Assembly (NCBI GenBank): GCA_946887025.1
Contig: CAMPJY010000007.1
Coordinates: 1 to 35,512 of the forward strand
Reading direction: 5' to 3'
Source: an uncultured Salinimicrobium sp.
GTDB lineage: Bacteria; Bacteroidota; Bacteroidia; Flavobacteriales; Flavobacteriaceae
DNA length: 35,512 nt
The position numbers were made by a program, and so were the translations under genes. Every line of letters begins with the position of its first letter. Position 1 is the first letter of the stretch. The notes beneath the pieces are model-generated. The model worked only from the letters and a program-made list of their open reading frames with translations. It had not been told where the DNA came from and did no database searches. This document shows positions 1-35,512 of the stretch, piece by piece.

Positions 1-142
1 TTCCAAATTGAGTGGAAGCCGCCCGGGATATCAGGTCCTTAAAAACCTTCTCCTGGGTTTCCACCGGACGCGAGGCCCAGTGATTGATCTGTCGTTGTAT
101 GTAACCTGCAAAGATCTTTGCAGCAAAAGCTTTAATAGACAT
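1..142 (-). CDS. GH3 auxin-responsive promoter-like family protein (N-terminus only)
   Basis: Only the first 47 codons are in the window; the gene runs off the left edge. The start is the ATG at 142 and the visible protein begins MSIKAFAAKIFAGYIQRQIN, followed by a segment containing KVFKDLI and ending ...TQFG. This matches the N-terminus I know from flavobacterial proteins annotated as GH3 auxin-responsive promoter family, which are adenylate-forming enzymes of unknown bacterial substrate. The assignment rests on N-terminal resemblance only, because no adenylation motif is visible. It starts 5 bp after the stop of the M23 peptidase gene, so the two are probably one leftward operon. Confidence 0.6.
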   Translation of the reverse strand, partial: MSIKAFAAKIFAGYIQRQINHWASRPVETQEKVFKDLISRAASTQFG

Positions 143-147
143 AATTG

Positions 148-1017
148 TTATTGAAAATCAATGAAATCAGTCGGGTTCACCGGCTGCCCTTCGCTCCACA
201 GCTCAAAGTGAAGATGCGGGCCGGTGGTAAATTCCCCGGTGGAACCCACCGTGGCTATCACTTCCCCTTTCCTCACTTTCTCGCCCTGCTCCTTTGTAAG
301 GCTGGCGTTGTGTTTATAAATAGACAACAAGCCGTAACTGTGTTCCACAATGATCACGTTCCCTGTTTCCGCTGTCCATTCCGCAAAGATGACGGTCCCT
401 TCTGAAACCGCTTTCACCGGTGCGTTCTTGGCTGTCACTATATCCACTCCATAATGCCGCTCTTCAAGGTTGTAACCTTCGGTAATGGGCCCTTTCACCG
501 GCGCAAAAAGTGCATAATTGGCCTTATTCGTTGCCGTCTCAAAAATATTGTACTTATCCTCCTGAACCACCATTTCTCTCAGAAGGGAATCCTCTTTGGA
601 AGGCCGGAGGTCTATTTCCTCAGGATTCAGCTGCTGGGCCTCAATCATGGAGTCCCGGTTGAAATTGACAGTTTTTACATCCCCCGCCAGCACCTTCCGG
701 ATGGAATTGTAATATTGGTTATTAAGTTCCATTGCCATCTGCAGGGAATCGGTCTTGTAAGCCAGTTCTGCGGCACGTTGTTTCAGTTCGGTAGAGGAAT
801 ACCCCGGAATATATTCCCGAAGCCCCGTAAAGGCGATAAGAATCGTTGTGAGGGCGATAAGCAGAATGGCTGAAAGGGTCACGGCAACAAAAACATTTAA
901 TCGGGTGAGTTTAAATGAAAGCCGCTCCTCAAAAGTATCTTCATTCAGGACGATCAGCCTGTACTTATGCAGAAGTTTTTTTGCGAATTTCTTCTTTTGC
1001 TTTTTCTCGTTTTCCAT
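148..1017 (-). CDS. M23 family peptidoglycan endopeptidase, membrane anchored
   Basis: A 289-residue protein from the ATG at 1017. A basic cytoplasmic N-terminus (KKQKKKFAKK) precedes one transmembrane helix at about residues 42-63, then a periplasmic stretch and a C-terminal LytM/peptidase_M23 domain. The zinc and catalytic residues are visible as HYGVD (H188, D192) and HLHF (H268, H270). Such enzymes cut peptide cross-links in peptidoglycan during growth or division. A longer TTG start at 1038 is possible, but it lies inside a TATCTTTG -7 element at 1036-1043, so the ATG is preferred. It is divergent from tatA and apparently co-transcribed with the GH3-like gene downstream. Confidence 0.88.
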   Translation of the reverse strand: MENEKKQKKKFAKKLLHKYRLIVLNEDTFEERLSFKLTRLNVFVAVTLSAILLIALTTILIAFTGLREYIPGYSSTELKQRAAELAYKTDSLQMAMELNNQYYNSIRKVLAGDVKTVNFNRDSMIEAQQLNPEEIDLRPSKEDSLLREMVVQEDKYNIFETATNKANYALFAPVKGPITEGYNLEERHYGVDIVTAKNAPVKAVSEGTVIFAEWTAETGNVIIVEHSYGLLSIYKHNASLTKEQGEKVRKGEVIATVGSTGEFTTGPHLHFELWSEGQPVNPTDFIDFQ

Positions 1018-1035
1018 TTGTTGAAGCTGCTTTGG

Positions 1036-1043
1036 CAAAGATA
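1036..1043 (-). promoter_or_regulatory. -7 promoter element for the M23 peptidase gene
   Basis: TATCTTTG on the minus strand matches the Bacteroidota -7 consensus TAnnTTTG and ends 18 nt before the ATG at 1017. No clear -33 TTTG is visible. It decides the start of the downstream gene. Confidence 0.55.
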
Positions 1044-1104
1044 TGGTAAAGATAATTTTAAACTTTTATTCTCTACAGAAACCTTAGATTTAAAGTTTTA
1101 TTGC

Positions 1105-1112
1105 TAACTTTG
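1105..1112 (+). promoter_or_regulatory. -7 promoter element for tatA
   Basis: TAACTTTG matches TAnnTTTG and ends 19 nt before the tatA ATG. With the element at 1036-1043 it forms a divergent promoter pair. Confidence 0.55.
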
Positions 1113-1131
1113 TTCCATAAATCACATAGTT

Positions 1132-1329
1132 ATGAGCGCACTTATTTTACCCCTGCAGATTGGAGCACCTCAGATAATCCTGATCGTGGTAGTAATACTA
1201 TTATTGTTCGGTGGAAGAAAAATTCCTGAACTGATGAGAGGTCTGGGAAGTGGAATAAAAGAATTCAAGGACGCTTCAAAGGACGAAACCACTCCTTCAA
1301 AAGCTGAAGAAGATAATAGCAAGATCTAA
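1132..1329 (+). CDS. tatA: Sec-independent protein translocase subunit TatA
   Basis: A 65-residue protein with the TatA/E/B layout: a short periplasmic N-terminus, one transmembrane helix (about residues 12-26), the hinge motif FGGRKIPELMRGLG and an amphipathic helix containing IKEFKDA, then a charged acidic tail. It forms the pore-like part of the twin-arginine translocase that exports folded proteins. No tatC or tatB lies nearby, so the gene stands alone with its own promoter and a strong terminator. TatA and TatE cannot be told apart here; the length suits either. Confidence 0.9.
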   Translation: MSALILPLQIGAPQIILIVVVILLLFGGRKIPELMRGLGSGIKEFKDASKDETTPSKAEEDNSKI

Positions 1330-1353
1330 ATCAAGATATTTTATAAAAAATAA

Positions 1354-1386
1354 GAAGGCCATCTGAAAAGATGGCCTCTTTTTTTG
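1354..1386 (+). terminator. Rho-independent terminator after tatA
   Basis: A perfect 9-bp stem AGGCCATCT / AGATGGCCT (1356-1364, 1369-1377) with a GAAA loop is followed by a T-run at 1379-1385. It ends the tatA transcript. Confidence 0.9.
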
Positions 1387-1387
1387 G

Positions 1388-1500
1388 TCCATAATTAAGG
1401 ATCCGGCCAGGCTGCCTCTCCTCTGGAGGTAAATCCTGGAATCGCGAAATCTTGGTAGAAACGATATCCCAACCCATCACTGCCCCGTAGGGGCGACACC
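1388..1500. repeat. Convergent spacer with a small palindrome
   Basis: Between the tatA terminator and the 3' end of the DUF4837 gene. It contains GCCCC-GTA-GGGGC (1482-1494), a 5-bp stem three bases from the stop codon of the leftward gene. It resembles the short 'CCGTAGGGGC' palindromes scattered in many Bacteroidota genomes, which is recollection rather than a search. No ORF or T-run terminator is seen. Confidence 0.35.
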
Positions 1501-2478
1501 TTATTTAATATCGGCAGATTTTAAAATGGCCTCCAGTTCAAACATGTGATCCCTTTTTGCAGCGGAAGGTCTGAAGGTAAATCCTTCCAGGACCACATAC
1601 CTGTTGTTTTCTTCATCCCTTACCGCATAATTGAGAAAAGGACCACCCATGAAGGCTCCTTTCACTTCCCAGGTTCCCTTGGTCTCGTAGGCAAATTTTC
1701 CATCCACCTCAGACTGGGACAGATAGGGAGCATAGGCAACTTCGGTAATCATATGGGTACCTTCAGTAGGACCGGGAATATAGGTCTCGCCTATGGAATC
1801 CCGCATCTTGATGATATTTGCCACCACATTGGTGTCTTTTTCAAAGGTCGACAGGGGAACCTCGTAAACAAGTATCTCCATACTGCCATTAGGGATGTCT
1901 TTCCGAATCCAGAAAAAGCCGTCTCCAGCCTTGGCATAACGGTAGGCATCAGGAAATTTAAGAGACACCCCCAGCTCTTCCTCCAGCCTCTTATCCTCTT
2001 TCAGGGATTTGGAAATTCGCCGTTGTTTTTCTTTTAATTCCACCTTTTTCAGGGTATTGATGATCCGCTCCGCATTTTCGTTGATCAGGTTAATTATTTC
2101 CTCATTGCTTTCCCCGGAAATAAAGACGCCGACCTGAGGTTCGGCATAGGGATCCCTGACGATCTTGATATCGGCAGGCTGCCCTTTTTCAATTTTAAGG
2201 AAGATGCGGCTTTTTCTCATGAAACCGCTGAAAGATTCTGGAGGCATCTGTCTGAGGGTGAAAATGGGCTCTTCCTGAGGCAGGCCATGAACCGAACTAG
2301 CTAAGTTGGTACGAATGGCTTCTCCTATTTCCCCCCTCCAAAGGTCTTGGGCGAGAATTACGGTCAGGTTGTTTATATTTCCAGAAGAATCAGCGAGTAT
2401 TCTGGGATTTTCCTTTGTATTATCTCCACAGGCCACCATAAGCAGCGCCCCGATCAGTAAAAGCAGTATTTTCTTCAT
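1501..2478 (-). CDS. DUF4837 family lipoprotein
   Basis: A 325-residue protein with a lipoprotein signal peptide ending MVAC (lipidated Cys17). The mature part has a charged helical segment (about residues 145-175, KEKQRRISKSLKEDKRLEEE) and motifs I associate with the Bacteroidota-specific DUF4837 family, including FFWIRKDIP, EVAYAPYLS and GPFLNYAVRDEENNR. The molecular function is unknown; it is presumably anchored to the inner leaflet of the outer membrane or the outer face of the inner membrane. It starts 11 bp after the stop of the MltD-like gene, which implies an operon and perhaps a cell-wall or envelope role. Confidence 0.82.
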   Translation of the reverse strand: MKKILLLLIGALLMVACGDNTKENPRILADSSGNINNLTVILAQDLWRGEIGEAIRTNLASSVHGLPQEEPIFTLRQMPPESFSGFMRKSRIFLKIEKGQPADIKIVRDPYAEPQVGVFISGESNEEIINLINENAERIINTLKKVELKEKQRRISKSLKEDKRLEEELGVSLKFPDAYRYAKAGDGFFWIRKDIPNGSMEILVYEVPLSTFEKDTNVVANIIKMRDSIGETYIPGPTEGTHMITEVAYAPYLSQSEVDGKFAYETKGTWEVKGAFMGGPFLNYAVRDEENNRYVVLEGFTFRPSAAKRDHMFELEAILKSADIK

Positions 2479-2489
2479 GGTAAATCTAT

Positions 2490-4067
2490 TTATCCCTCCG
2501 AAATCTTAATTTTCATTCCGGGTTTTAATTTATTGCTGTTCATATTGTTCCACGTGCGTAGCTGTTGTACGGTAAGACCGGGGAATTTTCTGGAGATGCT
2601 CCACAAAGAATCCCCTTTTTCCACTGTATAGATCTTTGGAGAGCCGGTGCCCCTGTTTGATTTCACTTCTGAAGAGGTTACCGAAGCATTGGAGTAGATG
2701 GTAAGCCTTTGGCCAATTCTGAGGTTATTGCTTCTCAGGTTGTTCCATTCCTTGATGTTGCTTACCCGAACGCCATATTTCTCGGCAATTTTTCCAAGAA
2801 AATCTCCTCGTTTCACTCTATAGGTAGTCCTTTCCTGAGAATCCAGGACCTGAGCTACCTCATTTTCCTCCTGTGCAGCCTCTGCATTGGCATATGCGTA
2901 GATGGTTTCTTCGTTTTGGACAAATAAGCCCGATTTTTCCCTGGGTAGTCTCAGCGAATAATTCTCTTCAGAAATATAAGGTATGACGTCTAGTTTATAG
3001 CTGGGATTGAGGAACTGGAGCAGCTTCTTATCAACTCCGGTGACTTCAGAGATCTGTTCAAAAGTCAGGGTGCGTTTGGGTTTCAGAGTATCGGTCTCAA
3101 TATAAGCCATGTCAACCGGGGGCGGCTGGAAACCATGCTCTTCGGCATATTCAAAAATATAAAGGGTGGCTATAAAAGCAGGAACATAACCTGCGGTTTC
3201 CCTGGGAAGATAAGGTCTCAGGCTCCAGTAGTCAGTGTCCCCCCCGCTTCTGCGGATGGCTTTGGAAACATTACCGGGTCCGGAATTATAAGAAGCCAGC
3301 ACCAAATCCCAGTCCTCAAAGACTTTATACAATGTGGAGAGATATCGCGCTGCGGCTTCTGTCGATCTTACAGGATCCATACGTTCATCGACATATGAAC
3401 TTACGTTTAGCCCGTGCATTTTTCCGGTGGCATACATGAACTGCCAGAGGCCCGTGGCCCCTACCCTGGACTTGGCCCTTGGATTAAGCGCCGATTCCAC
3501 GATAGCCAGATATTTGATCTCCAGGGGGATGTTATGGGCGTCGAGTTTCTGCTCAAAAAGTGGAAAATAGTAAGAGCTCAGGGCCATTAGCCGCTCCATG
3601 GCCTTCTTGTTTCTTTTGAGATAGGATTTGATGACCCTTTCCAGAATGGGATTGTACTCAATCCTGAAAGGGGTTTTGGCATCCAGTATTTTCAGCCGTT
3701 TTTTAAGCGTATCCGTAGGAAGGTCTCTGAAAGTGACTTCATTATATTCTTCCCCGGAAATCAGGCTCAGCTGATCATTTGAAAGGCTTGATTTCAGAAG
3801 TTCCTGCTGCCAGATGGAATCCATCCTGGCGGCTTCAGCATCGTCACTCAGGTGAAAAATGAGGGAATCATTAAGAAAGTTCTCCAGGGGAACCTTGTTG
3901 GCAAAATCCACATCATCTTCATCGAGTAACAGGATAGGCTCTTTCTGTGCGACCTTTATGGTATCTATTCCTGAATTGTCTTTTACAGCTTTCTCCGCCT
4001 CATTTGATTCCTGGGCGAACCCGCAAAAAGACAGAAGCAGCATTAAAAAGGGCAAACATTTTCTCAT
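2490..4067 (-). CDS. mltD: Membrane-bound lytic murein transglycosylase D-like (SLT + 2 LysM)
   Basis: A 525-residue exported protein with a signal peptide at residues 1-19. The SLT/lysozyme-like domain spans about 165-300, with the catalytic Glu191 in LAIVESALNP, then GATGLWQFM and LASYNSGPGNV. Two LysM peptidoglycan-binding domains follow at about 415-458 (YRVKRGDFLGKIAEKYGV) and 479-522 (YTVEKGDSLWSISRKF). The enzyme cleaves the MurNAc-GlcNAc bond to make 1,6-anhydromuropeptides. There is no lipobox, so it looks periplasmic or secreted rather than a lipoprotein like E. coli MltD. It lies 56 bp downstream of pgk and 11 bp upstream of the DUF4837 gene. Confidence 0.92.
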   Translation of the reverse strand: MRKCLPFLMLLLSFCGFAQESNEAEKAVKDNSGIDTIKVAQKEPILLLDEDDVDFANKVPLENFLNDSLIFHLSDDAEAARMDSIWQQELLKSSLSNDQLSLISGEEYNEVTFRDLPTDTLKKRLKILDAKTPFRIEYNPILERVIKSYLKRNKKAMERLMALSSYYFPLFEQKLDAHNIPLEIKYLAIVESALNPRAKSRVGATGLWQFMYATGKMHGLNVSSYVDERMDPVRSTEAAARYLSTLYKVFEDWDLVLASYNSGPGNVSKAIRRSGGDTDYWSLRPYLPRETAGYVPAFIATLYIFEYAEEHGFQPPPVDMAYIETDTLKPKRTLTFEQISEVTGVDKKLLQFLNPSYKLDVIPYISEENYSLRLPREKSGLFVQNEETIYAYANAEAAQEENEVAQVLDSQERTTYRVKRGDFLGKIAEKYGVRVSNIKEWNNLRSNNLRIGQRLTIYSNASVTSSEVKSNRGTGSPKIYTVEKGDSLWSISRKFPGLTVQQLRTWNNMNSNKLKPGMKIKISEG

Positions 4068-4123
4068 TATTTCAATTTTGGTTTCTAAATGAGGATACCA
4101 CAGGTCATCAATTACCGTACCTT

Positions 4124-5308
4124 TTAAGAGTCTATTGCCTTAATTCCCGGCAGGCTCTTCCCTTCCAGCATCTCCAGCATCGCGCCACCGCCTGTGGATA
4201 CGTAACTTACCTCGTCCTGCAGATTGTATTTTTTTACGGCTGCCACAGAATCGCCTCCGCCCACTAAGGAGAAAGCTCCTGCCTTGGTGGCGCTGGCTAT
4301 GTGTTTTCCCACTTCGATGGTCCCCTTGGCAAAAGCATCCATTTCGAATACGCCCATGGGACCATTCCAAAGAATTGTCTTTGATTCTTGAATGATCCTT
4401 CCAAAGGTGTCAATTGTTTCCGGACCAATGTCAAGTCCCATCCAACCGTCTGGAATTTCGGAAACCTTGACTACCTCGGTGTTGGCAAATTCAGAAAAAC
4501 TGTCGGCTATTACTGCATCAACAGGGATATGAACCTGTACCCCCTTCTCTTTCGCAGCCTTGAGTATATCCAGTGCCAGCTCCTGTTTATCCTCCTCGAC
4601 AAGGGAATTTCCGATCTTTCCGCCCTGGGCTTTTATGAAGGTATAGGTCATTCCACCCCCGATGATGAGATGGTCCACCTTATCGAGTATATTCTCTATA
4701 ACGGTAATTTTTGTAGAAACTTTTGCACCCCCTAAAATTGCTGTCACAGGTTTCTCTGAATTTCCCAGAACCCGTTCCAGGCTTTCAATTTCTTTGGCCA
4801 GCAGAAGACCGAAACATTTATCTTCAAAGTAGTTGGCCACTATGGTGGTAGAAGCGTGGGCCCGATGGGCGGTCCCAAAGGCATCGTTTACATAGATATC
4901 TCCAAGGTCTGCCAGTTTTTGGGCGAAAGCAGGGTCTCCTTTTTCCTCTTCCACGTGGAACCTCAGGTTTTCAAGAAGTAATACTTCCCCCGGTTCCAGG
5001 GCTTCCGCAGCTTTTCTGGCTTCTTCCCCAATGCTGTCCGAAACAAATTTCACATCGACCCCAAGAATTTCCGACACTTTGGAACGAATATGCTTGAGGG
5101 AAGATTTCTCTTCCACGCCTTTCGGCCTGCCCAGGTGGGACATCAGGATGGCACTTCCGCCGTCATTCAAAATCTTCATGATGGTTGGCTTGGCGGCCTC
5201 TATTCTGCTGGTATCCCCTACTTCCTGCGCCTCGTCCAGGGGCACGTTAAAATCTACCCGGATCAGGGCCTTTTTATTTCTAAAATCAAAGTCGTTTACA
5301 GTCTTCAT
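4124..5308 (-). CDS. pgk: Phosphoglycerate kinase
   Basis: A 394-residue cytoplasmic enzyme of the usual bacterial length. It transfers phosphate from 1,3-bisphosphoglycerate to ADP in glycolysis and the reverse in gluconeogenesis. Family motifs are visible in order: the N-terminal [61 protein letters not shown], then the nucleotide-side [19 protein letters not shown] and the C-terminal [14 protein letters not shown] and [14 protein letters not shown]. The ATG at 5308 lies 17 nt after a TATATTTG -7 element. It probably leads a pgk-mltD-DUF4837 transcription unit. Confidence 0.98.
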
Positions 5309-5325
5309 AATGTTAAAATTTGCCT

Positions 5326-5333
5326 CAAATATA
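5326..5333 (-). promoter_or_regulatory. -7 promoter element for pgk
   Basis: TATATTTG on the minus strand fits TAnnTTTG, 17 nt before the pgk ATG. It is divergent from the holB element at 5370-5377. Confidence 0.5.
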
Positions 5334-5369
5334 ATTTTTCCCTAAGATAACTAAAGTGTGGATAAATTT

Positions 5370-5377
5370 TATCTTTG
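5370..5377 (+). promoter_or_regulatory. -7 promoter element abutting the holB start
   Basis: TATCTTTG is followed after only three bases (CTT) by the ATG at 5381. If it is the real -7 box, the transcript would begin at or beside the start codon, making the mRNA leaderless or nearly so. Confidence 0.5.
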
Positions 5378-5380
5378 CTT

Positions 5381-6535
5381 ATGCTATTTTCTGAAGTTTT
5401 AGGCCTGCCGCATCTGAAAAACCACCTTACCACCACCGCCGATAAAGGAAGGGTGCCTCACGCCCAACTCTTTGCCGGACCTACTGGAAGCGGAACTTTG
5501 CCCATGGCCATCGCCTATGCGCAATACGTGCTTTGTAACAACGCAGGAGCAGAGAACAATTCCGGGAACACCGCGTGTAATCTGAAGATGAACCACTTGT
5601 CGCATCCCGACCTGCATTTTGCCTTCCCGGTGGCTATCAATGACAAGATCAAGAGTCATCCGGTTTCAAATAATTTCCTGGAAGACTGGAGGAAATTTGT
5701 CAGTTCTAACCCTTATGGAAGCCTTTTTGACTGGTACCAGCACATTGGAATTGAAAATAAACAGGGCCAGATTGGAGTGGACGAAGCTCAGGAGATCGTG
5801 AAGTCGCTAGCACTAAAATCCTATGAAGGCGGATACAAGGTGATGATCATCTGGATGGCTGACAAAATGAACACCGCCTGCTCCAACAAACTTCTGAAAC
5901 TGATTGAGGAGCCGCCCAACAAGACCATTTTTATCCTGCTCACGGAAGAGGAAGAAAATATTATCCAAACCATCCGGTCCAGGTGTCAGACCCTTAGCTT
6001 CCCTCCACTTAATGAGTCTGTTATATCGGAAGGGCTGGTAGAACGGAATGGCCTCCAGGAGAAAGAGGCACTTACCATCGCCCACAGGGCCAACGGGGAT
6101 TTTACCCAGGCTCTCCATATCCTGAACAGTAATGCAGGCGATGAAAAGTTTGAGGAATGGTTCATCACCTGGGTCCGAAGTGCATTCAAGGCAAAGGGCA
6201 ATAAAACTGCCATTCACGATCTGATAAGCTGGAGCGAAATGATTGCCGGAACAGGTAGGGAAACCCAAAAGAAATTCCTGCTGTACTGCCTTGATTTTTT
6301 CAGGCAGGCCCTGCTTCTGAATTATAAAGCCAAAGATCTGGTATTCATGGAACCACAGACGGAAGGTTTTACGCTGGAGAAATTCGCCCCGTTTATCCAT
6401 GGAAATAATATATTATCAATCACCTCCGAAGTTCAGGACGCCCTTTATCACATTGAAAGGAACGGGAACTCCAAATTGATACTTACGGATCTTTCTATTA
6501 AATTAACGCGACTCTTACACGCCAAAGAAAACTAA
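5381..6535 (+). CDS. holB: DNA polymerase III subunit delta prime
   Basis: A 384-residue AAA+ clamp-loader subunit; start chosen at the ATG 5381 (MLFSEVLG), the N-terminus conserved in flavobacterial homologues as I recall them, rather than an upstream TTG at 5375 that lies in the promoter box. The P-loop position reads AGPTGSGTLP, lacking the GK[ST] lysine, as expected for delta prime, which does not hydrolyse ATP. Further along are KVMIIWMADKMN, KLLKLIEEPP and the sensor motif IRSRCQTL carrying the SRC signature. The product helps load the sliding clamp at replication forks. It is followed after one base by the DoxX gene. Confidence 0.92.
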   Translation: MLFSEVLGLPHLKNHLTTTADKGRVPHAQLFAGPTGSGTLPMAIAYAQYVLCNNAGAENNSGNTACNLKMNHLSHPDLHFAFPVAINDKIKSHPVSNNFLEDWRKFVSSNPYGSLFDWYQHIGIENKQGQIGVDEAQEIVKSLALKSYEGGYKVMIIWMADKMNTACSNKLLKLIEEPPNKTIFILLTEEEENIIQTIRSRCQTLSFPPLNESVISEGLVERNGLQEKEALTIAHRANGDFTQALHILNSNAGDEKFEEWFITWVRSAFKAKGNKTAIHDLISWSEMIAGTGRETQKKFLLYCLDFFRQALLLNYKAKDLVFMEPQTEGFTLEKFAPFIHGNNILSITSEVQDALYHIERNGNSKLILTDLSIKLTRLLHAKEN

Positions 6536-6536
6536 A

Positions 6537-6935
6537 ATGGAAAACCTTGTCACCAACATCCCCGAACTACTCATTCTGCTGTTTATCGTGATCACATTCC
6601 TGCAATCGGGAATGGACAAGATCACCGACTGGGGAGGGAATATCGGCTGGCTGAAAGGCCATTTTGAGAAGACCTTCATGGGCGGGATGGTACCGCTTAT
6701 GGTGGGAATTATCCTTGTAATGGAAATTCTGGCAGGACTTCTGGCAGTATGGGGCATTGTCTCCATCATCACCACCTCTGACAGATCTATTGCATTATAC
6801 GCATCGGTCCTTGCCGCCATTACTTTGCTCATGCTCCTTTTCGGACAGAGAGTAGCGAAGGATTACGCAGGCGCTTTCACCATCACAGGTTACTTTATGG
6901 TGGTGGTTTTTGGAATCTACCTACTGACACATTAA
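6537..6935 (+). CDS. DoxX family small membrane protein
   Basis: A 132-residue integral membrane protein with four predicted helices (about 9-25, 50-72, 80-100, 110-130). The segment FLQSGMDKITDW fits the DoxX/DoxD N-terminal pattern. The function is unknown; relatives are linked with quinone, thiosulfate or redox chemistry in other organisms, but nothing here indicates a substrate. The ATG begins one base after the holB stop codon, so translation is probably coupled, although the functional link to the clamp loader is obscure. Confidence 0.75.
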   Translation: MENLVTNIPELLILLFIVITFLQSGMDKITDWGGNIGWLKGHFEKTFMGGMVPLMVGIILVMEILAGLLAVWGIVSIITTSDRSIALYASVLAAITLLMLLFGQRVAKDYAGAFTITGYFMVVVFGIYLLTH

Positions 6936-6946
6936 CGGAAGGATTA

Positions 6947-6993
6947 GCCACGAATCCACGAATAATTCTAAATAATATTCGTGAATTCGTGGC
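6947..6993. repeat. CACGAAT palindromic repeat, copy 1
   Basis: A 17-bp arm GCCACGAATCCACGAAT (6947-6963) and its near-perfect complement (6977-6993, one mismatch), separated by 13 AT-rich bases. It lies between the convergent DoxX and OmpH-like genes. The same element recurs at 19262-19308 and 21980-22027. Confidence 0.9.
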
Positions 6994-7017
6994 CCATTAA
7001 TCGCAGGGTTATGTAAT

Positions 7018-7043
7018 AAAAAAGGGACCCACGAAAGGTCCCC
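7018..7043 (-). terminator. Rho-independent terminator of the OmpH-like gene
   Basis: Read on the minus strand, a GGGACC/GGTCCC stem (arms 7024-7029 and 7037-7042) is followed by six T (7018-7023). It is positioned just after the stop codon at 7067. Confidence 0.8.
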
Positions 7044-7066
7044 GGAAATCTTAATTTTTCAGGCTC

Positions 7067-7591
7067 TTACTCTTCAGCTACCGCCGGTTCAGCTCCTTTG
7101 TTCAATTGCTCGAGCACCTCATCGGTGATTTCAAGCCCTTCCTTGGCATACATGATATTGGCAGATTCATTGGATCCAAAAATATAGGTGTATCCATTAT
7201 CCTCCCCATAATCAGCAACAAAATCCTTCACCTTGGTCACAAGAGAATCGATCACTTCATCGCTCTCCATTCTCAGCTGATTCGATTTCATCTGCGCGCT
7301 CTGCTGCAACATCTGTTGTTTTCTCATGAACTGCATCTGAGCCTCTTCCTGTTCAGCCTTGGACATGGTCGCCATATTCTCCTGAAAAGCCACCACTTCG
7401 GCCTGGAATATTTGGGCTACAGAATCAAGTTCTGTTTTTAAGGATTCCGACTTGGCGGTAAATTCACTTTCCACTTCCTTCATTTCAGAATATTCCTGAA
7501 GCAGTCTGGTTGTGTCAACGTAACCGGTCTTCTGCTCGGTACACCCGGTAAAGGCAACTCCAAGGACCAGCACAGCAAATAATTTTTTCAT
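7067..7591 (-). CDS. OmpH/Skp-family periplasmic lipoprotein
   Basis: A 174-residue protein from the ATG at 7591. It has a lipoprotein signal ending TGC (Cys17), a long charged coiled coil (about residues 35-125, rich in E, Q, K, M) and a C-terminal region with TYIFGSNESANIMYAKEG, the Skp/OmpH signature in Bacteroidota. Skp-type proteins hold unfolded outer-membrane proteins on the way to the Bam complex; here the lipid anchor would tether it. An upstream extension of 34 codons is rejected because it would span a TACTTTTG -7 element. It is single-gene, with its own terminator. Confidence 0.87.
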   Translation of the reverse strand: MKKLFAVLVLGVAFTGCTEQKTGYVDTTRLLQEYSEMKEVESEFTAKSESLKTELDSVAQIFQAEVVAFQENMATMSKAEQEEAQMQFMRKQQMLQQSAQMKSNQLRMESDEVIDSLVTKVKDFVADYGEDNGYTYIFGSNESANIMYAKEGLEITDEVLEQLNKGAEPAVAEE

Positions 7592-7616
7592 TTTAGTGTT
7601 TTGATTTGATTTTGGG

Positions 7617-7624
7617 CAAAAGTA
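7617..7624 (-). promoter_or_regulatory. -7 promoter element for the OmpH-like gene
   Basis: TACTTTTG on the minus strand, 25 nt before the ATG at 7591, fits TAnnTTTG. Confidence 0.5.
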
Positions 7625-7792
7625 AGAAAGCAGTTGATTATATAACGAAAAAGGTAAAAAATGATTTGTATTGCCATTTCTTATGAAGATCAAAACACTC
7701 CATAAGCTTCCCTTATGAAAATCCGCTTCAATAGAGGCCGCTGTAGAGAGATTCAGGAAAAAGAAAGACGTCCTGTTGCCTCTGGAGATTAA

Positions 7793-7809
7793 AAGCGCTT
7801 AAAACGCTT
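7793..7809 (-). terminator. Weak hairpin at the methyltransferase stop codon
   Basis: On the minus strand AAAGCG ... CGCTTTT forms a short 6-bp stem overlapping the stop codon of the methyltransferase gene, followed by TTTT. It is the only terminator-like structure at this 3' end, and weak. Confidence 0.3.
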
Positions 7810-8690
7810 TATTTTGCGTTTTTAGAAGATTTTTGAAGGAAATACACCAGCGAAGAATGTTCTTTGGTCTTTCGGGCAATCATATTAGATACAAAGCCAT
7901 TTAGAAGAGCCTTAAAATAATTACTGGACCCGGATTTGTTTTTTTCCGAAAGCAGACTCACATAAAAAGAATCAAACTTAAGAGGCTCCACTTTTTTCAC
8001 TTCAAAAGAAAAGATTTCAAAAATCTTCTCAATGGAAGTCCGGGAAAAATGCCAAAGGTGTCTGGGCACATCGAAAGCCGCCCAGTCGTCTTTATATTTA
8101 TAGGCGTCATAACTTTTAAAATTAGGGACAGCGACAATAAGAAGACCGTCTTCTTTTAAAAGTCGCTGCAACTCCAGAATCTGCTTTTCCAGATCAGGAA
8201 TGTGTTCCAGCACATGCCACATGGTTATCACATCAAAAGAACCTGCAGCCAGAGAATCTGAATTTTCCTTCAAAGCAATTCCTTTTTCCTTCGCCAGGTT
8301 TCTTGCTCCTTCACTCGGTTCTACCCCTGTCACCTTCCATCCCCTTTTCTTGGCCCTGGCTAAAAAATCACCCGTCCCCGCACCAATATCCAAAAGCTCC
8401 CCTTCCAGGTTTTTTTCCTTTTCAATCCAATCCAGCTTTTTACTAAGCATATGATTCTTCACGAAATGATATGCTTTCTCGGTCAAACCTTTTTTGGAAT
8501 CGGTGTGAGAAATATAATCTTCGCTCCTATAAAATTCTGAAAGTTCTCCGGCCTCCGGTGCGGGAAAAGTAACCATCATTTCGAATTCCGAATTGTAGCG
8601 GATTTCAAAATCCTGATTGGATACGGTGTGATCTTTACTGATAAAGTAAGGCTGGTCCGAGAGGTTATTGAGAATTCTTTCCTGAAGCAA
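7809..8690 (-). CDS. Class I SAM-dependent methyltransferase
   Basis: A 293-residue protein with a Methyltransf_11/23-type Rossmann domain. Motif I is LLDIGAGTGDFLARA (about residue 98), followed by the acidic VTGVEPSE and the post-II segment MWHVLEHIPD. The N-terminal 60 residues (YFISKDHTVSNQDFEI) resemble a conserved lead-in in flavobacterial homologues. The substrate is unknown. The start is a TTG at 8690, with no ATG until residue 38, inside conserved sequence. It follows mnmG by 76 bp, and that gap contains a parS-like palindrome, so it may or may not be in the same transcript. Confidence 0.85.
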   Translation of the reverse strand: MLQERILNNLSDQPYFISKDHTVSNQDFEIRYNSEFEMMVTFPAPEAGELSEFYRSEDYISHTDSKKGLTEKAYHFVKNHMLSKKLDWIEKEKNLEGELLDIGAGTGDFLARAKKRGWKVTGVEPSEGARNLAKEKGIALKENSDSLAAGSFDVITMWHVLEHIPDLEKQILELQRLLKEDGLLIVAVPNFKSYDAYKYKDDWAAFDVPRHLWHFSRTSIEKIFEIFSFEVKKVEPLKFDSFYVSLLSEKNKSGSSNYFKALLNGFVSNMIARKTKEHSSLVYFLQKSSKNAK

Positions 8691-8708
8691 AAGCAGATAT
8701 TTTTTTAT

Positions 8709-8724
8709 TGTTCCACGTGGAACT
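8709..8724. promoter_or_regulatory. parS: parS-like centromere site (copy 1)
   Basis: TGTTCCACGTGGAACT holds the perfect 14-bp palindrome GTTCCACGTGGAAC (8710-8723), closely related to the ParB-binding consensus TGTTNCACGTGAAACA. It lies in the mnmG-methyltransferase gap, 1.94 kb from a second, fully symmetric copy. Confidence 0.82.
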
Positions 8725-8766
8725 ATGACGTGTTATTTTAAATTTTTCAATTATTCAATCTTTTCC

Positions 8767-10638
8767 TTATCGTCCCATGTACACCAGAAGAACCGAAATA
8801 TCGTTCGGACTTACCCCGCTTATTCGGGAAGCCTGTGAAAGGCTGGTCGGTTTAATCTTCTTTAATTTCTCCCTCGCCTCATAGGACATGGATTTGATCC
8901 TTGAGTAGTCAAATTCCGATGGGATTTTTATATCCTCCAGCCGGTTTAGTTTATCCGCATTGTTCTTTTCCTTTTCAATATAACCCGAATACTTCACCTG
9001 AATCTCGGTCTGCTCAAGAACCTCCTCATTCAAATCATGGGTGCTAATATATTCATTCACCCCACTGAACCTCCTCACATCATTCATCTCAATATTGGGT
9101 CGGGAAAAGATTTTGAACATCTTGTCGCTTTGTTTCACCGGAGCGGAATCCTTTTCTTCCAGAACCGCATTGGCCTCTTCAGGGGCCACACTGGTGTCCT
9201 TAAAGAACTGTACAAAAGCAGCAGATTTTTCCCTCTTCTCTTCCATCTTCCGCATACGTTCTTCTTTGGCCAACCCTATATTATAAGATTTTTCCGTTAA
9301 CCTGAAATCCGCATTATCCTGCCTTAAAAGGGTCCTGTATTCCGCCCTGGAAGTAAACATTCGATAAGGCTCCTCGGTTCCTTTTGTAATAAGATCGTCT
9401 ATAAGAACTCCAATATAAGCCTCATTCCTCTGAAGCACAAATTCCTCTTTTTCCTGAACTTTCAGCGCAGCGTTTATACCGGCCATCAGACCCTGCGAAG
9501 CAGCTTCCTCGTATCCGGTAGTTCCATTGATCTGCCCTGCAAAATAAAGTCCCTCCACCAGTTTGGTTTCCAAGGTGTGCTTTAACTGAGTGGGTGGAAA
9601 GTAATCGTATTCTATCGCATAGCCGGGACGGAAGAACTTCACCTTCTCAAATCCCGCAACAGATTTTAGCGCTTTAAACTGTACATCTTCCGGCAGGGAA
9701 GTTGAAAAGCCGTTGATATACATCTCCACGGTTTTCCAGCCTTCAGGTTCAATGAATAACTGGTGCCTGTCCTTATCCGCAAAACGATTGATCTTATCTT
9801 CTATGGAGGGACAGTACCGTGGTCCAATACTCTTTATCCTTCCATTAAACATGGGGGACCTGTCAAAGCCTTCCCTGAGGAGGTCGTGAACCTCCGGAGA
9901 AGTGTAGGACATATAACAGGAGCGCTGAACTTTTAAGGGAGAAGTTTCATCTAAATAGGAAAACTTACCCGGCACATCATCCCCTGGTTGTTCCACCATT
10001 TTGGAATAATCCAAAGACCTCCCATCTACCCTGGGAGGGGTCCCGGTTTTCATTCTTCCGGCTTCAAAACCTATTTGCACAAGCTCCTCAGTGATCCCGG
10101 TGGCAGCTCTTTCTCCTGCCCTTCCGCCACCAAATTGTTTGTCGCCAATATGGATAAGTCCATTCAGGAAAGTACCATTGGTTAGCACCACACTTTTCCC
10201 GCGCACCTTAACTCCAAGAGAAGTTTTCACGCCCACAACTTTTCCGTTCTCCACCAGCAATCCGGCTACCATCTCCTGATAAAAATCAAGGTTCTTTGTC
10301 GCCTCCAACCGCAGTCTCCAGTGTTCCGCAAACATCATCCGGTCGCTCTGCACCCTCGGACTCCACATGGCAGGTCCTTTGGATTTATTGAGCATCTTGA
10401 ATTGAATGGCGCTGGTATCACTTACCAAACCGCTATACCCCCCAAGCGCATCAATCTCCCGAACGATTTGCCCTTTTGCGATCCCACCCATTGCGGGATT
10501 ACAACTCATCTGGGCAATATTCTGCAGGTTCATGGTAATAAGAAGCGTTGAGCTCCCCATGTTCGCGGCAGCGGCAGCGGCTTCACTTCCCGCATGTCCG
10601 GCACCAACTACTATAACGTCATATTCTTTGTCAAACAT
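8767..10638 (-). CDS. mnmG: tRNA uridine-5-carboxymethylaminomethyl modification enzyme MnmG (GidA)
   Basis: A 623-residue FAD protein of the normal length for the family. With MnmE it installs the cmnm5 group at the wobble uridine of several tRNAs. Visible motifs: the dinucleotide fold [12 protein letters not shown] (residues 10-21), [85 protein letters not shown] and the C-terminal [18 protein letters not shown]. The ATG at 10638 lies 10 bp after the ybeY stop codon. mnmG commonly sits near chromosome origins, and here it is bracketed by two parS-like sites. Confidence 0.98.
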
Positions 10639-10648
10639 AAAATTTCTT

Positions 10649-11080
10649 CTATTGTTCCACGTGGAACATTTGCATTTTTTCCTCTTCCTTCTGCCGCATC
10701 AGCGACTGCTCCTCTTCCGATTTGTCCTTATATCCGCAGAAGTGCAGAATGCCGTGAGCCATTACTCTTCGCAATTCCTCCTGAAATTCTACCCCATATT
10801 CAGCGGAGTTTTCCGAAACCCTTTCGATGCTGATGAAAATATCCCCCTGAAGGATGTTCCCGATACAGCTGTCAAAACTGATGATGTCGGTATAGGTGTC
10901 GTGATTCAGATATTTCTGATTGATCTCCAATAAGTATTGGTCGTCACAAAATATATAACTTACTTCCTCCAGCTCTTTTTCTTCTGAAGAGATAACCTTT
11001 TTCAACCACTCCTCATAGGAATCGTGGTCGTTAAGATTAAAGTCGTTTTCGAAATAAAAATTAATGATCCCGGCGTTCAA
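10649..11080 (-). CDS. ybeY: Endoribonuclease YbeY, rRNA maturation factor
   Basis: A 143-codon reading with the UPF0054/YbeY core: [37 protein letters not shown] and the metal-site segment [16 protein letters not shown]. Two histidines of the usual HGxLHxxGYDH site are present, but the third is not at the normal position (GYKDK), a variant I recall in Bacteroidota. The start is uncertain: no ATG exists before the active site. The TTG at 11080 is used here, but ATC (11066-11068) or ATT (11063-11065) better fits homologues starting MINFYFE. It overlaps the DUF4175 gene by up to 20 bp, and its last six codons (MFHVEQ) are encoded by a parS site. Confidence 0.9.
10653..10668. promoter_or_regulatory. 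parS: parS-like centromere site (copy 2), inside the ybeY 3' end
   Basis: The perfect 16-bp palindrome TGTTCCACGTGGAACA matches ParB-site consensus apart from its symmetric half. It overlaps the last ybeY codons, encoding MFHVEQ, and ends just before the stop codon, 15 bp upstream of mnmG. Confidence 0.86.
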
Positions 11081-14000
11081 AATACTCTCTTACTTTTTTC
11101 TGGTAAATTTGCCGCAAAGGTAAGGTTTGTCTGTTTAAAATCTCCGTCGTATTGAAATATTCTTTAGCCTTAAGAATTTGATTACTAGGACTCTTGTCAA
11201 ATTCCTCTTCATTGGTATTTGATTCCCTCTCTTCCTTTTGTCCCTCCTGAAGTCTCGCGTCCTCCAAATCAAGTAATTTATGTTCCAGTTGCTGCATCTT
11301 TTCAAGCACCTCAGGGGAGAACCCTTTTTCCAGTATTTCCTGCTCCAGCTGTTCCAGTTCCTTCATCAGCGCATCCCCTGAGCCTCCCAATCCTTCCTCT
11401 TCAAGTTTCTCCTCCAGTGCCTTCCTTAGCATCTGTTGCTCCTGATATATCTCGAAAAGCTTCCCGTTCATTTTCTCACTTCCCTGAGATCCCTGTTTTT
11501 GTTTCTCTCCGATTCCCTCCTTCATTTCCTCCTTCAGTTCGCCCTGCTTCCTTATTAGGTCCGGCAACTGTTGCTCCTCTCCTCCCCCGGAACCGGCACC
11601 TTTCCCGCTGCCGTCTCCCTTGGCAGAGGATTGCATCATTTGCTGCATGTTCTGTAAAATATTATTCAGAAGATACGCCAGATCATTTGCACCGGTAACC
11701 ACGTACTGCTGACTCCCTATTCCCTGTGGGATCTCGTTTTCCGCCAGCCTCTCCAAGGCCTGATCGAGGTCGTATTCTATATCTGTCAGTTTCTCGGTAA
11801 TCTTTTCGGTGATCATGGGATTCCTTAAGGCCAGGGCGTAAAGACTATCATCAACATGCTGAAAATGAACCTTCAGCACATTCTGTCGCCTAAGTTTCGC
11901 GGCAAATTGTGGGGAATTTCTGTCCATCTCCTGAAAATCCTCCATCAAACCCTCCTGTTCAAAGGAAAAAACAAGCAGATTATCCAGTATCTGTCGCAGC
12001 ATCTCCGAATCTATTTCCATCTGTTCCCCGGCGGCACCCGCCTGTTGCTGCTTCATTTCCCCTGCCATCTTCTTCATGCCTTCGGCTGCTTTCTTCTGGT
12101 TTTCTTTAGCTGCTCCTTTTTCCTGCTTCTCGAGATTCTCACTTGCCTCCTTCTGTTCCTGCCCGACTTCCTTTTCAGTGGACTCCTCCATCCCGAGCTC
12201 CATAGGTTCCTTTAATCCCTCATTCTCTTCCTTCAGCTCCTGCATTTCCTTGCGGAGTTCTTCAAAATCTGAGTTTAAGGAATCCTGTTTATCCTTTGTA
12301 TTCTCCTCCCCGGCTTCCGATAATTTCTCCTGCTCCTCCGCCATCTTCTCAAGCTCTCGGGAAATCTTGGCCGACTTTTCAGTAACATAATAGCGTTTGG
12401 TCAGCTCCAGTAACTGCTCCAGATTCTTTTCCTGGTTCTGGTTTCTCTTTGAAAGCTCTTCCAGTTTCTTTGCCAATTCTTCCTGCTGTATCTTATCTGA
12501 ATACTCCTCCAATTCCTTCAGAAGCTCCTCGTTTTCCTGCAGGCGTTCTTCCTTCCTCTCCAGCCGCTCCTGCAGCTGTTCCCTCATTTCATTCTCTTCC
12601 CCTGTCGACTCCGAAAGGGACTTTTTCAGTTGTTCGGAATAATCCTTCATCATGGCGAGTTGCTGCTGCTGCCTTTTCAGAAAACTCTCCAGCCTCTTCC
12701 TGTCGTTATAATCCAGCTTCCCCTGCTCCTTCTGAAGCCTGGAAAGTTCCTTTAGCTCTTCCTCCGAAAGTTCCATTTTCTCCAGGGATTCATCCAATCC
12801 ATCGATAGCTTCATTCTGTTGTTCTAATTGTTGTTCCCGGACCTCCTCATCGGTCTGTTTCCTATAACTGAAAACCGGGCTCTTCACAGTCTTTCCATTC
12901 CTCAGGGCATCATTATCCTCCACCTCAAAATAAAATTCGTAGCTGGTACCTTTGGTGAGTTCGAGTTCCCCGGGAAAGCTGGAAAGAAATTCATCAACTG
13001 TTCCCCCATTGATTGGTATTTCCAGAGTTTTAATATCCCCGGATTCCCCTTCAGGATAATACCTGAGATTCACTTCCCGAAGCCCATAATCGTCAGAGAT
13101 CTTCCCATGAAAATACCAGGTCTGTTTATCCAGACTGTCCCTGGCACTTTCCAGCTCCATTCGCGGATACTGATCCTTTACTACCTCCAGGGAATATTTC
13201 AGCTTTTCATATGCCTTCACCTCTCTATTGGAAGTTGTTATTTCATACTCCAGGTCATCCATCACCTGCTTTTTCTTGGTGAAGCCATCAGCATTTCTGG
13301 AGAATGATTCAATGCTGTCTTCCAGGACCAGGGATACCTCATCTGTAGAAGCTGTCTTTAAATTCCATTCCACCCTTGTACCTTCAGGTACGCTGGCATT
13401 ACCGGAACCATTAAGCACCTCATCCGCTCTCCCGGTGTATCCGGGAAAGTCGAGAAGCATTTGAAAATTCAGGAGTCTCGGAACCTTGATTACCTCCAGG
13501 GAATATTCCCGGGAAACCACCCCATTGGCAGAAAGGGAAAAATCCAAAGGAGCATCCACCTTGTCAAACCTGTATTCAAATACCCCGGGTCCCGTGCCTG
13601 ATAGGAAATAAGTCTGTCCGTTATAATTTATGGAAGCATCCTCAGGGACCATTTTCCCAAGGGTTCGTATCTGTAGAGTAAAGGCTTCATTTTCCCGAAC
13701 CTCCAGCCCCGGATTGAGCACCTGAAAGGAAAAAGGGGCAGGAGGCTCGTAGGCGGTGGTATAGTTCACTACCCTGGTATAACTATCGGCAAATAGATTG
13801 GAATTCCCCGTTAACACAACCGCAAGGATAATAAGTACGGGCAGCACTGCGTATTTCAGATACTTAACATTTACCCTGAAATCCACCGCAGAAGTAAAGG
13901 GAACAGGTTTCAGCTCCACTGCCTTTTGCTCAATCCCAGCAAGTAAGAGTTCAGACTGATGGGTGTCCTGTTTTAACTGCAACACATTCAGTAGTTTATC

Positions 14001-14315
14001 CTTTACTTCAGGGAAATGCTCCCCGATTATTCTTGAAGCCATGGCATTATCCAGGCCCTTGGATATTCTGAACAGTTTTAAAAGCGGGATCACCAGAAAT
14101 TTCACCAGCAGCAGACACTCCACCAGAATAAAACTCCAGAATAAAAGGCTGCGCCCAAAACTGTCCAGCCAAAGGAAGTGTTCCACCAGCAGGGTGAGTA
14201 TGAAATACAGCAGCCCAATGGAAGCAAAGAGAATGGCGCCCTTGATCAGCTCGTTCATATAGTACCGCCTGATAAAGGATTCCAGTTTTTTCAGTAAATA
14301 ATCATAACTGTCCAT
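11061..14315 (-). CDS. DUF4175 family giant coiled-coil membrane protein
   Basis: A 1084-residue protein. The N-terminus has two transmembrane helices (about 24-44 and 58-80) and a third at about 155-172. A predominantly beta region follows (about 190-500), in Bacteroidota usually annotated within DUF4175, then a very long Glu/Lys/Gln-rich coiled coil (about 510-800). After that comes a low-complexity GSGKGAGSGGGEEQQ linker and further acidic helices, ending in [12 protein letters not shown]. The function is unknown; the layout suggests a periplasmic scaffold or a moxR/batD-like partner, which is speculative. It overlaps ybeY and leads the DUF4175-ybeY-mnmG cluster. Confidence 0.8.
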   Translation of the reverse strand: MDSYDYLLKKLESFIRRYYMNELIKGAILFASIGLLYFILTLLVEHFLWLDSFGRSLLFWSFILVECLLLVKFLVIPLLKLFRISKGLDNAMASRIIGEHFPEVKDKLLNVLQLKQDTHQSELLLAGIEQKAVELKPVPFTSAVDFRVNVKYLKYAVLPVLIILAVVLTGNSNLFADSYTRVVNYTTAYEPPAPFSFQVLNPGLEVRENEAFTLQIRTLGKMVPEDASINYNGQTYFLSGTGPGVFEYRFDKVDAPLDFSLSANGVVSREYSLEVIKVPRLLNFQMLLDFPGYTGRADEVLNGSGNASVPEGTRVEWNLKTASTDEVSLVLEDSIESFSRNADGFTKKKQVMDDLEYEITTSNREVKAYEKLKYSLEVVKDQYPRMELESARDSLDKQTWYFHGKISDDYGLREVNLRYYPEGESGDIKTLEIPINGGTVDEFLSSFPGELELTKGTSYEFYFEVEDNDALRNGKTVKSPVFSYRKQTDEEVREQQLEQQNEAIDGLDESLEKMELSEEELKELSRLQKEQGKLDYNDRKRLESFLKRQQQQLAMMKDYSEQLKKSLSESTGEENEMREQLQERLERKEERLQENEELLKELEEYSDKIQQEELAKKLEELSKRNQNQEKNLEQLLELTKRYYVTEKSAKISRELEKMAEEQEKLSEAGEENTKDKQDSLNSDFEELRKEMQELKEENEGLKEPMELGMEESTEKEVGQEQKEASENLEKQEKGAAKENQKKAAEGMKKMAGEMKQQQAGAAGEQMEIDSEMLRQILDNLLVFSFEQEGLMEDFQEMDRNSPQFAAKLRRQNVLKVHFQHVDDSLYALALRNPMITEKITEKLTDIEYDLDQALERLAENEIPQGIGSQQYVVTGANDLAYLLNNILQNMQQMMQSSAKGDGSGKGAGSGGGEEQQLPDLIRKQGELKEEMKEGIGEKQKQGSQGSEKMNGKLFEIYQEQQMLRKALEEKLEEEGLGGSGDALMKELEQLEQEILEKGFSPEVLEKMQQLEHKLLDLEDARLQEGQKEERESNTNEEEFDKSPSNQILKAKEYFNTTEILNRQTLPLRQIYQKKVREYFERRDH

Positions 14316-14470
14316 TCAGCCCCTCGTTCTTTAAAATAATTCCAATAAATCCCCTACAAGGCATGTGCCACGGGGGTTCTTTAAATTTACAATATTAATC
14401 CTTAATTCCCAGCTAATAAACATTTTGGTTTTCTCCCGCCACAGGATTTCAGAAAACCTAAAGAATCGGT
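14316..14470. other. Divergent spacer between the DUF4175 gene and gltX
   Basis: AT-rich, with no ORF. A CCCCTACAAGGCATGTGCCACGGGGG-like imperfect hairpin lies near 14352-14378. No TAnnTTTG is obvious for the leftward gene, whose promoter I could not locate. Confidence 0.3.
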
Positions 14471-14478
14471 TATCTTTG
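14471..14478 (+). promoter_or_regulatory. -7 promoter element for gltX
   Basis: TATCTTTG, exact to TAnnTTTG, ends 19 nt before the gltX ATG. Confidence 0.55.
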
Positions 14479-14497
14479 CTGTTAAAATAAAGCTGTT

Positions 14498-16024
14498 ATG
14501 TCAAGTGAAAAAGTAAGGGTGCGTTTCGCGCCGAGTCCCACAGGACCACTGCATATTGGAGGTGTGAGAACCGCTCTTTTCAATTACCTGTTCGCCAAAA
14601 AACACGGAGGGGATTTCCTGCTCCGAATCGAAGACACTGACCAGGCCCGTTATGTGGAAGGCGCCGAAAATTATATCATCGAAGCCCTCAACTGGTGTAA
14701 CATCCCTTACGATGAAGGTCCCGGGAAGGAAGGGGATTTCGGACCCTACCGACAGAGTGAACGTCAGCATCTTTATAAATCCTATGCCGAGGAACTTATT
14801 TCCTCCGGAAATGCCTACTACGCTTTTGACACCCCTGAAAGTCTGGACCAGCACCGGCAGGAGCACGAGGCACAGGGAAAAACCTTTATCTACAACTGGC
14901 ATAACCGGGAAAAACTGAACAACTCCCTGGCCCTTTCCGAAGAGGAGGTCCTGAGGAAACTTGAAACCGAGGAACCCTATGTGATCCGCTTCAAGATCCC
15001 GGAAGCCAAAACCCTGCTCCTGAAGGATGAAATCCGTGGGGAAATGCAGATAGATACCCAGGTCCTGGACGACAAGGTGCTTTTCAAAAGCGATGGAATG
15101 CCAACCTATCACCTTGCCAATATCGTCGATGATCATCTTATGAAGATCACCCATGTGATCCGCGGAGAAGAATGGCTGCCTTCCCTCCCACTCCACGAAT
15201 TGCTATACCGCGCCTTCGAATGGGAGGCCCCGAAATTTGCCCACCTGCCCCTGATCCTGAAACCACAGGGCAAAGGAAAACTGAGTAAAAGGGATGGCGA
15301 CAAATTAGGATTCCCCGTGTTCCCGCTGGAATGGAAAGACCCTAAAACCGGGGAAATCTCCTCCGGCTACCGCGAAGATGGCTATTCTCCGGGCGCAGTT
15401 ATCAATATGCTGGCGTTCCTGGGATGGAATGAAGGCGGAGGAAGCGAAAAAGAAATTTACAGCCTTGAGGAACTGGTCGAAGCATTCAGTCTGGAGCATG
15501 TTTCCAAGGGAGGCTCCAAATTTGATCCTGAAAAAACCAAATGGTTCCAGCACCACTATTTCCAGGAAGAAAGTAATGATAAGCTGGCAACCCAGCTGCA
15601 GGCCCTGCTAAAGTCAAAAAATCTGGGCTTCAATAAGGAATACCTGAAGAAGATCGTTTCGCTTTTAAAAGAGCGTGCGAGCTTTGTAAAGGATTTCTGG
15701 GAGCTGGGGGACTACTTCTTCGTCGCTCCAGAAAACTACGATGAAAAGGCCGTTAAAAAAGCCTGGAAAGAGGATTCTGCTGAAATAATGGAACAGGTCA
15801 TCGAACAACTGGATGAAGTTTCTGATTTCAGTCCGGAAAATCTTCAGGAAAAAGTGAAAGGCTGGATCACTTCACAGAACATTGGTTTCGGAAAAGTAAT
15901 GCAGCCCTTCAGGCTAAGCCTCGTAGGCGCCATGCAGGGTCCCGATGTATTCGAGATCGCCGCCGCCCTTGGAAAAGAGGAAAGCCTGAACCGTTTGAGG
16001 AGGGCTGTAGATGTTTTAGGATAA
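14498..16024 (+). CDS. gltX: Glutamate--tRNA ligase
   Basis: A 508-residue class I aminoacyl-tRNA synthetase. The HIGH-type signature is PLHIGG (H19-G22) in the context FAPSPTGPLHIGGVRTALFN. The KMSKS-type loop is KLSKR at 261-265, and the family motifs FLLRIEDTDQAR and HVIRGEEWLPSLP are present. The C-terminal half carries the anticodon-binding helices. It charges tRNA-Glu. A glutaminyl-tRNA synthetase is encoded 3.3 kb away, so tRNA-Gln need not be made by mischarging with this enzyme. It is monocistronic, with a palindromic region downstream rather than a canonical terminator. Confidence 0.98.
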   Translation: MSSEKVRVRFAPSPTGPLHIGGVRTALFNYLFAKKHGGDFLLRIEDTDQARYVEGAENYIIEALNWCNIPYDEGPGKEGDFGPYRQSERQHLYKSYAEELISSGNAYYAFDTPESLDQHRQEHEAQGKTFIYNWHNREKLNNSLALSEEEVLRKLETEEPYVIRFKIPEAKTLLLKDEIRGEMQIDTQVLDDKVLFKSDGMPTYHLANIVDDHLMKITHVIRGEEWLPSLPLHELLYRAFEWEAPKFAHLPLILKPQGKGKLSKRDGDKLGFPVFPLEWKDPKTGEISSGYREDGYSPGAVINMLAFLGWNEGGGSEKEIYSLEELVEAFSLEHVSKGGSKFDPEKTKWFQHHYFQEESNDKLATQLQALLKSKNLGFNKEYLKKIVSLLKERASFVKDFWELGDYFFVAPENYDEKAVKKAWKEDSAEIMEQVIEQLDEVSDFSPENLQEKVKGWITSQNIGFGKVMQPFRLSLVGAMQGPDVFEIAAALGKEESLNRLRRAVDVLG

Positions 16025-16056
16025 TTTCCCAGGAATTGCCTTTAGCTTCTGAATTG

Positions 16057-16194
16057 CCTCCAGCTTCAGCTGGAGGATCTGAAATGTGCATCAATATTCT
16101 GGGCTTTAGCCCAATCTTTGTATTTATGATTGGGCTAAAGCCCCTATTAGTGAATATCAGATTCCCGGGCTTAAAAGCCCGGGCAAAAAAAAAA
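16057..16194. repeat. Three tandem palindromes after gltX
   Basis: Hairpin 1 is CCTCCAGCT-TC-AGCTGGAGG (16057-16076). Hairpin 2 has perfect 16-bp arms GGGCTTTAGCCCAATC (16101-16116) and its complement (16128-16143) around 11 bases. Hairpin 3 is CCCGGGCT-TAAA-AGCCCGGG (16164-16183), followed by C and an A-run at 16185-16194. No arm is followed by a T-run on the plus strand; the A-run lies upstream of the stem when read on the minus strand, so none is a textbook terminator for either flanking gene. They resemble dispersed REP-like elements of Bacteroidota. Confidence 0.8.
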
Positions 16195-16228
16195 TCTAAT
16201 TCCAGGCGCCCATAATACTCCTGCTCCC

Positions 16229-16912
16229 TTACAAAAACATCGCCACCCCCGCGGTAACCATCCCGATGGTACCTTTAAATTCAGGTGTATTCGGATCGAT
16301 CTCCTCCAGCCCCTCATCATTCAGCGGGGCCAGGATATTGTTCAACCCATGTTGATACTGCGCCCAGAACTTCAGCTTCTCAAATCCCCCGGAAATACCT
16401 ACTGCAAAATTAAAATTGAAGGTAGAAACCTTCCTGATATCATTGGCTGTAAAATCATAGCCATCTATATACCACAATTCCTTATCCTGTCTCGGCTCAA
16501 ATTTCCCGTTCACCTGAATTACAGGGCCTGCCTCCACGCTCAGGTGGTGCCCGATTATCTTATAGCTTCCCATAAAATTTGCCTGCACCCCAATCATATT
16601 GAAATCTATTTCCCGATTAGGAGTGGAATAATCAATTTTTTCCCTTCCCGTCACCTGGGCCTTGAAATCATAGAAATTGATGCCATATATAAACTGGAAA
16701 TTATCATGAAAAGAGGACCTGGTGGTAAATCCTGCCGTCCAGCTGGTACGTGCTGTCAGCGGAAGCTCATCGGTCGCAATATTAAAATGGTTTACCCCCG
16801 CCTTCAGCCCCAATCGGTTGTACGCCCCATCCCATATTCCCCGCTGCGCATTTCCCATAAAAGGCAAAAAAACTAGTGCTGCGAGAAGAAAAATTCCATT
16901 CCTTAAGTTCAT
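16229..16912 (-). CDS. Outer-membrane beta-barrel protein (porin-like, OMP_b-brl type)
   Basis: A 227-residue exported protein with a signal peptide (about 1-22, cleaved after GNAQ). The mature part consists of alternating amphipathic strands (LGLKAGVNHFNI, TAGFTTRSSF, FIYGINFYDFKAQV, FNMIGVQANFMGSY, LSVEAGPVIQVNG, FNFNFAVGISGGF, FWAQYQHGLNN) and ends in a hydrophobic C-terminal strand MVTAGVAMFL. This suits an eight-strand barrel of the PorT/OmpW-like class common in Bacteroidota. No ligand or partner can be named. It is divergent from the SPFH gene and presumably has its own promoter. Confidence 0.75.
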   Translation of the reverse strand: MNLRNGIFLLAALVFLPFMGNAQRGIWDGAYNRLGLKAGVNHFNIATDELPLTARTSWTAGFTTRSSFHDNFQFIYGINFYDFKAQVTGREKIDYSTPNREIDFNMIGVQANFMGSYKIIGHHLSVEAGPVIQVNGKFEPRQDKELWYIDGYDFTANDIRKVSTFNFNFAVGISGGFEKLKFWAQYQHGLNNILAPLNDEGLEEIDPNTPEFKGTIGMVTAGVAMFL

Positions 16913-16990
16913 TTTTACAGATTTAGGTTTCCGTGGTTAAATGTAAGCGATTATTTCTATCTTAACCACAGTAATTTAAAATTCACAGGC

Positions 16991-17983
16991 ATGCTCAGCA
17001 CCATCATCACCGTTTTGATCATCTTCTTCGGAATGATCATCTTCTTCTCAGGGATCTTCACAGTAAAACAACAAACCGCAGCGATTGTGGAACGCTTCGG
17101 AAAATTCCAGTGGATCAGCAATAGCGGACTCCACTTTAAAATTCCCATCATCGACAAGATCGCAGGGCGTATTAATCTGAAAGTACAGCAGCTGGACGTA
17201 TTGGTAGAAACAAAAACCAAGGACGACGTATTCGTAAAGCTGAAGATCTCTGTACAGTTTCAGGTGATAGGCTCCCAGGTGTACGACGCTTTCTATCGAC
17301 TGGAGAGTCCGCACGACCAGATCACTTCGTACGTTTTCGACGTGGTAAGGGCCGAAGTTCCCAAGATGAAGCTCGATGATGTTTTTGAACGCAAGGACGA
17401 CATTGCCATTGCAGTGAAGAGAGAACTCAACGAAGCCATGCAGGGCTATGGCTACGACATCATTAAAACCCTGGTAACCGACATCGATCCGGACGTGCAG
17501 GTGAAAGCTGCCATGAACCGTATAAACGCTTCAGAACGCGAGAAAGTGGCTGCAGAGTATGAAGCCGAGGCAGAGCGCATAAAGATTGTTGCAAAGGCCC
17601 GTGCGGAGGCCGAGAGCAAACGTTTACAGGGTCAGGGAATCGCCGATCAGCGAAGGGAGATCGCACGAGGGCTGGAGGAAAGTGTGGATGTACTGAACAA
17701 CGTCGGCATCAATTCCCAGGAAGCTTCTGCCCTTATCGTGGTCACCCAGCATTATGATACGCTGCAGTCCTTAGGGGAAGAAACCCAGAGCAATCTTATC
17801 CTGTTACCCAATTCCCCTCAGACGGGAAGCGATATGCTGAACAATATGATCGCCTCCTTTACTGCGTCCAATCAGATCGGGGAAGCCATGAAGAAACAGA
17901 ATGCCCTGAAGCAGGGGAAAAAGGAGAAGCCCGGAAGAGACAGGAACAGGGATCAGGATATCGATCCAACTGACATTCCATAA
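16991..17983 (+). CDS. SPFH/Band 7 domain membrane protein (QmcA/HflC-like)
   Basis: A 330-residue protein with an N-terminal transmembrane helix (about residues 2-23), the SPFH/Band 7 domain (about 24-190; VKQQTAAIVERFGKFQ, VFVKLKISVQFQV, VFDVVRAEVPKMKLDDVFERKDD) and an alanine/glutamate-rich coiled coil (NASEREKVAAEYEAEAERIKIVAKARAEAESKR). The tail is basic. Related proteins form ring or cage oligomers and regulate membrane proteases such as FtsH. Whether this paralogue does is inference. No nodulation-efficiency (NfeD) partner is adjacent, and the gene stands alone. Confidence 0.88.
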   Translation: MLSTIITVLIIFFGMIIFFSGIFTVKQQTAAIVERFGKFQWISNSGLHFKIPIIDKIAGRINLKVQQLDVLVETKTKDDVFVKLKISVQFQVIGSQVYDAFYRLESPHDQITSYVFDVVRAEVPKMKLDDVFERKDDIAIAVKRELNEAMQGYGYDIIKTLVTDIDPDVQVKAAMNRINASEREKVAAEYEAEAERIKIVAKARAEAESKRLQGQGIADQRREIARGLEESVDVLNNVGINSQEASALIVVTQHYDTLQSLGEETQSNLILLPNSPQTGSDMLNNMIASFTASNQIGEAMKKQNALKQGKKEKPGRDRNRDQDIDPTDIP

Positions 17984-17991
17984 ACACGTAA

Positions 17992-18011
17992 AGACGCAAT
18001 GCATTGCGTCT
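17992..18011. repeat. Perfect 20-bp palindrome between convergent genes
   Basis: AGACGCAATGCATTGCGTCT lies between the SPFH gene and the DUF6327-like gene, 8 bp after one stop codon and 5 bp before the other. It could serve as a weak bidirectional terminator, but no strong T-run follows on either strand. Confidence 0.75.
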
Positions 18012-18016
18012 AAAAA

Positions 18017-18250
18017 TTATTTCTTTTTATGCAGCTTGTCTCCTATGAAGCCCAAAAATTTGCTGGCCCCTTTATAGATCAGTGCCGATTTAAAGATGGT
18101 ACCGGCAGTGCGTTTTAGAATGGAAACCGGAGAAAGACTCTCCTTGGTATGGTTATAGGCAAGAAATATCCTTTCCTTGTCGATCTCATTCTGGAGTTTC
18201 AACAACTTGAGGTCCCTTTCTATTTCGTCAAAGTTGCTATACTGTCTCAT
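18017..18250 (-). CDS. DUF6327-like small protein
   Basis: A 77-residue protein from the ATG at 18250, overlapping the end of the holin-family gene by 14 bp. It begins with a charged helix (SNFDEIERDLKLLKLQNEID) and ends basic (LHKKK), with a hydrophobic middle (about 50-68, IFKSALIYKGASKFLGFIG). I recall genes of this kind following YtxH and holin-like genes in flavobacteria under the DUF6327 name, but the function is not known. A start at 18280 is also open but less plausible, since it would extend 30 bp further into the upstream gene. Confidence 0.6.
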   Translation of the reverse strand: MRQYSNFDEIERDLKLLKLQNEIDKERIFLAYNHTKESLSPVSILKRTAGTIFKSALIYKGASKFLGFIGDKLHKKK

Positions 18251-18716
18251 CTTCTTCGGAAGCATGTTTAGTGCGTTCAAATTCCAGTTCCCGTTCCAGT
18301 TCCAGCTCCCTTTGAAGCCTCATCCTGCTGGCTTCGGCTTCTTTCAGATCTTCATCCTCCTCCACGAATTTCTCAAAATACATCCTGGAGAATTTGACAA
18401 GCATGAACTTTTCGATCATTTTTCCAAATACGAAATAGACCAGTAGCATTAAGACGATATAAATACCGCCCATGATGAAGAATCCGCTGCTAAGGGAATC
18501 CAGGGCGGAGCCGATCCAGATGGCCAGCGCCAGAGAGAGTAGCCAGAATGCAGTTAAAAAAAATAAGCCCATCAACAGTCCATTGACCATTGATGTGGCT
18601 CCTTTCATACTTTTGTTAAACAAGTCCAGTTTGTAATACTCTGCGGAACTTTTCGCAAAGGACTTAATGTTCTCGTTTAACCGTCGTAAATTATCTGAAA
18701 TACTGTCAACTGCCAT
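18237..18716 (-). CDS. Phage holin family (holin superfamily III-like) membrane protein
   Basis: A 159-residue protein with two to three transmembrane helices (about 43-70 and 80-100) between a soluble N-terminal helix (RRLNENIKSFAKSSAEYYKLDLF) and a long acidic C-terminal coiled coil. This is the layout of PF07332-type 'Actinobacterial Holin-X' proteins, which are widespread chromosomal genes and usually not phage. It is the middle gene of a three-gene operon, 7 bp after the YtxH-domain gene. No phage genes lie nearby, so a lysis role is unlikely; an envelope-stress role is guesswork. Confidence 0.7.
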   Translation of the reverse strand: MAVDSISDNLRRLNENIKSFAKSSAEYYKLDLFNKSMKGATSMVNGLLMGLFFLTAFWLLSLALAIWIGSALDSLSSGFFIMGGIYIVLMLLVYFVFGKMIEKFMLVKFSRMYFEKFVEEDEDLKEAEASRMRLQRELELERELEFERTKHASEEDETV

Positions 18717-18723
18717 TTTTTCC

Positions 18724-19119
18724 CTAGACTACAGCACTATCCGTAGCACCCCCTGTTTGACCGGTATTGGGTTGCGCTCCTCCTTTTGGATGCTCCCGCT
18801 GAAATTTGGCGTTCTGCTTCCGCAATTCATCGAGCTTGGTCTCCAGGCTTGCCAGGATCTCATCCGCTTTATAACTGGCCGAGGAAAGAGTTTCCTCCAG
18901 ACGGACCTCGAAATCCATTTTGGCACGCTTGGCTTTTTCCCCTAAATTTGAAGAGGTCTCGCGGTACCTTCTGTTAAGATTGTCCTGTGCTCTGCGGGCG
19001 TTATCGCTAAGTCTTCTTCTTGTTTCATCACCCGAGTCAGGTGCGTAAAGCAATCCCAATCCTGCACCGATGGCTGCTCCCGTGAGCAACGCTAAAAAGG
19101 TGGTTCCTGAATTTGACAT
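18724..19119 (-). CDS. YtxH domain-containing protein
   Basis: A 131-residue protein with an N-terminal glycine-rich transmembrane segment matching YtxH (FLALLTGAAIGAGLGLLYAP, residues 8-27). The GDETRRRLSD turn and an amphipathic charged helix (about 35-110) follow, then a Gly/Thr-rich tail. YtxH proteins are often annotated as general-stress proteins in Bacillus; the biochemical role is unknown. It leads a three-gene leftward operon with the holin-like and DUF6327-like genes. Confidence 0.8.
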   Translation of the reverse strand: MSNSGTTFLALLTGAAIGAGLGLLYAPDSGDETRRRLSDNARRAQDNLNRRYRETSSNLGEKAKRAKMDFEVRLEETLSSASYKADEILASLETKLDELRKQNAKFQREHPKGGAQPNTGQTGGATDSAVV

Positions 19120-19261
19120 AATAGTTCTGGTTCTTTTGAGTTAATACTAACCCAAATTTAGAACATTGTCCTGTGCAGCCCTGTTAACAACCGGTTAATA
19201 TCCCTACAGCGATGCTAAAATATTCTTAAGAGCAGACGGGAGGCTGGAGAACCGTTATTAA

Positions 19262-19308
19262 GCCACGAATCCACGAATAAATTTTTATATAATTCGTGGA
19301 TTCGTGGC
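19262..19308. repeat. CACGAAT palindromic repeat, copy 2
   Basis: Perfect 17-bp arms (19262-19278 and 19292-19308) around 13 AT-rich bases. It lies 12 bp downstream of the glnS stop codon, in the gap before the YtxH operon. Confidence 0.93.
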
Positions 19309-19320
19309 AAAAATTTACTC

Positions 19321-20997
19321 CTATCCCTTATTTGCCCAGGAATCCCTAAGCCCCACAGTCCTGTTGAAAACGAGTTTCTCAGCGCTGCTGTCCTTGTCGA
19401 CATTGAAATATCCTATTCTCTGGAACTGATACTGCTCCAGCGGCTTCACCTCCTTCAGGCTGGGTTCCAGATACCCGGTAACGATCTTCAGGGATTCCGG
19501 ATTTAAAAATTCCATATAATCCCTGTCCTTCGAGCCATCCGGCGCTTCCACGCTGAATAAACGGTCGTACAGGCGTACCTCTGCCTCCAGCGCATGTTTT
19601 GAGGAAACCCAGTGCAGGGTACCTTTTACCTTTCGCATGGACTCCTCCGTCCCACTGCCGCTGCGGCTTTTGGGATCATAGGTACAATGAATCTCGGTAA
19701 TTTCCCCGTTCTCATCCTTCACTACGGAATCAGCCTGAATGATATAGGCATTCTTAAGCCGGACTTCCTTCCCGATACTCAGCCTGAAGAATTTGCGGTT
19801 GGCCTCCTCCTTAAAATCCTCTCTTTCGATGAAGATTTCCCGTGAGAAAGGCACTTTCCTTGATCCTGCAGATTCATCCTCTGGATTGTTCTCTGCCTCC
19901 AGCCACTCTTCTTCCCCTTCAGGATAATTGGTGATAACCACCTTTACCGGATCGAGCACCGCCATCACCCTGGGTGCGGTTTTATTCAGGTCTTCCCTGA
20001 TACAGAATTCCAGCAGGGAAACATCAATGACATTCTCCCGTTTCGCCACCCCAATGGTCTCGGCAAATTTCCTGATGGAAGCGGGCGTATATCCCCTTCT
20101 CCTCAATCCGGAAATGGTAGGCATCCTCGGATCGTCCCAGGAGCTTACAATTCCCTTTTGCACCAGCTCCGCCAGCTTTCTCTTGCTCATGATCGTATAG
20201 CTGAGATTTAAGCGCGCAAATTCCGTTTGACGGGGTCTTGTATCCCCTGAAGTATAAACCCTGTCCAGAAACCAGTTATACAGCTCCCTGTGCATCACAA
20301 ATTCGAGGGTACAGAACGAGTGGGAAACCCCTTCCATATAATCGCTTTCGCCATGAGCCCAGTCGTACATGGGGTAGATCATCCAGTCATTCCCTGTGCG
20401 ATGGTGTTTTTTGTGCAGACTTCGGTACATCACCGGGTCCCGCATCAGCATATTGCTGGATGCCATATCGATTTTTGCCCTTAAAACATGGGCTCCTTCC
20501 GCAGTCTTCCCATTCTTCATCTTCTCGAACAGTTCAAGGTTTTCCTCCACTGAACGATTGCGATACGGACTCTCCTTCCCCGGCTGGGTGGGAGTTCCTT
20601 TCTGTTCCGCGATGGCAGCCGAAGCCTGGCTGTCCACATAGGCGTAGCCGTCCTTTATCATCTGCACCGCCCAGTCATACAGCTGTTGAAAATAATCGGA
20701 AGCATAGCATTCCTTTGCCCAGTCGAAACCAAGCCAATTCACGTCCTCCTTAATGGAATCCACGAACTCCTGCTCCTCCTTGATGGGGTTGGTATCGTCA
20801 AACCTCAGATTAACGGGGGCATTATATTTTAATCCAAGTCCGAAATTCAGGCAGATGGCCTTGGCGTGGCCTATATGCAGGTATCCGTTCGGCTCGGGGG
20901 GAAATCTGAATTGCAGTTCCGACGAGGGAAAACCACCCTTCAGGTCATCACTGATCAGTTGTTCAATAAAATTGAGAGACTTCTTTTCTTCAGACAT
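19321..20997 (-). CDS. glnS: Glutamine--tRNA ligase
   Basis: A 558-residue enzyme, the same size class as E. coli GlnRS (554). It attaches glutamine to tRNA-Gln. The class I signature HIGH is at 41-44 in PPEPNGYLHIGHAKAICLNF, the KMSKS-type loop is MSKRK in LSYTIMSKRKLAEL, and FDDTNPIKE and YDWAHGESDYMEGVSHS are family motifs. The C-terminal beta-barrels (anticodon binding) include REIFIEREDF. The start is the ATG at 20997 rather than an upstream TTG at 21006. The -7 element is TAATTTTG at 21023-21030. It is divergent from folB. Confidence 0.98.
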   Translation of the reverse strand: MSEEKKSLNFIEQLISDDLKGGFPSSELQFRFPPEPNGYLHIGHAKAICLNFGLGLKYNAPVNLRFDDTNPIKEEQEFVDSIKEDVNWLGFDWAKECYASDYFQQLYDWAVQMIKDGYAYVDSQASAAIAEQKGTPTQPGKESPYRNRSVEENLELFEKMKNGKTAEGAHVLRAKIDMASSNMLMRDPVMYRSLHKKHHRTGNDWMIYPMYDWAHGESDYMEGVSHSFCTLEFVMHRELYNWFLDRVYTSGDTRPRQTEFARLNLSYTIMSKRKLAELVQKGIVSSWDDPRMPTISGLRRRGYTPASIRKFAETIGVAKRENVIDVSLLEFCIREDLNKTAPRVMAVLDPVKVVITNYPEGEEEWLEAENNPEDESAGSRKVPFSREIFIEREDFKEEANRKFFRLSIGKEVRLKNAYIIQADSVVKDENGEITEIHCTYDPKSRSGSGTEESMRKVKGTLHWVSSKHALEAEVRLYDRLFSVEAPDGSKDRDYMEFLNPESLKIVTGYLEPSLKEVKPLEQYQFQRIGYFNVDKDSSAEKLVFNRTVGLRDSWANKG

Positions 20998-21022
20998 AAT
21001 TTTCAAACTTCTAAATGGATGC

Positions 21023-21030
21023 CAAAATTA
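21023..21030 (-). promoter_or_regulatory. -7 promoter element for glnS
   Basis: TAATTTTG on the minus strand, 25 nt before the glnS ATG, fits TAnnTTTG. Confidence 0.5.
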
Positions 21031-21135
21031 ATTAAAATAAACATCAGTATCATCAGTTTGCAGCATTTTCAACTCAATCCCCTCCCTGCCTCAAAAGCTT
21101 TTTCCAATCTTGCTTTCTCTCTGCTGAATAGTTTC

Positions 21136-21143
21136 TAACTTTG
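21136..21143 (+). promoter_or_regulatory. -7 promoter element for folB
   Basis: TAACTTTG ends 13 nt before the folB ATG. A TTG at 21110-21112 could be a weak -33 element. Confidence 0.55.
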
Positions 21144-21156
21144 AAAAAAAATAGAA

Positions 21157-21513
21157 ATGGGCGTCATCAAAATAAAAAACATCAAGGTTTTCGCCTACCA
21201 TGGCTGCCTGGAGGAAGAAGGAAAGATAGGAAGTGACTATCGCGTGGACCTGAAAGTCAAGGGTGATCTGTCCCTTTCAGCCAAAACCGACGAATTACAG
21301 GATACCATTGATTACGTCCACCTCAATCGCATCGTCCGACAGGAAATGGCGATCCGCTCCAAACTTTTGGAAACTGTTGCCGAACGCATCCTGAACCGCA
21401 TCCTCGAGGAACTGCTGATCGTCCAGAAGGTGACGGTTGCGGTTTCAAAGATCAATCCCCCCATGGGTGGGAATGTGGAAATGGTCACTGTTGAAAGAAG
21501 TAAATCCCGTTAA
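21157..21513 (+). CDS. folB: Dihydroneopterin aldolase
   Basis: A 118-residue protein of the FolB family, which converts 7,8-dihydroneopterin to 6-hydroxymethyl-dihydropterin and glycolaldehyde in folate synthesis. Visible family features: VFAYHGCLEEEGKIGSDYRV, DTIDYVHLNRIV, LLETVAERILNRIL (with the catalytic-site glutamate) and VAVSKINPPMGGNVEMVTV. The length is standard. Its neighbours are glnS (divergent) and tRNA-Cys, an order I recall for flavobacteria; no other folate gene is in the window. Confidence 0.94.
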   Translation: MGVIKIKNIKVFAYHGCLEEEGKIGSDYRVDLKVKGDLSLSAKTDELQDTIDYVHLNRIVRQEMAIRSKLLETVAERILNRILEELLIVQKVTVAVSKINPPMGGNVEMVTVERSKSR

Positions 21514-21542
21514 AGAAACTCCGTACCTCCGCCCTGCCAACT

Positions 21543-21688
21543 CCGTACCAGGTCCCAGTAAAACAGGCAGTATACAGGGTATAAACAGGCTCTAAACAGG
21601 CGCTATACATATCCGGAAGCCTGTGTACCGCGTGTTTATAGCCTGTTTATAGGCTGTTTAGTTGGGAGCTGGTACGGACCTGGTACGG
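21543..21688. repeat. Nested inverted-repeat element upstream of tRNA-Cys
   Basis: Outer arms CCGTACCAGGTCC (21543-21555) and the exact complement (21676-21688) enclose an inner pair ATAAACAGGCT (21581-21591) and its complement (21640-21650). Extra direct copies of TAAACAGG and partly matching CCGTACC sequences flank these. It could fold into one long branched hairpin of about 146 bases. There is no ORF or recognised RNA family. Confidence 0.85.
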
Positions 21689-21786
21689 TGATGGTATAGC
21701 CTTACAGGAAACTTTTCCCAATATTTCTGAATTCATAATTCTGCATTCTGAATTAAATTTTATTACATTTGCCTTCCAATTTTACT

Positions 21787-21860
21787 GGCATCGTGGCCGA
21801 GTGGCTAGGCAGAGCTCTGCAAAAGCTCGTACAGCGGTTCGAATCCGCTCGATGCCTCCA
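21787..21860 (+). tRNA. tRNA-Cys (anticodon GCA)
   Basis: A complete cloverleaf: 7-bp acceptor stem GGCATCG / CGATGCC, D-arm GCCGAGTGGCTAGGC, anticodon stem GAGCT / AGCTC with loop CTGCAAA (anticodon GCA), and T-arm GCGGTTCGAATCCGC. Discriminator U73 is typical of tRNA-Cys, and CCA is encoded (21858-21860). Confidence 0.97.
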
Positions 21861-21864
21861 GAAG

Positions 21865-21895
21865 AAGCTTCCTTGAAAAAGGGGGCTTTTTTTTT
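21865..21895 (+). terminator. Rho-independent terminator after tRNA-Cys
   Basis: Stem AAGCTTCCTT / AAGGGGGCTT, including two G-U pairs, with a GAAA loop, then a T-run from 21887 to 21895. It begins 4 bp after the encoded CCA. Confidence 0.8.
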
Positions 21896-21979
21896 GAAGT
21901 GGAGAGTGGAAAGTGGAGAGTGGAAAGAAATTAGAGTCTGGAGATTAGAGACTAGAGTTTTTATCTGCGGGAAACAGTA
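21896..21979. repeat. Purine-rich short direct repeats
   Basis: GTGGAGAGTGGAAA occurs twice in tandem (about 21899-21927), followed by degenerate copies of TAGAGTCTGGAGATTAGAGA. No ORF or hairpin is seen. It looks like a microsatellite-like spacer. Confidence 0.5.
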
Positions 21980-22027
21980 GCCACGAATCCACGAATTATT
22001 TCCAATAAATATTCGTGGATTCGTGGC
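21980..22027. repeat. CACGAAT palindromic repeat, copy 3
   Basis: Perfect 17-bp arms (21980-21996 and 22011-22027) around 14 AT-rich bases. It lies 11 bp downstream of the LysE-type gene's stop codon, in a convergent spacer. Confidence 0.93.
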
Positions 22028-22038
22028 TAAAAAAATGA

Positions 22039-22719
22039 TTATCTAATAGCTACTTTTTCAATGGTTTCCTTGATCTCGGATATCTCCTGCGGAATCAGTC
22101 CCTGCGCTACCAGGAAGACGCCAAAGACGATCAGTAACATGCTGATGCCTTTCTTCATTTTATAAATCCGGTCGGGAGTCAGCTTGTTATTCAGCTTCTT
22201 TGCCAGCAGGATCTTAAAGATATCCACCACCAGATACACCCCGAGAATGCTGCCAAAAAACACCACCATCCTGTCGGCATCCATCTTCAGCTGAGGCCCG
22301 AAGACAATGATGAGGCCCAGCCAGAATCCCAGCACCCCAATATTGATAAAGTTCAGTAAAAAACCTTTTGCCGCAAGGCCCAGATAATCCCGTTTGTTCA
22401 GTTTCTGGATCTCCGGCACATCCTCATGTTGCAGTACTTTTCTGGTCTGTATGAACTGGATGATTCCGTAGGTGATAAGGATCCCCCCGCCAAAGACGAA
22501 CAGGGCAGGATCATCCTTGATGCTGTTGAGGAGCTTATTGGTACTCAGATAGGCGATGAGCAGAAAGACTATATCTGCAAAAAGTACTCCCACGTCAAAG
22601 GAAAATGCGGCCCTGAAGCCTTTGATCGCAGCTGTTTCCAGCAACACGAAGAATACCGGCCCCAGTAAAAACGCAAGAAAAAAACCGATGGGTATAGCCG
22701 CTAGTACATCTTGAAGCAT
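22039..22719 (-). CDS. LysE family transporter
   Basis: A 226-residue polytopic protein with about six transmembrane helices. The first carries the LysE/RhtB-like pattern IPIGFFLAFLLGPVFFVLLE (residues 9-28), and the second half has NFINIGVLGFWLGLI. LysE-type proteins export amino acids or related small molecules; the substrate cannot be inferred. The start at the ATG 22719 gives a normal length. It lies 31 bp downstream of the head-GIN gene and may share its transcript. Confidence 0.87.
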   Translation of the reverse strand: MLQDVLAAIPIGFFLAFLLGPVFFVLLETAAIKGFRAAFSFDVGVLFADIVFLLIAYLSTNKLLNSIKDDPALFVFGGGILITYGIIQFIQTRKVLQHEDVPEIQKLNKRDYLGLAAKGFLLNFINIGVLGFWLGLIIVFGPQLKMDADRMVVFFGSILGVYLVVDIFKILLAKKLNNKLTPDRIYKMKKGISMLLIVFGVFLVAQGLIPQEISEIKETIEKVAIR

Positions 22720-22750
22720 TCCAGATTATTGAATTTGCAAAGGTAGTATT

Positions 22751-23446
22751 TTAGTTTTCTTTCAGAATCTTGCCTCCTAAAGTGGTTTTGCTGTCAAGAT
22801 CGTCCGGATTGCCATATACATTGATCACTCCTCCCAGTTTGGCGGTGGCCTTGAGGTATTCCGAAGCATGTACATCGGCCTGGCCTCCTGTACCAACACT
22901 GACTTCTGCCTCCTTGCTTTTTAGCTGTTCCCCAAAGAATTTGCCCCCTGTGTTTACCTCCACATCCAGATCATCAGTTTTCCCCTTTATCTGCACGATG
23001 CCTGCGGTAATGGCCTTGACGTTTACTCTTGAAGAATTCACCCCCACATAGATCGCAGCGCCTTCCTGTGCCCTGAAGTTAAGGGAAGAAGCCTCCAGTT
23101 CCTTTTTCACATCAACAATGGAACCCTCATTGGCGTCAATGGTTTCCAGGGAATTGGCGTAAACGGTGACCAGGGTATTGTCATCAGACCAGATATTCTC
23201 AAGGGAAAGTTTTATTTCCAGGCGGTTTTCCACCACCTCAAACTTCACCTTTTCCTTGCTGTGCCCGGTTATACTGATCCTGTTCTCTTCCGAAGGGATC
23301 AGCTCCACCTCTACCCCATTGTAAACCTTTATTTCAGAAAAATCAGAAAGGTCTTCTTTGATATCCTGCGCAAAAACTCCGTTTGAACAGCCTAAAAGCA
23401 GCAGGAACAGAAAACATTTCCCCTGCAGATTATTTTTCAACTTCAT
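22751..23446 (-). CDS. Head GIN domain (DUF2807) exported protein
   Basis: A 231-residue protein with a signal peptide (about 1-26, ending VFAQ). It then carries the repetitive right-handed beta-helix-like pattern typical of DUF2807: FSEIKVYNGVEVELIPSE, RLEIKLS, VTVYANSLETIDANEGS, VEVNTGGKFFGEQL, AEVSVGTGGQADVHASEYL and ATAKLGGVINVYGNP. It is a surface or periplasmic protein of unknown role. Its first 17 bp overlap the end of rnr in another frame, so the two are translationally linked, an arrangement I recall in related genomes. Confidence 0.85.
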   Translation of the reverse strand: MKLKNNLQGKCFLFLLLLGCSNGVFAQDIKEDLSDFSEIKVYNGVEVELIPSEENRISITGHSKEKVKFEVVENRLEIKLSLENIWSDDNTLVTVYANSLETIDANEGSIVDVKKELEASSLNFRAQEGAAIYVGVNSSRVNVKAITAGIVQIKGKTDDLDVEVNTGGKFFGEQLKSKEAEVSVGTGGQADVHASEYLKATAKLGGVINVYGNPDDLDSKTTLGGKILKEN

Positions 23447-25631
23447 GTTTTAAACCAATTAAATTAAAATCCAGGTGCCTCTTCACCAGATCGGCATTCT
23501 TAACACTGATATATACCTCGTCTCCCAGCTGGTACACCTTTTTGGTCTTCCTGCCGACGATGGCATAATTTTCTTCATCAAACTCGAAATGATCTTCCTT
23601 GATGTCGCGTAATCGAACCATTCCCTCGCACTTGTTGGAAATGATCTCCACGTAGATCCCCCATTCAGTAACCCCTGAAATAACGCCCAGGAATTCCTCC
23701 TCATCGTGTTCCTGCATGTATTTTACCTGCATGAACTTGATGGAATCCCGCTCCGCATTGGTAGCCAGGTTTTCCATCTCACTGCTGTGGCTGCATTTTT
23801 CTTCAAACTCCTCCTGATTGGCGGTAGGCTCGTCGTCCAGATATCGCTGTAGCAGTCGATGGGCCATTACATCGGGATACCTTCGGATTGGGGAAGTGAA
23901 ATGTGAATAGTGGTCGAATGCCAGTCCGTAATGTCCGATGTTTTCAGTGCTGTAGTAGGCCTTGCTCATGGTCCTGATAGCAAGGGTATCCACCAGGTTC
24001 TGTTCCTTGGTGCCCTGCACATCCTCCAGAAGCTTGTTAAGTGACTTGCTCACACTCCTTTTGTCCTTCAGGTCCAGTTTGTGCCCAAACTTGGATACCA
24101 GGGTTTTAAGGGAAGCGAGTTTATCTTCCTTAGGTTCGTCGTGGCAACGGTACACAAATGTTTTCTTGGGCTGGCGTTTTCCAATGAATTCGGCTACTTT
24201 CTTGTTGGCCAGCAGCATGAATTCCTCGATCAGTTTATTCGCCTCCTTGGAGGTTTTGAAAAACACTCCTGTAGGTTCATTATTTTCATCCAATTCGAAT
24301 TTCACTTCCACCTTGTCAAAGGAAATGGCTCCATATTTCATACGTTTTTTCCGCATGTCTTTTGCCATCTGATCCATTTTAAGAACGGCAGAAACGATCT
24401 CGTCCTGCACGCGGTATAATTCCCCGGTTATTGAAATATCTGCGGGAATTTCACCTCCTGTGGTTTCAATGATATACTGGGCTTCCTCGTAGGCAAATCG
24501 CGCGTCTGAATAGGTTACGGTCCTTCCGAACCACTGGTTCTTCACCTCATTTTTGTGGTTGATTTCGAATACTGCGGAAAAGGTGTACTTCTCTTCATTT
24601 GGCCTTAAGGAACAGGCATTGTTGGAAAGTATTTCGGGCAACATGGGCACTACCCTATCCACCAGATAAACGGAGGTGGCACGGTTGTAAGCTTCCTCGT
24701 CCAGAATGGTTCCGGGAGTCACGTAATGTGAAACGTCGGCAATGTGGATACCCACCTCATAGTTGCCGTTGTCGAGTTCCCTGAAGCTCAGGGCGTCATC
24801 GAAATCCTTGGCATCCTTAGGGTCGATGGTAAACGTCAGAACATCCCGCATGTCACGCCTTTTGGCGATCTCGTCCTTGGTGATGGAGGTGTTAATGTTG
24901 TTGGCAAACTCCTCCACTTCCTTGGGAAATTCGTGCGGCAAACCGTACTGTGCAAGTATGGAGTGGATTTCGGTGTCGTGTTCCCCGGGTTTTCCGAGAA
25001 CCTGAATGATCTTCCCTTCCGGGGAATCGGCCTTCGGGGCCCAGGATTCCATTTCCACCACTACCTTGTCTCCATCGGTGGCATCCCCGATCTTGTCTTT
25101 GGAAACGAATATATCCGTATACATTTTCGGATCTGACATAACCACGAAGCCGTAGTTTTCCTTCAACTGAAGCACTCCGACAAATTCGGTGCGCTTTCTG
25201 TTGATAACCTTGGTGATTTCCCCTTCGGATTTTTTGTTGCGTCTTCTTTTGTAGATATAGATCTCTACCTCATCCCCATCCAGGGCCTTGTTCAGGTTGT
25301 TGGAAGGGATATAAACATCGTCGTCCAGGTCCTCCACTATCACATATCCCCCACCTTTGGAAGTCATGTCAAGTTTCCCGGTAAAGATATCGACGTCGGT
25401 AAGGATGCGGAATTTGCCCCTGTCAACTTCTTCTATTTTCTCTTTGGCCGCAAGCTGGGCCAGGCTTCTTATGATCTGATTTCTGCTGCTGGCATCATCT
25501 ACTCCCAGCGCTGCAGCCACTTGTTTGTAATTTAAGGCCTTGTCAGGGCTTTTGCGCAGCACTCCTAAAACATTTTGCGAAATACTTTCAAGCTTAGGTT
25601 TATTCGATCTTCTCTTATTCTTCTTCGTCAT
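23430..25631 (-). CDS. rnr: Ribonuclease R
   Basis: A 733-residue 3'-5' exoribonuclease of the RNB family. A winged-helix domain (about 18-75) precedes two cold-shock-type OB folds (about 80-215). The RNB catalytic core begins near residue 260, with metal-binding aspartates in DPKDAKDFDDALSF (D270, D276, D278, D279), then DRVVPMLPEILSNNACSL and HYGLAFDHYSHFTSPIRRYPD. An S1 domain (about 645-725, GVISGVTEWGIYVEI) ends the protein. It degrades structured RNA and takes part in RNA quality control. The lysine-rich C-terminal tail of E. coli RNase R is absent. Confidence 0.96.
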   Translation of the reverse strand: MTKKNKRRSNKPKLESISQNVLGVLRKSPDKALNYKQVAAALGVDDASSRNQIIRSLAQLAAKEKIEEVDRGKFRILTDVDIFTGKLDMTSKGGGYVIVEDLDDDVYIPSNNLNKALDGDEVEIYIYKRRRNKKSEGEITKVINRKRTEFVGVLQLKENYGFVVMSDPKMYTDIFVSKDKIGDATDGDKVVVEMESWAPKADSPEGKIIQVLGKPGEHDTEIHSILAQYGLPHEFPKEVEEFANNINTSITKDEIAKRRDMRDVLTFTIDPKDAKDFDDALSFRELDNGNYEVGIHIADVSHYVTPGTILDEEAYNRATSVYLVDRVVPMLPEILSNNACSLRPNEEKYTFSAVFEINHKNEVKNQWFGRTVTYSDARFAYEEAQYIIETTGGEIPADISITGELYRVQDEIVSAVLKMDQMAKDMRKKRMKYGAISFDKVEVKFELDENNEPTGVFFKTSKEANKLIEEFMLLANKKVAEFIGKRQPKKTFVYRCHDEPKEDKLASLKTLVSKFGHKLDLKDKRSVSKSLNKLLEDVQGTKEQNLVDTLAIRTMSKAYYSTENIGHYGLAFDHYSHFTSPIRRYPDVMAHRLLQRYLDDEPTANQEEFEEKCSHSSEMENLATNAERDSIKFMQVKYMQEHDEEEFLGVISGVTEWGIYVEIISNKCEGMVRLRDIKEDHFEFDEENYAIVGRKTKKVYQLGDEVYISVKNADLVKRHLDFNLIGLKHEVEK

Positions 25632-25862
25632 ACTTTTTAATAATTTATAAAATTACAGCTTTATACTGATTTCTTTTCCTTCATTAAATATTTTTTCAAA
25701 ATTCTGTAATTCAGCATTGGCATCCCCATCTTAAGGCAGGGCAATAAAATCTCTCTGAAACCGATTTTATTAAATGATTATTACGGCTGAACCATAGCTC
25801 AGTATCTTAAATATTTCTTAATTTTATTCCCTGAAACTTCATCAAATACTGATCTGCTCCCA
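25632..25862. other. AT-rich spacer upstream of rnr
   Basis: 231 bp between divergent rnr and the 47-residue peptide. It contains many TAATT/TTAAAT runs and no complete TAnnTTTG; I see no hairpin or ORF to report. Confidence 0.3.
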
Positions 25863-26006
25863 ATGAAAAAAGTTACAGGAATTATCCTTCTTTTTGTTCT
25901 AATATTTCTGGTAGGGGTACTGGGTTTTGTGGCCTATATCAATAATTCTCTTGAAGATACCCGTGATACAGAGGTAAATATCACTACCGAGGAACAGAGT
26001 TTTTGA
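25863..26006 (+). CDS. 47-residue single-pass membrane peptide
   Basis: An unrecognised small ORF: an ATG followed by two lysines, a hydrophobic segment (about residues 4-25, including GIILLFVLIFLVGVLGFVAY) and an acidic C-terminus (ending TTEEQSF). The layout is either a signal-anchor membrane peptide or a non-cleaved signal peptide with a short exported tail. It ends 47 bp before the DUF2007 gene on the same strand, so the two could be co-transcribed. Good start, typical codons and a natural stop support it; there is no homology evidence. Confidence 0.5.
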   Translation: MKKVTGIILLFVLIFLVGVLGFVAYINNSLEDTRDTEVNITTEEQSF

Positions 26007-26053
26007 CCTAAAGAGCAGAATATTTCTTATCTTTCTGAGGATATAATCTGCCG

Positions 26054-26296
26054 ATGAAAGATTTCCACACGCTGGCCATATTTACCTATCCTCATGAATT
26101 CGCGGTGCTAAAGCTGCTGCTCGAACAGGAGGACATTCGTCATTATTTTCTCAACGAAATGACCATTGGCGTATTCCCTTTCTACTCCAATGCCCTGGGT
26201 GGGATTCACCTCAAGGTGCACAGTTCGGATCTTTCAAGGGCGCAGGAAATCCTGGACAGAATGGACGACCACTTCCCTCCACTCAAGATCGTCTGA
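26054..26296 (+). CDS. DUF2007 domain protein (putative signal-transducing protein)
   Basis: An 80-residue small soluble protein. The pattern TLAIFTYPHEFAVLKLLLEQ ... VHSSDLSRAQEILD matches PF09413 (DUF2007, 'putative prokaryotic signal transducing protein'), a ferredoxin-like fold related to PII-type proteins. The function is unknown. It is the last gene before the 600-bp non-coding region. A small palindrome (26318-26335) follows. Confidence 0.75.
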   Translation: MKDFHTLAIFTYPHEFAVLKLLLEQEDIRHYFLNEMTIGVFPFYSNALGGIHLKVHSSDLSRAQEILDRMDDHFPPLKIV

Positions 26297-26317
26297 AGAA
26301 AACAGCCAAACTCCATA

Positions 26318-26335
26318 AACGCGATTTATCGCGTT
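26318..26335. repeat. Short palindrome after the DUF2007 gene
   Basis: AACGCGA-TTTA-TCGCGTT forms a 7-bp stem with a 4-base loop, 22 bp after the stop codon and without a T-run. It resembles dispersed short palindromes of flavobacteria (recollection). Confidence 0.6.
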
Positions 26336-26370
26336 CCTACCTGATCTTCTGACTTCGGACTTCGGACTCC

Positions 26371-26865
26371 CTACTCACTTATCAACACTTATTAATATTA
26401 ATCTTTCTTTTCTTTTTTAAAAAATTAAAATCTGCTGTCTATTATTGTCTGTTGATAGGTGCAATAACTTTTTCAAGTTTCTTTTGGTTTTTACCCGGGA
26501 ATTTTCTGTGAACCGATTGTGAACATATTGTTAATTTTTCAAGGCCTTGATTTCTAAGCTAATTTTAGTTTTTATTAACAACTGTTCATAATTTCATGTG
26601 AAACCAAAAGGCTGATAATTTTCAGAAATTTTTCTGTTCACAAGCAAATTTTTGCTGCTCATAACTTCTCCAGAAAAAAGGAATAAAATATTTGGTTCCC
26701 CCATTTTTTAGTGCCTATTGGAAATTATTGCGAAGAAACCAAATGTGATTTTAAAAATTTCATCTCATTTTATGAACAAAATATCAGGTTTTATAAGAGC
26801 TTCATTTTTAGCTTTTTGTAACATTTAATTAACATAGCTTTTCAAACTAGTTAATAAGGCTATTT
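26371..26865. other. oriC: Candidate chromosomal replication origin (oriC-like)
   Basis: Part of the 599-bp gene-free spacer (26297-26895). An AT-rich tract at about 26388-26430 could be a duplex-unwinding element. DnaA-box-like nonamers: TTATCAACA (26379-26387, +), CTATCAACA (26450-26458, -), CTGTGAACC (26506-26514, +), TTGTGAACA (26517-26525, +), TTATGAACA (26583-26591, -), TTGTGAACA (26635-26643, -), TTATGAGCA (26656-26664, -) and TTATGAACA (26770-26778, +). All have A where the E. coli box TTATNCACA has C, so the assignment depends on this lineage's DnaA tolerating that. AACCAAA occurs at four places in alternating orientation. Confidence 0.5.
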
Positions 26866-26866
26866 T

Positions 26867-26874
26867 TACCTTTG
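26867..26874 (+). promoter_or_regulatory. -7 promoter element for rpiB
   Basis: TACCTTTG ends 21 nt before the rpiB ATG, so most of the spacer upstream is not in the rpiB transcript. Confidence 0.5.
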
Positions 26875-26895
26875 TTTAACGTTAATCACATACAA

Positions 26896-27327
26896 ATGAA
26901 AATCTCCATAGGAAACGACCACGCCGGGACTGACTATAAATTTGCCATTGTCGAGTACCTTAAAGAAAAAGGTTTTGAAGTTAATAATCACGGAACCGAT
27001 TCTGCCGACAGTGTCGACTATCCGGATTTTGTACATCCGGTAGCTAAGGATGTACAGGATAAGCAGGCCAATTTCGGGATCATCATCTGTGGCAGCGGAA
27101 ATGGTGCTAACATGACGGCCAACAAACATCAGGGCGTGCGTTCTGCCCTTTGCTGGAACAAGGAGATCACTGAACTTGCACGGGAACATAACGATGCCAA
27201 TGTACTCAGTATTCCTGCGAGATATACCTCCCTCCCACAGGCCGTGGAAATGGTGAAGGTATTTCTGGAAACCCCATTTGCCGGAGGAAGGCATTCCAGA
27301 AGAGTGGAAAAAATAGCCTGCAATTAA
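26896..27327 (+). CDS. rpiB: Ribose-5-phosphate isomerase B
   Basis: A 143-residue RpiB/LacAB-family isomerase (ribose-5-phosphate to ribulose-5-phosphate, pentose phosphate pathway). The N-terminus is MKISIGNDHAGTDYK, with the catalytic cysteine region FGIIICGSGNGANMTANK (the IICG cysteine) and AREHNDANVLSIPAR with the conserved asparagine. The start is the ATG at 26896; an earlier start at 26872 would begin inside the promoter box. Allose-phosphate isomerase activity is a known side role of the family. The GNAT gene follows 10 bp later. Confidence 0.93.
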   Translation: MKISIGNDHAGTDYKFAIVEYLKEKGFEVNNHGTDSADSVDYPDFVHPVAKDVQDKQANFGIIICGSGNGANMTANKHQGVRSALCWNKEITELAREHNDANVLSIPARYTSLPQAVEMVKVFLETPFAGGRHSRRVEKIACN

Positions 27328-27337
27328 GATTCCTGAC

Positions 27338-27778
27338 TTGAATATCAGCATCAACACGTTTAGCGAACTCACGCTGCAACAATTGTACGACCTGCTACAG
27401 CTGCGTTCAGAGATCTTTGTGGTGGAACAGAATTGCGTGTATCAGGATATAGATGGAAAGGATCAACAGGCGTTTCACATTCTGGGTTATAAAGAGGATC
27501 TGCTGGTTGCATATACCCGTTGTTTCCCTCCGGGGATTTATTTCAAAGAACCTGCCATTGGCCGCGTGTTGGTGCGTAAATCAGAACGAATAAACTCCTA
27601 TGGGCACCAGATCATGAAAACCTCTATTCAAGCCCTTGAGTCGCGGTTTCCCGATACTTCCATTAAATTATCTGCACAGACCTATCTCACCGCATTTTAC
27701 GAATCCCATGGCTTTAAACAGATTGGGGAAGGTTATCTGGAAGATGGTATCCCTCACATTGCCATGATCCGCGATTAA
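27338..27778 (+). CDS. GNAT family N-acetyltransferase (ElaA-like)
   Basis: A 146-residue acetyltransferase. Features of the ElaA subgroup are present: LLQLRSEIFVVEQNCVYQDIDGKDQQAFHILG near the N-terminus, IGRVLVRKSERINSYGHQIM (acetyl-CoA P-loop position) and a C-terminal FYESHGFKQIGEGYLEDGIPH. It has a TTG start at 27338 with no alternative ATG before residue 93. The substrate is unknown. Its stop codon interlocks with that of the convergent EamA gene through a TTAA at 27775-27778, so the two coding regions overlap by 4 bp. Confidence 0.82.
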   Translation: MNISINTFSELTLQQLYDLLQLRSEIFVVEQNCVYQDIDGKDQQAFHILGYKEDLLVAYTRCFPPGIYFKEPAIGRVLVRKSERINSYGHQIMKTSIQALESRFPDTSIKLSAQTYLTAFYESHGFKQIGEGYLEDGIPHIAMIRD

Positions 27779-28683
27779 GGCCTTACCCTGGCGGCTGATT
27801 TCTTCTTTGGCAGATTCATCTGCACCACTGCCAGAAGTATGATCAGAATTCCTGCCCATTGGTAGGTATTTACCTGCTCGTTAATGAGAAAGTAAGCCAT
27901 CAGAACCGCTGCGGGCAGTTCAATGGACGAAATAATTGCGCCCAGTCCTACATTAATTTTCGGCATTCCCGCGGTATAGAGGATTGGAGGAAGTATGGTT
28001 CCGAAAAGGGCGAGGATCAATCCCCACTTTGTTAATATCTCGGAATTAAACTGCTCAAGCAGGAAGGGGGATAAAATTATTCCTACAGTCAGCGTTCCGC
28101 CCAGCATCATCCACAGGCTCCTTCTCAGGGAATGCATATGCAGGGAAACCTGATTGGAGGTGGAGATGGTCACCGTATAAGAGGCCGCAGCAAGCATTCC
28201 CCAGCCAATTCCCCTCCAGTCGATCTGGATGGAATCCAGCAGCAAATTGGTTGCAAGTAGGGTTCCTCCCAGAATGGCAAGAACTGCTATTATCTTTTGG
28301 TTTGAAGGCTTTGTACGCGTCATGACAGCCTCCAGCACTACCCCCATCCAGACGCTCTGCATCAGGAGCACTATCCCCACAGATACAGGCACGTATTTCA
28401 CTGCCAGATAATAAAAGGTGCTGGTAAGCCCCAGGGAAGTTCCGGCAGCCATGAGTTTTAGAATGCTCTTAGTCTGGGGGTTTGAGCTTTTAGTTTTTTT
28501 GTTCTTGACGAACAGCAGATTGATGATAAGCAGTCCTATAAGTCCAAGAAACATCTGGGAAAAGGTTATTTCATAAGAAGTAAAGCCTTCGGCATAGGCC
28601 ATTTTAACAAAGGTGGTGAGCATACCATAGCTGGCAGCCCCCATGGCAACCAGAAGGCTGCCTTTGAATACAGAATTGTTCAT
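27775..28683 (-). CDS. EamA/DMT superfamily transporter
   Basis: A 302-residue protein with about ten transmembrane helices in two similar halves (EamA repeats), starting with SLLVAMGAASYGMLTTFVKM and ending with a basic tail (NLPKKKSAARVRP). These are drug/metabolite-type exporters; the substrate is not predictable. Its 67-nt leader carries a 9-bp inverted repeat (28698-28731) after a TACTTTTG promoter box, suggesting regulation. It overlaps the GNAT gene at the 3' end. Confidence 0.88.
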   Translation of the reverse strand: MNNSVFKGSLLVAMGAASYGMLTTFVKMAYAEGFTSYEITFSQMFLGLIGLLIINLLFVKNKKTKSSNPQTKSILKLMAAGTSLGLTSTFYYLAVKYVPVSVGIVLLMQSVWMGVVLEAVMTRTKPSNQKIIAVLAILGGTLLATNLLLDSIQIDWRGIGWGMLAAASYTVTISTSNQVSLHMHSLRRSLWMMLGGTLTVGIILSPFLLEQFNSEILTKWGLILALFGTILPPILYTAGMPKINVGLGAIISSIELPAAVLMAYFLINEQVNTYQWAGILIILLAVVQMNLPKKKSAARVRP

Positions 28684-28697
28684 AGGTTTAAAGCAAA

Positions 28698-28731
28698 CGG
28701 AATGTCGTTAAAGAGATTACTGGACATTCCG
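28698..28731 (-). promoter_or_regulatory. Inverted repeat in the EamA gene leader
   Basis: CGGAATGTC (28698-28706) and GACATTCCG (28723-28731) are exact complements separated by 16 bases, between the promoter box and the EamA ATG. It could be an operator for a dimeric regulator or an RNA hairpin. Confidence 0.55.
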
Positions 28732-28750
28732 AATTTTTCTTTTTCGGGCG

Positions 28751-28758
28751 CAAAAGTA
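28751..28758 (-). promoter_or_regulatory. -7 promoter element for the EamA transporter gene
   Basis: TACTTTTG on the minus strand matches TAnnTTTG, 67 nt upstream of the ATG at 28683. Confidence 0.5.
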
Positions 28759-28835
28759 CGAATAAACAGAGGAATAGAATTGAATATTTTCCATTCCTTC
28801 AGTTACATAGCAATACCTTTTAGGTTGCCCGAATT

Positions 28836-30470
28836 TTACTGCAAGATGGACTGATATTTATCCGGATTTTCCAGAATTTCCACTGCTTCTCGGATCTCCG
28901 GGTTATGCTGTACGTAATACTCATACAGCCCCTCTTTGTAGAAGTACCTTTTGATGATCTCGTCGGTCAGCAGACTTGTAATCTCCGCCTTTTTCTCCAC
29001 CAGGGTATTGGCCTTGGCCTCCTCAATGGCCTGCAACATCGCGGAATACTCTCCCGCCAGTTCCTCATCGATTTCCTCCTGAATGGAGATTTCCAGAAGT
29101 TCTGTCAGTTTTAGTTCCGTAAGAGTATTAAATTCAAAATTATTGGTTTCCAGGAATTTTCTGAAAGCAGCAAAGTCGGCGTCAGTGAACCGGAAGGAAT
29201 TCAGGTCCTCAACATTGTGCGTATAATAATAGTTATTGGCGAAATCAAAGATGGCGTGCTCCCTCACAAGGGCATCCGTAACGCTGCTGTATTCTGAAGT
29301 TTCCAGAGCTACATCGGGCATGATCCCTCCGCCGTCGTAGACTTTTCTTCCGTTTCTTGTCTTGAACTCATTATAGTCGTCCTTGCTGATCCTCACCGCA
29401 TTGCCTTCCGCATCACGATTCCAGTAATCCAGGGCTTGTATACATCTTCCGCTGGGGGTATAATACCGGGAGATGGTAACTTTCAGCTGAGTTCCGTAAG
29501 TTAGTTCCTTTGGTCGCTGTACCAGTCCTTTTCCGAAGCTGCGGGCACCAATGATAACTGCCCTGTCCAGATCTTGAAGCGATCCTGCCACGATCTCACT
29601 GGCCGAAGCACTTCTGCCGTCGATGAGCACGGCCAGCGGGATTTCCGTGTCAATGGCTTTTCGGGTGGTATGGTAGGTTTTGTTATACTTATCAACAACA
29701 GATTTGGTAGTGGTGATAAGTTCACCTTCGGGAACAAAAATATTGGAAACATTAATGGCTTCAGAAAGCAATCCTCCCGGGTTACCCCTTAGGTCGAGGA
29801 TCATTCTGGTGGCTCCCTGCTCCTTCAGTTCCTTGAAGGCTTTAATGGTCTCGGCAGAAGCGTTTCTGTTGAACTGGGAAAGCACAATATATCCAATCCC
29901 GCCATCAAGAAGCTGATGAAAGGGGACCGCCTTGATTTCAACCGCACCCCGGGTAAGGCTGGTGGTTTTCGTTTCGCCCTGGCGGTTAAAGGTGATCTGC
30001 ACTTTCGAATTTGGAGCCCCTTTTAGAAGTTCTCCCGCATTTTCTTCGAAATCTGCCACTACGATGTCATCTATCTTGATAATCTCGTCTCCGGGCTTTA
30101 AACCTGCCTTGTCTGCCGGATAGTCCTTATAGGGTTCAATGATGATGATATGATTCTTCCGGATAGCCACCGTGGCACCTATTCCCGTATACTCCCCCGA
30201 GTTATTGATCCTTGCAGTCTCCACGTCCTGCTCATTCCAGTAATGGGTGTAGGGATCGAGGTCCTTAAGCATCCCTGTAATCGCCGCATCCATCAGTTCT
30301 GCGGGATTGGTCTCATCCACATAGTTCATATTAAGTTCCTTGAACAAGGTGGTGAAGATCTCGATTTGCTTGGCGATTTCAAAGAAATCCGATTTATAAC
30401 CTAAAGTTCCGAATAGCAGTACCCCCGCTCCGCAAAACAGCAACAGTTTTTGGGTAATTGACTTTTTCAT
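28836..30470 (-). CDS. S41 family carboxy-terminal processing protease
   Basis: A 544-residue protein with an N-terminal signal or anchor (about 8-24), a short N-terminal domain (DLDPYTHYWNEQD), a PDZ domain at about 95-180 (YTGIGATVAIRKNHIIII, KPGDEIIKIDDIVV) and the S41 core. The catalytic triad is S289 (DGRSASASEIVAGS), K314 (SFGKGLVQ) and Q318, with the same spacing as Tsp/Prc S430/K455/Q459. It cleaves C-terminal regions of periplasmic substrates. It lies 67 bp downstream of rnpA on the same strand, a pairing I recall in flavobacteria, so it is likely co-transcribed. Confidence 0.92.
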   Translation of the reverse strand: MKKSITQKLLLFCGAGVLLFGTLGYKSDFFEIAKQIEIFTTLFKELNMNYVDETNPAELMDAAITGMLKDLDPYTHYWNEQDVETARINNSGEYTGIGATVAIRKNHIIIIEPYKDYPADKAGLKPGDEIIKIDDIVVADFEENAGELLKGAPNSKVQITFNRQGETKTTSLTRGAVEIKAVPFHQLLDGGIGYIVLSQFNRNASAETIKAFKELKEQGATRMILDLRGNPGGLLSEAINVSNIFVPEGELITTTKSVVDKYNKTYHTTRKAIDTEIPLAVLIDGRSASASEIVAGSLQDLDRAVIIGARSFGKGLVQRPKELTYGTQLKVTISRYYTPSGRCIQALDYWNRDAEGNAVRISKDDYNEFKTRNGRKVYDGGGIMPDVALETSEYSSVTDALVREHAIFDFANNYYYTHNVEDLNSFRFTDADFAAFRKFLETNNFEFNTLTELKLTELLEISIQEEIDEELAGEYSAMLQAIEEAKANTLVEKKAEITSLLTDEIIKRYFYKEGLYEYYVQHNPEIREAVEILENPDKYQSILQ

Positions 30471-30537
30471 ATTGCGAATATTTTTAGTGAGAAGGCAGGA
30501 GTCGGAAGTCGGAAGTCCGAAGACCGAAGAATTTCTT

Positions 30538-30933
30538 TTACAGCACCCTGTCTCCTTGTTCTGAATTTAATTCTGAACTGGAAAATCGTTTCAAAAGCTC
30601 CTCCATGACTTCAAAAATTTCATGGTAACCATCCTTCTGTTTGCCGACATAGATAAACAGGAAGGCAAAACATTGCCCGTTGGTGTGGACAAGATACTTA
30701 TTTTTTCGATAAGCCTCCCGCATAAGACGCTTTAAATGAGTCCGGTCCACGGCTCTTTTGAAATTGCGTTTTGGAACTGAGACCGCTGCCTGGTGCTGCC
30801 TGAGGTCCTCCCGTTCCAGGGGAAGGTATACCAGCCTCAGCGGGAATTTCTTCATGAATTTCCCCTCTTCGAACAGGCGGCTGATCAATATTTTACTCTT
30901 TAGTTTTTCTTTTCGGCCAAAGCTTTCCTCCAT
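30538..30933 (-). CDS. rnpA: Ribonuclease P protein component
   Basis: A 131-residue protein from the ATG at 30933. The RnpA core is visible: FGRKEKLKSKILISRLFEEG, FPLRLVYLPL, VSVPKRNFKRAVDRTHLKRL and MREAYR (the RNR-type signature). It assists RNase P RNA in 5' maturation of tRNAs. An earlier ATG at 30960 would place the -7 box TAATTTTG (30939-30946) inside the coding region, so 30933 is chosen; this leaves only 5 nt between the box and the start. rpmH and dnaA are not adjacent, unlike many bacteria. Confidence 0.95.
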   Translation of the reverse strand: MEESFGRKEKLKSKILISRLFEEGKFMKKFPLRLVYLPLEREDLRQHQAAVSVPKRNFKRAVDRTHLKRLMREAYRKNKYLVHTNGQCFAFLFIYVGKQKDGYHEIFEVMEELLKRFSSSELNSEQGDRVL

Positions 30934-30938
30934 GTCGG

Positions 30939-30946
30939 CAAAATTA
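30939..30946 (-). promoter_or_regulatory. -7 promoter element abutting the rnpA start
   Basis: TAATTTTG on the minus strand, followed by CCGAC and the ATG. It implies a very short or absent 5' leader. Confidence 0.45.
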
Positions 30947-31050
30947 GAAATTTTATGCATAGAATTCTCTATTCTCCTGATTTCTCCAAGGCAATGTTAA
31001 AATAATACAAATACGGGAAAACCCCTATAATCAATTTCTTACATAAGCAA

Positions 31051-31058
31051 TAACTTTG
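31051..31058 (+). promoter_or_regulatory. -7 promoter element for the 31185 lipoprotein gene
   Basis: TAACTTTG matches TAnnTTTG and would give a leader of roughly 120 nt before the ATG at 31185. Confidence 0.4.
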
Positions 31059-31184
31059 GGAAAAGAGATTTCAGGATTTCTTTTTAGCCCCACTTCCCCC
31101 CGCACGTAGCTCCCTACGGAAATTGGAAACAATAACTATATATACCATTCTAAAACCAATTATTAACCATTAAATTCAAAACCA

Positions 31185-32678
31185 ATGAAACATTTTAGAC
31201 TTAGTATGGCTTTTTTAGCTGTATTTGCCCTTCTGTTTGCCTCCTGTAGCAAAGAGGAGGCTGCTGCGCCGACCGGCGAATCTGCGACGCTTTCCTTCGC
31301 AACTATGTTAAACGATCTTGTCAGCAATAAGGCTGCCCTTAAGCAGGCACTTGCTGATATTCCTGCCTGTTCTGACGATACCCCTGCCTTTGTGGAGGTG
31401 GTACTTTCAGGAACTGAAGACGTAGGTACCATGGAGGATCCTCTTGTGGTAAGCGTGAATCCTGATCCGGGGAATTATGACGGAGATTCCGAAGCAGAAT
31501 ATTTTACTGACGAATCCTCTGAACTGGAACTGGAACCTGGAAGTTATGTGCTGGAATATTTTGCCGTATGGAATGGCGATCCTGCCAATGCAGCTTCTGA
31601 TCTCATCTGGATAGCTCCTCATGATGGTGGAAGCCTTGCTGCTTTCGTGGACGATGCCTTACCAATGAGCTTTAACCTGGGCGCAGGTGTTAAAAAATAC
31701 GTGGATGTGGAAGTGCTTTGCTTCGACGACCGTATCGTAAATGAGTATGGCTACCTCTTCTTTGACATTGAGGATACCCAGGCTATAGAATTCTGCGTAT
31801 TTGGAAACTTCTGTCCTCCAAGTGGACGTCACTTCCCAGCTGCCTATACTTTTGAAGTATGGACTTCTCAAGGTGGTGAACTTCTGGATTCCGGAACCGC
31901 AACAGTGGCACTTGACGACAATGGTGATTATGCCGCCAGTCCAGTGTGCGTGATGCTTCCTGATACCGAAGGCGTGGATGAATATTATGGAGAGATCACT
32001 TTACTGAGTTCAGCTGCTTACGGGCAGGTTACAGAGACAGTGATCCGCGCAGGAGTCTTCAACGACAGCGAGGTGAGAAGCTTCTTTGTCGGGGACAATA
32101 ATCTGGAATACTATCACTTCAGAGAAGGTTGTGAAGGCGATGACAATCCTCCGATATTCGATAACCCAACCGATGATATTGTAAGCTATAAGGCTTGTCT
32201 GAACCAGATCAACGATTCCGGAGCCGTGGCCTTTGCCTACCTGGAGCTGGATAAAGAAAACAATACTTTACAAACTCATGTATTTGGATTTAACGTGGAA
32301 GCCAATAAGGTTCACGCACAACATATCCATGGGTTAGATGATAAAAATGCAAACGCAACCTGTCCACCAGATTCGGCTGATGAGAATGAGGACGGTATCA
32401 TTACCCTGGCTGAAGGTCTTCCGTTCTACGGAGGCGTGAAAGTAGCGCTTACTGACGAAGGCGGTAATTATCCAACTGCCAATGCTATGGGAATGACAGA
32501 ATACAGCAGAACATTTAATCTTGGAACCGGAGGCATTATTTCAATGAGTGACCTGGGTCCATTGGAAAATCGGGTTGTAGTAATGCACGGACTGACATCG
32601 GACGGAGAATATGTTGGATCCCTGCCTATTGCCTGCGCCGAGATTACAAAAGTTGGAGATTGCGAAACCTGCGATTAA
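31185..32678 (+). CDS. Secreted lipoprotein with CHRD-like C-terminal region
   Basis: A 497-residue protein of unknown function. Lipoprotein signal peptide ends FASC (Cys21), and the mature part is strongly acidic (poor in K/R, rich in D/E/G). The first 310 residues appear beta-rich with paired cysteines. The C-terminal part (about 330-490) resembles CHRD-type domains: YKACLNQINDSG, TLQTHVFGFN, VHAQHIHG (H377, H380, H382), VVVMHGLTSDGEYVGSLP and conserved cysteines. It includes an EF-hand-like loop DENEDGIITLAE (399-410) that could bind calcium. Likely a surface or outer-membrane lipoprotein. It has a strong terminator; domain assignment needs a profile search. Confidence 0.7.
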   Translation: MKHFRLSMAFLAVFALLFASCSKEEAAAPTGESATLSFATMLNDLVSNKAALKQALADIPACSDDTPAFVEVVLSGTEDVGTMEDPLVVSVNPDPGNYDGDSEAEYFTDESSELELEPGSYVLEYFAVWNGDPANAASDLIWIAPHDGGSLAAFVDDALPMSFNLGAGVKKYVDVEVLCFDDRIVNEYGYLFFDIEDTQAIEFCVFGNFCPPSGRHFPAAYTFEVWTSQGGELLDSGTATVALDDNGDYAASPVCVMLPDTEGVDEYYGEITLLSSAAYGQVTETVIRAGVFNDSEVRSFFVGDNNLEYYHFREGCEGDDNPPIFDNPTDDIVSYKACLNQINDSGAVAFAYLELDKENNTLQTHVFGFNVEANKVHAQHIHGLDDKNANATCPPDSADENEDGIITLAEGLPFYGGVKVALTDEGGNYPTANAMGMTEYSRTFNLGTGGIISMSDLGPLENRVVVMHGLTSDGEYVGSLPIACAEITKVGDCETCD

Positions 32679-32796
32679 TTTGAGAAACCACATGAATTTA
32701 AAACACCAGGTTCAATTTCTCCATAGTTATAGTTCATATTAGAATGGTCAGAATGGACCTAGAGTTTTGAATTTTTTACAGGGATTCTTAACACGG

Positions 32797-32827
32797 AAAC
32801 TGCCCAGTACGCTGGGCAGTTTTTTTA
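32797..32827 (+). terminator. Rho-independent terminator after the lipoprotein gene
   Basis: A perfect 10-bp stem AACTGCCCAG / CTGGGCAGTT with loop TACG (32798-32821) followed by a T-run to 32826. It is 120 bp after the stop codon. Confidence 0.9.
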
Positions 32828-32829
32828 TT

Positions 32830-32979
32830 ATATAGCTCTCAAAGGTTGGATCGCGTTCGATGATCTTGTCCAGCTCTCCCCCGTCCAGCCAGACTCCGCG
32901 GCATTCAGGACAATAATTTATTTCGACCCCGTTGTGGTCAAGGTCATCATTAAATTAACATTCCAGTTTGGACATTCAT
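32830..32979 (-). pseudogene. Broken zf-TFIIB zinc-finger gene
   Basis: In one minus-strand frame the sequence reads ECPNWNVNLMM. One base-shift later, in another frame, it reads NGVEINYCPECRGVWLDGGELDKIIE, the conserved core of zf-TFIIB (PF13453) proteins. Intact homologues begin MKCPNCN. Here the ATG (32977-32979) is out of frame with CPN, as if one base were lost; a second shift lies near 32943, and the second zinc-binding cysteine of the first pair is a tryptophan. At least two frameshifts plus a lost ligand indicate a dead gene. It sits head-on between the terminator and the PAS sensor gene. Confidence 0.75.
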
Positions 32980-33064
32980 AGGTTTCGATTTTAAATTTAG
33001 GACTAGGTTCCAGGGATATTTTATGAAGATACAGAACCTATATTATGGTGTTCCACCCACTTTT
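32980..33064. other. Spacer after the PAS sensor gene
   Basis: 85 bp of AT-rich sequence between the decayed zinc-finger gene and the PAS protein stop codon. No terminator hairpin is obvious for the leftward sensor gene. Confidence 0.3.
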
Positions 33065-35512
33065 CTATGGGAGCCTTTCCTGATTCCGGTGTTTAGGTCT
33101 GGAAGGTTTTTTTTCCGGCTCAATCTGATGCGTCCTGGTGACAATCCGTCTCAAAATGTCATCCATTTCCAGGGCAGAATTTTTAATGTGTTGAAGGATA
33201 CTTTCCCGGCTCATCTCTTCAAAGTCTTCCATTTCAAAAAAGTCGAGCAGGCCCATCAGCCGGGTAAGTGGTGCCCGGACCAGGTGCGACTGTTCCCAGG
33301 CTATTTCCCGCAAAAGTCTGTTCTGGTGTTTTATACGTTTTATGGCTGTCCTGGATTCTGTGGCATCAAGGGCAGAACCTACCATTCTTATCGCCTTTCC
33401 CTCCAGGTCCCTTACAATGAATCCCCTATCAACAATATAAACGATCTTACCGTCAGGTTTTATCAGGCGATATTCCTCTCTCCATTTTCGAGTTAGCCTG
33501 TCTTTCAAGGCATCCTCCAAAGATTGTTCCACCCGCTGCCGATCTTCGGGGTGTACTTTGGAAAACCAGAAACCCGGTTGGCGAAAATCCTTTCTCTTGT
33601 CATAGCCCGAAATCTTTGCAAAGGATTTACTTCTGTCGATCTTATTCTTGACCAGATCCCAGTCCCATATCATTTCCTTAGTGGCTTTCATGGCCAGCTT
33701 ATAACGTCTGTTAGCCTCCTTTAAAGCATCTTCTTTGGTTTTCAGGTCTGAAATATCACTGCTGGCCCCAACAAGTCGTACAGGCTTTCCTTTGGCGTCC
33801 CTTATTATGAACCCGCTGTCTATGAAGTGCGCATAACTGCCATCAGCCCTCCTGAACCTGTACTCTGTATGAACGAAATCCTGCTTTGGGTCATTAAGGA
33901 TTTCCTCCTGTTCTTCCTTTACTTTTTCCAGATCATCAGGGTGGATGTGCTTTCTCCAGAAGTCTCGCCTGTCTACTGCAGAAATCGGGTGACCCAGAAA
34001 ATCGCTGAAATTTTTATGAAACCTGATTACCTCGTTGGTTTCAAAATCCCAGTCGTAGATCAGGTCCTGGGTGGCTGTAGCGGCCAGCTGGTAACGTTCG
34101 TTGATTTCTTTTATCTCTCTTTCCTGATCCTTGAGTCGGGTAATGTCCCTGGAGTTCACCACCACTCCCTGCACCGAGGGGTCGTCAGTCAGATTGGTGA
34201 CCGTGGTTTCCAGCCACCTCCAGTTTCCCTCATGATCCTTGAAGCGGATAGGTTTAAGTTTAAATCGTTTTATCATGTCCAGTGTCCCCAGCTGTATGGA
34301 AATATATTGCTGATCCTGAGGATGAATGAATTCCAGAATATTCTTACCAAGGAAATTTTCCGGGTTAATTCCCAGCACTGCCCTGGTCGTCTGGCTTATA
34401 AATTTGCAATTACCATCAAGATCCAATATTCCCATCAGATCTGCACCTTCCTGGACCAGGGCCCTGAACTTCTGTTCGCTCATCCGGAGGGCCTCTTCCT
34501 GTTTCTTGACGGCTAAATCCGCCTCTTGTTTTTCAAGGGCAGCGGTAAGATGGTGGCCGAGACTTTTTAAAAAGTTTATTTCCACATCACTCCAGTGGCG
34601 CTCCCGACTGCAGTCGTCAAACCCGATCAGGCCGTATAACTGGCCTTTTAAATATATAGGAAGGATCAGGCTAGACTTGATTTTCACTTCTAAGAAAAAA
34701 TCCCTCACTCCGCCTTCAGGAAGGTCCTGTATATTTAGCGAGATGGCCTGTCCTTTTTCAGCTCCACCTGTTAACAACTCAAGGTTGGCTGCGGGGACTT
34801 TCTGCAGCTCAGGTCTCCCTGTTTTTGGTTGGGTCTTCTCGCTGGTCCACTCTATTTTAGGAAACAGGAATACCCCTTCTTCTTCCGGATCCTCCTTTCT
34901 TCCAAAAAAAAAGATCCGGTCTGCGTGCACCGCTTTACCTACCATGGCCAAAGCTTGTTTTAGGGTATCTTTCTCAAGGTCATTTTCGAGCAGGGAACCT
35001 ATGATGTTGGCATTCGCCTCCAGAAATTTTCTCTTTTCTACTATTATCTTTTCAGATTTCCTGAGCTCGGTCAGGTCCTTGGTGATCCCGTACGCCCCTA
35101 TGATCTTGCCCTTGGATTTCATGGGGGCGAGGGAAACCCGCAGGATCATATATCTGCCTTTGGCCGAAACAAACCTGGCTTCGAATTTTGTTGTTTCTCC
35201 TCCTATGGCTTTCCTGAAATGCTGCAGGATATACTCCTTATCCTCTTTGGAACAGAAAGGGAGGAAGTCCATTTTCAGAAGCTCCTTCAGCGGCACCCCG
35301 GCTATTTCTGCCAGCCCTTTATTCGCATTCACGAACCGGCCTTCGAGGTCCAGGGAATATAAACCGTCGGGATTGGAATCAACGAAATGCCCATACTGTT
35401 CCTGTCTTTTTTCAAGTTCTGCCTGTGTTTGTTCCTCCTTTTGTTTCAAAAGTACCTGGTCCGTAATATCCTGCACCATATGGAGCACGTATTCCAATTC
35501 CCCGGCCGAATT
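33065..35512 (-). CDS. Multi-PAS/GAF sensor protein ending after a histidine box (5' truncated)
   Basis: The reading frame is open through the right edge, so the N-terminus is missing; 815 codons are visible. Order: end of one PAC segment (HMVQDITDQV), PAS (about 25-150), GAF (about 165-320; SLILPIYLKGQLYGLIGFDD), then three PAS/PAC repeats (about 340-460, 470-600 and 605-725; RWLETTVTNLTDD, YRFRRADGSYAHFI, YRLIKPDGKIVYIVDRG). It closes with a DHp-like helix containing the His box QSHLVRAPLTRLMG (H743), but only 72 residues follow and no HATPase_c domain with N, G1 or G2 boxes. It could be a dimeric phosphotransfer or scaffold component rather than a kinase. Confidence 0.82.
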   Translation of the reverse strand, partial: NSAGELEYVLHMVQDITDQVLLKQKEEQTQAELEKRQEQYGHFVDSNPDGLYSLDLEGRFVNANKGLAEIAGVPLKELLKMDFLPFCSKEDKEYILQHFRKAIGGETTKFEARFVSAKGRYMILRVSLAPMKSKGKIIGAYGITKDLTELRKSEKIIVEKRKFLEANANIIGSLLENDLEKDTLKQALAMVGKAVHADRIFFFGRKEDPEEEGVFLFPKIEWTSEKTQPKTGRPELQKVPAANLELLTGGAEKGQAISLNIQDLPEGGVRDFFLEVKIKSSLILPIYLKGQLYGLIGFDDCSRERHWSDVEINFLKSLGHHLTAALEKQEADLAVKKQEEALRMSEQKFRALVQEGADLMGILDLDGNCKFISQTTRAVLGINPENFLGKNILEFIHPQDQQYISIQLGTLDMIKRFKLKPIRFKDHEGNWRWLETTVTNLTDDPSVQGVVVNSRDITRLKDQEREIKEINERYQLAATATQDLIYDWDFETNEVIRFHKNFSDFLGHPISAVDRRDFWRKHIHPDDLEKVKEEQEEILNDPKQDFVHTEYRFRRADGSYAHFIDSGFIIRDAKGKPVRLVGASSDISDLKTKEDALKEANRRYKLAMKATKEMIWDWDLVKNKIDRSKSFAKISGYDKRKDFRQPGFWFSKVHPEDRQRVEQSLEDALKDRLTRKWREEYRLIKPDGKIVYIVDRGFIVRDLEGKAIRMVGSALDATESRTAIKRIKHQNRLLREIAWEQSHLVRAPLTRLMGLLDFFEMEDFEEMSRESILQHIKNSALEMDDILRRIVTRTHQIEPEKKPSRPKHRNQERLP

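Follow-up and report, generated by a model that had tools for sequence, protein, structure and literature searches.

Chromosomal origins of the DnaA-dependent E. coli and B. subtilis type combine clustered 9-bp DnaA boxes and an AT-rich tract with nearby parS sites and a difference in GC skew across the site. Canonical boxes are usual in such origins without being required, DnaA boxes often being species-specific, according to the available text of PMC10225481, in which Ori-Finder 2022 is given the defaults of a TTATCCACA box and dnaA as indicator gene. The basal unwinding system (BUS), in the accessible part of its description (PMC8287927), consists of a DnaA box, a spacer of up to 16 bp and at least three NAN DnaA-trios. 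The DnaA residues that contact individual bases include 432-435, and lineage-specific recognition in epsilonproteobacteria has been tentatively tied to helix 5, position 435 included (PMC5043019, in excerpt).

Ori-Finder predictions have been published for single relatives of the organism considered here, including Elizabethkingia (PMC8994065) and Tenacibaculum (PMC4759079). The predicted origin of Elizabethkingia meningoseptica is 649 bp long and holds three boxes that differ from TTATCCACA at no more than one position, and dnaA lies 1.87 Mb away along the printed coordinates (PMC8994065). That of Algorimicrobium, also predicted by Ori-Finder, is labelled 'oriC (mnmG)' in a figure legend (PMC12843772), while Blattabacterium is reported to lack both DnaA boxes and dnaA (PMC2768785); the texts behind these statements were available in part. 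Among the literature matches listed, none treats TTRTNAACA as a flavobacterial box or ties it to DnaA residue 435, and DoriC may hold a prediction at this place; none pairs rpiB with oriC in flavobacteria, and those for the nonamers concern, by title, other organisms only.

The locus described here is a 599-bp gene-free spacer in a window of 35,512 nucleotides, the window being the whole stretch of DNA that was analysed. With a probability of about 0.93 we take the spacer to be the chromosomal oriC of a flavobacterium related to Salinimicrobium. The initial annotation had proposed a chromosomal oriC from the window, and the proposal is now supported by conservation of the boxes and, in relatives, by GC skew, 16S orientation and parS proximity. 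An oriC is in itself an ordinary object; what sets this one apart is a lineage box, a place before rpiB far from dnaA, and a matching residue in DnaA. The spacer and its immediate neighbours hold the following features:

26054..26296, + strand: DUF2007-like gene, left neighbour (Pfam 25.3 bits, just below the cut-off of 25.7)
26297..26895, no strand: spacer, very probably oriC, between the DUF2007-like gene and rpiB
26379..26387, + strand: box 1, TTATCAACA, bordering the AT tract on its left; at the aligned position Salinimicrobium has TTGTCAACA and Psychroflexus TTATCCACA
26388..26430, no strand: AT-rich tract of 43 bp, 91% A+T, candidate unwinding element
26431..26449, + strand: stretch corresponding to the conserved core ATGATGGTTATTATAG, after the AT tract and before box 2; partly degenerate, by eye
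26450..26458, - strand: box 2, CTATCAACA, differing from TTRTNAACA at one position and directed into the AT tract; position conserved
26506..26514, + strand: weak box CTGTGAACC
26517..26525, + strand: box TTGTGAACA, exact TTRTGAACA
26572..26580, + strand: box TTATTAACA, further exact TTRTNAACA
26583..26591, - strand: box TTATGAACA, exact TTRTGAACA
26635..26643, - strand: box TTGTGAACA, exact TTRTGAACA
26656..26664, - strand: weak box TTATGAGCA
26770..26778, + strand: box TTATGAACA, exact TTRTGAACA; aligned with TTATCCACA in Psychroflexus
26867..26874, + strand: TACCTTTG, possible -7 element of an rpiB promoter, directly before rpiB
26896..27327, + strand: rpiB, right neighbour (Pfam match)

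The spacer has 29.5% GC against 45.5% for the whole window, and its DnaA-box-like nonamers are clustered beyond chance. All four exact copies of TTRTGAACA in the window lie inside it, at 26517 (+), 26583 (-), 26635 (-) and 26770 (+), as first annotated, where 0.021 would be expected, and 0 of 5000 dinucleotide shuffles reach four. The wider pattern TTRTNAACA occurs six times, on both strands, against 0.135 expected (six again reached by 0 of 5000 shuffles); the five further copies in the window include no pair closer than 600 bp and none at mnmG. The starts of CTGTGAACC (26506) and TTGTGAACA (26517) are indeed 11 bp apart, the spacing originally reported. The exact canonical box TTATNCACA is absent from the spacer and present once elsewhere in the window. 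Rfam matches at the gathering threshold are likewise absent from the spacer, the sole one in the window being a tRNA at 21787-21857; within 26200-27000 no terminator-like site was found and promoter-like sites number 3 against 2.5 expected.

The locus thus has the clustered 9-bp boxes, AT-rich tract and nearby parS of the E. coli and B. subtilis type, and in relatives the skew difference across the site, but unlike that type the spacer has no exact TTATNCACA, its boxes carry A at position 6, its neighbours are rpiB and a DUF2007-like gene, and dnaA lies 0.8-2.0 Mb away in relatives. With the predicted origin of Elizabethkingia meningoseptica it shares the size class, near-TTATCCACA boxes and a distant dnaA; the difference is that box mismatches are not read as a lineage box in the available part of that report (PMC8994065).

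The AT tract sits between the inward-pointing boxes at 26379 (+) and 26450 (-), so that the flanking pair described in the initial annotation holds, and the tract is also present in aligned relatives. When the window was aligned with 16 chosen relatives, the order box 1, AT tract, ATGATGGTTATTATAG-like core and box 2 was kept in most rows, and at a right-hand aligned box Psychroflexus has TTATCCACA where the window has TTATGAACA. In the relatives a trio-like core, ATGATG..TATTATAG, accompanies a box that points into the AT tract, and this is the point of likeness to the BUS as outlined in PMC8287927; the trio register differs from the 3'-GAT-5' consensus found in the accessible text of that source, and the window's own core, which keeps TATTAT and has CTGCTG instead of the relatives' ATGATG, contains only two clear trios by eye. 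A placement rule located the element in 50 of the 61 spacers tried, some of the 50 being visibly misplaced, and in these the longest NAN run was 3.42 against 2.64 in shuffles (0/200 sets); with the element so placed, ATGATG was found in 16/50 spacers and TATTATAG in 15/50.

The comparison across related genomes that had been suggested as a check bears out the conservation of both the spacer and its TTRTNAACA boxes among the closest relatives. With rpiB as query, 80 loci were retrieved, the nearest Salinimicrobium at 80-81% and genome G022 reaching 83%. Exact TTRTNAACA is present in the gap upstream of rpiB at 48 of the 53 closest loci (L001-L053), and this gap is at least 393 bp long in 47 of the 53, two of them cut by a contig end. 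Among the five loci without the exact pattern is the Psychroflexus locus L040, which has six TTATNCACA. The patterns TTRTNAACA and TTRTNCACA both start from the motif of the initial annotation; as a check, a 9-mer count made with no prior motif placed TTATCAACA first, in 26 of 52 spacers (the window's included) against 0.90 expected. The spacers of G090 and G113 hold two exact TTRTNAACA only, the same as a few random windows.

The A in place of C at box position 6, which the initial annotation had taken to mark a lineage-specific box, is accompanied by a matching difference in helix 5 of DnaA. By codon pattern the helix reads R-D-H-A-T-V-L-H in 141/149 genomes of the family, the Ala falling at the position of E. 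coli Thr435, and 6/149 match neither pattern; Ser at the fourth place occurs in 4/397 genomes, two of them among the 149. The comparison of box with residue used 62 DnaA rows, 61 of them with a spacer. In six Ser genomes there are 30 TTRTNCACA (C6) and 4 TTRTNAACA (A6) boxes, and in 55 Ala genomes 30 C6 and 155 A6 (Fisher p 3.6e-16, kinship ignored); G090 and G113 both carry Ala. A6 exceeds C6 in 41 of 46 Ala spacers outside an eight-row outgroup clade, the reverse in none, and of the five ties four are boxless, neither box type being present in the 600 bp before rpiB in Ala genomes G014, G039, G119 and G406. Fourteen farther rows were left out: Ser/Thr rows G410, G416, G423 and G429, which have neither box type; G421; and nine Ala rows (G412, G417, G420, G422, G424, G425, G426, G428, G432) with 4 C6 and 8 A6 in total. 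An EM motif search of the six Ser435 spacers returned TTATCCACA with C at 0.91 at position 6; run on the Ala435 spacers, it wandered off to a diffuse motif rich in A and T, with 28 sites in each spacer and A at 0.80 at position 6, and that result carries no weight here.

We lean towards a joint shift across most Flavobacteriaceae, to DnaA Ala435 together with A6 boxes, Ser435 lineages such as Psychroflexus having C6 boxes at the same origin; Ala at position 435 would then favour A over C at box position 6. The parallel to the epsilonproteobacterial case lies in helix 5 and position 435, and the difference in the box, where T at position 5 is stressed for H. pylori in the available part of PMC5043019 and position 6 differs here. 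A live rival, to which we give a little under an even chance, is that Ala435 has no specific tie to A6 boxes, reading at position 6 being relaxed or the two being separate lineage marks. In 54 Ala435 spacers A6 boxes number 153 against 14.5 in shuffles, and C6 (30 against 4.5) and G6 (20 against 3.2) are enriched as well, which relaxed reading would accommodate, but T6 is not (11 against 11.05); C6 in the Ser spacers numbers 30 against 0.47. Uncoupling also gains from two of the eight Ala rows of the outgroup clade (G413, G419) and the left-out Ala row G422, all with C6 exceeding A6, and from the other helix residues that differ in 4/6 Ser rows. Residue 435 changes at least three times on a quick DnaA tree with helix 5 masked, on which some relevant Ser and Ala rows (G101, G407) are long branches; independent contrasts come to only two pairs, a point for the uncoupled reading, but both run in the direction expected of coupling (sign test p 0.5). 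Coupling is further favoured by the exchange of A6 for C6 at aligned boxes. Mixed cases are G037 (Ser), with 3 and 3, and G407 (Ala, Psychroflexus halocasei), with 2 C6 and 3 A6. The Ser435 pattern has five matches among 296 genomes of the order (G442, G455, G466, G186, G358), of which G442, G455 and G466 (L333-L337, L339) form a separate Ser435 lineage with helix RDHSTVIHS and lack both A6 and C6 boxes in the 700 bp preceding rpiB; their origin may lie elsewhere, and they are neutral on the link. The joint change of residue and box remains the preferred reading. If it is true, the main bacterial initiator has undergone a natural switch of specificity, with the origin about 1 Mb or more from dnaA. 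A real link between residue 435 and box position 6 would also allow DnaA's reading of its box to be probed by changing one residue, with natural genome pairs available on both sides, and would give a starting point for building oriC plasmids for flavobacteria.

The position of the origin was judged by GC skew, which the initial annotation had named as a check. The window alone has no skew switch (left -0.102, right -0.038). In relatives, 20 samples of 20 kb were taken in each of six genomes and compared left and right of rpiB, giving -0.038/+0.063 in G001 (Salinimicrobium, 960-kb contig), -0.067/+0.090 in G029, -0.102/+0.113 in G154, -0.034/+0.044 in G069, -0.026/+0.014 in G113 and -0.032/-0.005 in G090. 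The sides thus differ in 6/6 genomes (one-sided p from 9e-5 to 0.013), and pooled values are -0.050 on the left (n=59) and +0.053 on the right (n=61; p=9e-16). With candidate splits of the circle placed every 20 kb, the best one lies at 2.50 Mb against rpiB at 2.498 in G154 (1.5 kb off), 0.90 against 0.911 in G029 (11 kb), 1.94 against 1.967 in G113, 2.80 against 2.741 in G069 and 1.10 against 1.025 in G090, the share of splits scoring better than rpiB being 0% in G154, 1.0% in G029, 6.3% in G113, 1.7% in G069 and 5.3% in G090. In the sampled relatives, then, a skew switch exists at the scale of the arms, its transition on the rpiB side being smeared across the first tens of kb; the two sides differ as an origin would have it, but there is no sharp switch at the spacer itself.

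This blur is uneven. On the parS/mnmG side, confirmed directly to be the parS side in five of the six genomes, the first 20-kb sample has its own arm's sign in 6/6; across rpiB, 5/6 genomes still show the sign of the parS-side arm in their first sample (G154 has the right one), and in G090 and G113 later rpiB-side samples are also of the wrong sign. Gene orientation may be the cause of the persistent sign. In 5/6 genomes the sign of the parS arm carries on 10-20 kb past rpiB, as it does in the right flank of the window.

The 16S genes agree with an origin near rpiB. Of 30 genomes searched, 21 were counted, in which a 16S gene lies on the near-genome-size contig of rpiB, the other nine having the gene elsewhere or none; partial matches were included and pieces of one gene counted once. 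Genes pointing away from rpiB number 47 of 48, the single exception being in G113, whereas random origins give 24.0 and at most 43 in 20000 draws. No 16S gene lies in the window. An origin at dnaA was rejected: it fits 5 of 36 16S genes, and rpiB fits 35 of the same 36 (15 genomes). In 15 single-contig relatives dnaA is 814-2021 kb from rpiB, not adjacent to the spacer. The two Ori-Finder 2022 defaults, box and dnaA indicator, would both mislead in Flavobacteriaceae. Contig 1 starts at dnaA in G029, G090, G125, G137 and G155, where the origin signals are 0.9-2.0 Mb away. G155 (C1:1143997-1144197, 186 aa) and G428 (C39:195132-195329, 166 aa) each have an additional, short open frame whose DnaA C-terminal domain scores above the Pfam cut-off.

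Partition sites and further neighbours of the spacer in the window are these:

8709..8724, no strand: parS with one mismatch, downstream of mnmG
8767..10638, - strand: mnmG/gidA, between the two parS sites (Pfam match)
10653..10668, no strand: exact parS, within the 3' end of ybeY, upstream of mnmG
30538..30960, - strand: rnpA (Pfam match)

Pfam confirms mnmG and rnpA as the usual neighbours had been named. Of the two parS sites first placed 16-18 kb from the spacer, which flank mnmG 1.94 kb apart, that at 10653-10668 is exact, but that at 8709-8724 carries a mismatch. In relatives the exact pattern TGTTNCACGTGNAACA occurs at 30 sites in 18/22 genomes, all 6.0-55.4 kb from rpiB, and is absent from the other 4/22. 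Exact parS pairs about 1.9 kb apart were seen in 8/22 relatives (G036, G039, G047, G053, G069, G090, G113, G130).

That the spacer is instead a datA- or DARS-like titration or reactivation site, with the true origin in another place such as mnmG/parS, dnaA or a point some tens of kb past rpiB, we consider very improbable. The 'oriC (mnmG)' label in the Algorimicrobium legend, the legend being the part of PMC12843772 concerned, speaks for such a displacement, but a switch at mnmG is disfavoured since, in each of the six genomes, even the first sample on that side agrees in sign with its arm. The poor fit of the 16S genes to dnaA argues against an origin there. The unswitched first sample beyond rpiB in five of six genomes means that, as far as skew goes, a switch some tens of kb past rpiB would fit too; against this, no other TTRTNAACA cluster was found near rpiB in the sampled stretches, where a count of TTRTNAACA alone gave four other places with three copies within 600 bp in 2.4 Mb, none of them less than 200 kb from rpiB. 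The slimmest chance of all attaches to the boxes being an operator for a regulator of rpiB or the DUF2007 gene, with the nearness of the origin incidental: the promoter-like TACCTTTG right before rpiB, the conserved k-mer CAAAGGTA (19/52 spacers against 0.95 expected) and the blurred skew on the rpiB side would suit it, but the boxes are spread over 400 bp on two strands as far as ~520 bp from rpiB, Psychroflexus has TTATCCACA at the aligned positions, and skew, 16S orientation and parS converge nearby. We take TACCTTTG at 26867-26874 to fit the Bacteroidota promoter -7 element TAnnTTTG.

Under the oriC reading, DnaA, encoded far off in relatives, would bind the TTRTNAACA nonamers through helix 5 of domain IV, and the window's own DnaA would presumably do so here. 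By analogy with known origins, oligomers growing from the box pair 26379/26450 would open the AT tract next to box 2, helicase would be loaded on both sides of the opened tract, and the parS sites 16-18 kb away would mark the origin for ParB.

Two minor features of the window may be added. A third parS-like palindrome, with two mismatches, lies at 4947-4962 inside an ORF at 4124-5308 (-) that by eye encodes phosphoglycerate kinase. An imperfect short tandem repeat of GACTTCG occupies 26350-26370, near the end of the DUF2007-like gene and outside the conserved part of the spacer.
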